NCBI GenBank assembly: GCA_017882375.1
Contig: JADGPP010000020.1
Coordinates: 1-46,475 of the forward strand
Reading direction: 5' to 3'
DNA from: Solirubrobacteraceae bacterium
GTDB taxonomy: Bacteria > Actinomycetota > Thermoleophilia > Solirubrobacterales > Solirubrobacteraceae
Length of the DNA stretch: 46,475 nucleotides
Part shown: positions 1 through 46,475 of the stretch, piece after piece
Position numbering within the stretch: position 1 is the first letter of the stretch
Layout: the number at the start of each line of letters is the position of its first letter
Program-made: the position numbers and the translations under genes
Notes under the pieces: generated by a model
Told to the model about the DNA's origin: nothing
Seen by the model: the letters and a program-made list of their open reading frames with translations, nothing else
Databases searched by the model: none

Positions 1-462
1 CAGCTCGCCACCTCGGACCCAGACGCGTGGCTTGTGACCCGCGCCTTCGAGGCCTGGAATGAACACGGAGCCGCAGGCGCCGCGGCATGGGTGTCACGCT
101 GGGCGCAGCTGACCGACCCGCCTGAACAGCCCGGCGCGAGGACCTGGCGGGGGCGCGAGCGCGCCCTTGCGCGTCTGGAACAGGTCGCCTCTGAGCTAGG
201 CGTTTCCTCGGCCGAAGTAACCGACGCCCACACCATCGGCGACCAGGTGCTGGGCGTCTTCAAGCTGCGCCGGAGATCCGGATCACCCACCGACCCGCCC
301 GGCTTCGCAGCCCTCCTCGATGTCGATCAGGACCAAATCGTGCGCATGCGGGTATTCCTGGACCGCGAAGCAGCGCTTCGCGCCATCGAGCCCGAAGCGG
401 CGCGGCAGGCTTCAAGAACCTCGACCGCATCGAAACCCACCACATCATCGCGCCGCGTTTGA
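1..462 (+). CDS. SnoaL/NTF2-like protein, 5' end outside window
   Basis: The frame is open from base 1, so the start lies upstream. The GTG at 34 is internal, because the residues before it (LATSDPDAW) fit the first helix of the fold. The residues AFEAWNEHG near the beginning and VRMRVFLDREAALRAIE near the end are the usual first helix and last strand/helix of SnoaL-like polyketide-cyclase/ketosteroid-isomerase-fold proteins. These are small cytoplasmic cone-shaped alpha+beta barrels with very varied or no catalytic roles. Residues after about 120 (Ser/Thr/Arg-rich) extend beyond the normal domain end, which suggests the 3' end has been altered. It sits in the putative element region. No substrate can be inferred. 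Confidence 0.55.
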   Translation, partial: QLATSDPDAWLVTRAFEAWNEHGAAGAAAWVSRWAQLTDPPEQPGARTWRGRERALARLEQVASELGVSSAEVTDAHTIGDQVLGVFKLRRRSGSPTDPPGFAALLDVDQDQIVRMRVFLDREAALRAIEPEAARQASRTSTASKPTTSSRRV

Positions 463-465
463 GCG

Positions 466-589
466 TCAGCGGGGCCCGGGTCTGGTCCCTGGCCATGCGG
501 CAGCCGAGGTCCGCGCCAGCCTGAAAGCAGGTCGCAACCGCGACCGTCGTCGAGGTCTGCTATTCGCAAATGACAGGGCTGCGGCGCCT
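466..589 (-). pseudogene. Possible 3' part of the split excisionase-like gene
   Basis: If the insertion sequence (590-1808) and one copy of the flanking GCCT are removed, the helix-turn-helix fragment at 1813-1913 joins this stretch in frame. It then runs 41 codons to a TGA at 466-468. The rebuilt gene would be 225 bases, or 74 residues, a usual size for excisionases. The residues after the PGG turn are Ala- and then Arg-rich and resemble no specific family. The join is arithmetic from the sequence; that it was a functional gene is inference. Confidence 0.3.
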
Positions 590-604
590 CGTAGGGCGCA
601 TAAA
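590..604 (+). repeat. Left terminal inverted repeat of the insertion sequence
   Basis: This 15-base arm matches the reverse complement of 1793-1807 exactly. It lies 7 bases beyond the transposase stop codon. The match does not extend inward or outward. Confidence 0.75.
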
Positions 605-611
605 GGCAACA

Positions 612-1709
612 TCAGGCTGCGCGCCGGTACTCGTGCAGCAACCCGCCGAGGCGGTCTATTCGATGCACCCGCGTGGGACTGTGCTTGCCGAGCGGGACCG
701 GATTGCCCCGAGGATCCGGGGTCGCCAGCCCGAGCGCTCGGTGCGGGCGCTGGCGGTTGTAGTGGTCGATGTAGATGGGGAGCGTCCGCTCGAGTTGCCG
801 TTTGCCAAAGATGAGCAGCCAGTCCAGGCACTCCTCACGGACCGTGCGCACCCAGCGCTCGGCGTGCGCGTTAGCGTTGGGAGCCTGGATCGGTGTCTTG
901 ATCACCCGGATGCCCTGGGTCTGGAAGACCTCATCGAACGCTGCGGTGAACTTGGTGTCCCGATCGTGGAGCAGGAACCGGACCGGGTCGTGACGGTCCT
1001 CCAGCTCCATGACGAGGTTGCGCGCCTGCTGGGTCGCCCATGTCCCATCCGGGTTGCTCGTGCAGCCGGCCAGATGCACACGCCGCGTTTGGATCTCGAT
1101 GAAGAACAGGACGTAGATCCGCCGCAGCGACGCCGTCTCGACGGTGAAGAAGTCGCACGCGATCATGCTATGAGCTTGCTGGCGGATGAACCCTCGCCAG
1201 GAGGGGCCGCTTCGCCGCGGCGCGGGTCCAAGACTGTGAGCCTTGAGGATGTTGCGCACCGAGGTCTCCGAGACCGAAACCCCGAGCTTTGCCAGCTCGC
1301 CGACGATCCGCCGATGGCCCCAGCGCGGGTTCTCGCGTGCAAGGCGCACTACCAGCGCTACGAGATTCCCATCGAGCGCTGGCCGTCCCGGACGCCCGGA
1401 ATCGAAGGTCCAGCGGCGCCTGACCATCCGCCTATGCCAGCGCAACAGCGTCGCTGGCCTAACGCCGAACGCTGTCGACCAGCGAGCGCGGGGCAGCGCC
1501 CGAGAAAACGCGGCAAGCAGCGCCCGATCGTGCTCCTGGTAGCGGACCCGCCGGCCTTGGCGTCGCAGCACCCTGAGCTCATGGCGCAGCACGAGGATCT
1601 CAAGCTCCTTCGCGTCACGCGAGCGACAGAGCAGAACGAGCAACTCGACGATCCGGCCAAGCGCCAAGTACAGAAACGAGAGCACGCGCCACCTCCGGTC
1701 GGCGAACAA
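612..1709 (-). CDS. Integrase-core DDE transposase of the insertion sequence
   Basis: This 365-residue protein would cut and join the insertion sequence ends. The N-terminal part (residues 30-160) holds a hydrophobic/basic leader and helix-turn-helix regions, including RPATLLRWHRRMVRRRW (84-100) and NPRWGHRRIVGELAKLG (127-143). The integrase core covers about 180-330. Its catalytic triad can be read as D186 (ACDFF), D249 (LLHDRD) and E284 (NAHAERW), with the last two 34 residues apart, close to the classic DD(35)E. A C-terminal YNRQRPHRALG block (317-327) is typical. The ORF is intact and fills the space between the terminal repeats, so it may still be active. The ATG at 1709 leaves 83 bases to the right repeat. 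Confidence 0.85.
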   Translation of the reverse strand: MFADRRWRVLSFLYLALGRIVELLVLLCRSRDAKELEILVLRHELRVLRRQGRRVRYQEHDRALLAAFSRALPRARWSTAFGVRPATLLRWHRRMVRRRWTFDSGRPGRPALDGNLVALVVRLARENPRWGHRRIVGELAKLGVSVSETSVRNILKAHSLGPAPRRSGPSWRGFIRQQAHSMIACDFFTVETASLRRIYVLFFIEIQTRRVHLAGCTSNPDGTWATQQARNLVMELEDRHDPVRFLLHDRDTKFTAAFDEVFQTQGIRVIKTPIQAPNANAHAERWVRTVREECLDWLLIFGKRQLERTLPIYIDHYNRQRPHRALGLATPDPRGNPVPLGKHSPTRVHRIDRLGGLLHEYRRAA

Positions 1710-1792
1710 CGGTCCATCAAGCTACTGAGCAGCAGTGGCCGCCGCCGCCTCCACGTGCCCATCATTCATAAGGCGGCTACGTGCAGGCCGGG

Positions 1793-1807
1793 TTTATGCG
1801 CCCTACG
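1793..1807 (-). repeat. Right terminal inverted repeat of the insertion sequence
   Basis: This is the exact reverse complement of 590-604. It supplies the TAG (1803-1805) that now truncates the helix-turn-helix gene reading into the element from the right. Confidence 0.75.
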
Positions 1808-1913
1808 GGCCTCCTGGCAGCCGATAGCACTCGATCTGCCCGGCGGCGACGTATCGGCGCACCGTCCGCTCCGAGACTCCAAGCCGCACGGCTGCTTGCC
1901 TGGTGCTCAACAT
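1803..1913 (-). pseudogene. Excisionase/MerR-type helix-turn-helix gene truncated by the insertion sequence
   Basis: From the ATG at 1911-1913 the product begins MLSTRQAAVRLGVSERTVRR and continues to a YRLPGG turn. This is the winged helix-turn-helix of excisionase-family DNA-binding proteins: TRQAA helix 1, VSERTVRRY recognition helix, RLPGG wing. The frame then enters the terminal repeat of the insertion sequence and stops after 36 residues, so the wing and the rest are lost. Excisionases commonly lie next to attachment sites of integrated elements, and this gene starts about 250 bases from the tRNA-Gly fragment. A generic MerR-like regulator is the alternative. Confidence 0.55.
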
Positions 1914-2159
1914 GGGCGACGTGCTGTGATCTGAGCTCAACGGATAGCTCACGGCCAAATGTCGGAGCCGGCACCAGGTTCCCCCCGTACGCATTGAGGA
2001 GGTGCAGGTCGGTGAGGCCACGCGGCCACGCCGGCGGGAGGCAGCTCCGGATCAGACGGGCCGTGCGACCGCTCCGAGCATCTGCGGTGACGTTGCGGTG
2101 ACGAATATCCCTACATTCGACAAACCTGCCTATTTGCAGGGAGAAAGCCACCAGGGCCT

Positions 2160-2206
2160 TGAGCTTCCCAAGCTCGAGGTCACGGGTTCGAGGCCCGTTC
2201 GCCGCT
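2160..2206 (+). other. 3' half of a tRNA-Gly(CCC) gene; probable attachment site of an integrated element
   Basis: The stretch has the parts of a tRNA from position 27 onward. There is an anticodon stem TGAGC/GCTCG (2160-2164, 2172-2176) with loop TTCCCAA (anticodon CCC at 2167-2169). A variable loop AGGTC and a T-arm follow, the latter with ACGGG/CCCGT stems around the 7-base loop TTCGAGG (2182-2198). The 3' acceptor strand TCGCCGC (2199-2205) is followed by T at the discriminator position, as expected for tRNA-Gly. No D-arm or matching 5' acceptor (GCGGCGA) exists upstream, so this is not a working gene. Such 3' fragments arise when elements integrate into a tRNA gene. The rest of 1914-2235 shows no convincing gene, only a small hairpin near 2126-2141. 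Confidence 0.65.
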
Positions 2207-2235
2207 TTGCAGGCGTGACCGCGCCTCGGCCGGTG

Positions 2236-3213
2236 CTAGGTCCCGTTGTAGGAGTCCGGAGCCGGCGGATCGCCGCGGGTGGCGGCGAGCAGCGCCAGCA
2301 GCGCCGCCGGCGAGGTCCCGCCCAGCACGCGCAGCCGGTGCAGGCGGTAGGGGTCGTCGCCGCGATGCGCCCACCCGGGCACGACGGTGGTGGAACCCCG
2401 ATAGCCGGCCGCGCCGACGGCGGCCACGACGGTTGCGTCGTAGTGGCCGGAGGGGTAACAGAACCAGTTGACCGGCACGTGGTAGCGCCGCTGCAGGATC
2501 GCGCGCGTGCCCGCCACCTGTTCGTGCAGCGCATGGGCGTCCAGCGTGATCAGGTCGGCGTGGCTTGTGCCCTGGGTGTCGAGCTCCCAGCCGGCGGCGA
2601 TCAGCGCACGCACTTCCCGCTCCGAGAGGCCGCCCTGTGACGGCGGCAGGCCGGTCAGCTGGATGTTCTCGTCGCCGACCCAGCCGAGCCGCCGCAGAAC
2701 GGGCAGCGCCTGTGCGAACTGCGAGTGGTAGCCGTTGTCGAAGCTGACGACGATCGGTTTGCCGGCAGGCAGCGAGACGCCTTCGCGCCAGTACGCGGCG
2801 ACCTCGTCGAGCGTCACCGCCGTCCAGCCGGCGCGCTTGAGCGCGCGCATCTGCGCGGCGAACAGCGGTGGTTCGACGTACAGGCCGGGAAACGGCGCGC
2901 CGGGCGGCGGTGGCGCGATCACGTGGTACATGAGAATCGGCACCGGCTCGCTGCCCGGCCGCCCGGTGCGTACGCCGCCGCCGCGGCCGGAGCGGGCGCC
3001 CGCGGTCTCCTCGCCGCCGGCGTGGCCGGTCTTGACGGCGGTGTGCGTGGCGCTCGCCCTGGACCTGCCCGCGCCGCCCTGGACGCTCAGCAGGACGACG
3101 AGTGCGACGGCGACAGCGGCGATCGCCGCCAGCCAGCCGGCGGCGCGGCGCCGGCGGTGGCGCAGGGCGCGCCGACTGGCTTCGCGACGCGTGTGCAGAT
3201 TCTCGATGTCCAT
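2236..3213 (-). CDS. Membrane-anchored polysaccharide deacetylase-like protein with altered metal site
   Basis: The 325-residue protein has a basic cytoplasmic start, one membrane segment (about 25-45), a Gly/Arg-rich linker (48-90) and a NodB-type domain (about 91-300) that would face the cell wall. Family landmarks are ILMYHVI (93-99), SFDNGY (157-162), a TSHADL block (216-221), FCYPSGHYD (251-259) and a final LHRLRV. Catalytic NodB enzymes use TFDDG and a HxxxH pair to bind the metal. Here the second Asp is Asn160 and the first His position is occupied by Gln214, with only His218 kept. It may therefore be inactive, bind metal differently, or act as a carbohydrate-binding protein. It is transcribed divergently from the znuA-like gene. 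Confidence 0.8.
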   Translation of the reverse strand: MDIENLHTRREASRRALRHRRRRAAGWLAAIAAVAVALVVLLSVQGGAGRSRASATHTAVKTGHAGGEETAGARSGRGGGVRTGRPGSEPVPILMYHVIAPPPPGAPFPGLYVEPPLFAAQMRALKRAGWTAVTLDEVAAYWREGVSLPAGKPIVVSFDNGYHSQFAQALPVLRRLGWVGDENIQLTGLPPSQGGLSEREVRALIAAGWELDTQGTSHADLITLDAHALHEQVAGTRAILQRRYHVPVNWFCYPSGHYDATVVAAVGAAGYRGSTTVVPGWAHRGDDPYRLHRLRVLGGTSPAALLALLAATRGDPPAPDSYNGT

Positions 3214-3294
3214 CTGATGATCCCCGCCCGGCCTCGCGCTTGAGCTGCGTCGTGGGTGAGCATAGAGATCGAAGGGGATGAGACGGCGTCTTTT

Positions 3295-3316
3295 ATGAGA
3301 TTCAGTCTTGCTTCAT
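3295..3316. promoter_or_regulatory. Candidate Fur/Zur-type operator upstream of the znuA-like gene
   Basis: An imperfect dyad with ATGA and TCAT outer arms spans 22 bases (3295-3316), 17 bases before the GTG start. Spacing and AT content fit a Fur-family site, and a Fur-family gene follows in the same transcript. The inner bases are not symmetric, so this is only a candidate. Confidence 0.25.
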
Positions 3317-3333
3317 GCTAGGCTCGGCAGACC

Positions 3334-4263
3334 GTGAAGCTGCGCAGACCGCCTGCCGCCACGCTCGTGCTCGCCGCGCTGGCCGGCGCTCTGCTGCTCG
3401 CCGGCTGCGGACGCTCGGGCGGGCCGGGCGGTCGTGCCCGGGGGCGGGACTTTCAGGTCGTCGCGGCGGAGAGCTTCTGGGGCAGCATCGCCGCCCAGCT
3501 GGCAGGCGATCGGGCGAGCGTCACGAGCATCATCGGCAACCCCGACACCGACCCGCACAGCTACGAACCCACCGCTCAGGACGCGCGCACGCTCGCCGGG
3601 TCGCAGATGGCGGTCATCAACGGCATCGGCTACGACAACTGGGCGCCGAAGCTGCTGCAGGCAAGCCCGCTGGGCGGGCGCGTCGTGCTCGACGTCGGCG
3701 GCCTGCTCGGCCTGAAGGACGGCGACAACCCCCACCAGTGGTACTCGCCGAGCGCCGTGCGCCGCGTGATCGGCCGGATCGTCGCCGACTACGACAGGCT
3801 CGACCCGCGCGACGCCGCCTACTTCGCACGGCGCCGGCGAACCTTCCTGCAGCGCGACCTCGCGCGCTATGACGCGCTGCGCCGGGAGATCCGCGCGAGA
3901 TACGCCGGCGTCGCGGTCGGCTACAGCGAGAGCATCTTCCAGCCGCTCGGCGAAGACCTCGGCCTGAAGCTGCTGACCCCCTACAGCTTCGCCCGGGCGA
4001 TCGCCGAGGGCGGCGACGTGACCGCGCAGGACAAGCAGACCGTCGACATGCAGGTGCGCAAGCGCCTGATCGGAGTCTGGGTGTTCAACAGCCAGAACGT
4101 GACACCCGACGTGCAGCGCGTGAACGAGCTCGCGCGTCAACGCCAGATTCCGATCGTGACGGTCACAGAGACGCTCTCGCCGGCGTCCGACAGCTTCCAG
4201 CAATGGCAGGTGGCCGAGCTGCAACGCCTTGCACGGGCGCTGCACCAGGCGACAGGTCGCTGA
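3334..4263 (+). CDS. znuA: Zinc/manganese ABC transporter substrate-binding lipoprotein, ZnuA/TroA type
   Basis: The 309-residue lipoprotein would capture Zn or Mn outside the membrane. A signal peptide ends in a LLAGC lipobox with Cys25. The two-lobed cluster A-I fold follows, with metal-ligand His75 (DPHSYEPT) and His134 (NPHQWYSP). Further candidate ligands sit in the GYSESIF and TVTETLSP blocks, where the last family ligand, usually Asp, is Glu. There is no long His-rich loop as in enterobacterial ZnuA. The GTG at 3334 is followed directly by the Arg-rich n-region. No permease or ATPase gene is adjacent, so it must work with components encoded elsewhere. It is followed 23 bases later by the Fur-family gene, probably in one transcript. 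Confidence 0.85.
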   Translation: MKLRRPPAATLVLAALAGALLLAGCGRSGGPGGRARGRDFQVVAAESFWGSIAAQLAGDRASVTSIIGNPDTDPHSYEPTAQDARTLAGSQMAVINGIGYDNWAPKLLQASPLGGRVVLDVGGLLGLKDGDNPHQWYSPSAVRRVIGRIVADYDRLDPRDAAYFARRRRTFLQRDLARYDALRREIRARYAGVAVGYSESIFQPLGEDLGLKLLTPYSFARAIAEGGDVTAQDKQTVDMQVRKRLIGVWVFNSQNVTPDVQRVNELARQRQIPIVTVTETLSPASDSFQQWQVAELQRLARALHQATGR

Positions 4264-4286
4264 GGGCGACCGCGGGGTAACCGACA

Positions 4287-4763
4287 ATGCGCGCGCCTAC
4301 ACTGGCAAGCATGACGGCGCCGACCGGTGAATCGACGTGGGCTGCGGAAGCCGAACGCGCCCTCAGTGACGCCGGCTACCGTCGCGGCGGCGCGCGCCGG
4401 GCGATTCTCGAACTGCTCGGTGAGCAGTCGTGCGCGCTGTCGGCCGTCGAGATCGAGCATGCGCTGACCTCGCGCCGGCGCGAGGTCTCGCGCGCGACCG
4501 TCTACCGCGTGATGGACGAGCTGGAGGAGATTGCGCTCGTACAGCGCGTGGAGATCGGCCAGGGGATGGTCCGCTACGAGCCGGTGAGACACGGCCCCGG
4601 CCATCACCATCATCTCGTATGCGACCGCTGCGGCCTGCTGCAGCCGTTCACCGACGACGAGCTCGAGCGCACGATCCGCCGCGTCAGCGAGCGGCTGCCG
4701 CTGCGCGTGTCCGAGCACGAGATCGTCATCCACGGAGCTTGCGAGACGTGCGCGGACAGCTGA
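4287..4763 (+). CDS. Fur-family metal-dependent regulator, probably Zur-like
   Basis: This 158-residue protein (150 if the ATG at 4311 is used) is a Fur-type dimeric repressor. The N-terminal winged helix has [15 protein letters not shown] and SRATVYRVMDELEEI, the recognition-helix region. The C-terminal part has the metal-binding run GHHHHLVCDRC, then CETC near the end, giving the two-CxxC structural zinc site. A GGGG run lies about 9 bases before the ATG at 4287. Because it follows a ZnuA-like gene, zinc (Zur) is the likeliest signal. Iron or manganese sensing cannot be excluded from sequence alone. Confidence 0.85.
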   Translation: MRAPTLASMTAPTGESTWAAEAERALSDAGYRRGGARRAILELLGEQSCALSAVEIEHALTSRRREVSRATVYRVMDELEEIALVQRVEIGQGMVRYEPVRHGPGHHHHLVCDRCGLLQPFTDDELERTIRRVSERLPLRVSEHEIVIHGACETCADS

Positions 4764-4773
4764 GCGTCCGAGC

Positions 4774-4794
4774 CGGCGACGCGGTCAGTCGCCG
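4774..4794. terminator. Hairpin between convergent genes, weak terminator candidate
   Basis: A 7-bp perfect stem CGGCGAC/GTCGCCG with loop GCGGTCA sits between the Fur-family stop codon and the convergent deacetylase stop codon. There is no T-run on either side, so termination is uncertain. Confidence 0.3.
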
Positions 4795-5756
4795 CTGAGG
4801 TTCTGCGGCAATGGCTGGCCCGCCGGGGGCGGATCGTCGGCCATCAGCTGGGGCACCGTGACGAGGTTCAGTCCGCGCGCGCGCACCGCGTGAATGATCG
4901 TCGGCAGCGCGGCGATCGTCTGCGAGCGGTCGCCGCCAGCGTCGTGCATCAGGATGATCGCCCCGGGTTTGATGCCTTCGCTGGCCCGCTGGACGATCAC
5001 TTCGACGCCCGGGCGCTGGTAGTCGCCGGTATCGACCGACCACAGCACCATCAGCATGCGCATCTGATGCAGCAGGTGAAACGTCGTCGTGTTGAACGAC
5101 CCGTAGGGGGGGCGAAACAGGCGGGGCCGGTGCCCGCCCAGCAGTTCGATGCGCGCGAGCTGTTCGAACAGCTCTTCGCGCTGGTCGTGCGCTGAGAGGT
5201 GGGCGAGCATCGGGTGCGTCTCGGTGTGGTCACCGATCACGAAGCCGTCATGGATCGCGCGCACGGTCGCCGCGCTGAAGTAGCGCAGCTCCTCGCCGAC
5301 CACGAAGAACGTGGCCGGTACATGTTCGCGCTCGAGCACGCTCAGCACCCCCGGGGTGTACGGGCCAGGCCCGTCGTCGAAGGTCAGCGCGACATCGCGC
5401 CCCTGCGTTCCCCCGGCTCTCGCAAACGGCGTGTAGCCGAGCACGGAGTCGACGGCCCTGTCGCCGCGTTCCAGCGCGTCGGCGGGCGGGACCGCCCGCA
5501 GCGAAGCCGATCGCGCGGCGTGCGCACTCGTGCCGGCCGAAGAAGAGGCCCCGCCGCCATGGTGCGAGCCCGACAGCACGATGACCAGCACGATCACCAG
5601 CAACGCAAACGCCAGCGCCGCGGCGAGCCTGCGGCGGCGAAAGCGCGCGTCGCCGCTGGGTTGGAGCGGGGCCCGGATGGGCCGCAAGGGCGAGGCCGAA
5701 CGCCTTCGCGTAGCCCGCTCGCCGTCCTCGAAGTCCCAGTTCCAGCGCGGGTTCAT
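4785..5756 (-). CDS. Membrane-anchored NodB-type polysaccharide (peptidoglycan) deacetylase
   Basis: The 323-residue protein has a cytoplasmic N-terminus, one membrane helix (about 43-62), a Ser/Ala linker and a complete NodB domain (about 118-300) outside the cell. All catalytic motifs are present: TFDDGPGPYT (125-134) with base and metal Asp residues, the HTETH metal pair (His177, His181), FRPPYGSF (214-221), DTGDY (242-246) and ILMHDAGG (268-275) with the catalytic His. Such enzymes remove acetyl groups from N-acetylglucosamine/muramic acid in peptidoglycan or related polymers. It ends with a Pro/Gln-rich tail. This one should be active, unlike the NodB-like protein at 2236-3213. Confidence 0.9.
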   Translation of the reverse strand: MNPRWNWDFEDGERATRRRSASPLRPIRAPLQPSGDARFRRRRLAAALAFALLVIVLVIVLSGSHHGGGASSSAGTSAHAARSASLRAVPPADALERGDRAVDSVLGYTPFARAGGTQGRDVALTFDDGPGPYTPGVLSVLEREHVPATFFVVGEELRYFSAATVRAIHDGFVIGDHTETHPMLAHLSAHDQREELFEQLARIELLGGHRPRLFRPPYGSFNTTTFHLLHQMRMLMVLWSVDTGDYQRPGVEVIVQRASEGIKPGAIILMHDAGGDRSQTIAALPTIIHAVRARGLNLVTVPQLMADDPPPAGQPLPQNLSGD

Positions 5757-6066
5757 GGACGGATGCTAGACATCGGCTGCGTCATCAGGGTAGGCAGCGC
5801 GTCGCCGCCCGCTCGCGTGGCCGTCTCAGGCGGGTGTCAAAACCCGCGGTCAAAGAACCGAAAGAGAAGAAACAGCCACTGACCTTCACCCTCCAAACGC
5901 GCGGAGCGAGCTGGCCTGGCTCGCCCCGTTTGCGCTCGCACAGGAGCTCGCGAAGCACCTGCCGGTGCGCAGGGCGGGTAAGGCGAGGCCTGGGTAGAAC
6001 GGGATCACGATGCCCGCCACCGGCGACGCCGACGCCGTCCGCCGCCGTTTCAGGGAGAATCCCCAC

Positions 6067-6525
6067 ATGCACGTGACGGCAAAGGCCGATTACGCAGTCC
6101 GCGCGGTCGTCGAGCTGGCCGACAGCGCGCAGGACTCGCCGCGCAAGGTCGACGACGTCGCGCAGGCGCAGGGGATCCCCGTCTCCTTCTTGGAGAACAT
6201 CCTCACGCAGCTGCGCTCCACCGGCATCGTGCGCAGCCAGCGCGGGCCAGAAGGCGGCTACTGGCTGGCCAAGCCCGCCGAGCAGGTCAGCCTCGCGCAG
6301 ATCATTCGCGCGGTCGAGGGACCGCTGGTGGGCGTGCGCGGGCAGCGTCCCGAGGAGATCGAGTACGTGGGGTCGGCCGAGGCGCTGCAGCAGGTGTGGA
6401 TCGCGCTGCGCTCCAACCTGCGAAAAGTGCTCGAGAACGTGACCGTCGCCGACGTGTCCAAGGGCAAGCTCCCCAAAGAGATCATCGCGCTCACGCGCAA
6501 CGAAGAGGCCTGGGAAACGCGCTAG
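6067..6525 (+). CDS. Rrf2-family transcriptional regulator, CymR/CysR-like
   Basis: The 152-residue protein has the Rrf2 winged helix: [13 protein letters not shown] at the start, then [20 protein letters not shown] as recognition region, and [18 protein letters not shown] as wing. The ATG at 6067 is chosen because AGGGAG lies 10 bases upstream and the family starts exactly at M(H/K)VTAKADYA. The longer frame from 6010 adds non-homologous sequence. It has no Cys at all, so unlike IscR/NsrR it cannot carry an Fe-S cluster. This matches the CymR subgroup that responds to sulfur status through cysteine synthase. Its stop overlaps the stop of cysA on the other strand by 4 bases, which supports a role in controlling the sulfate transporter. 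Confidence 0.85.
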
Positions 6526-7478
6526 GCCGCGAAGACTCGCGGCCGGGGGAGGCGGACGGGGAGGATCTGGCCCTCGTGCAACTCGAGCTCGGCGGCGTTT
6601 GCGCGGGTGACCTGCGCGGAGATGTCGCGGCCGTCGGGGAGGGTGAGCTCGACGCGGACCTCGAAGCCGAGGTGCACGACGCGCTTGATCAGCGCCTCGG
6701 TCGCGCTGCCGTCGTCGTGCGCGAGGATCTCCACGTCGTGCGGGCGCACGTAGGCGTCGCCGATGCGGTTGACCGGGCCGATGAACGACATCACGAACTC
6801 GTTGCTCGGCGACTCGTACAGATCGCGCGGCGTGCCGGTTTGCTCGATTCGTCCCTTGTTCATGACGACGATCTGCTCGGCGACCTCCATCGCCTCCTCC
6901 TGGTCGTGCGTGACGAAGATCGTCGTGACGTGGATCTCTTCGTGCAAACGACGCAGCCATTCGCGCAGCTCGCCACGCACCTGCGCGTCAAGCGCGCCGA
7001 ACGGCTCGTCGAGCAGCAGCACTTTCGGTTGAACGGCGAGCGCCCGTGCGAGCGCCATGCGCTGGAGCTGGCCGCCCGACAGCTGCGACGGGTAGCGCTC
7101 GGCGAGGCCGTCGAGCCGCACGAGCCCGAGCAGCTCCTTGACGCGAGCCTCGATCTCCGCCTTCGGTCGCCTGCGCACGCTCAGGCCGAACGCGACGTTG
7201 TCGTGCACGGTCATGTGCTTGAACGGCGCGTAGTGCTGGAAGACGAAGCCGACCCCGCGGCTGCGCGCCGGCGTGTCGGTGACCTGCTCGCCGCCGATCA
7301 CAACCTCGCCCTCGTCGGGAGTCTCCAGCCCGGCGATGATTCGCAGCAGCGTCGACTTGCCGCTCCCGCTGGGCCCGAGCAGCGCCATCAGCGCGCCGTC
7401 GTCGACGGTCACCGACACGTCGTCCAGCGCCGTGAACGTGCCGAAGCGCTTGCTCACGTGGCGGGCCTCGATTGCCAT
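6522..7478 (-). CDS. cysA: Sulfate/thiosulfate ABC transporter ATPase CysA
   Basis: This 318-residue ATPase powers sulfate/thiosulfate uptake. It has Walker [10 protein letters not shown], the Q-loop [13 protein letters not shown], the ABC signature [14 protein letters not shown], Walker [12 protein letters not shown] and the H-loop [13 protein letters not shown]-like C-terminal region (about 240-318) follows. The start codon overlaps the cysW stop by one base, so the two are translationally coupled. It is the last gene of the binding protein-cysT-cysW-cysA operon. It is slightly shorter than many CysA proteins (about 350 residues). Confidence 0.92.
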
Positions 7479-8374
7479 CAGGCGATCGTCTCCGCGCGCG
7501 TGCGGCGCGTCAGCAGGTTCATCGCCACGAGCGTCGCAAACGCCAGCAGCGCGAGCACGACGGCGGCGGTGTAGGCGCCGGTGATGTCGAAGTTCTCAAA
7601 ACGCGCCTGCACGTAGAGGGGCAGCGTCTGCGTCTCGCCCTCGATGCGCCCAGAGACGATGCTCACGGCGCCGAACTCGCCGAGCGCGCGCGCGGTGGTC
7701 AGCACGACGCCATAGACGACGCCCCAGCGGATCCCCGGCAGCGTGATCCGCCAGAAGGTCTGCCAGCCGCTCGCGCCGAGCGTCGACGCCGCCTGCTCGG
7801 CGTCGGTGCCGAGCTCGCGCAACACGGGAATCGTCTCGCGCGCGACGAACGGCAGCGACACGATCGCCGTCGCGATCACCATGCCGGGCACCGAGAAGAT
7901 CACCTGAATACCGTTTTCGGCCAGCCAGTCGCCCAGCCACCCCGTTTTGCCGTAGGCGAGCACGAGCGCCAGGCCGATCACGACCGGCGAGATCGCAAAC
8001 GGCAGGTCGATCAGCAGTCCGAGCAGCGCCTTGCCTTTGAAGCGCCCGCGCTCGAGCAGCAGCGCCATGCCGATGCCAAAGACCGTGTTCAGCGGCACGG
8101 CGATCGCGACGATCTCCAGCGACAGCCAGAAGGCGTGCTGGGCGTTGGGTTCGCTGACGGCGTTCCACACCGGCGTGAGGCCGTGTTCGAAAGTGCGGTA
8201 GAAGATCATCGCCACGGGAGCCAGCAGCAGCAACGCCAGGTAGCCGAGCGCGATCGTGCGCACGCCGAGCTTGCGTGCCCGCGCAGCTCCATCCGCGCTC
8301 GGTGCGCCACGCGGCGCGGCGCGGCCGGTCGACCCGGAGGAGAGGGCGATCGATCCCGAGGCGCTAGAGGACAT
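7478..8374 (-). CDS. cysW: Sulfate/thiosulfate ABC transporter permease CysW
   Basis: The 298-residue inner-membrane permease has six predicted membrane segments. The coupling loop is [20 protein letters not shown], followed by [15 protein letters not shown], the EAA-like sequence that docks on CysA. The N-terminal 35 residues (Ser/Gly-rich) extend beyond the usual start and may not all be translated. The start overlaps the end of cysT by 11 bases. It forms a heterodimer with CysT. Confidence 0.92.
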
Positions 8375-9155
8375 GCTTGGACCGCCAGCGTGAGAGCAGC
8401 GTGAGCGCAGCGAGCACGACGAGCGCGGCCACCAGCAGCACGACCGAGACGGCCGCCGCGGCGGGCAGGTTTTCGTTCTGGATCTGACCGAACACGTAGA
8501 CCGAGCCGACCTCCGTCTTGAACGGCAGGTTGCCGGTGATCAGCACGAGCGAGCCGAACTCGCCGACCGCACGGGCGAAGCTGAGCGCGACACCGGAGAT
8601 GATCGCCGGCGCCAGGCTGGGCAGGACGATGCGCCGCAGCACCGTCAGCGGGCCGGCCCCGAGCGACTCGGCGGCTTCCTCCATCGACACGTCGAGCTCG
8701 TGCAGCACCGGCTGCACCGAACGCACGACAAACGGGAGCGTCACGAACAGCAGCGCCAGGACGATCGCGGCGCGCGTGAACGCGACGTCGATGCCGACCG
8801 GGCTGCCCTTTCCGTAGAGCGCCAGCAGCACCACGCCGGCGACGATCGTCGGCAGCGCGAAAGGCAGGTCGATCAAGGCGTTGACGATGCGCTTGCCGGG
8901 GAACTCGTCGCGCACGAGCACCCACGCGATGATCGTGCCGAAGATCGCGTTGATCAGCACGACGATCGCCGAGATGATCAGCGTCAGCTTGATCGCCGCG
9001 ACGGCCTCGGGGTTTGAGATCTCCCGCCAGAACTGGCTCGTTCCGCCGGTGCCCGACTTCGCCAGCAGCGCCGCCACGGGCAGCAGCACGAGCACCGACA
9101 GGTAGATGCCGAGCAGGCCCTTGCCGAGCACGCTGCCGCCACGCGCGCCCACCAT
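8364..9155 (-). CDS. cysT: Sulfate/thiosulfate ABC transporter permease CysT (CysU)
   Basis: The 263-residue permease has about six membrane helices. The EAA loop reads MEEAAESLGAGPLTVLRRIV, then FARAVGEFGSLVLITGNLP, as in CysT/CysU. It lies between the binding-protein gene (37 bases upstream) and cysW (overlapping), giving the usual order of the operon. Together with CysW it forms the transmembrane path for sulfate. Confidence 0.92.
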   Translation of the reverse strand: MVGARGGSVLGKGLLGIYLSVLVLLPVAALLAKSGTGGTSQFWREISNPEAVAAIKLTLIISAIVVLINAIFGTIIAWVLVRDEFPGKRIVNALIDLPFALPTIVAGVVLLALYGKGSPVGIDVAFTRAAIVLALLFVTLPFVVRSVQPVLHELDVSMEEAAESLGAGPLTVLRRIVLPSLAPAIISGVALSFARAVGEFGSLVLITGNLPFKTEVGSVYVFGQIQNENLPAAAAVSVVLLVAALVVLAALTLLSRWRSKHVL

Positions 9156-9192
9156 GGGCGCGCGTGGGCGCTTTACGGCGACCGATGCGCTG

Positions 9193-10215
9193 CTACTTGG
9201 CAGTGGAAACCCCTTGCGACTGCTCGATCTTCGTGACGATGCCCGTTTCCGGATCGAAGAATTCCTTGGTCACCTTCGGCCAGCCGCCGAGCGCGCCGAT
9301 CGTGAACAGCCCCGGCGGGTTCGGGAACTTGGCCGCGGCGGCGACCCCGGAGATCACCGGGCGGTATCCCTGCGCCGCCCAGATCGCCTGGCCGGCAGGC
9401 GAAACCAGGTAGTCGATGAACTTCTGAGCCGTCGCTGCGCCGGCGCCTTTGCCGACGGCGGCGATCGGGTTCTCGATCAGGATCGTGTCCTTGGGGACGA
9501 CGTATTCGATCGGTTCGCCCTTCTGCTTGTCGGTGATCGCCTCGTTCTCGTAGTCGATCAGTGCGTCGCCGCGGCCGGACACGAAGGTCTGCAGCGCGTT
9601 GCGCGCCGAGCTGTCCTGGCTGACGACGTTGTGGAAGAGCGCCTTGAGGTATTCCTGCGCCTGCGCCGGCGTCTTGCCTTCCCTGACCTGCGCGCCATAG
9701 GCGGCCATCACGTTCCAGCGCGCACCGCCGGAAGTGAAGGGGTTGGGCGTGACGACCTGCACGCCCGGCTTGACGAGGTCCGCCCAGCCGGTGATGTGCT
9801 TGGGGTTGCCCTTGCGCACGATGATCACCGCGACCGAGTTGCTGACGAAGCCGCGCGTCGGATTCCGATTCCAGTCGGCGGCGACCAAGCCCGCCTTGAC
9901 GAGACGTTCGACGTCCGGTTCGAGCGAGAAGTCGACGACGTCGGCGTGCAGGCCGTTGGATACGGCGCGGCTCTGTTCGCCCGATGGGCCGTAGGACTGC
10001 TTGAAGCTCACACCCTTGCCCTGCGGCGTCGCCTGGAACGCGGGGATCAGCTTTTCGAAGGCCGCCTGCGGCGTCGAGTAGGCGACGAGCGTCAGGCTCT
10101 TGCCCGATCCGCCGGAGGATGAGCTGGAGGAGCCGCACGCGCTCAGACCGATCGCGGCCGCACAGACCGAGAAGATCACTGCAAAGGTGTTTTTGGTCAT
10201 GACCACTTTCTTCAT
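9193..10215 (-). CDS. Sulfate/thiosulfate-binding lipoprotein of the CysTWA transporter
   Basis: This is the extracytoplasmic receptor for sulfate or thiosulfate. From the ATG at 10215 the product begins MKKVVMTKN, then a hydrophobic stretch and a GLSAC lipobox, then a Ser/Gly linker. Family blocks include LVAYSTPQAAFEKLIPAF, DVVDFSLEPDVERLV, NPFTSGGARWNVMAAYGA and the C-terminal GYRPV region. The ATG at 10200 is equally plausible, while 10272 would add residues ahead of the signal peptide. It is the first gene of the sulfate operon. The AT-rich stretch at 10240-10310 probably holds its promoter, and I see no clear Rrf2 site there. Confidence 0.88.
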   Translation of the reverse strand: MKKVVMTKNTFAVIFSVCAAAIGLSACGSSSSSSGGSGKSLTLVAYSTPQAAFEKLIPAFQATPQGKGVSFKQSYGPSGEQSRAVSNGLHADVVDFSLEPDVERLVKAGLVAADWNRNPTRGFVSNSVAVIIVRKGNPKHITGWADLVKPGVQVVTPNPFTSGGARWNVMAAYGAQVREGKTPAQAQEYLKALFHNVVSQDSSARNALQTFVSGRGDALIDYENEAITDKQKGEPIEYVVPKDTILIENPIAAVGKGAGAATAQKFIDYLVSPAGQAIWAAQGYRPVISGVAAAAKFPNPPGLFTIGALGGWPKVTKEFFDPETGIVTKIEQSQGVSTAK

Positions 10216-10457
10216 CGAAGACATCGAAGGCATCAGGGACGTGATGGTAGGGCACGTTAACAACATAAACAAGATCGGGATTCGGCCCTTTAGGCGGGCA
10301 AATAAGAGACATCCATTGCGCGGCGGCGCGTCTGGGCCTTGACTGTGGGGGACTGCGCCCGGTTTGGCTGGCGGTCCCGGCGGGTACTCTCTAGGAGCCC
10401 CAGCGGACAGCCCAGCGATCCCGTCCGGTCGACGCCTACCTCAGGAGAGCCCCCTCG

Positions 10458-11768
10458 ATGCCAGCATCCGCTCCATCTGCAGCTGCCACGCCCGCCGCGA
10501 CAGACTCCGCCGAGGCCGCCGTGCAGGCGATCTCCGGCTCGGCCGAGCAGGACGTGACGTTCTCGCTGGAGCTCAGCCAGGACCAGAAGGACATCCGCGA
10601 CTGGGTGCACGGCTTCGCCGTCGACGTCGTGCGCCCGGCGGCGCACGAATGGGACGAGAAGGAGCAGACGCCCTGGCCGATCATCCAGGAGGCGGCGAAG
10701 ATCGGCCTGTACGGCTTTGAAGGCATGGCGCAGTTCTTCGCCGACCCCTCAGGCCTCGGCCTGCCGATCGTCAACGAGGAGCTGTTCTGGGGCGACGCCG
10801 GCATCGGCATGTCGATCATGGGCACCGCACTGGCCGTCGCGGCGATCTTCGGCCAGGGCTCTCCCGAGCAGATCGGCGAGTGGATCCCGCGCTGCTTCGG
10901 CACGGTCGAGGACGTCAAGGTCGCCGCCTTCTGCGCCTCGGAGCCCAACGCCGGATCGGATATCTCGGCGCTGCGCACGACCGCCAAGTTCGACGAGGCT
11001 GCCGGAGAGTGGGTGCTCAACGGCCAGAAGGCGTGGGCCACCAACGGCGGCATCTCCGACGTCCACGTGGTGATCGCCTCGGTCGACCGCGAGCTTCACT
11101 CCAAAGGCCACGCGGCGTTCGTCGTGCCGATGTCAGAGGTCAAGGGGATCTCTGAAGGCTCGAAGGTCTCAAAGCACGGCCTGCGCGCGTCGCACACCGC
11201 CGACGTGTTCCTCGACGACTGCCGGATCCCCGCCGGTTACGTGCTCGGCGGCAAGGAGAAGCTCGACGAGCGCCTGGCGCGCGTGCGCGAGGGCAAGAAG
11301 TCAAACTCCCAAGCGGCCATGCAGACGTTTGAGTCCTCGCGCCCGACCGTCGGCTCACAGGCGCTCGGCATCGCCCGCGCGGCCTACGAGTACGCCTTGG
11401 ACTACGCCAAGCAGCGCGAGCAGTTCGGACGCAAGATCATCGAGAACCAGGCGATCGCCTTCACGCTCGCGCGGATGAAGCTGGAGATCGACGCCGCGCG
11501 CCTGCTCGTCTGGCGTGCCTCGTGGATGGGGCGCAACGGCGTGCCGTTCCAGAGCGCCGAGGGCTCGATGTCCAAGCTGAAGTCCGGCGAGGTCGCCGTG
11601 TGGGTGACCGAGCGTGCGATGCAGATCCTCGGCGGCAACGGCTACACACGCGAGTTCCCCGTCGAGCGCTGGCATCGCGACGCGAAGATCTACGACATCT
11701 TCGAGGGCACCGCCGAGATCCAGCAGCTGGTGATAGCGCGGGCGATCTCGGGGATGCACATCAAGTAG
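10458..11768 (+). CDS. Acyl-CoA dehydrogenase
   Basis: This 436-residue FAD enzyme introduces the alpha-beta double bond in acyl-CoA thioesters. The N-terminal helical domain starts near residue 35 (SLELSQDQKDIRDWVHGFA). The middle beta domain has AAFCASEPNAGSDISALRT and LNGQKAWATNGG. The C-terminal helical domain contains REQFGRKIIENQAIAF and IFEGTAEIQQLVIARA, where the Glu in FEGTAE is the catalytic base of medium/short-chain enzymes. An AGGAG ribosome site lies about 10 bases before the ATG at 10458. The first 30 residues are Ala/Ser-rich and not part of the fold. It stands alone between two leftward genes, so its substrate cannot be inferred from context. Confidence 0.92.
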   Translation: MPASAPSAAATPAATDSAEAAVQAISGSAEQDVTFSLELSQDQKDIRDWVHGFAVDVVRPAAHEWDEKEQTPWPIIQEAAKIGLYGFEGMAQFFADPSGLGLPIVNEELFWGDAGIGMSIMGTALAVAAIFGQGSPEQIGEWIPRCFGTVEDVKVAAFCASEPNAGSDISALRTTAKFDEAAGEWVLNGQKAWATNGGISDVHVVIASVDRELHSKGHAAFVVPMSEVKGISEGSKVSKHGLRASHTADVFLDDCRIPAGYVLGGKEKLDERLARVREGKKSNSQAAMQTFESSRPTVGSQALGIARAAYEYALDYAKQREQFGRKIIENQAIAFTLARMKLEIDAARLLVWRASWMGRNGVPFQSAEGSMSKLKSGEVAVWVTERAMQILGGNGYTREFPVERWHRDAKIYDIFEGTAEIQQLVIARAISGMHIK

Positions 11769-11795
11769 GTCGGGCAGCCGTCCCCGGGCGCCCGC

Positions 11796-12746
11796 TCAGA
11801 TCTGCTCGACCTCGGGGGCGTCGGTCCGCAGCAGCGCCGGTTCCTCGCGCGCAGGGGGCACCTCGCCCGGCACAACCAGTTTGCGCCAGGGCCGCTTGAC
11901 CGCAAGCCAGCTCCCGCCGCAGGCGAGCAGCGCGGCGCACAGGATCCAACCGAGCGCGGTGGTGCGGACGCCGACGTACTTCAGACCGGAAGCGGCGACC
12001 ACGAAGGTGATGACGGGCCTGATGAAGCGGTCGGGCGCGCTCGAGGAGAGCAGCGATCCGACGAACACGGCTGGGACGCTGCCGATGATCAGCGACGTCG
12101 TCACGCCGAACTCGACGTGGCCGAACGCCAGCGCCCCCAGTGCCGCCGCGAGCGTCAGCGGCACGGCCTGTGTGAGGTCGGTGCCGACGAGCTGGTTGGC
12201 TCCGAGCATCGGATAGAGAAACAGCAGCATGATGATCATCAGCGATCCCGAGCCGACGGACGTGATGCCGACGACGATCCCGCCGATCATCCCGATCCCG
12301 ATCGTTCGCAGCGGCCGCGGCGTGATCTCGTGCACGATGCCGGTCCGGTCGTGACCGGAGCGGCGATCGAGGATGTAGCGCAGCACCATCGCGCTCGCCC
12401 CGACCAGCAGCGCGATGCCGAGCGCCAGCTCGATGTTCTTCTGCGCCGTTTTCGCGTGGCCCATCAGGTGCAGCAAGTAGGAGCCGAAGAACGCCATCGG
12501 GACCGAGCCGAGCACCATCCAGCCGACCAGGCGCAGGTTGACCGTTTTCTGGCGCAGGTGCACGGCGGCGCCGATTGGGCGCATCATCACGGCGGCAACG
12601 AGGTCGCTGGAGATCGCCGATGAGGGCTGCACGCCGAACAGCAGGATCAGCATCGGCGTCATCAGCGCGCCACCGCCCGCGCCGGTCATGCCGACGAGAA
12701 AGCCGATGACGGCGCTCCCCAGGACTATGTATGGATCGACGTGAAT
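11796..12746 (-). CDS. TauE/SafE-family sulfite/organosulfonate exporter-like permease; apparent ATT start
   Basis: The membrane protein has about eight helices and the duplicated Gly-rich family motifs. The first, GFLVGMTGAGGGALMTPMLI, lies at the first membrane helix; the second is VVGITSVGSGSLMIIML. Members move sulfite, sulfoacetate or other small anions. An internal ATG exists at 12689, but it would cut off half of the first helix. Homology requires the upstream residues HVDPYIVLGSAVIGFLVG. The frame is open further up, yet the only codon in the right place is ATT at 12744-12746, just after GGAGGGAGG. An ATT start is rare. The start should be treated as provisional. The sulfate transporter region nearby fits a sulfur-anion role. 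Confidence 0.82.
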   Translation of the reverse strand: MHVDPYIVLGSAVIGFLVGMTGAGGGALMTPMLILLFGVQPSSAISSDLVAAVMMRPIGAAVHLRQKTVNLRLVGWMVLGSVPMAFFGSYLLHLMGHAKTAQKNIELALGIALLVGASAMVLRYILDRRSGHDRTGIVHEITPRPLRTIGIGMIGGIVVGITSVGSGSLMIIMLLFLYPMLGANQLVGTDLTQAVPLTLAAALGALAFGHVEFGVTTSLIIGSVPAVFVGSLLSSSAPDRFIRPVITFVVAASGLKYVGVRTTALGWILCAALLACGGSWLAVKRPWRKLVVPGEVPPAREEPALLRTDAPEVEQI

Positions 12747-12832
12747 GCCCCTCCCTCCGCGGCGACAGTAGCGAACCTTCGTCGCTACGGCCAGCGACTC
12801 CGGGGTGAGCCGCCAGGGCCGTGGGGGGCGCG

Positions 12833-13015
12833 CTAGTCGGGACGAGGCTGCAGGCGCTCGAGCTCTTCGGCGTCACGCAGGGCCCAGCTGAGCCGCTCGA
12901 TCAGCTGGCCGGCGGCGTGTCCGGTGCTCAGATGGACCGAGTAGACGCTCTCCTCGAGCAGCACCGCAGGTGCGTCGCGCTCGGGCCGATCTGCCGTGAC
13001 GATGATCTTCGCCAT
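12833..13015 (-). CDS. 60-residue conserved-looking protein with long structured leader, function unknown
   Basis: The ATG at 13015 follows a GGGAG ribosome site. The product begins MAKIIVTADRPERDAPAVLL, continues EESVYSVHLSTGHAAGQLIE and ends with an acidic/basic helix. It looks like a small soluble alpha/beta protein: a beta strand (KIIVTAD), a second strand (VLLEESV) and two helices rich in Leu and Glu. There is no Cys and no membrane segment. I do not recognise a characterised family. It lies 86 bases upstream of the TauE/SafE-like gene on the same strand, so they may be co-transcribed from the promoter at 13269-13296. The leader of about 245 bases contains three strong hairpins. Confidence 0.65.
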   Translation of the reverse strand: MAKIIVTADRPERDAPAVLLEESVYSVHLSTGHAAGQLIERLSWALRDAEELERLQPRPD

Positions 13016-13056
13016 CGGGGTTCTCCCTTCTCGAAGGTTGGGGTGGGGGAGGGACA

Positions 13057-13203
13057 CGATCGGGCCGGGCCGTGAGGCCCGGCCCGATCGCGAGGGGGGG
13101 GAGGGGCTCTCGGAGAGTGGACGTCTCCGAGGAGAGGACGAGGAGCTGTCAGGCGCCTCGACATCGTCCGAACGCGTGGGCCGGCGCTGAGAGGGCGCCG
13201 GCC
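13057..13203 (-). promoter_or_regulatory. Three tandem GC-rich hairpins in the 5' leader of the 60-residue gene
   Basis: Three perfect inverted repeats follow one another: 13179-13203 (9-bp stem, 7-base loop), 13109-13131 (8-bp stem, 7-base loop) and 13057-13090 (15-bp stem around a GTGA tetraloop). They lie between a promoter-like sequence and the ribosome site. The 15-bp stem without mismatch is far beyond chance for so short a region. There is no T-run after any stem on the leftward strand. This suggests a structured leader (attenuator, RNA stabiliser or unknown riboregulator) or a small RNA rather than a simple terminator. Confidence 0.55.
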
Positions 13204-13248
13204 GAGCCACCTACACGGATGCGGTCGTGCCTGGTGGGAGGGAGCACG

Positions 13249-13265
13249 TGAACGGACATTGTTCA
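13249..13265. promoter_or_regulatory. Dyad TGAAC-N7-GTTCA near the predicted transcription start, candidate operator
   Basis: Perfect 5-base arms lie directly downstream of the -10 element at 13269-13274. A repressor bound here would block the leader transcript. The regulator is unknown. Confidence 0.35.
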
Positions 13266-13268
13266 GTA

Positions 13269-13296
13269 AGTATATCAACATTATCCTGAAAATCAA
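13269..13296 (-). promoter_or_regulatory. Sigma-70-like promoter reading leftward
   Basis: Read on the minus strand, TTGATT (13296-13291) is followed after 16 bases by TATACT (13274-13269). The sequence sits in an unusually AT-rich island within GC-rich DNA. It would start a transcript at about 13262, running through the three hairpins to the 60-residue gene and probably the TauE-like gene. Confidence 0.5.
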
Positions 13297-13377
13297 GGAA
13301 GACCGAGCATTCGACGCGCCGGTGGTCCGGCGGGGCGGCCGGCTGCGGCACTCGGAAGACCGCGCGCGGCGGGTGAG

Positions 13378-13509
13378 CTACCAGCTCTGCGGCGCGCGAC
13401 AGTGCGGGCAGGCGACCGTTGTGGATACCGGAGCGCGAAAGTGCAAGCCGCAAACGCATGTGTAGGACGCTTCGTCGAGCGGGCCGCCGGAGCTGCGGAC
13501 GCGCTCCAC
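13378..13509 (-). CDS. Zinc-ribbon microprotein (CxC ... CxxC)
   Basis: The C-terminal part reads SYTCVCGLHFRAPVSTTVAC followed by PHCRAPQSW. This is a compact four-Cys zinc ribbon of about 30 residues in which CxC replaces the more common first CxxC. A GTG at 13507-13509 gives 43 residues, but there is no clear ribosome site and the true start may lie further upstream. The rest of the long open frame on this strand is antisense to ccmE and ccmF and is not believable. The regular Cys spacing and the ending directly after the ribbon support a real gene. Function unknown. Confidence 0.4.
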   Translation of the reverse strand: MERVRSSGGPLDEASYTCVCGLHFRAPVSTTVACPHCRAPQSW

Positions 13510-13764
13510 CGCCGGATCAACGGCGCGCAGCACCGGCGCCGGGCGCGCCGGGCGTGCGGAGCGGCGCCTGTGCTGCTCGGCGCGCGAGCGTCGGCGCTCG
13601 CGCAGGGCGTGGGGAAGTCTCGCTCTCATGCCTCTACCTGCAAAGACTCTGCCCATGGCTAAAGGTTTCGCTTTGCAAGCAGGATTTCCTCGCCGATGCC
13701 GTGCGCACTGGACGATCGTCGACGGCGGGAGCCGGCGGCACGGTGGAATGGGGGGTTTGAGATA

Positions 13765-14190
13765 ATGGTCTGGATGAACCCCGCGCGTAAGCGAACGGTG
13801 CGCTTGGTCGTGGCGCTGAGCGCAGCCGTTGTGCTGGCCAGCGCGCTGATCTACACGAGCTTCAGCGCCGCCAGTCCGGCTCTCAGCCCGAGCCAGCTCG
13901 TTCGCCAGGCACAGCCGGGCCGCAGCTATCAGCTGACCGGCAAGGTCGTCGATGGCTCTGTCCGCCACGTCGGCAACACGCTCGACTTCAGCGTCGCCGA
14001 TCGCGCCGGCGCCACGACGATCCCGGTCGCCTACACGGGCACCGTCCCCGATCCCTTCCGCGAAGGGCGCGAGGTGATCGTCACCGTCGACAAGCAGGAC
14101 GGGCGGTTCGTCGGCGAACGCGACTCGCTGATCACGAAGTGCCCCTCCAAGTACAAGGCCGCTCCGGCGGGCGAGAAGCAGAACTACTGA
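13765..14190 (+). CDS. ccmE: Cytochrome c maturation heme chaperone CcmE, Cys-type (CxxxY)
   Basis: The 141-residue protein holds heme covalently and passes it to the CcmF ligase outside the membrane. It has a short basic start, one membrane helix (about 12-34) and an OB-fold beta barrel (about 45-125) with YQLTGKVVDGSV and TIPVAYTGTVPDPFREG. The heme-binding residue is Cys126 in CPSKY (126-130), not the His of the common HxxxY type. Cys-type CcmE occurs in archaea, some deltaproteobacteria and actinobacteria. The ATG at 13765 is chosen because a G-run precedes it by about 10 bases; 13774 is an alternative. The ccmF start follows the stop codon directly. Confidence 0.9.
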   Translation: MVWMNPARKRTVRLVVALSAAVVLASALIYTSFSAASPALSPSQLVRQAQPGRSYQLTGKVVDGSVRHVGNTLDFSVADRAGATTIPVAYTGTVPDPFREGREVIVTVDKQDGRFVGERDSLITKCPSKYKAAPAGEKQNY

Positions 14191-16353
14191 GTGGCCGTCC
14201 TCGGGCGCATCTGTCTGCTGCTGGCGCTCATCGTCTGCGTCTACGGCGTCGGCGCGTCGCTGTACGGCGTGCGCAGCGGACGCACGGAGTTCTCGGACTC
14301 GGGCCGGCGCGCCGTGTACGCGCTGGCGATCGTGCTCACGGCCGCGTTCGCGGTGCTCGAGCTCGCCTTCCTGCGCAACGACTTCGCCTTCAACACGGTC
14401 GCCGATACGTCGAGCCGCACCACGCCGACCTTCTACCGCGCAGCGGCGGTGTGGTCCTCGCAGGAAGGCTCGCTGCTGCTGTGGGCGTGGTTGCTGTCGC
14501 TGTGGTCGAGCCTGGCGCTGTTTCTCGTGCGCAGGCGCATGCGCGACGTGGCGGCCTACGCGACGGCGATCCTGCTCGGCTTCGGCGGCTTCTTCATCGC
14601 GCTGATGATCTTCTACGCCACGCCGTTTGCGACCACCAGCCCGGCGCCCGCCGAAGGTGTCGGCCTGGACCCGCTGTTGCGCTTCCCGACGATGATGATC
14701 CACCCGCCGATGCTGTACTCCGGCTACACGCTGTGCACGATCCCGCTGGCGTTTGCGATGGGCGCGCTGCTCGCGCGCCGCGTCGATGCCGACTGGATCC
14801 GTGCAACCCGGCGCTTCGCCTTCGCCGCGTGGCTGTTCTTGGGAGTCGGCATCCTGCTCGGGGCGCGCTGGTCCTACTCGGAGCTCGGCTGGGGCGGCTA
14901 TTGGGGCTGGGACGCCGTCGAGAACGCCTCGCTGATGCCGTGGCTGACCGGCACCGCCTTCCTGCATTCGCTGATGATCCAGGAGAAGCGCGGGATGCTG
15001 AAGGTGTGGAACGTGTCGCTGGTGCTCGCCACGGGAACGCTCGCGATCATGGGCACGTTCCTGGTTCGCAGCGGAGTCCTCAACTCGATTCACGCCTTCG
15101 GCGGCGCTACGCTCGGGGTCCCGTTCGTGGCGCTGATCGGCGTGCTCGTCGCCGGCTCGATCTACTTGGTCGTCTCCAGGCGCGACATGCTGCGCTCCGA
15201 GCATCGGCTGGACTCGATGCTCTCGCGCGAATCGATCTTCCTCGCCAACAACGTCGTGCTCGTGGCGCTCTGCTTCGTGATCTTCTGGGGCACGTACTTC
15301 CCGCTCATCTCCGAGGCGTTTACCGGCAACGAAGCGTCGGTCGGACCACCGTGGTTCGACCGCTACACGGTGCCCCTCGCGCTACTGCTGGTGCTGCTCA
15401 GCGGCATCGGGCCGGTAATCGCATGGCGTCGCGCGACGCTCGCCAATGCCCGACGCAACTTCGTCGCGCCGTTGCTCAGCGCGCTGGTCGTGCTCGTCGT
15501 CCTGCTTGCCGCCGGGGTCTCGCAGAAGCCGTTCGCGCTGGCCATGTTCTGCTGCGCGGCGTTCGTGCTCGGTGCCGTCGGACAGGAGTTCGTCCGCGGC
15601 ACGATCGCGCGGCGCGCGATCGCCGGCGAGGCGCCTCCCGTCGCGCTGCTTGCGCTCGTGCGCCGCAACCGCCGGCGCTACGGCGGCTACATCGTGCACA
15701 TCGGCATAGCCGTGCTGTTCGTCGGCGTCGCGGCCTCGTCGTCGTTCCAGCACGCAGTCGAGCAGCGACTGTCGCCCGGCTCCTCGGCGCGCGTCGGCGC
15801 ATACACGCTGCGCTACGTCCGTCCCACGGCCACGGTCACGCCGAAGAACGACGCGGCGCACACCGGCTCGACGCTGAGCCTCGGCGCCGTCGTGGACGTC
15901 AGCAAGCACGGGCATCACGTGGCCACGTTGAGGCCCAGCGAGGGCTTCTACGACTCCGGCGAACCCGCTCAGGGCTCGGTCGGGCACCTGATCGGCGGTC
16001 AAGCGGTCAGCCACATCAGCATGAGCGGTGGTCTGACGCGCGACGTGTGGACGGCGATCGCCCCCGACATATCGGCGCCCGCGCTGGCGCGAATCGTGAC
16101 CGTCGGCAACCGCACGCTGCCCGCCGACGAGGCCGTCGTTGCGCTCGGCTTCCTGGCGCGCGCGTATCTCAAGAACCCGCCGCCGGCTCAGTTCCACTTC
16201 ATCGTCTCGCCGCTTGTCATGTGGATCTGGCTCGGCGGCCTGATTGTCTTCGGCGGCGGGCTGATCGCGATCTGGCCCGCGCCGAGCGCCGTGCGCCGGC
16301 GCGTGGCCATGCGCTGGCGTGCGCGCAGCGCGCACGGCCTGGCGCGCGCCTGA
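14191..16353 (+). CDS. ccmF: Cytochrome c heme lyase CcmF
   Basis: This 720-residue polytopic membrane protein joins heme to apocytochrome c. The tryptophan-rich WWD motif WGGYWGWDAVENASLMPW lies at residues 234-251. Flanking conserved His residues include MMIHPPMLYSGY (His171) and the FLHSLMIQE segment. Blocks such as RAAAVWSSQEGSLLLWAWLL, HAFGGATLGVPF and RYGGYIVHIGIAVLFVGVAAS are typical. The large external domain near 530-670 and the final membrane helix are present. Translation starts at a GTG directly after the ccmE stop, so the two are coupled. ccmABC and the thioredoxin ccmG are not in the window. Confidence 0.93.
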   Translation: MAVLGRICLLLALIVCVYGVGASLYGVRSGRTEFSDSGRRAVYALAIVLTAAFAVLELAFLRNDFAFNTVADTSSRTTPTFYRAAAVWSSQEGSLLLWAWLLSLWSSLALFLVRRRMRDVAAYATAILLGFGGFFIALMIFYATPFATTSPAPAEGVGLDPLLRFPTMMIHPPMLYSGYTLCTIPLAFAMGALLARRVDADWIRATRRFAFAAWLFLGVGILLGARWSYSELGWGGYWGWDAVENASLMPWLTGTAFLHSLMIQEKRGMLKVWNVSLVLATGTLAIMGTFLVRSGVLNSIHAFGGATLGVPFVALIGVLVAGSIYLVVSRRDMLRSEHRLDSMLSRESIFLANNVVLVALCFVIFWGTYFPLISEAFTGNEASVGPPWFDRYTVPLALLLVLLSGIGPVIAWRRATLANARRNFVAPLLSALVVLVVLLAAGVSQKPFALAMFCCAAFVLGAVGQEFVRGTIARRAIAGEAPPVALLALVRRNRRRYGGYIVHIGIAVLFVGVAASSSFQHAVEQRLSPGSSARVGAYTLRYVRPTATVTPKNDAAHTGSTLSLGAVVDVSKHGHHVATLRPSEGFYDSGEPAQGSVGHLIGGQAVSHISMSGGLTRDVWTAIAPDISAPALARIVTVGNRTLPADEAVVALGFLARAYLKNPPPAQFHFIVSPLVMWIWLGGLIVFGGGLIAIWPAPSAVRRRVAMRWRARSAHGLARA

Positions 16354-16403
16354 CCGCCCGCATGACGCTGCCGGTCGGTCCGATGGTCGCCGCGAGGCGC
16401 TGA

Positions 16404-16721
16404 GTGCAGGTCGTCGCCGTGATCCTGGCCCTCGCTCTGCTTGCGGTCGTGCTGTTCGTGATCAGCGCGCCGCTGCGCGCCCGCGCGGGCGCGCCCACAG
16501 ACGGGCAGATGGACCCGCCGCCTGAACAGGCCGAGCTGGAGGCCGCGCGCGAGGCCAAGTACCGTGAGATCCGCGACGCCGAGCTGGACCTGCGCACCGG
16601 CAAGCTCTCGCGTGCGGACTACGAGTCGATCGACGGGACGCTACGAGCCGAAGCGCTGGAGATTCTCGACCGGCTGCAGGCGCTCGCCGGCGCGAAGGCC
16701 GGCCCCGCGGGCGAGGACTAG
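16404..16721 (+). CDS. Small membrane-anchored CcmI-like protein
   Basis: The 105-residue product has one N-terminal membrane helix (about 3-22) and then a helical, highly charged region: AELEAAREAKYREIRDAELD, then RTGKLSRADYESIDGTLR. This pattern (membrane anchor, paired helices, D-x-x-TGKLS) resembles the N-terminal part of CcmI/CycH-type cytochrome c assembly proteins, although the TPR part is absent. It lies 50 bases after ccmF, in the same direction, which supports a role in the Ccm pathway. The GTG start is weakly supported by a GAGGCG upstream. Its end overlaps that of secG on the other strand by 4 bases. Confidence 0.65.
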   Translation: MQVVAVILALALLAVVLFVISAPLRARAGAPTDGQMDPPPEQAELEAAREAKYREIRDAELDLRTGKLSRADYESIDGTLRAEALEILDRLQALAGAKAGPAGED

Positions 16722-16951
16722 GCCCAGGGCCGCTTGAGCAGCACGATCGCGTTCAAGATGAACAGGATCGCGAAGAAGATCGTCCACCGGTTGAGGTTGC
16801 GCTCGACCATCGACCCGCCGCCGAGGGGGCCCGTGCCGCTGCCCACGCCGAACGCGCCCGACAGCCCGGCGTCCTTGCCCGAGTGCATGAGCACGAGGAA
16901 CACGACGATCACGGAGATGATCACCTGAAGCACTGAGAGGATCGTTTCCAC
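16718..16951 (-). CDS. secG: Preprotein translocase subunit SecG
   Basis: The 77-residue membrane protein has two helices (about 3-21 and 56-73) joined by a Gly-rich cytoplasmic loop. Typical features are VLMHSGKDAGLSGAFG after the first helix and NLNRWTIFFAILFILNAIVL for the second. SecG assists SecYEG in protein export. The GTG start at 16951 places the family's opening residues correctly. It is a single gene facing leftward between ccm genes and the wall hydrolase. Confidence 0.9.
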   Translation of the reverse strand: METILSVLQVIISVIVVFLVLMHSGKDAGLSGAFGVGSGTGPLGGGSMVERNLNRWTIFFAILFILNAIVLLKRPWA

Positions 16952-17430
16952 GCCCTCAGCGTATCGTCTCGGCCCGCTTGCGGCCAGCGCGAGGCGTAGG
17001 CAAATCGGCCTGACCGCGTGCCCTCAACCGATCTACGGGCAGCGCAGCCTGGAGACCGCGTTGGCCGAGGACCGGTCTGCGAAGCTGAAGCGCGTCGACC
17101 GACCGATCGCGACAATACATCGGTCTGCCTGGTCAGGGAATGACAGTTTGCAACAGACCGCGACGGGCAGGAGGCGCGCAGGCGCCATCGAAGAGGCTTC
17201 AGTGGCCGGTGCATACGGGTGGTTTCGTGCGACGGCGCCTCGGGTATCGGTAGGGTTTGGCGACTCGCGGGCGAGCATCTGTTCGGGTGTGTCGTATGGA
17301 CGCGATTACGAATCCTTTACGCCTTCGTGCTTGCCTGCCGATATGAATTGCGGTGGGCGTACCCCGCGTTTGTGGGTTAGCTGCGCCGACCACGACCATG
17401 GGACGACCAAACGATGATCAAGATCGGCGC
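16952..17430. other. 479-base gene-free stretch between secG and the wall hydrolase
   Basis: No convincing coding frame is present. The most regular element is an inverted repeat CGGTCTG (17121-17127) and CAGACCG (17154-17160), with another copy of GGTCTGCG near 17083. The sequence before the hydrolase start contains pieces that recall the c-di-AMP riboswitch, which often controls wall hydrolases in actinobacteria, but the conserved core cannot be assembled. It probably holds the divergent promoters of secG and the hydrolase. Confidence 0.4.
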
Positions 17431-20004
17431 ATGACGCCCCCGGCCGATGCACGGCGCTGGGTGTGGCGCGCGCTCGTGTCAGCGCTCGCCGGAAGCGGTC
17501 TCACCGCGGCCAGCCTTGGCGCGATCCCCGGCGGCGCGCTCGCCGCAGAAGGCACGCCCGGCGAAGGCACGGGCACGACGACCACGCCGGTCGAAGGAAC
17601 CACCGGCACCCCGCCGACGAAGACCGAAACGACAACCACGTCGACGCCTACCGCGAGCACGCCGACGCCGTCGAGCACGCCGACGACGACCCCGGCCCCC
17701 ACTGCGACCACGCCCGCGGGGACGACGTCGGGCGAGACGGAAATCCCAGCCCCGGCCAAGCCCGCCGCGAAAGGACCCTCCGTGGTGCTCCAGCGCAGGC
17801 AGAAGACGACGGCCTCCAAGAACACCAGCAGCACGGCGACGCAGCCGACGCAGCCGACGACCGCACCCGCGCCCGGCCAGACCACGGCTGCCAACAACAA
17901 CGTCGCCGCCGCTCCGCAGGTCGTCGCCGCGCAGGCCGAAGCGCTCGCGGCGGAACTGGCCGGTTCGGCGGCCTCCGCGCAGGCGCTCTCCTTCTATCGC
18001 ATACCGCTGTTCCTGCTGCCGATCTACCAGGCCGCGGCCGTTCAGTACGGCGTGCCCTGGCAGGTCCTCGCGGCGATCAACGAGATCGAGACCAACTACG
18101 GAACCGACCAATCGGTGTCCACGGCCGGCGCGGTCGGCTGGATGCAGTTCATGCCGGCAACATGGATCCAGTACGGCGTCGACGCGCTCAACGCCGGCTA
18201 CGCCGACCCGTACAACCCGGTGGACGCGATCTTCGCGGCCGCCCGCTACCTGCGCGCCGCCGGGGCTGCGACCGATCTGCACGCGGCGATCCTGGCCTAC
18301 AACCACTCCGACGAATACCTCAAGTCGGTGCTGCTGCGCGCGAAGCTAATCTCCAGCTATCCCAAGGGCGTGATCGCAACGCTCACCGGCCTCACCGACG
18401 GCCGCCTGCCGGTGACCGGCAAACAGGTCGCGTGGGGCTCGCTGTCCACCGTCGCCGTCTCCAGCGCCACCGCGAGCGCGGTCAGCGCCTCGGCCAAGCA
18501 CTCTGCCAGCGCGCCCACGACGACCGCCGCCTCGGCGTCCGCGGGCACGCCCGGTGCCGCGATTGCGCCGACACCCGCCGCCGCCGCGACCTCAGGCAAG
18601 TCCGTCAAGGGTGCTCCGCCGCTGCAGCTGGTCGATCTGATGGCCGCCCCGAACGCCAAGGTCGTAGCCGCGCAGGACGGCCGTGTCGTCAAGCTCGGCA
18701 GCTCGCAGAAGCTGGGCAAGTACGTGATCCTGCGTGACGTCTACGGAGACGTCTTCACCTACGCCGGCCTTGGCAGCATCGCCTCGCACTACCCCAAGCC
18801 GAAGGCGCCACGCGCCGCTCCGTCCTCGGCGACGCCGTCGCTGCCGGCGGTCGCCAATGCCGAACCGAAGCCCAAGCTACCCGCCACGGCGGGCGCTCAT
18901 CCGCCGGTGACGCTGAAGGTCAAGAAGCGGGCCGCCAAGGGTGCGCGCAGCGGATCCGCCGCCAGCAGCGTGTCGGTGCCGGGCGCCGGCGCCGAACCGA
19001 CGCCGACCACCGGCAAGGTCCGCTTGTTCGCCCACCCGGGAAACCCCGATGCGCGCGCATCGGCGGCGAGCCGGCGCAAGCGCGCCGCGCGCTCGACGAG
19101 CGCCGGCAAGCTGTTGGCCCTGCGCGCCGGTGCGGTCGTCTCTCAGGGCACCGTGCTCGGCCGAGTGCGCACACCGGCGCATGCGCGCCACGGTCACCTG
19201 CGCTTCGCGATTCGCCCTGGCGGCGACCAGAGCACGATCGATCCGCGTCCGATCCTCCAGAACTGGGCTCAGCTCGGGGCGGCGCTGCACCCGCAGGGGG
19301 TCACGGGCGACACGAACCTGCTCGGCGCGACCGCCAGCGGCGTGTTCCTGATGTCCAAGGACGAACTCGAGCGGACGGTGCTCTCCGACCCGGGAATCGA
19401 CATCTACGCCTGCGGCAGGCAGGACATCGCCTCCGGGACGATCGACAAGCGCGTGCTCGCGGTGCTCGCGTTCCTCTCGCGCATCGGGCTGAAGCCGACC
19501 GTGACCGCGTTGCGCTGCGGCCACAGCGAGATGACGGTGTCCGGCCTTGTCTCCGAGCACTACACCGGAGACGCCGTGGACATATCGGCGATCAACGCAA
19601 CGCCGATCGCCGATCACCAGGGCGCCGGCACGATCACCGATCTGACGATCCGCGCGCTGCTGACGCTCCAAGGCGAATTCGTCCCGCACCAGATCATCAG
19701 CCTGATGCAGTACCCCGGCGCCCCGAACACGCTGGCGATGGCCGAACACTGGAACCACATCCACGTCGGCTTTCGTCCGGTGGCCGCCGATCTCGCGCTG
19801 ACACCCGCGACAGCCGCCAAGGCCGCGCACTCGGCGGGAGCGGGCAAGGCCGCCCCGGCGCCGGTCGTCGTGCCCAGCGACCTGAGCAGCACACAGTGGA
19901 ATCAGCTGGTCACGCGCATCGGCGCGCTGCCCGCGCCGAAGGTCGCCGCAAAGCCCAGCTCCGCGGCGATCAAGGACCCCAAGCAGACCAAGCCGAAGGG
20001 CTGA
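17431..20004 (+). CDS. Secreted composite cell-wall hydrolase: MltB-like transglycosylase, degenerate M23 and M15-like parts
   Basis: The ATG at 17431 gives 857 residues beginning with a twin-Arg-like basic start and a signal peptide (ALVSALAGSGLTAASLGAIP ... ALAA). A Thr/Pro-rich linker runs to about 160. A lytic-transglycosylase domain (about 190-325) has AINEIETNYG with likely catalytic Glu220 and GAVGWMQFMPATW. An M23/LytM-like fold follows (KVVAAQDGRVV, KYVILRDVYGDVFTYAGL), interrupted by about 120 low-complexity residues, then resuming with GAVVSQGTVLGRVR. Its zinc-binding His residues are lost: HxGxD reads LQLVD and HLH reads HLR. The end carries an M15-like region with EHYTGDAVDIS and HWNHIHVGF, which retains a His-Asp-HxH ligand set. 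It probably cuts glycan strands and perhaps peptides during growth. Confidence 0.82.
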   Translation: MTPPADARRWVWRALVSALAGSGLTAASLGAIPGGALAAEGTPGEGTGTTTTPVEGTTGTPPTKTETTTTSTPTASTPTPSSTPTTTPAPTATTPAGTTSGETEIPAPAKPAAKGPSVVLQRRQKTTASKNTSSTATQPTQPTTAPAPGQTTAANNNVAAAPQVVAAQAEALAAELAGSAASAQALSFYRIPLFLLPIYQAAAVQYGVPWQVLAAINEIETNYGTDQSVSTAGAVGWMQFMPATWIQYGVDALNAGYADPYNPVDAIFAAARYLRAAGAATDLHAAILAYNHSDEYLKSVLLRAKLISSYPKGVIATLTGLTDGRLPVTGKQVAWGSLSTVAVSSATASAVSASAKHSASAPTTTAASASAGTPGAAIAPTPAAAATSGKSVKGAPPLQLVDLMAAPNAKVVAAQDGRVVKLGSSQKLGKYVILRDVYGDVFTYAGLGSIASHYPKPKAPRAAPSSATPSLPAVANAEPKPKLPATAGAHPPVTLKVKKRAAKGARSGSAASSVSVPGAGAEPTPTTGKVRLFAHPGNPDARASAASRRKRAARSTSAGKLLALRAGAVVSQGTVLGRVRTPAHARHGHLRFAIRPGGDQSTIDPRPILQNWAQLGAALHPQGVTGDTNLLGATASGVFLMSKDELERTVLSDPGIDIYACGRQDIASGTIDKRVLAVLAFLSRIGLKPTVTALRCGHSEMTVSGLVSEHYTGDAVDISAINATPIADHQGAGTITDLTIRALLTLQGEFVPHQIISLMQYPGAPNTLAMAEHWNHIHVGFRPVAADLALTPATAAKAAHSAGAGKAAPAPVVVPSDLSSTQWNQLVTRIGALPAPKVAAKPSSAAIKDPKQTKPKG

Positions 20005-20060
20005 GCACTCGGCAAACCACGCTGCGAGGGCGGCGGGGCCGTCTGCGATGATCCGCCGCG

Positions 20061-21035
20061 ATGGCCATGCACGGCGGCATCGACCTCGGCGGTACGAAGA
20101 TTCAGACGGTGATCGTCGATGAGGATCACAGCGTGCTCGGCTCAGCTCGCCGCCCGACGCCCACCAGCGGCGGCCCGGCAGATGTGGCGGCGGAGATGGA
20201 GGCGGCGCTGCGCGATGCCGCGAAGGCCGCCGAGCTCGAGCCCGAGACGCTCGGCGGAGTGGGGGTCGGCTCGCCGGGCACGATCGACGGCGGCAACGTG
20301 ACCAGCGCGCGCAACCTGCCCGACTGGGAAGGCAGCTTCGCGCTCGCGCCGACACTCGAAGACGGGCTCGGCTGCAAGGTCAGGCTCGGCAACGACGTCC
20401 AGGTCGCCACCGACGCCGAGTTCAAGCTGGGCGCCGGCCGTCTGTACAGCTCGCTGCTGGGGGTGTTCTGGGGAACGGGTGTCGGCGGTGGACTGATCCT
20501 CGATGGCAAGCCGTGGACCGGCCGTGGCGCAGCGGGTGAGATCGGCCACATCGTGGTCGAGATCGACGGGGCGCGCTGCACGTGCGGGCGCCGCGGCTGC
20601 ATGGAGGCCTATGCGGGCCGCGCGGCGATGGAAGGACACGTCAGCCAGCTGGTCGAGAAGGGTCGCAAGACCGACCTGTTCAAGCTGATGCAGGAGCGCG
20701 ATCGCACGCGCCTGACGAGCGGAATCTGGGCGCGCGCGCTCGATCGGGGCGACAAGCTGGCGATCCACGTGCTCGACCGCGCGGTCAGGGCGCTCGGCGC
20801 CGGGATCGCCTCGGCCGTCAACGTGCTCGACGTCGAGGGCGTGATCATCGGCGGCGGGCTCGGCATCAGGCTCGGCCATCCCTACGCCAAGCGGATCTCC
20901 GAGGCGATGCAGCCGCATCTGTTCGCCGACTTCCGCCCGCCGCACGTGCACGTCGCGGCGCTCGGTGACCTCGGTGGCGCAATCGGCGCGGCGCTGCTCG
21001 TCGAGGACGACCGAGCGGCCGCGGCGACCGCCTGA
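20061..21035 (+). CDS. ROK-family sugar kinase
   Basis: The 324-residue protein has the actin/hexokinase fold. The phosphate-1 loop GGIDLGGTKIQTVIVD is at the start, NDVQVATDAEFKLGAG follows near 110-125, and the phosphate-2 region is GVFWGTGVGGGLILDG. The ROK zinc signature CTCGRRGCMEAYAG (about 173-186) contains three of the ligands. ROK kinases phosphorylate glucose, N-acetylmannosamine or other hexoses. Without a specificity motif the substrate is open, and glucokinase is most likely in this phylum. No DNA-binding domain is present, so it is not a ROK repressor. It stands between the wall hydrolase and the convergent Nramp gene. Confidence 0.9.
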   Translation: MAMHGGIDLGGTKIQTVIVDEDHSVLGSARRPTPTSGGPADVAAEMEAALRDAAKAAELEPETLGGVGVGSPGTIDGGNVTSARNLPDWEGSFALAPTLEDGLGCKVRLGNDVQVATDAEFKLGAGRLYSSLLGVFWGTGVGGGLILDGKPWTGRGAAGEIGHIVVEIDGARCTCGRRGCMEAYAGRAAMEGHVSQLVEKGRKTDLFKLMQERDRTRLTSGIWARALDRGDKLAIHVLDRAVRALGAGIASAVNVLDVEGVIIGGGLGIRLGHPYAKRISEAMQPHLFADFRPPHVHVAALGDLGGAIGAALLVEDDRAAAATA

Positions 21036-21047
21036 GCGCACCTGCGC

Positions 21048-22358
21048 TCAGAGCCCGGCGATCGTGACCACAACGAGGCCGAGCGACAGGGTCGACGTGA
21101 CGGCGACGGTGACGCCTGCCGCGCCGTCGAGCAGGCCGCGGCTGCGCCGCTCGCCCATCACGCTGTGCGAGCGCGCCAGGCGCCAGATGAAGAACAGGTT
21201 GATCGGCAGCAGCAGCCCGTTGACCACCTGCACGCCGACGAGCAGTGAGATCACCGGCACCCTGGGGATCATCGCCACGAAGGCGCTGAGCAGGATCATC
21301 CCGGTGATGATGTTCACGAACACCGGCGCCTCCTCGCGCCGACGCCCGACGCCCTTCTCGTAGCCGAGCGACTCGGAGACCACGTAGGAGGTGGCAATCG
21401 GCAGGATCGCCGCGGCGAGCAGGCTCGCGCCGAGCAGGCCGATGCCGAACAGCGCCTCGGCGTAGCGGCCGGCGAAGGGAGTCAGCGCGCGCGCGGCTTC
21501 GGCGGCGGAGGAGATGTTGTGGATGCCGTGGGTAAAGAGCGTCGCGCCGGTGGCGATGATGATGAACGATGCCACGAGGTTCGCAAACACCGCGCCGGCG
21601 ACCGCCTCGCGTTCCTCGTGCGGAAGCTCGTCCTCGCGCACGCCGCGCTCGACCACGGCCGACTGCAGGTAGAGCTGCATGTAGGGCGTGATGGTCGTGC
21701 CTGCAAGAGCGATCAGCAGCACGATGAATGCTGAGCTCGTGTGCAGGTGGGGCACGGCGATCGCCTTGCCCACGTCGCCCCAATGGGGATGCGCGACGAT
21801 CGCGGCGATCGGATACGCGAAGAAGGGGATCGTGAACCAGATGAAGATGCGCTCGGCCGAGCGGTAGGAGCCCCGCACGATGATCAGCCAGATGCCGACC
21901 GCCGCGATCGGCACGGACAGCTGGACGGGCACGCCGGTCAGTCCCACCGCTGCGCCGATGCCGACGAAGTCCGAGATGCAGATGCCGACGTTGGCGATCA
22001 GGACGGCGCTGGTGGCGAAGACCGACCAGCGGATCCCGTACTCCTCGCGCACGAGCTCGGCCAGGCCCTTGCCCGTGACGACACCCATGCGCGCGGCGAG
22101 CCTCTGCACGATCGCCAGCGAGATCGTGATCAGCACCATCGTCCACAGCAGCGTGTAGCCGTACTTGGCGCCGACCGACGAGTAAGTCGCGATGCCACCG
22201 GCGTCGTTGCCCGCGTTGGCGGCGATCAGGCCCGGGCCGAGCAGGCCGAGAAAGGCGAACAGGCGGACGCGTCGAGAGCTAAGCCGTGCAGGCAGGCGCG
22301 GTCGGCCACGCGTGGCCGACCGGATACGACGCATGACGGGCGGTACTCGGACCGCCAT
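21048..22358 (-). CDS. Nramp-family divalent metal transporter, atypical substrate motifs
   Basis: The 436-residue membrane protein has 11 predicted helices with the Nramp layout (helix 1 GLLGPGLIAANAGNDAGGIA, helix 6 AGTTITPYMQLYLQSAVVER). In classic Mn/Fe transporters helix 1 carries DPGN and helix 6 carries MPH, which bind the ion. Here these read NDAGG (51-55) and TPY (224-226), so the usual soft-metal Met and the His are missing. This suggests another ion, possibly Mg2+ as in the Nramp-related magnesium transporters, or a different mechanism. It is the second gene after the MgtE-N/CBS gene (39-base gap), which supports control by cytosolic Mg2+ or a related ion. An alternative start lies at 22334. 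Confidence 0.85.
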   Translation of the reverse strand: MAVRVPPVMRRIRSATRGRPRLPARLSSRRVRLFAFLGLLGPGLIAANAGNDAGGIATYSSVGAKYGYTLLWTMVLITISLAIVQRLAARMGVVTGKGLAELVREEYGIRWSVFATSAVLIANVGICISDFVGIGAAVGLTGVPVQLSVPIAAVGIWLIIVRGSYRSAERIFIWFTIPFFAYPIAAIVAHPHWGDVGKAIAVPHLHTSSAFIVLLIALAGTTITPYMQLYLQSAVVERGVREDELPHEEREAVAGAVFANLVASFIIIATGATLFTHGIHNISSAAEAARALTPFAGRYAEALFGIGLLGASLLAAAILPIATSYVVSESLGYEKGVGRRREEAPVFVNIITGMILLSAFVAMIPRVPVISLLVGVQVVNGLLLPINLFFIWRLARSHSVMGERRSRGLLDGAAGVTVAVTSTLSLGLVVVTIAGL

Positions 22359-22397
22359 CGAACTGTCCGCCTGGCGTGCTCACGCAGGGCAGTGTAT

Positions 22398-23681
22398 TCA
22401 GTCCTCGCCGAGCAGGCCGAAACGCCGCCGCCAGCCGCGCGGGAGCATCGCCTCGAGCACGTCGTCGACCGTCACCACGCCGACCATCCGCTGACCGTCG
22501 GCGACGGGGATCGAGGTGAGGTTGTAATCGGCCATCTGCCGGGCAACCTCCTCGAATGAGGCGTCAGGCGACAGGCACGGGGTCTCGTGCTTGACGAACG
22601 ATTCCAGCCGCTCTCCGGCGTCGGCGCGGACCAGCGACGTCACCGCGACGCTGCCTTCCAGTGATCCGTCGGCGGAGCTGACGAAAACGGTCGTCAGCAG
22701 CTCGGGCGCGATTGCGCTGCGCCGCACAGCCTCCAGCGCATCGCCCGCTGGCGTGGAGCCGGCCAGCAGGACGAAGTCCGGGCTCATCAGGCCGCCCGCC
22801 TCCGCCGGGTCATAGCCGAGCAGCGCACGCACCTTCACGCGATGGCTGACCGGCAGCGATGAGAGCACCGGCTCGCGCCGGTCCTCGTCGAGCTCGCCGA
22901 CGATGTCGGCGGCGTCGTCGGGCGCCATTCGCGAGAGGATCTCCGCGACCTGCGCGTCGGGGCGGTCCTCGAGAAACTCCTGCTGATGGTGATCGTCGAG
23001 CTCCTCGAAGACGTCGGCCTCGAGCTCGCGATCGTCGTCGCCGACGGCTTGGATGATCTCCTCGCCCTCGCGTCGCGACGCCGCCTCGACCAGATCGGCG
23101 ATCTGCGCGGGATGCAGCTTGGCGAGCTTGGGGTGGGGCACACGCAGACGCACCGTAGGCACGTGCCCGACGAACGGCTCGACGCCCGCCCAGTCGAGAA
23201 ACTCGCCCGTGGCGATGTGCGCTCCCAGGCCCTTCGGCAGCAGGCGGCGAAGACCGCCGCGCGGGCCGGTGTCGACACCCACCACGCGCCACGACCCGGC
23301 GACGAGCGCGAGCTCGATCTCGTTGGCGCGCACCAGGCGTGCGCCCTGCACGTTGATCAGCTGGCGATCGAGCAGGTCTCGCTTGAGCAGCACCTCCTCG
23401 GGACGGCGCTCGAAGCGGCGCAGGTCGAGCTTGGCCTTGCGCAGCACCACGCCATCGGCGCCGATGTCCGACACGCGTTCGACGCCGAGGTAGGACGTCC
23501 GTCCGGCGACGTTGACCAGGAACCCGGTGATCGGTGGGTAGCCGGCGCCGCCGAGGCGGACGATCAGATCCTCGACCTTGCCCAGGCGCTCGCCGTCGGC
23601 GTCTCTGAGCGGGCTGCCCACCACCGCCGACAGGTGCAGGATCGGTGGCGCCTGCGATGCGGGCGCGTTCACGGAGCTCAT
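22398..23681 (-). CDS. Soluble PRC-barrel/MgtE-N/CBS regulatory protein
   Basis: The 427-residue protein has no membrane segment. Residues 12-90 (HLSAVVGSPLRDADGERLGK) and a second copy near 105-180 look like PRC-barrel domains. Residues about 190-300 match the helical superhelix of MgtE N-domains (LHPAQIADLVEAA, RMAPDDAADIVGELDED, LLGYDPAEAGGLMSPDFV). A CBS pair follows (about 290-415), ending VADGQRMVGVVTVDDVLEAM. In MgtE the N and CBS domains sense cytosolic Mg2+ and close the channel, but here the channel domain is absent. Co-transcription with the Nramp-like transporter downstream suggests that the sensor acts on that transporter in trans. Confidence 0.88.
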   Translation of the reverse strand: MSSVNAPASQAPPILHLSAVVGSPLRDADGERLGKVEDLIVRLGGAGYPPITGFLVNVAGRTSYLGVERVSDIGADGVVLRKAKLDLRRFERRPEEVLLKRDLLDRQLINVQGARLVRANEIELALVAGSWRVVGVDTGPRGGLRRLLPKGLGAHIATGEFLDWAGVEPFVGHVPTVRLRVPHPKLAKLHPAQIADLVEAASRREGEEIIQAVGDDDRELEADVFEELDDHHQQEFLEDRPDAQVAEILSRMAPDDAADIVGELDEDRREPVLSSLPVSHRVKVRALLGYDPAEAGGLMSPDFVLLAGSTPAGDALEAVRRSAIAPELLTTVFVSSADGSLEGSVAVTSLVRADAGERLESFVKHETPCLSPDASFEEVARQMADYNLTSIPVADGQRMVGVVTVDDVLEAMLPRGWRRRFGLLGED

Positions 23682-23750
23682 CGTATGCGCCCATCGTACG
23701 CCCTGCGCCCCGGCTGTCTCGCGCGCATCCGCGAGAATCTATGTTGAGCG

Positions 23751-24665
23751 GTGATGCCGGCGTTCTGGATCTCCATCGGCCTGCTCTCACTGGCGCAGGG
23801 CGCGATCGTCGCACTGGCGCGCGTGCCGCAGGCCGCGCGCCTCAGCCGACTGCGGGCAAGGCGCTGGGCGGTGATCCCGCCGCTGTCGGTTATCGCCTTC
23901 GTGCTGATCGCCTCCGCCGCCGAACGTGCCAGCGCGCAGGGTCTGACCTATCTGGCCCTGTGCGCCGTACCGGCGCTCGCGGCGCTCGCGCTCGGCTGGC
24001 TGACGCCCGGCGCACGGCCGGCCAGGGCGCTGCTCGCGCCGGCGCTGTTCGCGGTCGCCTGGATCGACCGCGGCGGGCTGGGCGGCCAGGCGTGCGCGCT
24101 CGCGCTCTCCGCGCTCAGCTGCGTCACGCTCGGCGTCCTGCTGGCGCTCGTCACACCGCCGCGCTGGCTCGGCGCCGGGATCGTCGCGATGGCCGTAGTA
24201 GACGCCGCGCTGGTGATCTCCGACCTGCTGGCGCGCCCGAACCGCGCGCTGAACGCCGCGCATCCGGCCGCGGGCCTGCCGCGGCTGCAGAGCGCCGAGC
24301 TCGGCTCGGCCGTGATCGGCTACGGCGACCTGTTCGTCGCCGGCACGCTCGGCGCCCTGCTCGCGATCGCCCTCGGGCGCTCCGAGCAGCTGCGCGGAGC
24401 GATCATCGCCGCCGCGCTCGCGGTCGCCTTCGACCTGCTGTTCTTCTTCGTCGACGAGCTCCCGGCAACGGTGCCGGTCGCGCTCACGCTGATCGTCTTG
24501 GCGCTCGCGCGCCGGCGGAGATCCGCGCCGACGGCGCCAGCTCCAGCGCCTGAAGAGTCTGCGGCGCATCGGCGACTGTCAGCTCGGCGACCGCCGGCTC
24601 TGCCTCCTGCGCCGCCGGGGGAGTGCTCGACGGGCCCTGCTCGTCAGACGCCAGCCGCGCCGTGA
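23751..24665 (+). CDS. Polytopic membrane protein with GxGD motif, possible intramembrane aspartyl protease
   Basis: The 304-residue product has about eight hydrophobic segments up to residue 255, then a Pro/Ala-rich tail. Three features recall presenilin/signal-peptide-peptidase (A22) enzymes in the right order: an Asp within a membrane helix (Asp151 in AMAVVDAALVIS), a GYGD motif at 190-193 at the start of another helix (IGYGDLFVAGTLGALLA), and a Pro-containing PATVPVAL stretch (238-245). In A22 enzymes the two Asp residues are catalytic and PAL lines the active site. Type IV prepilin peptidases also use GxGD, but the zinc and leader-peptide features are lacking. ATG at 23754 is an alternative start. 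The last 182 bases overlap rmuC on the other strand. Confidence 0.6.
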   Translation: MMPAFWISIGLLSLAQGAIVALARVPQAARLSRLRARRWAVIPPLSVIAFVLIASAAERASAQGLTYLALCAVPALAALALGWLTPGARPARALLAPALFAVAWIDRGGLGGQACALALSALSCVTLGVLLALVTPPRWLGAGIVAMAVVDAALVISDLLARPNRALNAAHPAAGLPRLQSAELGSAVIGYGDLFVAGTLGALLAIALGRSEQLRGAIIAAALAVAFDLLFFFVDELPATVPVALTLIVLALARRRRSAPTAPAPAPEESAAHRRLSARRPPALPPAPPGECSTGPARQTPAAP

Positions 24666-25794
24666 CGGTGCGCGCCGTCGTCTCCACGGCCGGCGGCGTC
24701 TGCACCTCGCGGTCCGAGGACGCCCCGGCTTCCTCGATTCGCCGCACCTGTGGCACGACGCGGGAGTCGAAGGAGCCGACCGCCTCGTTGTAGGCCGTTA
24801 TCGCCGAGTCGAGCTGGCGCCCGACCTTGGCCAGCGGCTCGACGAAGCGCCCGAGGCGACGGTGCAGCTCGCGCGCGGAGTCGGCGATGTCTCGCGCGGA
24901 CTCGGCGATGCGCTCTTCGCGCCAGCCGTGGTGCGCCGCCCACAGCAGGCCGATCAGGGTGGTCGGCGTGGCCATCAGGATCTGCTGCTGCACGCCGTAC
25001 TCGATCAGCCCCGGGTCGGCGGCGAGGGCCGCCTGGTAGATGCCGTCGGAGGGCACGAACATCACAACGAACTCCGGCGTCGCCTCGAGCTGGCCCTGAT
25101 AGCCCTTGGCGGCGAGCTTGACGATGTGCTCGCGCGTCTGGCGGGCGTGGCGGGCGATGTGCAGCTCGCGCTCGTCCTCGGTGGACGCCTCCAAGGCCGA
25201 CAGATAGGCGTCGAGTGGAACCTTCGAGTCGACCACGATCAGCTTTCCGCCGGGCAGGCGCACGAGCATGTCCGGCCGCAGCGACCCGCCGTCGGTGTGG
25301 ATCGTGCTCTGCTCGAGGAAGTCGCAGTGGGCGACCATGCCGGCCATCTCAACGACGTTGCGCAGCTGGATCTCGCCCCACGAGCCGCGTGTTGCCGGGC
25401 GCTTGAGCGCCGTGACGAGGTTGCCGGTCTCCTGGCGCAGCGTGCCGACTCCATCGCCGAGCGTGCGAACCATCTGCGCGAGCTCGCCGTGGGCCTGCCG
25501 GCGCTCGCGCTCCAGACGCCCGATCTCGCTCTCCATCCGCCCGAGCTTCTCCTGCACGGGTTGCACGAGGCCCTTGAACTCCTCGGCCCGTCTCGCCATC
25601 TCGCCGCTCGCGCGCTCCTGCTCGGCGCGTCGCTGGTCGGCCAGTCGCTGAGCCAGCGAGTCGCCGGTCTGCGTGAGCACGTCGGCCGAGATCGCCGTCA
25701 GTTCGTCGCGCATCCGCCCGCGGTTGGGGCGCGCCAAGGCGAAGGCGCAAGCGGCGCCGAGGACGAGGCCGAGGATCAGCAGCAGGATGCTCAT
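24484..25794 (-). CDS. rmuC: DNA recombination protein RmuC
   Basis: The 436-residue protein has an N-terminal membrane helix (2-20), then a coiled coil (about 28-110), then the RmuC nuclease-like domain (about 120-330). Hallmark segments are LKRPATRGSWGEIQLRNVVE, PDMLVRLPGGKLIVVDSKVP and ATPEFVVMFVPSDGIYQAAL. The D-x-K in VVDSKVP fits a PD-(D/E)XK core. RmuC limits DNA inversions at short inverted repeats and restricts foreign DNA in some bacteria. The tail after 345 is Ala/Pro-rich and overlaps, in antisense, the tail of the GxGD membrane gene. Confidence 0.9.
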   Translation of the reverse strand: MSILLLILGLVLGAACAFALARPNRGRMRDELTAISADVLTQTGDSLAQRLADQRRAEQERASGEMARRAEEFKGLVQPVQEKLGRMESEIGRLERERRQAHGELAQMVRTLGDGVGTLRQETGNLVTALKRPATRGSWGEIQLRNVVEMAGMVAHCDFLEQSTIHTDGGSLRPDMLVRLPGGKLIVVDSKVPLDAYLSALEASTEDERELHIARHARQTREHIVKLAAKGYQGQLEATPEFVVMFVPSDGIYQAALAADPGLIEYGVQQQILMATPTTLIGLLWAAHHGWREERIAESARDIADSARELHRRLGRFVEPLAKVGRQLDSAITAYNEAVGSFDSRVVPQVRRIEEAGASSDREVQTPPAVETTARTVTARLASDEQGPSSTPPAAQEAEPAVAELTVADAPQTLQALELAPSARISAGARAPRRSA

Positions 25795-25960
25795 ACGGCC
25801 CCCAAGATGACACTCGCGTCGGACGCAAGACGCGCGCGGCGGACCACCGCCCGACTGCCCGCCATGGCCGGCTGTGCGCGGGTGCGAGGGCGCTCGCGCA
25901 CAGCGCCGTCTGGCCCTGCTGGCGGCAATAACCCCTGCAATTGCCGACGATAAACCCCGC

Positions 25961-25989
25961 TTGACACGTGGACTGCCCCTGGCTATCCT
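25961..25989 (+). promoter_or_regulatory. Strong sigma-70-type promoter for the SGNH hydrolase gene
   Basis: TTGACA (25961-25966), a 17-base spacer and TATCCT (25984-25989) form a near-consensus promoter. Transcription would start near 25996, giving a leader of about 110 bases. The rest of the 311-base gap 25795-26105 holds no gene. Confidence 0.65.
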
Positions 25990-26105
25990 TGCCGGGCGCC
26001 CCCAGCCCCTGCTCGGGAGCGGCTCAGTAGAGGGACAATTCCATAGAGGGGGGCTGCGCTCGTACCGGATTCGTGCCGGCGGGCCCCGTACGAGGAGGAT
26101 GTGAG

Positions 26106-27167
26106 ATGCCAGCCATGAATGGCTCTGCCGTATCGTTCCGCAAGGGACGGCTTATCGGCTGCTGTATGGCAGTTGTGCTCGTGTTCGCAGCACTGTTTGC
26201 CTCGAGCGCCAGTGCCGCGAAAGCACCCCTGATCCCGACCAACTACACCGCGCTGGGCGACTCGCTCGCCTTCGGGTACACGGCGGAAAAACACGCCATC
26301 AACGAACCGTCGGAGCCTCCTGCGGCCTTCGAAGAAGGCTACGCGAACTTCTTGGTCGCGAAACTGGCAAAACTAGAAAAAAAAGCAGGCAATCAGCTGA
26401 GCCTGATCAACCTGGGTTGCCCGGGAGAGGTAAGCGACGGGCTGATCGGTGAAAACAAAACGCTCGGCGGAGGAGGGGAAGGCAACGGGAAACCCGACTC
26501 AAACCCGTGCGCGTACAACAACGTCTGGCCCCTGCACTTCGAAATCGGCGCTGCCTCTCAGCTTGAAGCTGCGCTCGGCATCGAGGCCTCGCCCGGGACG
26601 TTCGGCGCGACGAACGTCGTCACGCTGAACATCGGCTCAAACGATGAGCTTGCGGTAGTGAAAGCGTGCGCGACGCCCGCATATGACGCCGAACACGGCT
26701 TCACCAGCTTCGAACAGTGCCTGTTCCACGAAGCCGGCGAAGAAGGCACGTATTACGAAAAAGGCCTCTTCCACCACATCATCGCCAACATGGGCGACGC
26801 GGTCTTCGTGCTGCGGCAAGTCGGCTTCTACGCGGGTCCGATCGCGATTCTCGGGTTCTACAACCCGCAGGCGTTCATCCTGCCCGGCAGCGACCTCCTG
26901 CAGAAGGTGCTGAACGAAAACGTTGGAAAAGCGATCGAAGGAGGCAAATTCGGTCCCGGCGTGGTTTTCGCGAACCCGTTCCTCAAGTTCAACCCGTCGC
27001 ATCCGAAAGCGGAGGAAAAAGCGATCGCGAAGTACACCGAAGAGTGCAACCCGAACGTCCAGAACTTCCAGGGCGGACACGCCCCTGGATGCGAAGGCGA
27101 CATTCACCCGACGGTGAAGGGATACAAGGTCCTGGCAACGATCATCTACCACGCGCTAGGTCACTAG
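26106..27167 (+). CDS. Secreted SGNH/GDSL-type hydrolase
   Basis: The ATG at 26106 lies 7 bases after a perfect AGGAGG and gives 353 residues. A signal peptide (LIGCCMAVVLVFAALFASSA) is followed by an SGNH hydrolase fold. Block I is TALGDSLAFGYT with nucleophile Ser. INLGCPGEVSD supplies the Gly block, TLNIGSNDE the Asn block, and DIHPTVKGYKVLA the catalytic Asp/His pair near the C-terminus. Such enzymes hydrolyse esters (lipids, acylated sugars); the substrate is unknown. The gene uses AAA and GAA codons and A-runs far more than its neighbours, which may mark recent transfer or high expression. It has its own promoter and terminator. Confidence 0.88.
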   Translation: MPAMNGSAVSFRKGRLIGCCMAVVLVFAALFASSASAAKAPLIPTNYTALGDSLAFGYTAEKHAINEPSEPPAAFEEGYANFLVAKLAKLEKKAGNQLSLINLGCPGEVSDGLIGENKTLGGGGEGNGKPDSNPCAYNNVWPLHFEIGAASQLEAALGIEASPGTFGATNVVTLNIGSNDELAVVKACATPAYDAEHGFTSFEQCLFHEAGEEGTYYEKGLFHHIIANMGDAVFVLRQVGFYAGPIAILGFYNPQAFILPGSDLLQKVLNENVGKAIEGGKFGPGVVFANPFLKFNPSHPKAEEKAIAKYTEECNPNVQNFQGGHAPGCEGDIHPTVKGYKVLATIIYHALGH

Positions 27168-27202
27168 TAGTCGCGAGGTAGCCCGCAGTAAGCAGCGCTC
27201 TC

Positions 27203-27240
27203 GGGGCGCCTGGCCTAACCGGCCAGGCGCCCCGTTTGCT
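27203..27240. terminator. Strong intrinsic terminator, probably bidirectional
   Basis: A perfect 13-bp stem GGGGCGCCTGGCC/GGCCAGGCGCCCC with loop TAACC (27203-27233) is followed by GTTTGCT. It ends the SGNH transcript. The LysR stop codon (27215-27217) lies at the loop edge, so its last residues are encoded by one arm. Confidence 0.7.
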
Positions 27241-28138
27241 CGAGCTCGTCGGCCGCTCGGCCGAGCACCGCGAGCATCGCCGGCGCGGCGGGCACCAGCC
27301 GCGCCCCCGCCGGAGTGGCGGCGATGACCTGGCGCGCGGGCGGGTTGGGGGAGAGAGCGCGGATCACGACGTCCTCGCGCACGACCGACAGCGCCAGCTC
27401 GGGTATCAGCGCGACGCCCACGCCGGCGGCGACCAGTCCCTGCACGGTCTGGTAGTCGTCGCTCTCGAAGGACACGCTCGGCTCAAAGCCCGCCGCATGG
27501 CAGCAGCGCACGACGTGACGGGCGCAGGGGCTCGAGCTGGAGGTCTGCACCCACTCCTCGCTCTGCAGCTCCGACAGGCGCAGCTTGGCCTTCTCGGCCA
27601 GGCGATGGTCGCGCGGCAGCGCGAGGTACATCGGGTCCTCCAGCAGGGGCGCGCGCGTCATGTCAGCGAGCAGCGGAGTGTCCTGGTCGAACTCGAACAG
27701 CAGCGCCAGATCGAGCTCGCCCGCGCGCAGTCGCGGCACGATCTCCTCCGGCTCGCCCTCGGCCAGCGTCAGCTCGACGCCGGGGTGCGCGGCGCGGAAG
27801 TTGGCGATCGCAACGGGCATCAGCGTCGAGCCGGCCGTCGGGAAGGAGGCCATGCGCAGCCGTCCTCCGCGTAGCCCGGCGATCGCCGACAGCGCCGCCT
27901 CGGCGGTGTCCAGCCGGGCGAGGATGCCCTCGGCGTGGCCGACGAGCGTCTGCCCGGCGGCAGTCAGGCTGACGCCGCGCGGATGGCGCTCGAGCAGCGT
28001 CATGCCCGCTTCGGCCTCCAGTGCCGCGATCTGCTGGGAGATCGCCGACTGGGTGTAGGACAGCGCCTCGGCCGCGCTCGACAGCGAACCGCGGTAGGCG
28101 ACCTCCTTCAGGACCTTCAGACGGGCCACGTTGAGCAT
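27215..28138 (-). CDS. LysR-family transcriptional regulator
   Basis: The 307-residue protein has the LysR winged helix-turn-helix at residues 3-62 (LKVLKEVAYRGSLSSAAEAL, SYTQSAISQQIAALEAEAG, RHPRGVSLTAAGQ). A two-lobed effector-binding domain (about 90-295) follows, including GELDLALLFEFDQD and GLVAAGVGVALIPELAL. LysR proteins are usually activators that control themselves and the divergent gene. Here that neighbour is the universal-stress-like gene 140 bases away. The effector is unknown. The C-terminus reads through the terminator hairpin. Confidence 0.9.
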   Translation of the reverse strand: MLNVARLKVLKEVAYRGSLSSAAEALSYTQSAISQQIAALEAEAGMTLLERHPRGVSLTAAGQTLVGHAEGILARLDTAEAALSAIAGLRGGRLRMASFPTAGSTLMPVAIANFRAAHPGVELTLAEGEPEEIVPRLRAGELDLALLFEFDQDTPLLADMTRAPLLEDPMYLALPRDHRLAEKAKLRLSELQSEEWVQTSSSSPCARHVVRCCHAAGFEPSVSFESDDYQTVQGLVAAGVGVALIPELALSVVREDVVIRALSPNPPARQVIAATPAGARLVPAAPAMLAVLGRAADELEQTGRLAG

Positions 28139-28147
28139 AAGTACATC

Positions 28148-28162
28148 TTATAATAGAGATAA
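28148..28162. promoter_or_regulatory. Candidate LysR-type operator
   Basis: TTATAATAGAGATAA (28148-28162) contains the T-N11-A pattern with TAT/ATA arms. It lies 10 bases upstream of the LysR start in the AT-rich divergent region, where LysR proteins usually bind. Confidence 0.4.
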
Positions 28163-28278
28163 AGAAGATCATTGGTGCTGATGGCAGGGCTATGCCACTA
28201 TGAGCGAGAAGCAACGACCAAACGCAAACAGACTTCCGCCCAGCGACCGAAGGCCGGGCCAGACGACAGGAGAGCACC

Positions 28279-28971
28279 ATGTCCACCAAGATCATCATCT
28301 CTTACGACGGCACCGCAAACGAGGACGACGCGATCGCCCTCGGCCGCGTGTTCGCCGGTGGCGGCGCCGAGGTGGCGCTCGCCTACGTCCGTCACTCCCA
28401 GGAGCCCGACCTCGACCGCGAGAAGCTCGCGCAGGGCGAGGCCGAGGAGCTGCTGGCGCGCGGCGCGGCCCTGTTCGGCAACGCCGACATCGCCCGTCAT
28501 GTCGTCACCGACCGTTCGACCCCGCACGGCCTGCGCGCGCTCGCCGAGAGCGAGGGCGCGAGCGTTGTCGTGTTCTGCTCGGACTCGCACACCGCGCACG
28601 GCCACATCTCGGTCGGCAACTCCGCTGCGCAGCTGCTCGAAGGCGGCCCGGTGGCCGTGGCGATCGCGCCGGTCGGCCTCGCCGACGGCCCCGCGGTCAA
28701 CGTCCAGTCGATCGTCGCGATCGGTGACGCAGACGGCGGCGCACGCGCGACCGCTGAGTCTCTGGCTGGCGCCCTCGGCGCGACCGTCGCGCCGGTGGCC
28801 AACGACGAGGCCGGTCTGCTCGTCGTCGACTCGCGCCCGGAGGCCGAGCAGGGACGCGTGGCGATCAGCGCCTCGGCGGAGCACCTCGTGGAGATCGCCA
28901 CCTGCTCGGTGCTCGTGCTCCCGCGCGGCGTCGTCGTGCCCCTCGGCCAGAGGACGGCCGTCAGCGCCTAG
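28279..28971 (+). CDS. Universal stress protein (UspA) family, two-domain
   Basis: The 230-residue soluble protein starts KIIISYDGTANEDDAIALGR, the first strand and helix of the Usp fold. The segment GHISVGNSAAQLLEGGPVAV corresponds to the nucleotide-loop region of Usp proteins (usual form G-x2-G-x9-G-S/T), with only a partial match. A second, shorter and more diverged half follows from about 145 (VQSIVAIGDADGGARATAES) to PVLVLPRG-like CSVLVLPRGVVVP. It is probably a tandem Usp with unclear ATP binding. AGGAGA precedes the ATG by about 6 bases. Divergence from a LysR gene suggests it is the regulated target. Confidence 0.8.
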   Translation: MSTKIIISYDGTANEDDAIALGRVFAGGGAEVALAYVRHSQEPDLDREKLAQGEAEELLARGAALFGNADIARHVVTDRSTPHGLRALAESEGASVVVFCSDSHTAHGHISVGNSAAQLLEGGPVAVAIAPVGLADGPAVNVQSIVAIGDADGGARATAESLAGALGATVAPVANDEAGLLVVDSRPEAEQGRVAISASAEHLVEIATCSVLVLPRGVVVPLGQRTAVSA

Positions 28972-29025
28972 CGTTCAGGCGTACTCACGAAGCGCCCCCG
29001 GCGCCCCCGGCGGGTCGGCGGCGGT

Positions 29026-29184
29026 CTAGCGGAAGCGCTGGCCGCCGTCGACCCGTCGTTTGCGTTGGTAGCTCGCCAGCGCCTGCAGCAGATCGAGCGC
29101 GCCGCCCACGAAATGGCCGACGGGGCCGGTCCACAGCCACGTCTCCAGACGCCTGTGCGGGGCGACGCCGCGGAGGGACTTCAC
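29026..29184 (-). CDS. Small protein with one hydrophobic segment, unknown function
   Basis: The GTG at 29184 gives 52 residues; the central part TWLWTGPVGHFVGGALDLLQ is followed by ALASYQRKRR and a basic tail. The amphipathic/hydrophobic helix with WLWTGP and a flanking basic cluster looks like a small membrane-associated protein rather than a random shadow frame. It lies in otherwise non-coding space divergent from tig. There is no clear ribosome site, and the gap to tig is only 16 bases, so the real start could differ. Confidence 0.35.
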   Translation of the reverse strand: MKSLRGVAPHRRLETWLWTGPVGHFVGGALDLLQALASYQRKRRVDGGQRFR

Positions 29185-29200
29185 GGGGCGGCACGGTATC

Positions 29201-30682
29201 GTGGAGTTGGTGACCGATGCGCTGCAGACGACCGTCGCCGAGCTGCCTGACTCGCGCGTGCGCGTGCGCGTGCAGGTGCCTCCCACGGAGGTCGAGCGGT
29301 GCCTGGAGCACAAGGCCCAGCAGCTCGGGCGCGAGCTCAAGCTCCCGGGATTTCGTCGCGGCAAGGTGCCGCCGGCGCTGGTGATCCAGCGTGTCGGCCG
29401 CGAGGCGGTGCTCGACCAGGCGGTGCGCGACTCGCTGGCCGGTTGGTACGCGCAGGCGATCCAAGGCTCGGGGATTGTGCCCGTCGGCGACCCGAAGCTC
29501 GACCTCGACGATCTTCCGCCCGAGGGCGGGGAGCTGGAGTTCTCGATCGAGATCGGCGTGCTGCCCACGGCGCAGCTCGGCGACTACGACGGCCTGGAGG
29601 TCCCGCGCCGCGAGCCGGCGATCGAGGAGCAGCAGATCGAGCGCGAGATCGACAGCGTGCGCGAGCGACTGGCCAAGCTCGAGACGGCCGAGCGAGCGGC
29701 CGCCGAGGGCGATTTCGTGGTGATCGACTACGTCGGCTCGCTGCCCGCGCCGGTTGCCGACGACGACGAGGAGCAAGAGCCCCGTCTGGAGCCGTTCGCC
29801 GGCGGCGAGGGGCGCGATCAGCTGATCGAGCTCGGTGGCGGCAACCTGATCCCGGGCTTCGAGGAGGCGCTCGTCGGGGCCAGTGCCGGCGAAGATCGTC
29901 AGGTGCAGCTGACCTTCCCCGACGACTATCCCAACGAGGAGCTCGCCGGCAAGCACGCCACCTTCGCCGTGACCGTCAAGGAGGTCAAGCTCAAGCAACT
30001 ACCCGACGTCGACGAGGATCTGGCGATCGATGTCGGCTTCGACAGCGTGCAGGAGCTGCGCGAGGACATCCGCGCCCGTCTGATCGACGCCGACCAGGCA
30101 CGCGTCGACGCCGAGTACCGCGAGGCCGCGCTCGACGCCGCCGTCGCGCAGGCGACCGTGCCCGTCACGCCCGAGCTGGTCAAGGCCAGAGCGCGCGAGA
30201 TGTGGGAGCGGATGCTGCATTCGCTGTCCCATCGCGGGATCACGCGCGAGGCCTACCTGCAGATCACCGGGCGCGAGGAGGCCGAGGTGCTCGTCGAGAC
30301 GGAGGCCGACGCCGAGCAGGCGCTGCGACGCGAGGCGGTGCTCACGGCGATCGTCGCCGCCGAGCAGATCACGCCCTCTGAGCAGCAGCTGCTGGAGGCG
30401 CTGGAGCCGACCGCCGAGCGCGAGGGTGTCGAGCCGGACAAGCTGCTGGGCGACCTGCGTTCCAACGGTCGTCTGGAGGAGCTGCGCGAGGATCTCGCGG
30501 CGCGCATGGCCGTCGAGCTGCTAGCCGAGCGCGCCAAGCCGATCTCCGTCGCGCAGGCACAGGCGCGCGAGCAGCTGTGGACCCCCGGCCAGGACGCCGA
30601 GCACCAGCAGACAGTCGCCGGCGGCGCCGGGTCTGCCCCCGCCAAGTTGTGGACACCGACCGAGGAGAGATCGGCCAGCTAG
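29201..30682 (+). CDS. tig: Trigger factor (ribosome-associated chaperone and prolyl isomerase)
   Basis: The 493-residue protein binds the ribosome exit and assists folding. The N-terminal ribosome-binding domain has the signature region LKLPGFRRGKVPPALVIQR (about 46-64). The FKBP-type isomerase domain (about 160-265) runs from GDFVVIDYVGSLP to IPGFEEALVGASAGEDRQ and TFAVTVKEVK. It carries an acidic insertion (ADDDEEQEPRLEP) not usual for the family. The helical C-terminal domain follows. The GTG at 29201 is used; the GTG at 29210 is an alternative. Upstream of clpP and clpX, as in many bacteria. Confidence 0.92.
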   Translation: MELVTDALQTTVAELPDSRVRVRVQVPPTEVERCLEHKAQQLGRELKLPGFRRGKVPPALVIQRVGREAVLDQAVRDSLAGWYAQAIQGSGIVPVGDPKLDLDDLPPEGGELEFSIEIGVLPTAQLGDYDGLEVPRREPAIEEQQIEREIDSVRERLAKLETAERAAAEGDFVVIDYVGSLPAPVADDDEEQEPRLEPFAGGEGRDQLIELGGGNLIPGFEEALVGASAGEDRQVQLTFPDDYPNEELAGKHATFAVTVKEVKLKQLPDVDEDLAIDVGFDSVQELREDIRARLIDADQARVDAEYREAALDAAVAQATVPVTPELVKARAREMWERMLHSLSHRGITREAYLQITGREEAEVLVETEADAEQALRREAVLTAIVAAEQITPSEQQLLEALEPTAEREGVEPDKLLGDLRSNGRLEELREDLAARMAVELLAERAKPISVAQAQAREQLWTPGQDAEHQQTVAGGAGSAPAKLWTPTEERSAS

Positions 30683-30727
30683 CCTCTAGAGGAATCTGGG
30701 CGGCGAAGCGAAACCAAAGCGAGGACT

Positions 30728-31312
30728 ATGAGCCCACTTGTACCAATGGTCGTCGAGCAGACCTCGCGAGGTGAGCGAGCGTTTGACATCTACAGCAGGC
30801 TGCTCAACGAGCGGATCATCTTCCTCGGCACGCCCGTGGACGACCAGATCGCCAATCTGATCGTCGCGCAGCTGCTGCACCTGGAGTCCGAGGACCCCGA
30901 GAAGGACATCTCGATCTACATCAACTCGCCCGGCGGGTCGGTGTACGCGGGCCTGGCGATCTACGACACCATGCAGTTCGTCAAGCCCGACGTGCAGACG
31001 ATCTGCGTCGGCATCGCGATGTCGATGGGCGCGCTGCTGCTGGCCGGCGGCGCCGAGGGCAAGCGCATGGCGCTGCCCAACGCGAAGATCCTGATCCACC
31101 AGGTCTCCTCGAGCTTCGAAGGCCAGGCCACGGACATCGAGATTCACGCCAAAGAGATCATCGACGTGCGCAAACGCCTGGACGAGATCATCGCCAAGCA
31201 CACGCACAAGGATCTCGAGGCCGTCAGCAAAGACACCGACCGCGACTACTTCATGAGCTCCGAGGAGGCCAAGGAGTACGGCATCATCGACCGAGTGATC
31301 TCCGAACACTAG
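30728..31312 (+). CDS. clpP: ATP-dependent Clp protease proteolytic subunit ClpP
   Basis: The 194-residue serine protease forms the tetradecameric chamber fed by ClpX or ClpC. The triad is Ser99 ([14 protein letters not shown]), His124 (LIHQ) and Asp173 (DTDRDYFMS). [18 protein letters not shown] is the usual glycine-rich region. The propeptide is very short. It lies 45 bases after tig and 12 bases before clpX, so the three are probably one operon. Confidence 0.95.
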
Positions 31313-31324
31313 GACGCACGAACG

Positions 31325-32605
31325 ATGGCCCGACCAACCGATTCCAACGAGCAGCTGCTGTGCAGCTTCTGCGGCAAGTCCCAGCGTCAGGTCAAGAAGC
31401 TGATCGCCGGCCCCGGCGTGTACATCTGCGACGAGTGCATCGACCTGTGCAACGAGATCATCGACGAGGAGCTGTCGGCGCCGCCGGCGTTCGACCTGGA
31501 GAACCTGCCCAAGCCGCGTGAGATCTACGACGTGCTCGACGAGTACGTCGTCGGGCAGGACCCGTCCAAGCGCACGCTGTCGGTGGCCGTCTACAACCAC
31601 TACAAGCGCGTGCAGATGATGATGTCCGGCGAGACCGACATCGAGCTGCAGAAGTCCAACATCCTCCTGCTCGGCCCGACCGGCTGCGGCAAGACGCTGC
31701 TGGCGCAGACGCTCGCGCGGATCCTCAACGTCCCCTTCGCGATCGCCGACGCGACCGCGCTGACCGAGGCGGGATATGTCGGTGAGGACGTCGAGAACAT
31801 CCTGCTGAAGCTGATCCAGGCGGCCGACTACGACGTCAAGAAGGCCGAGACGGGGATCATCTACATCGACGAGGTCGACAAGATCGCGCGCAAGGCCGAC
31901 AACCCGTCGATCACGCGCGACGTCTCCGGCGAGGGCGTGCAGCAGGCGCTGCTGAAGATCCTCGAGGGCACGCAGGCCTCGGTTCCGCCTCAGGGCGGGC
32001 GCAAGCATCCCCACCAGGAGTTCCTGACGATCGACACGACCAACGTGCTGTTCATCTGCGGCGGCGCCTTCGCGAATCTGGACAAAGTGATCGAGCGGCG
32101 CATCGGACACAAAGGCGTTGGCTTCGCGGCGGCGATCGAGGCCAAGGCCGAGCGCGACAAGGGCGAGGTGTTCGAGCATTGCCTGCCCGAGGATCTGATC
32201 GAGTACGGCCTGATCCCCGAGTTCATCGGGCGCCTGCCGGTCGTCTCGGCCGTGCACCAGCTGACGCGCGAGGATCTCGTGTCGATCCTCGTCGAGCCGC
32301 GCAACGCGCTGGTCAAGCAGTTCCAGCGCTTCTTCTCCTTCGACGGCATCGAGCTGGTGTTCTCCGAGGACTCGCTCACGGCCGTCGCCGAGAAGGGCTT
32401 GGCGCGCGAAACCGGCGCTCGCGGGCTGCGCTCGATCATCGAGGAGATCCTCCTGGAGGTGCAGTTCGAGCTGCCGTCGCGGCGCGACGTGAAGAAGTGC
32501 GTCGTGACCAAGGAGACCGTCGAGAAGGGGCTCACGCCGACGCTCGTCACCGAAGCCGCACCGGAAGATGCCCAGGACTCCTCCTTGCGCGAGGAGTCGG
32601 CCTGA
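31325..32605 (+). CDS. clpX: ATP-dependent Clp protease ATP-binding subunit ClpX
   Basis: The 426-residue AAA+ unfoldase delivers substrates to ClpP. The N-terminal zinc-binding domain has [19 protein letters not shown] and CDECIDLC (four Cys). The AAA module has Walker A GPTGCGKT, pore loop GYVGEDV, Walker [12 protein letters not shown] and sensor/arginine-finger regions near PEFIGRLPV. It lies directly after clpP. Confidence 0.95.
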
Positions 32606-32651
32606 GCGCTGAGCGCTCCCGCGCGACTGTGCCGCTCGCTACTATCGGCCT

Positions 32652-32951
32652 GTGTCCAAGCAACGCGAGTCCAAGTCGGGTCTGAAGAGCACCGTCGGCG
32701 CGCTGCCGTGGCTAGCCGTCGCGCGCGGCGCGATGATCGTCAGCAAGCGCTGGAATGCGCTTTCGGCCAGAGACCGCGCGCGTTTGGCCGAGCTCGTGCG
32801 CGAATCGCGCGGGCGCGCGAGCAATCTCAGTGCCAAGCAGCGCCAGGAGCTGCGCAAGCTGGCCGGCAAGCTCGACTTCAAAGGCATGGTCGGAGAGCTC
32901 ACGTCGCTGTGGCCCGGCGGACGCGGACCCCGCGGGCGAAAGCGCCGCTAG
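32652..32951 (+). CDS. Small basic protein of unknown function
   Basis: The GTG at 32652 gives 99 residues with a basic start, a short hydrophobic stretch (TVGALPWLAVARGAMIV) and a helical Arg/Lys-rich remainder (SAKQRQELRKLAGKLDFKGM), ending in GPRGRKRR. The pI must be very high, and nucleic-acid or membrane-surface binding is possible. I do not recognise a family. It follows clpX by 46 bases in the same direction. Confidence 0.6.
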   Translation: MSKQRESKSGLKSTVGALPWLAVARGAMIVSKRWNALSARDRARLAELVRESRGRASNLSAKQRQELRKLAGKLDFKGMVGELTSLWPGGRGPRGRKRR

Positions 32952-32996
32952 GCGCCCGTCGATGCCGGGCTTCGCCGCCGACGCGTGATCGCAGAG

Positions 32997-33272
32997 ATGG
33001 CCGACGAGGATCTCGACAGCCTCACCACGCACGAGCTGCACGATCGAGCGGTCCGCCGTGCCGAGCGCCACATCGACGTGAAGTTCTTCTGGCGGCTGCT
33101 GGCGCTGATCCCCGCCGCAGAGACGGTCAGCGGCGACCAGGGGGAGGGCGACTACGACATCCAGTCCTCCAAAGGCCTGATCTCCGACGCGCTGCACAGC
33201 GGCGACGGCGAGCTCGGCGAGGCGCTGCGGCCGGTCTTCATCGACTACCTGCGCAAGCATCCCGACGCGTAG
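32997..33272 (+). CDS. Small acidic protein of unknown function
   Basis: The ATG at 32997 gives 91 residues (a GTG at 32985 adds four). It begins MADEDLDSLTTHELHDRAVR and includes FFWRLLALIPAAETVSGD and DIQSSKGLISDALHSG. It is probably a compact helical cytoplasmic protein. The even charge pattern, codon use and tight placement between the basic protein and folC support a real gene. No family recognised. Confidence 0.6.
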   Translation: MADEDLDSLTTHELHDRAVRRAERHIDVKFFWRLLALIPAAETVSGDQGEGDYDIQSSKGLISDALHSGDGELGEALRPVFIDYLRKHPDA

Positions 33273-33305
33273 CGCGCCGGCGCGCTCAGGCCGCACCGAG
33301 CATCC

Positions 33306-34682
33306 ATGACACCGCCCACCGATCACAGGTCGGCCAACGCCGTCAAGAAGCCGTCCAAGGGGATGGCCTCGTCGAGTCGCTCGCGACCTGCCTCGTGGAG
33401 CGAGGCACAAGCCGGAGCGCACCTGCGCTCGCTGGAGCTCTTCGGGATGCGCTTCGGCCTGGACCGGATGCGCCGGATGATGACCGTGCTGGGCTCTCCC
33501 CAGCGTCGTTTCCACAGCATCCACGTGGTCGGCACCAACGGCAAGACGTCGACGACGCGGATGGTCGCCGCGATCCTGCAGCGCCACGGCCTGAGCACGG
33601 CGACCTACACCTCACCGCATCTGATCTCCTATCGCGAGCGCCTGCAGATCGGCGAGCGCGACTGCGGCGCTGACGCCTTCGCCGGCGCGATCGCCCGCGC
33701 GGCGTGGGCGGCCGAGCGCGTCAACCGCACGCTCTCCGGCGACGACCACGTGACGCAGTTCGAACTGCTCACCGCGGCCGCGCTGTGGGAGATCGCCGAG
33801 CAGGGGGTGCAGGTGGCGGCGATCGAGGCCGGTCTCGGCGGGCGCTATGACGCGACGGCGGTGATCGAGTCCCGAGTCACGGCGCTGACGAACGTCGGCC
33901 TCGAGCACACGCGCTGGCTGGGCCCGACGCTGCGCGACATCGCCGAGGAGAAGCTCGCGGTCGTGCGTCCGGGCACGACGCTAGTGCTCGGGGCGGACCT
34001 CGCGCCGGCGGCGCTGACGGTTGCCGAGCGCGTGGCGCACGAACGCCGCGCGCGCATCGTCACCGCGCCGGCGGGCTGGAGCGGCGCCGCGCTCGGCGCG
34101 CGCGGTGAGTTCCAGCAGCGCAACTTCTCCCTGGCGCGCGTCGTCGCCGAGACGTACCTGCGCGACGCGGGGATCGAGCCGCGCAAGGCGGCCGTGCGCG
34201 ACGCGGCGGGCGCGACCGAGGTGCGCGGGCGTCTGCAGGTGGTACGCCGAGATCCGCTGACCGTGCTCGACGGGGCGCACAACCCCGACGCGGTGCGGGC
34301 GCTCGTGGCGTCGCTGCCCGACGTCATCGGACAGCGACCGCTGGCGGTCGTGCTGGGCGTGCTCGAGGACAAGGACGCCGTCGGCATGCTCGCCCCGCTG
34401 CTCGCCGTCGCCGAGCGTGCGTGGTTCACCGCGCCGCCGAGCGAGCGCGCCCTGTCGCCCGCCGCGCTGCAGTCGCTCGCGCGTCAGCTGGGCTTTGAGC
34501 GCGTTGCCTGCGAGCCGCGGCCGGAGCGTGCGCTGGCCGACGCCCAGAGCTGGGCCGGCGGGCACGGCGCGGCAGTGCTGGCGACCGGCTCGGTGTACCT
34601 CGTCGGCGACCTGCTCGGCGGCCTGGTAGGCGGGGGTGCCGCGCAGGAGTCGCGCGATCCCCGGCGAAGGGCGGCATCGTGA
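33306..34682 (+). CDS. folC: Bifunctional dihydrofolate/folylpolyglutamate synthase FolC
   Basis: The 458-residue Mur-ligase-type enzyme adds glutamate to folates. The P-loop is HVVGTNGKTSTTRMVAAIL. IEAGLGGRYDATAVI is the Mg/ATP region, and TVLDGAHNPDAVRALV marks the C-terminal domain start. The first 35 residues are not conserved, and the ATG at 33363 may be the true start. The stop TGA overlaps the GTG of the following 38-residue gene, so they are translationally coupled. Confidence 0.92.
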   Translation: MTPPTDHRSANAVKKPSKGMASSSRSRPASWSEAQAGAHLRSLELFGMRFGLDRMRRMMTVLGSPQRRFHSIHVVGTNGKTSTTRMVAAILQRHGLSTATYTSPHLISYRERLQIGERDCGADAFAGAIARAAWAAERVNRTLSGDDHVTQFELLTAAALWEIAEQGVQVAAIEAGLGGRYDATAVIESRVTALTNVGLEHTRWLGPTLRDIAEEKLAVVRPGTTLVLGADLAPAALTVAERVAHERRARIVTAPAGWSGAALGARGEFQQRNFSLARVVAETYLRDAGIEPRKAAVRDAAGATEVRGRLQVVRRDPLTVLDGAHNPDAVRALVASLPDVIGQRPLAVVLGVLEDKDAVGMLAPLLAVAERAWFTAPPSERALSPAALQSLARQLGFERVACEPRPERALADAQSWAGGHGAAVLATGSVYLVGDLLGGLVGGGAAQESRDPRRRAAS

Positions 34683-34795
34683 ACGACGACGGTCCATCGG
34701 TGCTGACGATGATCGGCGCCGTCGCGCTGATCGTGGCGCTGGTGATACTCGTGTTCTTCGCGGCCGGTTACGGATTCGGCCGTCTATTTCTCTAA
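34679..34795 (+). CDS. 38-residue single-helix membrane protein
   Basis: A GTG overlapping the folC stop (GTGA) opens a frame coding for 38 residues. After MNDDGPSVL comes TMIGAVALIVALVILVFFAA, one full membrane helix, then GYGFGRLFL. Exact coupling to folC and the clean helix support a real small gene. Function unknown. Confidence 0.55.
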   Translation: MNDDGPSVLTMIGAVALIVALVILVFFAAGYGFGRLFL

Positions 34796-34808
34796 ACTCG
34801 GCCGGCCG

Positions 34809-35534
34809 ATGCCTACCCTCGCATACTTCGGAATCGAAAGCAGCGGCCTGAACCTGGTCGTCGACCTGCTGATCCTGTTCATCGTCGTCCTGTACCTCTC
34901 GCTGATCTACTGGACCTACGCCGATGCGCGCCGCAGGATCCACGATCCGATGCTCGTCGGCTGCGCCACGGCGGCGTCGCTGTTCCCGTTCGTGGGCACG
35001 ATCGTCTACATGATCCTGCGCCCGCCCGAGTACCTGGAGGACGTGCGCGAGCGCGAGCTCGAGGTGCAGGCGGCCGAGGCGCGCCTGCACGAGTTCGACC
35101 ACTCGTTGTGCCCGCACTGCGACTACCGCATCGAGCGCGACTTCGTGCGCTGTCCGAGCTGCCTGCGCAAGCTCAAGGAGCGCTGCGTCAACTGCTCGCG
35201 ACCACTGGATCAGGCGTGGACGATCTGTCCGTACTGCGAGACCGAGGTGGCTGCGCCCGCGCCCGCGCGACGCACGCGCCGGCGCCCGGCGGCTGCGGCC
35301 GCGGTGCAGAACGAGCAGGCCGACGTCGGCGCGGGCAGGCCCGAGACGGCGCGCGCGAAGGCGGCGCGCGAGCGCAAGGAACTGGAGGCGCCCGCCGATG
35401 CTGCCAGCGCGGAGGATCTCGGCGACGAGCAGGACACGCAAGCGACTCCCGTGGCGGCCTCTGAGCCGGCGCCGAGCACCCGCAGCGGCCGTGCGGGCTC
35501 GAGCCCCAGCCGTCGCGCGCGACCGAGCACCTAG
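34809..35534 (+). CDS. Membrane protein with double zinc ribbon
   Basis: The 241-residue protein has two N-terminal membrane helices (about 14-36 and 46-70; LLILFIVVLYLSLIYWTYAD and MLVGCATAASLFPFVGTIVY). A charged linker and a double zinc ribbon (about 97-145) follow: CPHCDYRIERDFVRCPSC, then CVNCSRPLDQAWTICPYC. An Ala/Arg/Glu-rich low-complexity tail ends the protein. This two-helix plus DZR layout is common in actinobacterial housekeeping neighbourhoods, but its role is not established. A partner-binding scaffold is possible. Confidence 0.75.
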   Translation: MPTLAYFGIESSGLNLVVDLLILFIVVLYLSLIYWTYADARRRIHDPMLVGCATAASLFPFVGTIVYMILRPPEYLEDVRERELEVQAAEARLHEFDHSLCPHCDYRIERDFVRCPSCLRKLKERCVNCSRPLDQAWTICPYCETEVAAPAPARRTRRRPAAAAAVQNEQADVGAGRPETARAKAARERKELEAPADAASAEDLGDEQDTQATPVAASEPAPSTRSGRAGSSPSRRARPST

Positions 35535-35564
35535 ACCTCGATCTGCAAACCAGCAAAGGAGCCC

Positions 35565-35969
35565 ATGGACCGAACGTTGATCCTTGTAAAGCCCGACGCG
35601 TTCGCGCGCGGGCTGTCCGGTGAGATCATCGCCCGCTTCGAGCGAAAGGGCCTGCAGATCGTCGCGCTGCGCAGCATGACGGTCGACCGCGAGCTCGCCG
35701 AACGTCACTACGCCGAGCACGCCGAGCGCCCGTTCTTCGGCGAGCTGGTCGACTTCATCACCTCCGGGCCGATCGTGGCGATGGTGCTCGAGGGCGTCGA
35801 TGCCGTGAAGGCAGCGCGGCAGGTGATCGGCGCGACGAACCCGCTGGAGGCGACGACCGGCTCGATCCGCGGCGACTTTGCGATCGAGATGGGTCAGAAC
35901 ATGGTGCATGGCTCAGACTCGCCGGAGTCTGCCGCGCGCGAGTCCTCACTGTTCTTCGGCGACCTCTAA
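35565..35969 (+). CDS. ndk: Nucleoside-diphosphate kinase
   Basis: The 134-residue enzyme moves phosphate between nucleoside tri- and diphosphates through a phospho-His. The start is [19 protein letters not shown], and the active site is [12 protein letters not shown] with His115. The ribosome site AAAGGAG is ideal. The stop TAA is followed in the same frame, without any other stop, by the maf coding sequence. Confidence 0.95.
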
Positions 35970-35975
35970 CCCGCC

Positions 35976-36560
35976 GTTACCGCGCCGCTTGCACTCGTCC
36001 TCGCCTCGCGCTCGCCGCAGCGGCGAGCTCTGCTGGAGCGCCTGAACGTCCCGTTCACGGTCAGGGTCGTCGATGTGGGCGAGCTCGAGCAGGGTGATGA
36101 CCCGGCACAGGTGGCGGTCGAGAATGCGCTGCGCAAGGCCCGCGGCGCGCGCCGCGCGGGGGCGGTCGAGGCGGTGCTCGGATGCGACACGATCGTCGTC
36201 CTCGACGGAGTGATCTACGGCAAGCCGCCGGACGCGTCGGCGGCTCGCGAGACCTTGACGGCGCTCGGCGGGCGCACGCACGAGGTGCTCAGCGGAGTGG
36301 CGCTGCTGCTCGCAGGCGAGCGATCGGAGATCGTTCAGCGAACGGCCGTCGCGCGAACCAGGGTCACGTTCCGCGCGATCGACGAGGAGTTGCGCGACTG
36401 GTACGTCGGCACGGAGGAGTGGCGCGGGCGCTCGGGCGGTTACGCGATCCAGGGCGCGGGGGCGAAGCTGGCGCTGGCGATCGACGGCGAAGAGGAGAAC
36501 GTCGTCGGGCTGCCGCTGCAGACGATTCTGGAGCTGTATCCGGAGGGCTTCGGCGATTGA
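35976..36560 (+). CDS. maf: Maf/YhdE-family nucleotide pyrophosphatase; no standard start codon
   Basis: The protein hydrolyses noncanonical or methylated nucleoside triphosphates. The family's opening motif is present as ALVLASRSPQRRALLERL, followed by AVLGCDTIVVLDGVIYGKP, GGRTHEVLSGVALL, and GRSGGYAIQGAGAKLALAIDG with the active-site residues. The first ATG/GTG/TTG in frame is the GTG at 36075, which would delete the substrate-binding N-terminus. Between the ndk stop (35967-35969) and the motif only rare candidates exist; GTT at 35976 would give 194 residues, the normal length. Translation may start at GTT by coupling to ndk, occur by readthrough of the ndk TAA, or the assembly may contain an error. 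Confidence 0.75.
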   Translation, partial: VTAPLALVLASRSPQRRALLERLNVPFTVRVVDVGELEQGDDPAQVAVENALRKARGARRAGAVEAVLGCDTIVVLDGVIYGKPPDASAARETLTALGGRTHEVLSGVALLLAGERSEIVQRTAVARTRVTFRAIDEELRDWYVGTEEWRGRSGGYAIQGAGAKLALAIDGEEENVVGLPLQTILELYPEGFGD

Positions 36561-36793
36561 CTGCGACCGCGTTCGGCCCACTGATTCCAGTGCGCGGTGG
36601 CTGTCCACGAGCGATCGCGCGATCCCGTGCTTTTCCCCTGCAAAACCACTGGCGACCCTCTCGGGCGGCAAGGGACGTTCGCTACACTGGCCCACCGGGC
36701 ACGCATACCGATCGCCGATCGGCCAGCTCCGGCCGCCGAGCCACTGCGACGGAGCTGCGAGATCCGATCCGAGCGCACTTTTCTTCTCTATAA

Positions 36794-37846
<1,053 letters not shown>

Positions 37847-37919
37847 GCGCAGTGCCTGCGACGGGCACGCACACCCGGGGGTACTCTTCGTCAGTGAACG
37901 CTTCGGAAGGTCGCTATTC

Positions 37920-38870
37920 GTGTATGACAAGACGGTCCGGCGTCGACGTGCTGTGCTCGCACTGCTCGTCGTGCTCTCCCTGATACTGCTGACCGCCTAC
38001 TTCGGCGAGGCTTCAAGCGGCGGCCTGCACTCCGTGCAGCGCGGCTTCTTGACGGTCGTCTCGCCGATCCAGAACGGCGCCAACAAGGCGCTGAAGCCGG
38101 TGCGCGACCTCGTCGGCTGGTTCGGCGACACGCTGCACGCCAAAGGCCAGCGCGACGAACTGCGCAAGCAGGTCGACAAGCTGCGCGGCGAAGTGATCGC
38201 CAACCAGTCCGAAAAACACGCCTATCGCGAACTGCTCACGCTCTACCACCTGGACAACCAGCTGAGCGTCAACGACTACCACCCGGTGACGGCGACGGTC
38301 GTGGCCAAGTCGCCCAACGTGTGGTACTCGACGGTCACGATCGACAAGGGCGAATCCTCGGGAGTGCACGTCAACGACCCCGTGATCAACGGCGAAGGGC
38401 TCGTCGGCAAGGTCGCCCAAGCCGCCTCCGACGGCGCGCAGGTGACGCTGATCACCGACAGCTCCGTCGGCGTCTCCGCGCGTATCGGCACGTCCAATGC
38501 GACTGGCATCGTGCAGCCGAAGGTGGGCGACCCCAACGATTTGCTGCTGCAGTACCTGCCGGCCAACACCCAGGCCAACCGCGGCGAATACGTCGTCACG
38601 TCGGGCACCGTCTCCAGCTCGCACGATTCGCTGTACCCGCCGGGGATCCCGATCGGGCAGGTCACGTCGGTCAACGAAGAAAGCGCCTACCGCTCGGTCA
38701 ACGTGCACCCGCTCGCCGACCTGCACAACCTCGACGTCGTGCAGGTGCTGACGGCGGCGCAGGGGACGCTGCCGGCCAACCTCAGCCGCCTCGCGGCCAA
38801 CCTGCCGGCGGGACAGCACGCCGAAGGCACGACGGGCGAATCGCTCGCCTTGGCCGGGAGCGGGGGATGA
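37920..38870 (+). CDS. mreC: Rod-shape determining protein MreC
   Basis: A GTG at 37920 with GGAAGG about 10 bases upstream gives 316 residues, starting with a basic cytoplasmic tail (YDKTVRRRR), one membrane helix (about 10-30) and a coiled coil (about 70-110). Two beta domains follow (ATVVAKSPNVWYSTVTIDKG, VHVNDPVINGEGLVGKV, YPPGIPIGQVTSV). MreC links MreB filaments to the penicillin-binding protein outside. The longer frame to 37779 overlaps mreB and is unlikely. The stop overlaps the mreD start (ATGA). Confidence 0.92.
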   Translation: MYDKTVRRRRAVLALLVVLSLILLTAYFGEASSGGLHSVQRGFLTVVSPIQNGANKALKPVRDLVGWFGDTLHAKGQRDELRKQVDKLRGEVIANQSEKHAYRELLTLYHLDNQLSVNDYHPVTATVVAKSPNVWYSTVTIDKGESSGVHVNDPVINGEGLVGKVAQAASDGAQVTLITDSSVGVSARIGTSNATGIVQPKVGDPNDLLLQYLPANTQANRGEYVVTSGTVSSSHDSLYPPGIPIGQVTSVNEESAYRSVNVHPLADLHNLDVVQVLTAAQGTLPANLSRLAANLPAGQHAEGTTGESLALAGSGG

Positions 38871-39439
38871 ACACGGGCTTCTCCTCCGCGCTGCTCGTGC
38901 GCATCGCCGTGATGGCCGTCGTCGTCGTGTTCTTTCAGATCGGCGTCGTCTCCGAGGTGCCGGTGTTCGGCGTCAGCGCCGACCTGTCGCCGCTGCTGGT
39001 CGCGTTCGTCGGCCTGCTGTGCGGCTCGACGATCGGCGCAGCGACCGGCTTCGCCGTCGGCCTGCTCGTCGACCTCGCGCTCGTGCAGACGCTCGGCGTG
39101 ACGTCGCTGACGCTCACCGTGGTCGGCTACTGGGCGGGGCGCTTGCGCGAACTGCGCGATCCGCAGGCCGCGCTCACGCCGCTGCTCGTCGGCGCCGCCG
39201 CCGCCGCGGCGGCGGCGATCGGCTATTCGCTCGTGCAGTTCCTGCTCGGCGTGGACGCGCCGGTGAGCTTCGAGCTGCTGCGCCAGATCGTGCTCGGCGT
39301 GGTCGTCGACACGATCATCGCGCTGCCCGTGTGGGCGATCGTGCGCCGCTGCCTGATCGGCGGCCTGCCCGATGACCCGCGCCGGCGCCGCCGGCGCGCG
39401 TACACGACCGGCGGGCTCAGCCCGCTGTCGCGTTCATGA
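38867..39439 (+). CDS. mreD: Rod-shape determining protein MreD
   Basis: The ATG at 38867 overlaps the mreC stop and gives 190 residues with about five membrane helices. Typical segments are VFFQIGVVSEVPVFGVSADL, LLVAFVGLLCGSTIGAATGF and the GYWAGRLRELRDPQA loop. It belongs to the MreCD-PBP2-RodA elongation complex. The basic tail RRRRRRAYTTGG is cytoplasmic. It ends overlapping the start of mrdA (ATGA). Confidence 0.9.
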   Translation: MNTGFSSALLVRIAVMAVVVVFFQIGVVSEVPVFGVSADLSPLLVAFVGLLCGSTIGAATGFAVGLLVDLALVQTLGVTSLTLTVVGYWAGRLRELRDPQAALTPLLVGAAAAAAAAIGYSLVQFLLGVDAPVSFELLRQIVLGVVVDTIIALPVWAIVRRCLIGGLPDDPRRRRRRAYTTGGLSPLSRS

Positions 39440-41430
39440 GCGCGATCGAGCCCGCGGGGCGGCGCGACGGGCGGATCCCGGTCTCGCCGCAGCTGGCGCT
39501 GCGCGTGGCGATCCTCGGCGGCCTGGCGATGGCGATGTTCGCGATCATCTTCTTCCGCCTGTGGTTCCTGCAGGTGCTCTCCGGCGAACAGTACGTGCAG
39601 CAGGCCAACGCAAACCGCGCCCGCGACCTGCCGATCGCCGCGCCACGCGGGGAAATCCTCGATCGCGAAGGTCAGCCGCTGGTCGCCAGCCGCACGACCA
39701 ACGCGGTGCAGATCGTGCCCTCGGCGCTGCCGCCGGCAGGCAGCAAGCGCAGGCTGCTGTATCGGCGCCTCGGCGCGGTGCTGGGTATGACCGCTCCGCA
39801 CATCCAAGCGCTGGTCGTCAAGGGGCGCACGGCGCTGCCGTACGCGCCTGTGACGATCAAGACGGATGCCGGGCGCGGGGCGCTGACGGTGCTCGCCGAG
39901 CGCCAGAGCGAATTCCCGGGAGTAACGCAGCAGCCCGTCTCGATCCGCGCATATCCGTATGGCGAGATGGCGGCGCAGGTGCTCGGCTACGTCGGGCAGG
40001 TCTCCGAACCCGAGCTGAAGCTACACGCGTTCGACGGCGTCAAGCAGGGGACCGTCGTCGGCCAGGAAGGACTCGAGTACTACTACGACCGCTACCTGCG
40101 CGGCCGCCCGGGGATCCAGCGCGTGGAGGTCAACGCCTCCGGCTACCCGGTCCCGAGCACGCTCGCGCTGACGGTGCCGAAGGCCGGCTACAGCCTGAAG
40201 GTGACGCTCGACCGCGGGCTGCAGACCGAGGGCGAAAAGGCGCTGCTCGAGGGGATCGAACAGGCGCGCGCGGGAGGCAAACCGGCGGACGCCGGGGCGT
40301 TCGTGGCGCTCGACCCGCGCAACGGGCAGATGCTCGCGATGGGCTCCTCGCCGACGTTCGACCCGAACAAGTTCGCCAAACCGCTGACCGAAAGCGAATA
40401 TGCCGCGCTGGAGGGCAAGGCCGGGGCATCCGGCGAAGCGGCGCCGGCACCGCTGACCGACCGCGCTGTCAACGGCACCTACCCGACCGGCTCGACGTTC
40501 AAGCCGATCACCGCGATGGGCACGCTGGAAGCCGGCGTGATCAACCCGACGGAGGGCCTCGGCGCGGGCCAGTGCATCCACGTCTCCACCGAGCAGTTCT
40601 GCAATGCCGGCAAGGCCGACTACGGCCCCGTCGGGCTGGTGGAAGCGCTGAAGGTGTCCTCCGACACGTACTTCTTCGAAGCCGGCGAGCTCGCCAACAG
40701 CCACGGCAACATAATCCAGCGCGAGGCGCACAAGCTGGGGGTCGGCCAGCAGACGGGTGTCGACCTGCCGAGCGAGATCACCGGGCTGGTGCCCGACCGC
40801 GCGTGGCGGGCGAAGGTCGCGCAGGAGGAGCTGAGCTGCGAGCGACGCAGGCACGTCTCAAGCTGCGGCATCTCCGACGGGCGTCCGTGGAGCGTCGGCG
40901 ACAACATGCACCTGGCGGTCGGCCAGGGCGACCTGCTTACCTCGCCGCTGCAGATGGCCGTCGCCTACTCGACGCTCGCCAACGCCTTCACCAACGGCGG
41001 CGACGGCTGGGTGGTGCGCCCGCACCTGGGGATGGAGATCGACGCCTCCCAGGGCCGGCTCGTCCAGTCGCTGAGCTTTCCGGCGCAGCGCCACGTGCAC
41101 CTCAACGACTCCGATCTGAACCTCGTGATGCAGGGCATCCACGAGGCCGCCAGCCAGCCGGGGGGCACCTCCGCGGATGTGTGGGCGGGATGGAATCAGT
41201 CCCAGCACCCGGTGTACGGAAAGACGGGCACCGCCGAACACGCCGGCAAGGAAGACCAGTCGTGGTACATCTGCTACCTCCCCGACCCGAAGCGGCCGAT
41301 CGTGCTCGCGGTGACCGTCGAACAGGGCGGATTCGGCGCCGAAACGGCGGCTCCGATCGCCCGCCTGCTGGCCGCGCAGTGGTTCGGCCAGGCCAAGAAG
41401 TTCGTCGCCGGGAGCTCGCACACGTTTTGA
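39436..41430 (+). CDS. mrdA: Penicillin-binding protein 2 (elongation transpeptidase)
   Basis: The 664-residue class B penicillin-binding protein cross-links peptidoglycan in side-wall growth. One membrane helix (about 21-45) is followed by the pedestal domain (RGEILDREGQPLVASRTTN). The transpeptidase has the catalytic PTGSTFKPIT with Ser353 and Lys356, VSSDTYFFEAG in the place of SxN, and KTGTAE near 597. The order mreD-mrdA-rodA gives the complete elongation module. Confidence 0.94.
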   Translation: MSAIEPAGRRDGRIPVSPQLALRVAILGGLAMAMFAIIFFRLWFLQVLSGEQYVQQANANRARDLPIAAPRGEILDREGQPLVASRTTNAVQIVPSALPPAGSKRRLLYRRLGAVLGMTAPHIQALVVKGRTALPYAPVTIKTDAGRGALTVLAERQSEFPGVTQQPVSIRAYPYGEMAAQVLGYVGQVSEPELKLHAFDGVKQGTVVGQEGLEYYYDRYLRGRPGIQRVEVNASGYPVPSTLALTVPKAGYSLKVTLDRGLQTEGEKALLEGIEQARAGGKPADAGAFVALDPRNGQMLAMGSSPTFDPNKFAKPLTESEYAALEGKAGASGEAAPAPLTDRAVNGTYPTGSTFKPITAMGTLEAGVINPTEGLGAGQCIHVSTEQFCNAGKADYGPVGLVEALKVSSDTYFFEAGELANSHGNIIQREAHKLGVGQQTGVDLPSEITGLVPDRAWRAKVAQEELSCERRRHVSSCGISDGRPWSVGDNMHLAVGQGDLLTSPLQMAVAYSTLANAFTNGGDGWVVRPHLGMEIDASQGRLVQSLSFPAQRHVHLNDSDLNLVMQGIHEAASQPGGTSADVWAGWNQSQHPVYGKTGTAEHAGKEDQSWYICYLPDPKRPIVLAVTVEQGGFGAETAAPIARLLAAQWFGQAKKFVAGSSHTF

Positions 41431-42635
41431 GCCCGCTCAGCCCGATCACCGCGTCCGAGCAGGCCCAACCGGTCGCCGACCGATCACAGGTCGGCCCGCG
41501 TACCCTGCGTCTGCCGCTTGACCCGTTGCTGACGCTTGCGGTGATCGGCCTGGCGGTCTGCTCGGTCGTCACGCTCGGGGCCGCGACGAGGGATCTGGTT
41601 CCCGGCCAGCCGAGCTATTACGTCGATCGCCAACTGACCTACCTGATCGTCGGCAGCCTGCTGATGGTCGCGCTCTCGCGGCTTGACTACGCTCGTCTGC
41701 GCCCGCTGAAAAGCGGCATCTACGGGCTGCTGATCTTCACGATCCTCGCCGTTCTCGCGCTCGGGCACGCCGCGCGCGGGTCGCAGCGCGCGATCAACCT
41801 GCCGTTCTTCTCCTTCCAGGCCTCCGAGCTCGGCAAGGTGCTGCTGACGCTCGCGCTCGCCGCGCTGGTCGTCGACCGCGCCAGACGCCTGCGCGACCGC
41901 GACACGACCGCGCTGGTGATGCTCGCGGCGCTCGTGCCGGCGATGTTCGTGATCGCCCAGCCGGACCTCGGCTCGGGGCTGGTCTACGTGGTGATCGCGC
42001 TGACGCTGCTGTTCGTCGCCGGCACCTCGTGGAAGCACCTCGCGGGACTGTTCGCGCTCGGCGCGGTGGCGCTGACGTTCGTGCTCGTGGCGGCCCCGGC
42101 GGTCGGCGTGCACGTGCTCAAGCCCTACCAGGTGCAGCGCCTGACGGCCTTCCTGCATCCGACGACGAACGCCCAGAAGGAAGGCTACCAACAGGAGGAG
42201 TCCAAGATTGCGATCGGATCCGGTCAAAAGACCGGGCGCGGTGTCAACGCCTCGCAGAGCAAACTCGGCTACGTGCCCGAGAACCACACCGATTTCATCT
42301 TCGCCGCCGTAGGTGAGCAGTACGGCTTCGTCGGCGCCGCGCTCGTGCTGGCGCTCTACGGTCTGCTGATCTGGCGTGCCCTGCGCATCCTGACGATGTC
42401 CAAGGACCTGTTTGGCTCGCTCGTTGCGGCCGGTGTAGCGGCTATGCTCATGTTTCAGGTCTTCGTCAACGTGGGAATGACAATTGGGATCATGCCCATC
42501 ACCGGCGTCACGCTGCCGCTCATGAGCTATGGCGGCTCGTCGGTAATCACGACACTGCTGGCGATCGGCCTGTTGCAATCGATTTACATCCAGGCGCGCG
42601 CCTCGCAAGCGTTGAAGGGCCGCGTCCTGCGCTAA
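41427..42635 (+). CDS. rodA: Peptidoglycan glycosyltransferase RodA
   Basis: A TTG at 41427 overlaps the mrdA stop (TTGA) and gives 402 residues, a usual length. Ten membrane helices are visible. SEDS landmarks are INLPFFSFQASELGKVLLTL, IAQPDLGSGLVYVVIALTLL with the catalytic Asp of QPDLG, PENHTDFIFAAVGEQYGFVG and VTLPLMSYGGSSVI. RodA polymerises glycan strands together with PBP2. The long frame upstream of the TTG is antisense-like shadow over mrdA. Confidence 0.93.
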   Translation: MSPLSPITASEQAQPVADRSQVGPRTLRLPLDPLLTLAVIGLAVCSVVTLGAATRDLVPGQPSYYVDRQLTYLIVGSLLMVALSRLDYARLRPLKSGIYGLLIFTILAVLALGHAARGSQRAINLPFFSFQASELGKVLLTLALAALVVDRARRLRDRDTTALVMLAALVPAMFVIAQPDLGSGLVYVVIALTLLFVAGTSWKHLAGLFALGAVALTFVLVAAPAVGVHVLKPYQVQRLTAFLHPTTNAQKEGYQQEESKIAIGSGQKTGRGVNASQSKLGYVPENHTDFIFAAVGEQYGFVGAALVLALYGLLIWRALRILTMSKDLFGSLVAAGVAAMLMFQVFVNVGMTIGIMPITGVTLPLMSYGGSSVITTLLAIGLLQSIYIQARASQALKGRVLR

Positions 42636-42764
42636 CAGACACCGATGAACGCCCCGCACCTCCCGCCAGACCGTCAGCCCGCCAAGGCGAGCCACGACGA
42701 CGTCGCGGAGTTGCGCCCGGCCATCGGCGTTCATGCCAGCCCACGGGCCTTGCGCCCATCGCGA

Positions 42765-42787
42765 GGGAGCCTGCATCGCAGGCGCCC
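42765..42787 (+). promoter_or_regulatory. Hairpin in the leader of the RNase E/G gene
   Basis: GGGAGCCTGC-ATC-GCAGGCGCCC forms a 10-bp stem with one mismatch, 47 bases upstream of the TTG start. RNase E genes of enterobacteria are autoregulated through leader stems, so a similar role is possible but not shown. Confidence 0.3.
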
Positions 42788-42834
42788 GCCCGCACCGGGC
42801 ATGGCCCCATCCAATACCGAAAGACTGGTTCACA

Positions 42835-45066
42835 TTGAAAAAGCAAGTACTCGTCAGCGTCGACCGCGCGGAGACGCGCGTCGCGCTCCTGGAGGCGAGC
42901 GGGACGCCCGCACCGCCCTCCTCGACGGCCCGCAAGTCGGCCGCCCCGGCAGCCAGGTCCTCGGCGGCGAAAGCGAGCGCGCGCAAGCGGGGCGCTAAAG
43001 CCCCGGACGCCGGATACCGCATCGCCGAGCTGTACATCGAGCGCCGCGGCGGGCGCTCGATCGTCGGCAACATCTACAAGGGCAAGGTCGACAACGTCCT
43101 GCCCGGCCTGGAGGCCGCGTTCGTCGACATCGGCCTGGAGAAGAACGGCTTCCTGCACGTCGACGAGATCGTGCTGCCGGGCGTCGAGGCGCCCAAACGC
43201 GGCCGCGGCAGCGGCAGCGGGCGGCGGATCGCCGACCTGCTCAAGCCCGGCCAGGAGATCGTCGTGCAGGTCGTCAAGGACCCCCTGAAGACCAAGGGCG
43301 CACGCCTGTCGATGGAGCTGACGATCGCCGGGCGCTACATGGTGTACGCGCCGACCGGCGAGGGGATCGGCGTGTCGCGGCGCCTGGAGGACAAGGAGCG
43401 CGAACGCCTGCGCCGCCAGACCTCCAAACTGGAGATCGGCGGGGGTGGCGTGATCGTACGCACGGCCGCGCACGGCGCCAAGCGCGAGGACTTCGAACGC
43501 GAGCTGAAGTACCTGCACAAGCTGCACGAGGTGCTCGTCAAACGCGTGCATGACACGGCGGCCCCGGATCTGGTCTTCCAGGAGGCTGATCTATCCGTGC
43601 GCGTCGTTCGCGACATCTTCTCGGCCCACTTCGAGCGCGCGATCGTCGACGACGAGCAGCAGTATCACCGGCTGGTCTCGTTCTTCACGCGCACCGCGCC
43701 CGAGCTCGTCGAGCGCGTCGAGCTGTGGCAGCAGGAGGAGCCGCTGTATGAGGCCTACGGCGTCGACAAGGCGATCGACGGGCTGCTCTCGCGCCGCGTG
43801 GATCTGCCCAGCGGCGGCTACCTGATCATCGACTACGCCGAGGCGCTGACCGTGATCGACGTCAACTCCGGCTCGTTCATCGGGCGCGGCAAGGGGGCGG
43901 GCCTGGAGGACACGATCACCAAGACCAACCTCGAGGCGGCCGAGGAGGTCGTCAACCAGCTGCGCCTGCGCGACATCGGCGGGATCATCGTGATCGACTT
44001 CATCGACATGGCCCGCGCGCGCAATCGCGACGCGGTTATGAAGGTGCTGCGCAAGACGCTCGACGAGGACCGCACGAAGACCTTCACGGCGGAGATCTCC
44101 AAGCTCGGCCTGGTCGAGATGACCCGCCAGAACGTGACCGAGGGCGTGCGCGAGATCATGAGCCGGCCGTGTCCGACCTGCGACGGCGAGGGCGTGATCC
44201 GCTCGGAGGAGACGATCGCGATCGAGTTCGAGCGCCGGCTGCGCGACATCGCGGTCGAGAACCCCGACGTCGACGCGTTCCTCGTGCAGATCAATCCGCG
44301 GGTGACGGCCGAGTTCACCGGCCACGCGTCGCGCGTGCTGCACGCGCTGGAGGCGCAGACGGGCAAGTCGTTCTTGTTCGAGGGCTCGGAAGGGCTCGCT
44401 CTCGATCACTTCGCGATCACCTTCCAGGGCACGCGCGAGGAGGTCGAGGAGCGCGCGTTGCCGTTCCGACAGGGCGACGAGGTGCTCGTGGAGATCGTCG
44501 AGCCGCACATGTACGACGTCGATGACGCGGTCGCGAAAATCGACGGCTACATCATCTCGATTGCCGGCGCGGCGGCCCACGTGGGCAGCAAGCGCATGGT
44601 CCGCATCGATCAGGTCGGGCGCACGGCCGCCAGCGCGCTGCTGCTCGACGAGTCCGGCGAGGTGGTGCCTGCGCCGGCGCGACCCACGGTTACGCGCAAC
44701 GGACGCTCGGGACGTCGCTCTCCGCCTTCCGGCGAGGGGGGCCGGGCCGGCGAACGCGCGAGGTCGCGTGCACGCGGACGCCGCGCACCAGCCGACAGCG
44801 AGGACGCCGACGTCCGCCTGGAAGCCGGGCTGCACGAGTCCGCCACGGCAATCGACTCCGAGCCCGAGGAGGACCCGGCAGACCGCAGCGGCGGCCGGCA
44901 GCCTGCCGGCGACGCGTCTGAGCGCTCCGCCGAGCAGCCGCGCGAAGGCCAGGACAAGCCGCAGGGCGATGGTGCTGACGATGGCCTACAATCGAAGCCT
45001 CGGCGTCGTGGCCGCAGAGGCGGGCGACGCCGTTCGGCTGCCAAGGCGCCGGCGACCCCCGAGTAG
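42835..45066 (+). CDS. rne: Ribonuclease E/G family endoribonuclease
   Basis: A TTG at 42835 gives 743 residues starting KKQVLVSVDRAETRVALLE after the initiator, the family's first strand. The ATG at 42733 adds unrelated sequence. The S1 domain continues at ELYIERRGGRSIVGNIYKGK, but an insertion of about 45 Ala/Ser/Lys residues separates the two. The catalytic core has LTVIDVNSGSFIG and IGGIIVIDFIDM with the Mg-binding Asp residues, and the zinc link CPTCDGEGVI. The tail after about 640 is Arg/Glu-rich with RRRGRRGGRRR, suited to RNA or partner binding. The enzyme initiates mRNA decay and rRNA/tRNA processing. Confidence 0.92.
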   Translation: MKKQVLVSVDRAETRVALLEASGTPAPPSSTARKSAAPAARSSAAKASARKRGAKAPDAGYRIAELYIERRGGRSIVGNIYKGKVDNVLPGLEAAFVDIGLEKNGFLHVDEIVLPGVEAPKRGRGSGSGRRIADLLKPGQEIVVQVVKDPLKTKGARLSMELTIAGRYMVYAPTGEGIGVSRRLEDKERERLRRQTSKLEIGGGGVIVRTAAHGAKREDFERELKYLHKLHEVLVKRVHDTAAPDLVFQEADLSVRVVRDIFSAHFERAIVDDEQQYHRLVSFFTRTAPELVERVELWQQEEPLYEAYGVDKAIDGLLSRRVDLPSGGYLIIDYAEALTVIDVNSGSFIGRGKGAGLEDTITKTNLEAAEEVVNQLRLRDIGGIIVIDFIDMARARNRDAVMKVLRKTLDEDRTKTFTAEISKLGLVEMTRQNVTEGVREIMSRPCPTCDGEGVIRSEETIAIEFERRLRDIAVENPDVDAFLVQINPRVTAEFTGHASRVLHALEAQTGKSFLFEGSEGLALDHFAITFQGTREEVEERALPFRQGDEVLVEIVEPHMYDVDDAVAKIDGYIISIAGAAAHVGSKRMVRIDQVGRTAASALLLDESGEVVPAPARPTVTRNGRSGRRSPPSGEGGRAGERARSRARGRRAPADSEDADVRLEAGLHESATAIDSEPEEDPADRSGGRQPAGDASERSAEQPREGQDKPQGDGADDGLQSKPRRRGRRGGRRRSAAKAPATPE

Positions 45067-45077
45067 AGCGGATCGCG

Positions 45078-45100
45078 GGCGCCCGTCGGTGACGGGCGCC
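45078..45100 (+). terminator. GC hairpin in the rne-rplU gap (terminator or ribosomal-protein leader)
   Basis: A 10-bp perfect stem GGCGCCCGTC/GACGGGCGCC with loop GGT lies 12 bases after the rne stop and 33 bases before rplU. No T-run follows, so it may act as a leader element for the ribosomal-protein genes or as an RNA 3'-end stabiliser. Confidence 0.4.
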
Positions 45101-45132
45101 TCGCGCGAGAGAGAAATCGAGAAGAGACAGAC

Positions 45133-45651
45133 ATGTACGCGATCGTGAAGACAGGTGGCAAGCAGTACCGCGTCGAGCGCGGCCAGCGGCTGCTCGTCGA
45201 GCGCCTCCCCGCCGCCAAGGGCGCGGACGTGGCCCTGGAGCCGATTCTCTACCGCTCTGACGAGGCCGTCTTCGATAAGGCCGGCCTGGAGGCCGTGAAG
45301 GTCACCGCGAAGGTCGTCGCGCATGTGCGCGGCGAGAAGCTGCGCGTGTTCAAGTTCAAGCCCAAGCGCGGCTACAAGCGCCGCACCGGCCATCGTCAGG
45401 ACCTCACGCAGATCGAGGTCACCGAGATCACGCAGGGCAAAGCCAAAGCGCCCTCGGCGAAAACGGCCTCGGACAAACCTGCGGCGAAACCCGTCGCGGC
45501 GAAGCCGGCCGGCGGGAAACAGCCCGCGGGCCAGACGGCTGCGAAAGCGCCTGCGCCGCGCAAAGCCAAACCGGCGGCTGACACCAAAACCGCGCCCGCC
45601 AAAGCAAGCAAAGCCTCCAAAGTGAAGGAGAAGCCCGCAGATGGCTCATAA
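45133..45651 (+). CDS. rplU: 50S ribosomal protein L21 with long C-terminal extension
   Basis: Residues 1-103 are the normal L21: [40 protein letters not shown], and [11 protein letters not shown] at the end. The remaining 69 residues are an Ala/Lys/Pro repeat-like tail absent from most L21 proteins. The 3' end overlaps the rpmA start by 11 bases, and the rpmA ribosome site (AAGGAG) lies inside this tail. Confidence 0.95.
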
Positions 45652-45901
45652 GAAGGGACTCGGCTCCAGCCGCAACGGGCGCGACTCAAACGCGCAGCGA
45701 CTCGGCGTGAAGACCTTCGCCGGGGAGACGGTGACGGGCGGCGAGATCATCGTGCGCCAGCGCGGCACGCGCTTCAAGCCGGGCGCCGGGGTCGGCATCG
45801 GCAAGGACGACACGCTGTTCGCGCGCGCTGCCGGCATTGTGCAGTTCACGACGGGGCGCCGTGGGCGCACCGTCAGCGTGCTGCCCGATTCACAGTCCTA
45901 A
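45641..45901 (+). CDS. rpmA: 50S ribosomal protein L27
   Basis: The 86-residue protein begins [20 protein letters not shown] and contains [16 protein letters not shown], exactly as in L27, whose N-terminus reaches the peptidyl-transferase centre. There is no cleaved leader as in Firmicutes L27. AAGGAG precedes the ATG by about 10 bases. Confidence 0.96.
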
Positions 45902-45913
45902 GGACGCGCGGTC

Positions 45914-46288
45914 GTGGGCCCACGACGGGCTGCCGCCCTGCTCGCCGCCGGCCGGGCGGCGCTCGGCGTGGCGGTGCTCGTGGCGCCCGAAGCCGTGACC
46001 TCGCGCTGGCTCGGTGCCCACGCGTCGCACCCGGCGGTGCGCTACCTCGCGCGATCGCTCGGTGCGCGCGACCTGGCTCTGGGGATCCTCGCGCTGCGCA
46101 CGCTCGACGACGCACGCATCGCGCCGCAGGTGCACGTCGCGTGCGCGGTGGCCGACTCCGTCGACGCGCTCGCGACCGTGGCCGCGCGCTCTGAGCTGCC
46201 GACGGCAGGGGCGATCGGCACCGTCGCGGTAGCCGGCGCAGCCGCCGCCGCCGGCTTGTATCTCGCGCGCGAGCTCGCCAACGGCTGA
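45914..46288 (+). CDS. Small membrane protein (DUF4267-like), unknown function
   Basis: A GTG 12 bases after rpmA gives 124 residues with about four hydrophobic segments: AALLAAGRAALGVAVLVAPE, ARDLALGILALRT, HVACAVADSVDALATVA and GTVAVAGAAAAAGLYLAREL. The pattern GARDLALG resembles small four-helix DUF4267-type membrane proteins. obgE, the usual follower of rpmA, is not here. No function can be inferred. Confidence 0.6.
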   Translation: MGPRRAAALLAAGRAALGVAVLVAPEAVTSRWLGAHASHPAVRYLARSLGARDLALGILALRTLDDARIAPQVHVACAVADSVDALATVAARSELPTAGAIGTVAVAGAAAAAGLYLARELANG

Positions 46289-46380
46289 GCGCACTCGCGA
46301 AGCCGCCCTCGGGCAGGCGCTGCGCAGACCGGCTCGCGGCGCTGGGACGAGAGGCTTGATGCGGGTTGGAGTCTCTGGGT

Positions 46381-46433
46381 CTCTGATCTGTTCGCGAGCA
46401 GATCGCCAGAGGCACAGTGGGCTGTGTCCTCTT
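46381..46433 (+). terminator. Two stacked hairpins at the right end, probable terminator
   Basis: A stem CTCT/AGAG enclosing GATCTG/CAGATC (46381-46411) is followed by CACAG-TGGG-CTGTG (46413-46426) and TCCTCTTT. This could end the rplU-rpmA transcript. The bases after it are AT-rich (CGTATATACG, 46452-46461) and may hold a promoter for the next gene. Confidence 0.4.
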
Positions 46434-46475
46434 TACGCGAACTGCGATAGCAATCGTATATACGGTGTAGATACT

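Follow-up and report, generated by a model that had tools for sequence, protein, structure and literature searches.

A putative magnesium carrier and its probable soluble MgtE-like sensor, an apparent hybrid of two clades, are encoded together in a Solirubrobacteraceae genome

Two adjacent genes in a Solirubrobacteraceae bacterium probably encode a magnesium carrier and a feedback sensor of the MgtE type that acts on it in trans; we put the probability of this reading at roughly 0.6. The genes lie in the 46,475 nucleotides of contig JADGPP010000020.1 (assembly GCA_017882375.1), called hereafter the window, which is the whole stretch of DNA that was analysed. A preliminary description of the same DNA had proposed a two-protein Mg2+ system of this kind. 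Its substance held in part: the genes form a conserved two-gene unit, the carrier falls in the NRMT clade and the sensor has the magnesium acids of the MgtE N domain. Its novelty did not hold, the arrangement having been published in 2014. Added here to that description is that the pair appears to be of hybrid origin, that the genome has a second such pair, and that it has neither CorA nor an MgtE channel. The features are given in Table 1.

Table 1. Features of the sensor-carrier pair in the window.
Feature	Position	Strand	Evidence
Sensor-like soluble protein, 427 aa	22398..23681	(-)	Pfam; AlphaFold2; Foldseek
PRC barrel 1, residues 14-81	23439..23642	(-)	PF05239 22 bits; modelled beta strands 14-80
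PRC-like barrel 2, residues 96-170	23172..23396	(-)	beta strands 96-169 in model
MgtE_N superhelix, residues 189-292	22806..23117	(-)	PF03448 E 3e-22; site mapping
CBS pair, residues 295-412	22446..22799	(-)	PF00571; site mapping
Basic C-terminal tail LPRGWRRRFGLLGED, where MgtE has an acidic plug helix	22401..22445	(-)	alignments
Intergenic gap, 39 bp, with SD-like AGGCGG before the carrier ATG	22359..22397	(-)	sequence
NRMT-clade Nramp carrier, 436 aa	21048..22358	(-)	PF01566 E 1.7e-86; trees
TM1 ion site D52-A-G-G55 (DxxG)	22194..22205	(-)	alignment
TM6 ion site T221-T-I-T224-P-Y226 (TxxT)	21681..21698	(-)	alignment

Both open reading frames were found at 21048-23681 on the minus strand, with the sensor gene first and the carrier gene 39 bp downstream, as originally described. 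Elsewhere in the window, 17353-20004 encodes an 883-aa protein that combines a transglycosylase SLT domain with one of the M23 peptidase type.

A Pfam search of the sensor reading frame gave matches to PRC (22 bits, just above the cut-off), MgtE_N (E 3e-22) and CBS (1.5e-14), and none to the MgtE channel domain PF01769. In the AlphaFold2 model (pLDDT 90, pTM 0.81, 38 sequences), two PRC-like barrels (residues 14-80 and 96-169) are followed by the MgtE N superhelix at 191-288 and a CBS pair at 295-412, and a short helix closes the C terminus. At roughly the place of the second barrel, PF05239 matched in two relatives (L040, L056). The top Foldseek matches of the model were the cytosolic domains of MgtE, 8gpv and the Mg-bound 2yvy, with an rmsd of 2.1-2.2 over about 237 columns. 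Pfam and AlphaFold2 agree with the earlier view of a soluble PRC/MgtE_N/CBS protein that has no channel.

The sensor residues were then set against the magnesium sites (Maruyama et al. 2018, PMC5882242) and the ATP-site residues (Tomita et al. 2017, PMC5529423) of TtMgtE. Site mapping showed that D223, D255 and D259 in the N domain correspond to TtMgtE E59, D91 and D95, and D407 in the CBS pair to D247. The position of D226 is taken by Asn, and that of D250 by Glu in the sensor and by Gly or Lys in three orthologues. In the alignment the plug residues E258 and D259 are replaced by basic ones, and the ATP-site residues Y170, R187, D188 and F227 by T, T, S and L. The magnesium-site acids that are kept were invariant across the sensor orthologues, and so was the tail WRRRFGLLG. 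Judged by these residues, the sensor retains most of the N-domain magnesium acids of MgtE, and neither its plug acids nor its ATP-site residues. Kept N-domain and CBS contacts together with a missing plug fit a sensor without a channel of its own, and a sensing role of the soluble partner is likely. Given Asn at Mg5 (D226), the variable D250 position and the lack of plug acids and ATP-site residues, its response to Mg may differ from that of MgtE. The basic tail is no proof of docking on the carrier, because Micrococcales forms carry a similar LPxxWR, so that sensors with no linked Nramp have such a tail too.

For the carrier, the closest solved relative was EleNRMT (7qia; 361 bits, E 5e-107), followed by DraNramp with 95 bits. 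An in-register alignment placed D, G, T and T at the DraNramp positions D56, N59, A227 and M230, that is, DxxG/TxxT versus the DxxN/AxxM of DraNramp. The claim that the NDAGG and TPY motifs are unlike those of Mn/Fe transporters was thereby borne out. The site was invariant in the window and 13 orthologues, and fits the NRMT signature, DxxG-TxxA/T, given by Ramanadane et al. (PMC8806188). Three proton-pathway positions of DraNramp were compared, and H232, D131 and E134 are Y, C and D in the carrier. In a bootstrapped tree of 37 sequences, the carrier and its orthologues had as sister group a TPY/SPY NRMT clade from Actinomycetota (98/91), and this joint clade, with L149 and L165, was sister to the EleNRMT clade (94/84). 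A long, 100-starred branch set the carrier apart from DPGN Nramps in the trees. A canonical Mn/Fe Nramp (MntH) identity was rejected on the motifs (NDAGG for DPGN, TPY for MPH), on the scores (361 versus 95 bits) and on the trees. The identity of the carrier as an NRMT is well supported by these comparisons.

MgtE_N and Nramp matches were joined by position in 149 genomes of the window's phylum. An MgtE_N gene lay within 4 kb of 33 of the 108 Nramp genes, where we estimate that fewer than one adjacency would occur by chance if a 3-Mb genome has roughly one gene of this kind. The MgtE_N gene came first in 29 of these cases and the Nramp gene in three, and in one the genes were on opposite strands. 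Ion sites of 32 linked carriers were DxxG/TxxA or DxxG/TxxT in 30 cases and GxxG/TxxA in two, and the nine canonical DxxN/AxxM carriers of the phylum set all lacked a linked MgtE_N gene. An NRMT-like site was also found in 17 of 48 unlinked Nramp genes chosen for comparison; linkage therefore nearly requires such a site, which by itself does not suffice. Among the best 80 sensor relatives from named genomes, 59 had an Nramp gene close by, and these spanned Actinomycetota, Chloroflexota, Bacillota, Nitrospirota, Vulcanimicrobiota, Myxococcota, Acidobacteriota and others. The preliminary description had suggested a survey of co-occurrence and named missing linkage in other genomes as a refutation; the linkage proved conserved, in the phylum, among the best 80 relatives and in 13 of 13 orthologues (see below). 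The linkage of the sensor with NRMT-type carriers is real, widespread and selective. Fusion of sensor and carrier in one protein was seen in none of the sampled pairs, and a natural fusion was rejected.

The window genome contains a second pair, on contig C144 (L063:3660-6820), whose sensor is 51% identical to that of the window. Its carrier, of 550 aa with a C-terminal extension, belongs to a separate Nramp-related class with the motifs GDNDAGG/GTTVAPWQ, found also in Mycobacterium and Streptomyces. The sensor tree put the protein of the window in a clade of which the 26 other members are partners of a C144-type carrier (96 and 99 starred, SH-aLRT). Forcing it to group with the sensors of its carrier's own sister clade was rejected (AU p 0.004, for a group named post hoc from the tree). 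Over 87 pairs, sensor and carrier distances correlated with r 0.73 (species phylogeny uncorrected), and the window was an extreme outlier, with the lowest per-pair tree correlation of the 87 (-0.68). A matching sensor was present upstream in 13 of 13 further orthologues of the carrier, at gaps of 38-118 bp. These come from four genera of the same family, including the window's own, with carriers at least 66% and sensors 58-88% identical, and within the genus dN/dS was about 0.16 and 0.20 for the two genes, which indicates purifying selection on both. In one orthologue (L212) the sensor match is split over two frames, possibly through a frameshift or a misreading in this copy. Two other genomes of the same family (L221, L222) have a sister-clade carrier with a distant sensor (32%). 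By their places in the trees the genes of the window come from two clades and form a hybrid pair, and the simplest reading would be one exchange of the sensor or the carrier gene in an ancestor of the lineage.

Of the 51 relatives scanned, 11 have an M-box ahead of the sensor gene (L154, L160, L161, L169, L170, L172, L181 (twice), L182, L190, L192 and L196), of which L172, with the M-box ahead of the operon, belongs to the sister clade of the window carrier. The two M-boxes of Pelosinus (L181:3278-3767) stand in tandem upstream of a sensor-NRMT operon. No Mn riboswitch was found in the 51 linked or related loci. Neither an M-box nor any other Rfam element was found in the window up to E 1, and a riboswitch there was rejected.

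The window genome (95.9% complete) has no CorA, no PF01769 match and hence no MgtE channel, and no Mg P-type ATPase above the cut-off. Five Nramps are present: two canonical DPGN/MPH proteins (L071, L072), the window carrier, the carrier of the C144 pair, and an unlinked NRMT-like protein on C2. Since the other importers looked for (CorA, MgtE channel, Mg P-type ATPase) are missing, the sensor-carrier pairs may be what this genome chiefly relies on for Mg2+ import. As a general replacement of CorA the pair was rejected phylum-wide, CorA being present in 26 of 32 pair-bearing genomes, with no anti-correlation (p 0.64). A weaker pattern was seen: the pair occurred in 6 of 11 genomes with neither CorA nor MgtE versus 26 of 138 others (p 0.013), and in the window's class CorA was missing in 3 of 3 pair carriers versus 1 of 11 others (p 0.011), both comparisons being small, post hoc and uncorrected for relatedness. 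A negative association with PF01769 in the phylum sample (p 2e-4) is muddied, because pore-dead forms match this domain too.

These forms are sensor relatives of about 600-670 aa, found in Coriobacteriia-type and other actinobacterial genomes and often adjoining an NRMT gene. Their C-terminal domain matched PF01769 in several cases (L039 1e-5, G118 3e-13, G148 4e-13). The GGN..Q motif of TM2 and the pore Asp of TM5 (TtMgtE D432) were missing in all nine long forms aligned, a comparison that rests on three of six reference rows (L037, L021, L036), the other three being in a wrong frame or devoid of the domain. The model of a Collinsella long form (pLDDT 77, the membrane part weaker) has five long helices, and matched full-length MgtE 5x9h over 366 residues (Z 26.7, rmsd 11). 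The long forms are thus candidates for a pore-dead MgtE acting as a carrier subunit. Proteins with PRC-MgtE_N-CBS and an MgtE-like membrane domain were Nramp-linked at L039, L042-L045, L047-L049, L051-L055, L148, L150 and L162, and had no linked Nramp at L020, L028, L030 and L035. At EleNRMT-type loci, the soluble sensor form is nested in the long-form clade of the tree, which suggests that the membrane part was lost there. Carriers 88-95% identical to EleNRMT are encoded at L057, L058 and L059, each with a PRC/MgtE_N/CBS gene immediately upstream.

Family members without Nramp neighbours occur beside DUF1003 genes in Micrococcales-type genomes, and also in Ktedonobacter and Clostridium. In L175, L194 and L197 (also L177 and L179), an Nramp-free PRC/MgtE_N/CBS gene is followed by one for a DUF1003 membrane protein and frequently by one for an Mrp-like ATPase. 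A single genus (G023, G104, G123) has a CorA gene some 2-3 kb from such loci.

Unlike CorA and MgtE, NRMT carriers have no cytosolic gate built in. We propose that the carrier would pass Mg2+ in a largely hydrated form, and probably Mn2+ as well, with no coupling to protons, a step well supported by homology. The soluble partner would be the cytosolic half of MgtE, as its fold and retained residues suggest, probably dimerising through the CBS domains and closing once cytosolic Mg2+ fills the sites that lie between the N domain and CBS. The Mg-bound sensor might then dock on the cytosolic face of the carrier, perhaps with its PRC barrels and its basic tail (WRRR) as contacts, and lower import when Mg2+ is sufficient; the sensor would in that case gate the carrier directly. 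In the window lineage, the operon would join an NRMT to a sensor of a clade normally found with another Nramp-related carrier. Relatives with the full-length MgtE layout, devoid of the GGN motif and the pore Asp, point to a regulatory origin of the partner and favour a feedback sensor. More tentatively, and at slightly less than even odds, regulator and carrier may be exchangeable parts, the MgtE cytosolic apparatus being a portable magnesium-sensing subunit: in some actinobacterial lineages the MgtE channel would have lost its pore motifs and turned into a membrane-anchored NRMT partner, in others the membrane part would have been lost, and in the window lineage a sensor would have been re-paired across carrier classes and kept.

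A different view of the pair is that the carrier functions in effect as an importer of manganese, with a partner that senses Mn2+ or divalent ions in general. The NrmT of Acidobacterium capsulatum, which lies beside an MgtE-like gene, fully rescued Mn transport and rescued Mg only at low millimolar Mg, and Shin et al. (2014, PMC4072509) concluded that it mainly moves Mn. EleNRMT itself also carries Mn2+ (PMC8806188), and L165, a carrier from an acidobacterium, falls immediately outside the clade of the window carrier. The window genome, however, already has its two canonical Nramps while CorA and the MgtE channel are absent, the M-box of L172 stands ahead of a sister-clade operon, and the 51 loci were devoid of Mn riboswitches, so that we hold this view to be unlikely.

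The partner could also be a metal chaperone, a buffer, an assembly factor or a regulator of some target other than the carrier, and not a gate. Shin et al. proposed either feedback regulation or chaperoning for the MgtE-like neighbour, and reported that NrmT carriers are functional without it; co-expression of the A. capsulatum MgtE-like gene, the sole such test, did not improve Mg rescue (PMC4072509), although rescue was scored there under limiting Mg, a condition that would hide a brake. The DUF1003 neighbourhoods, which contain no Nramp, point the same way. Against such roles stand the overwhelming linkage to NRMT-type carriers, the correlation of the protein trees (r 0.73, uncorrected for species phylogeny) and MgtE-derived domains whose retained magnesium acids suggest sensing, and we regard them as improbable, to about the same degree as the manganese view. 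That the genes adjoin by chance or through misassembly, the proteins not cooperating, would agree with the discordant phylogenies, in which the window ranks lowest of the 87 pairs; it is rejected as extremely improbable, the same hybrid pair being adjacent in all 13 further orthologues of four genera, under purifying selection on both genes.

If the feedback-sensor reading is true, a separate MgtE-derived sensor would explain how NRMT carriers avoid magnesium overload, and the gate of a channel would be seen working on an unrelated carrier fold. The question is directly testable, because EleNRMT has been purified and solved and its close homologues lie next to a sensor gene. The re-paired operon would be a natural test of the specificity of sensor-carrier recognition.

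The arrangement has been known since Shin et al. (2014, PMC4072509), who found a gene for a homologue of the MgtE cytoplasmic domain next to most NrmT genes. No later literature on the MgtE-like partner was found, in a search that may not have covered subscription journals, and the partner gene goes unmentioned in those passages of the 2022 EleNRMT structure paper (PMC8806188) that were searched. New beyond Shin et al. are the hybrid nature of the pair, the lack of CorA and MgtE channels in its genome, the pore-dead MgtE relatives and the residue pattern of the sensor.

The pairs of Shin et al. (Clostridium acetobutylicum Ca_c0685; Acidobacterium capsulatum Acp2976-Acp2977) resemble that of the window in having a soluble homologue of the MgtE cytosolic domain upstream of an Nramp-related carrier, and in the function proposed. 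They differ in that the window has no M-box and its sensor comes from a clade accompanying another carrier class; the sensor also has PRC domains, of which the text of Shin et al. (PMC4072509) makes no mention. EleNRMT (7qia; PMC8806188) is about 46% identical to the window carrier and shares the DxxG/Txx(A/T) site, with TxxA and W where the window has TxxT and Y, and its close homologues at L057-L059 are, like the window carrier, downstream of a PRC/MgtE_N/CBS gene. The cytosolic N and CBS domains of MgtE (2yvy, 2zy9, 8gpv) share with the window sensor the superhelix, the CBS pair and the magnesium acids of the N domain, at an rmsd of about 2.1. Unlike MgtE, the sensor has no pore and no acidic plug helix, its ATP-site residues are not conserved, and it carries two additional PRC barrels.
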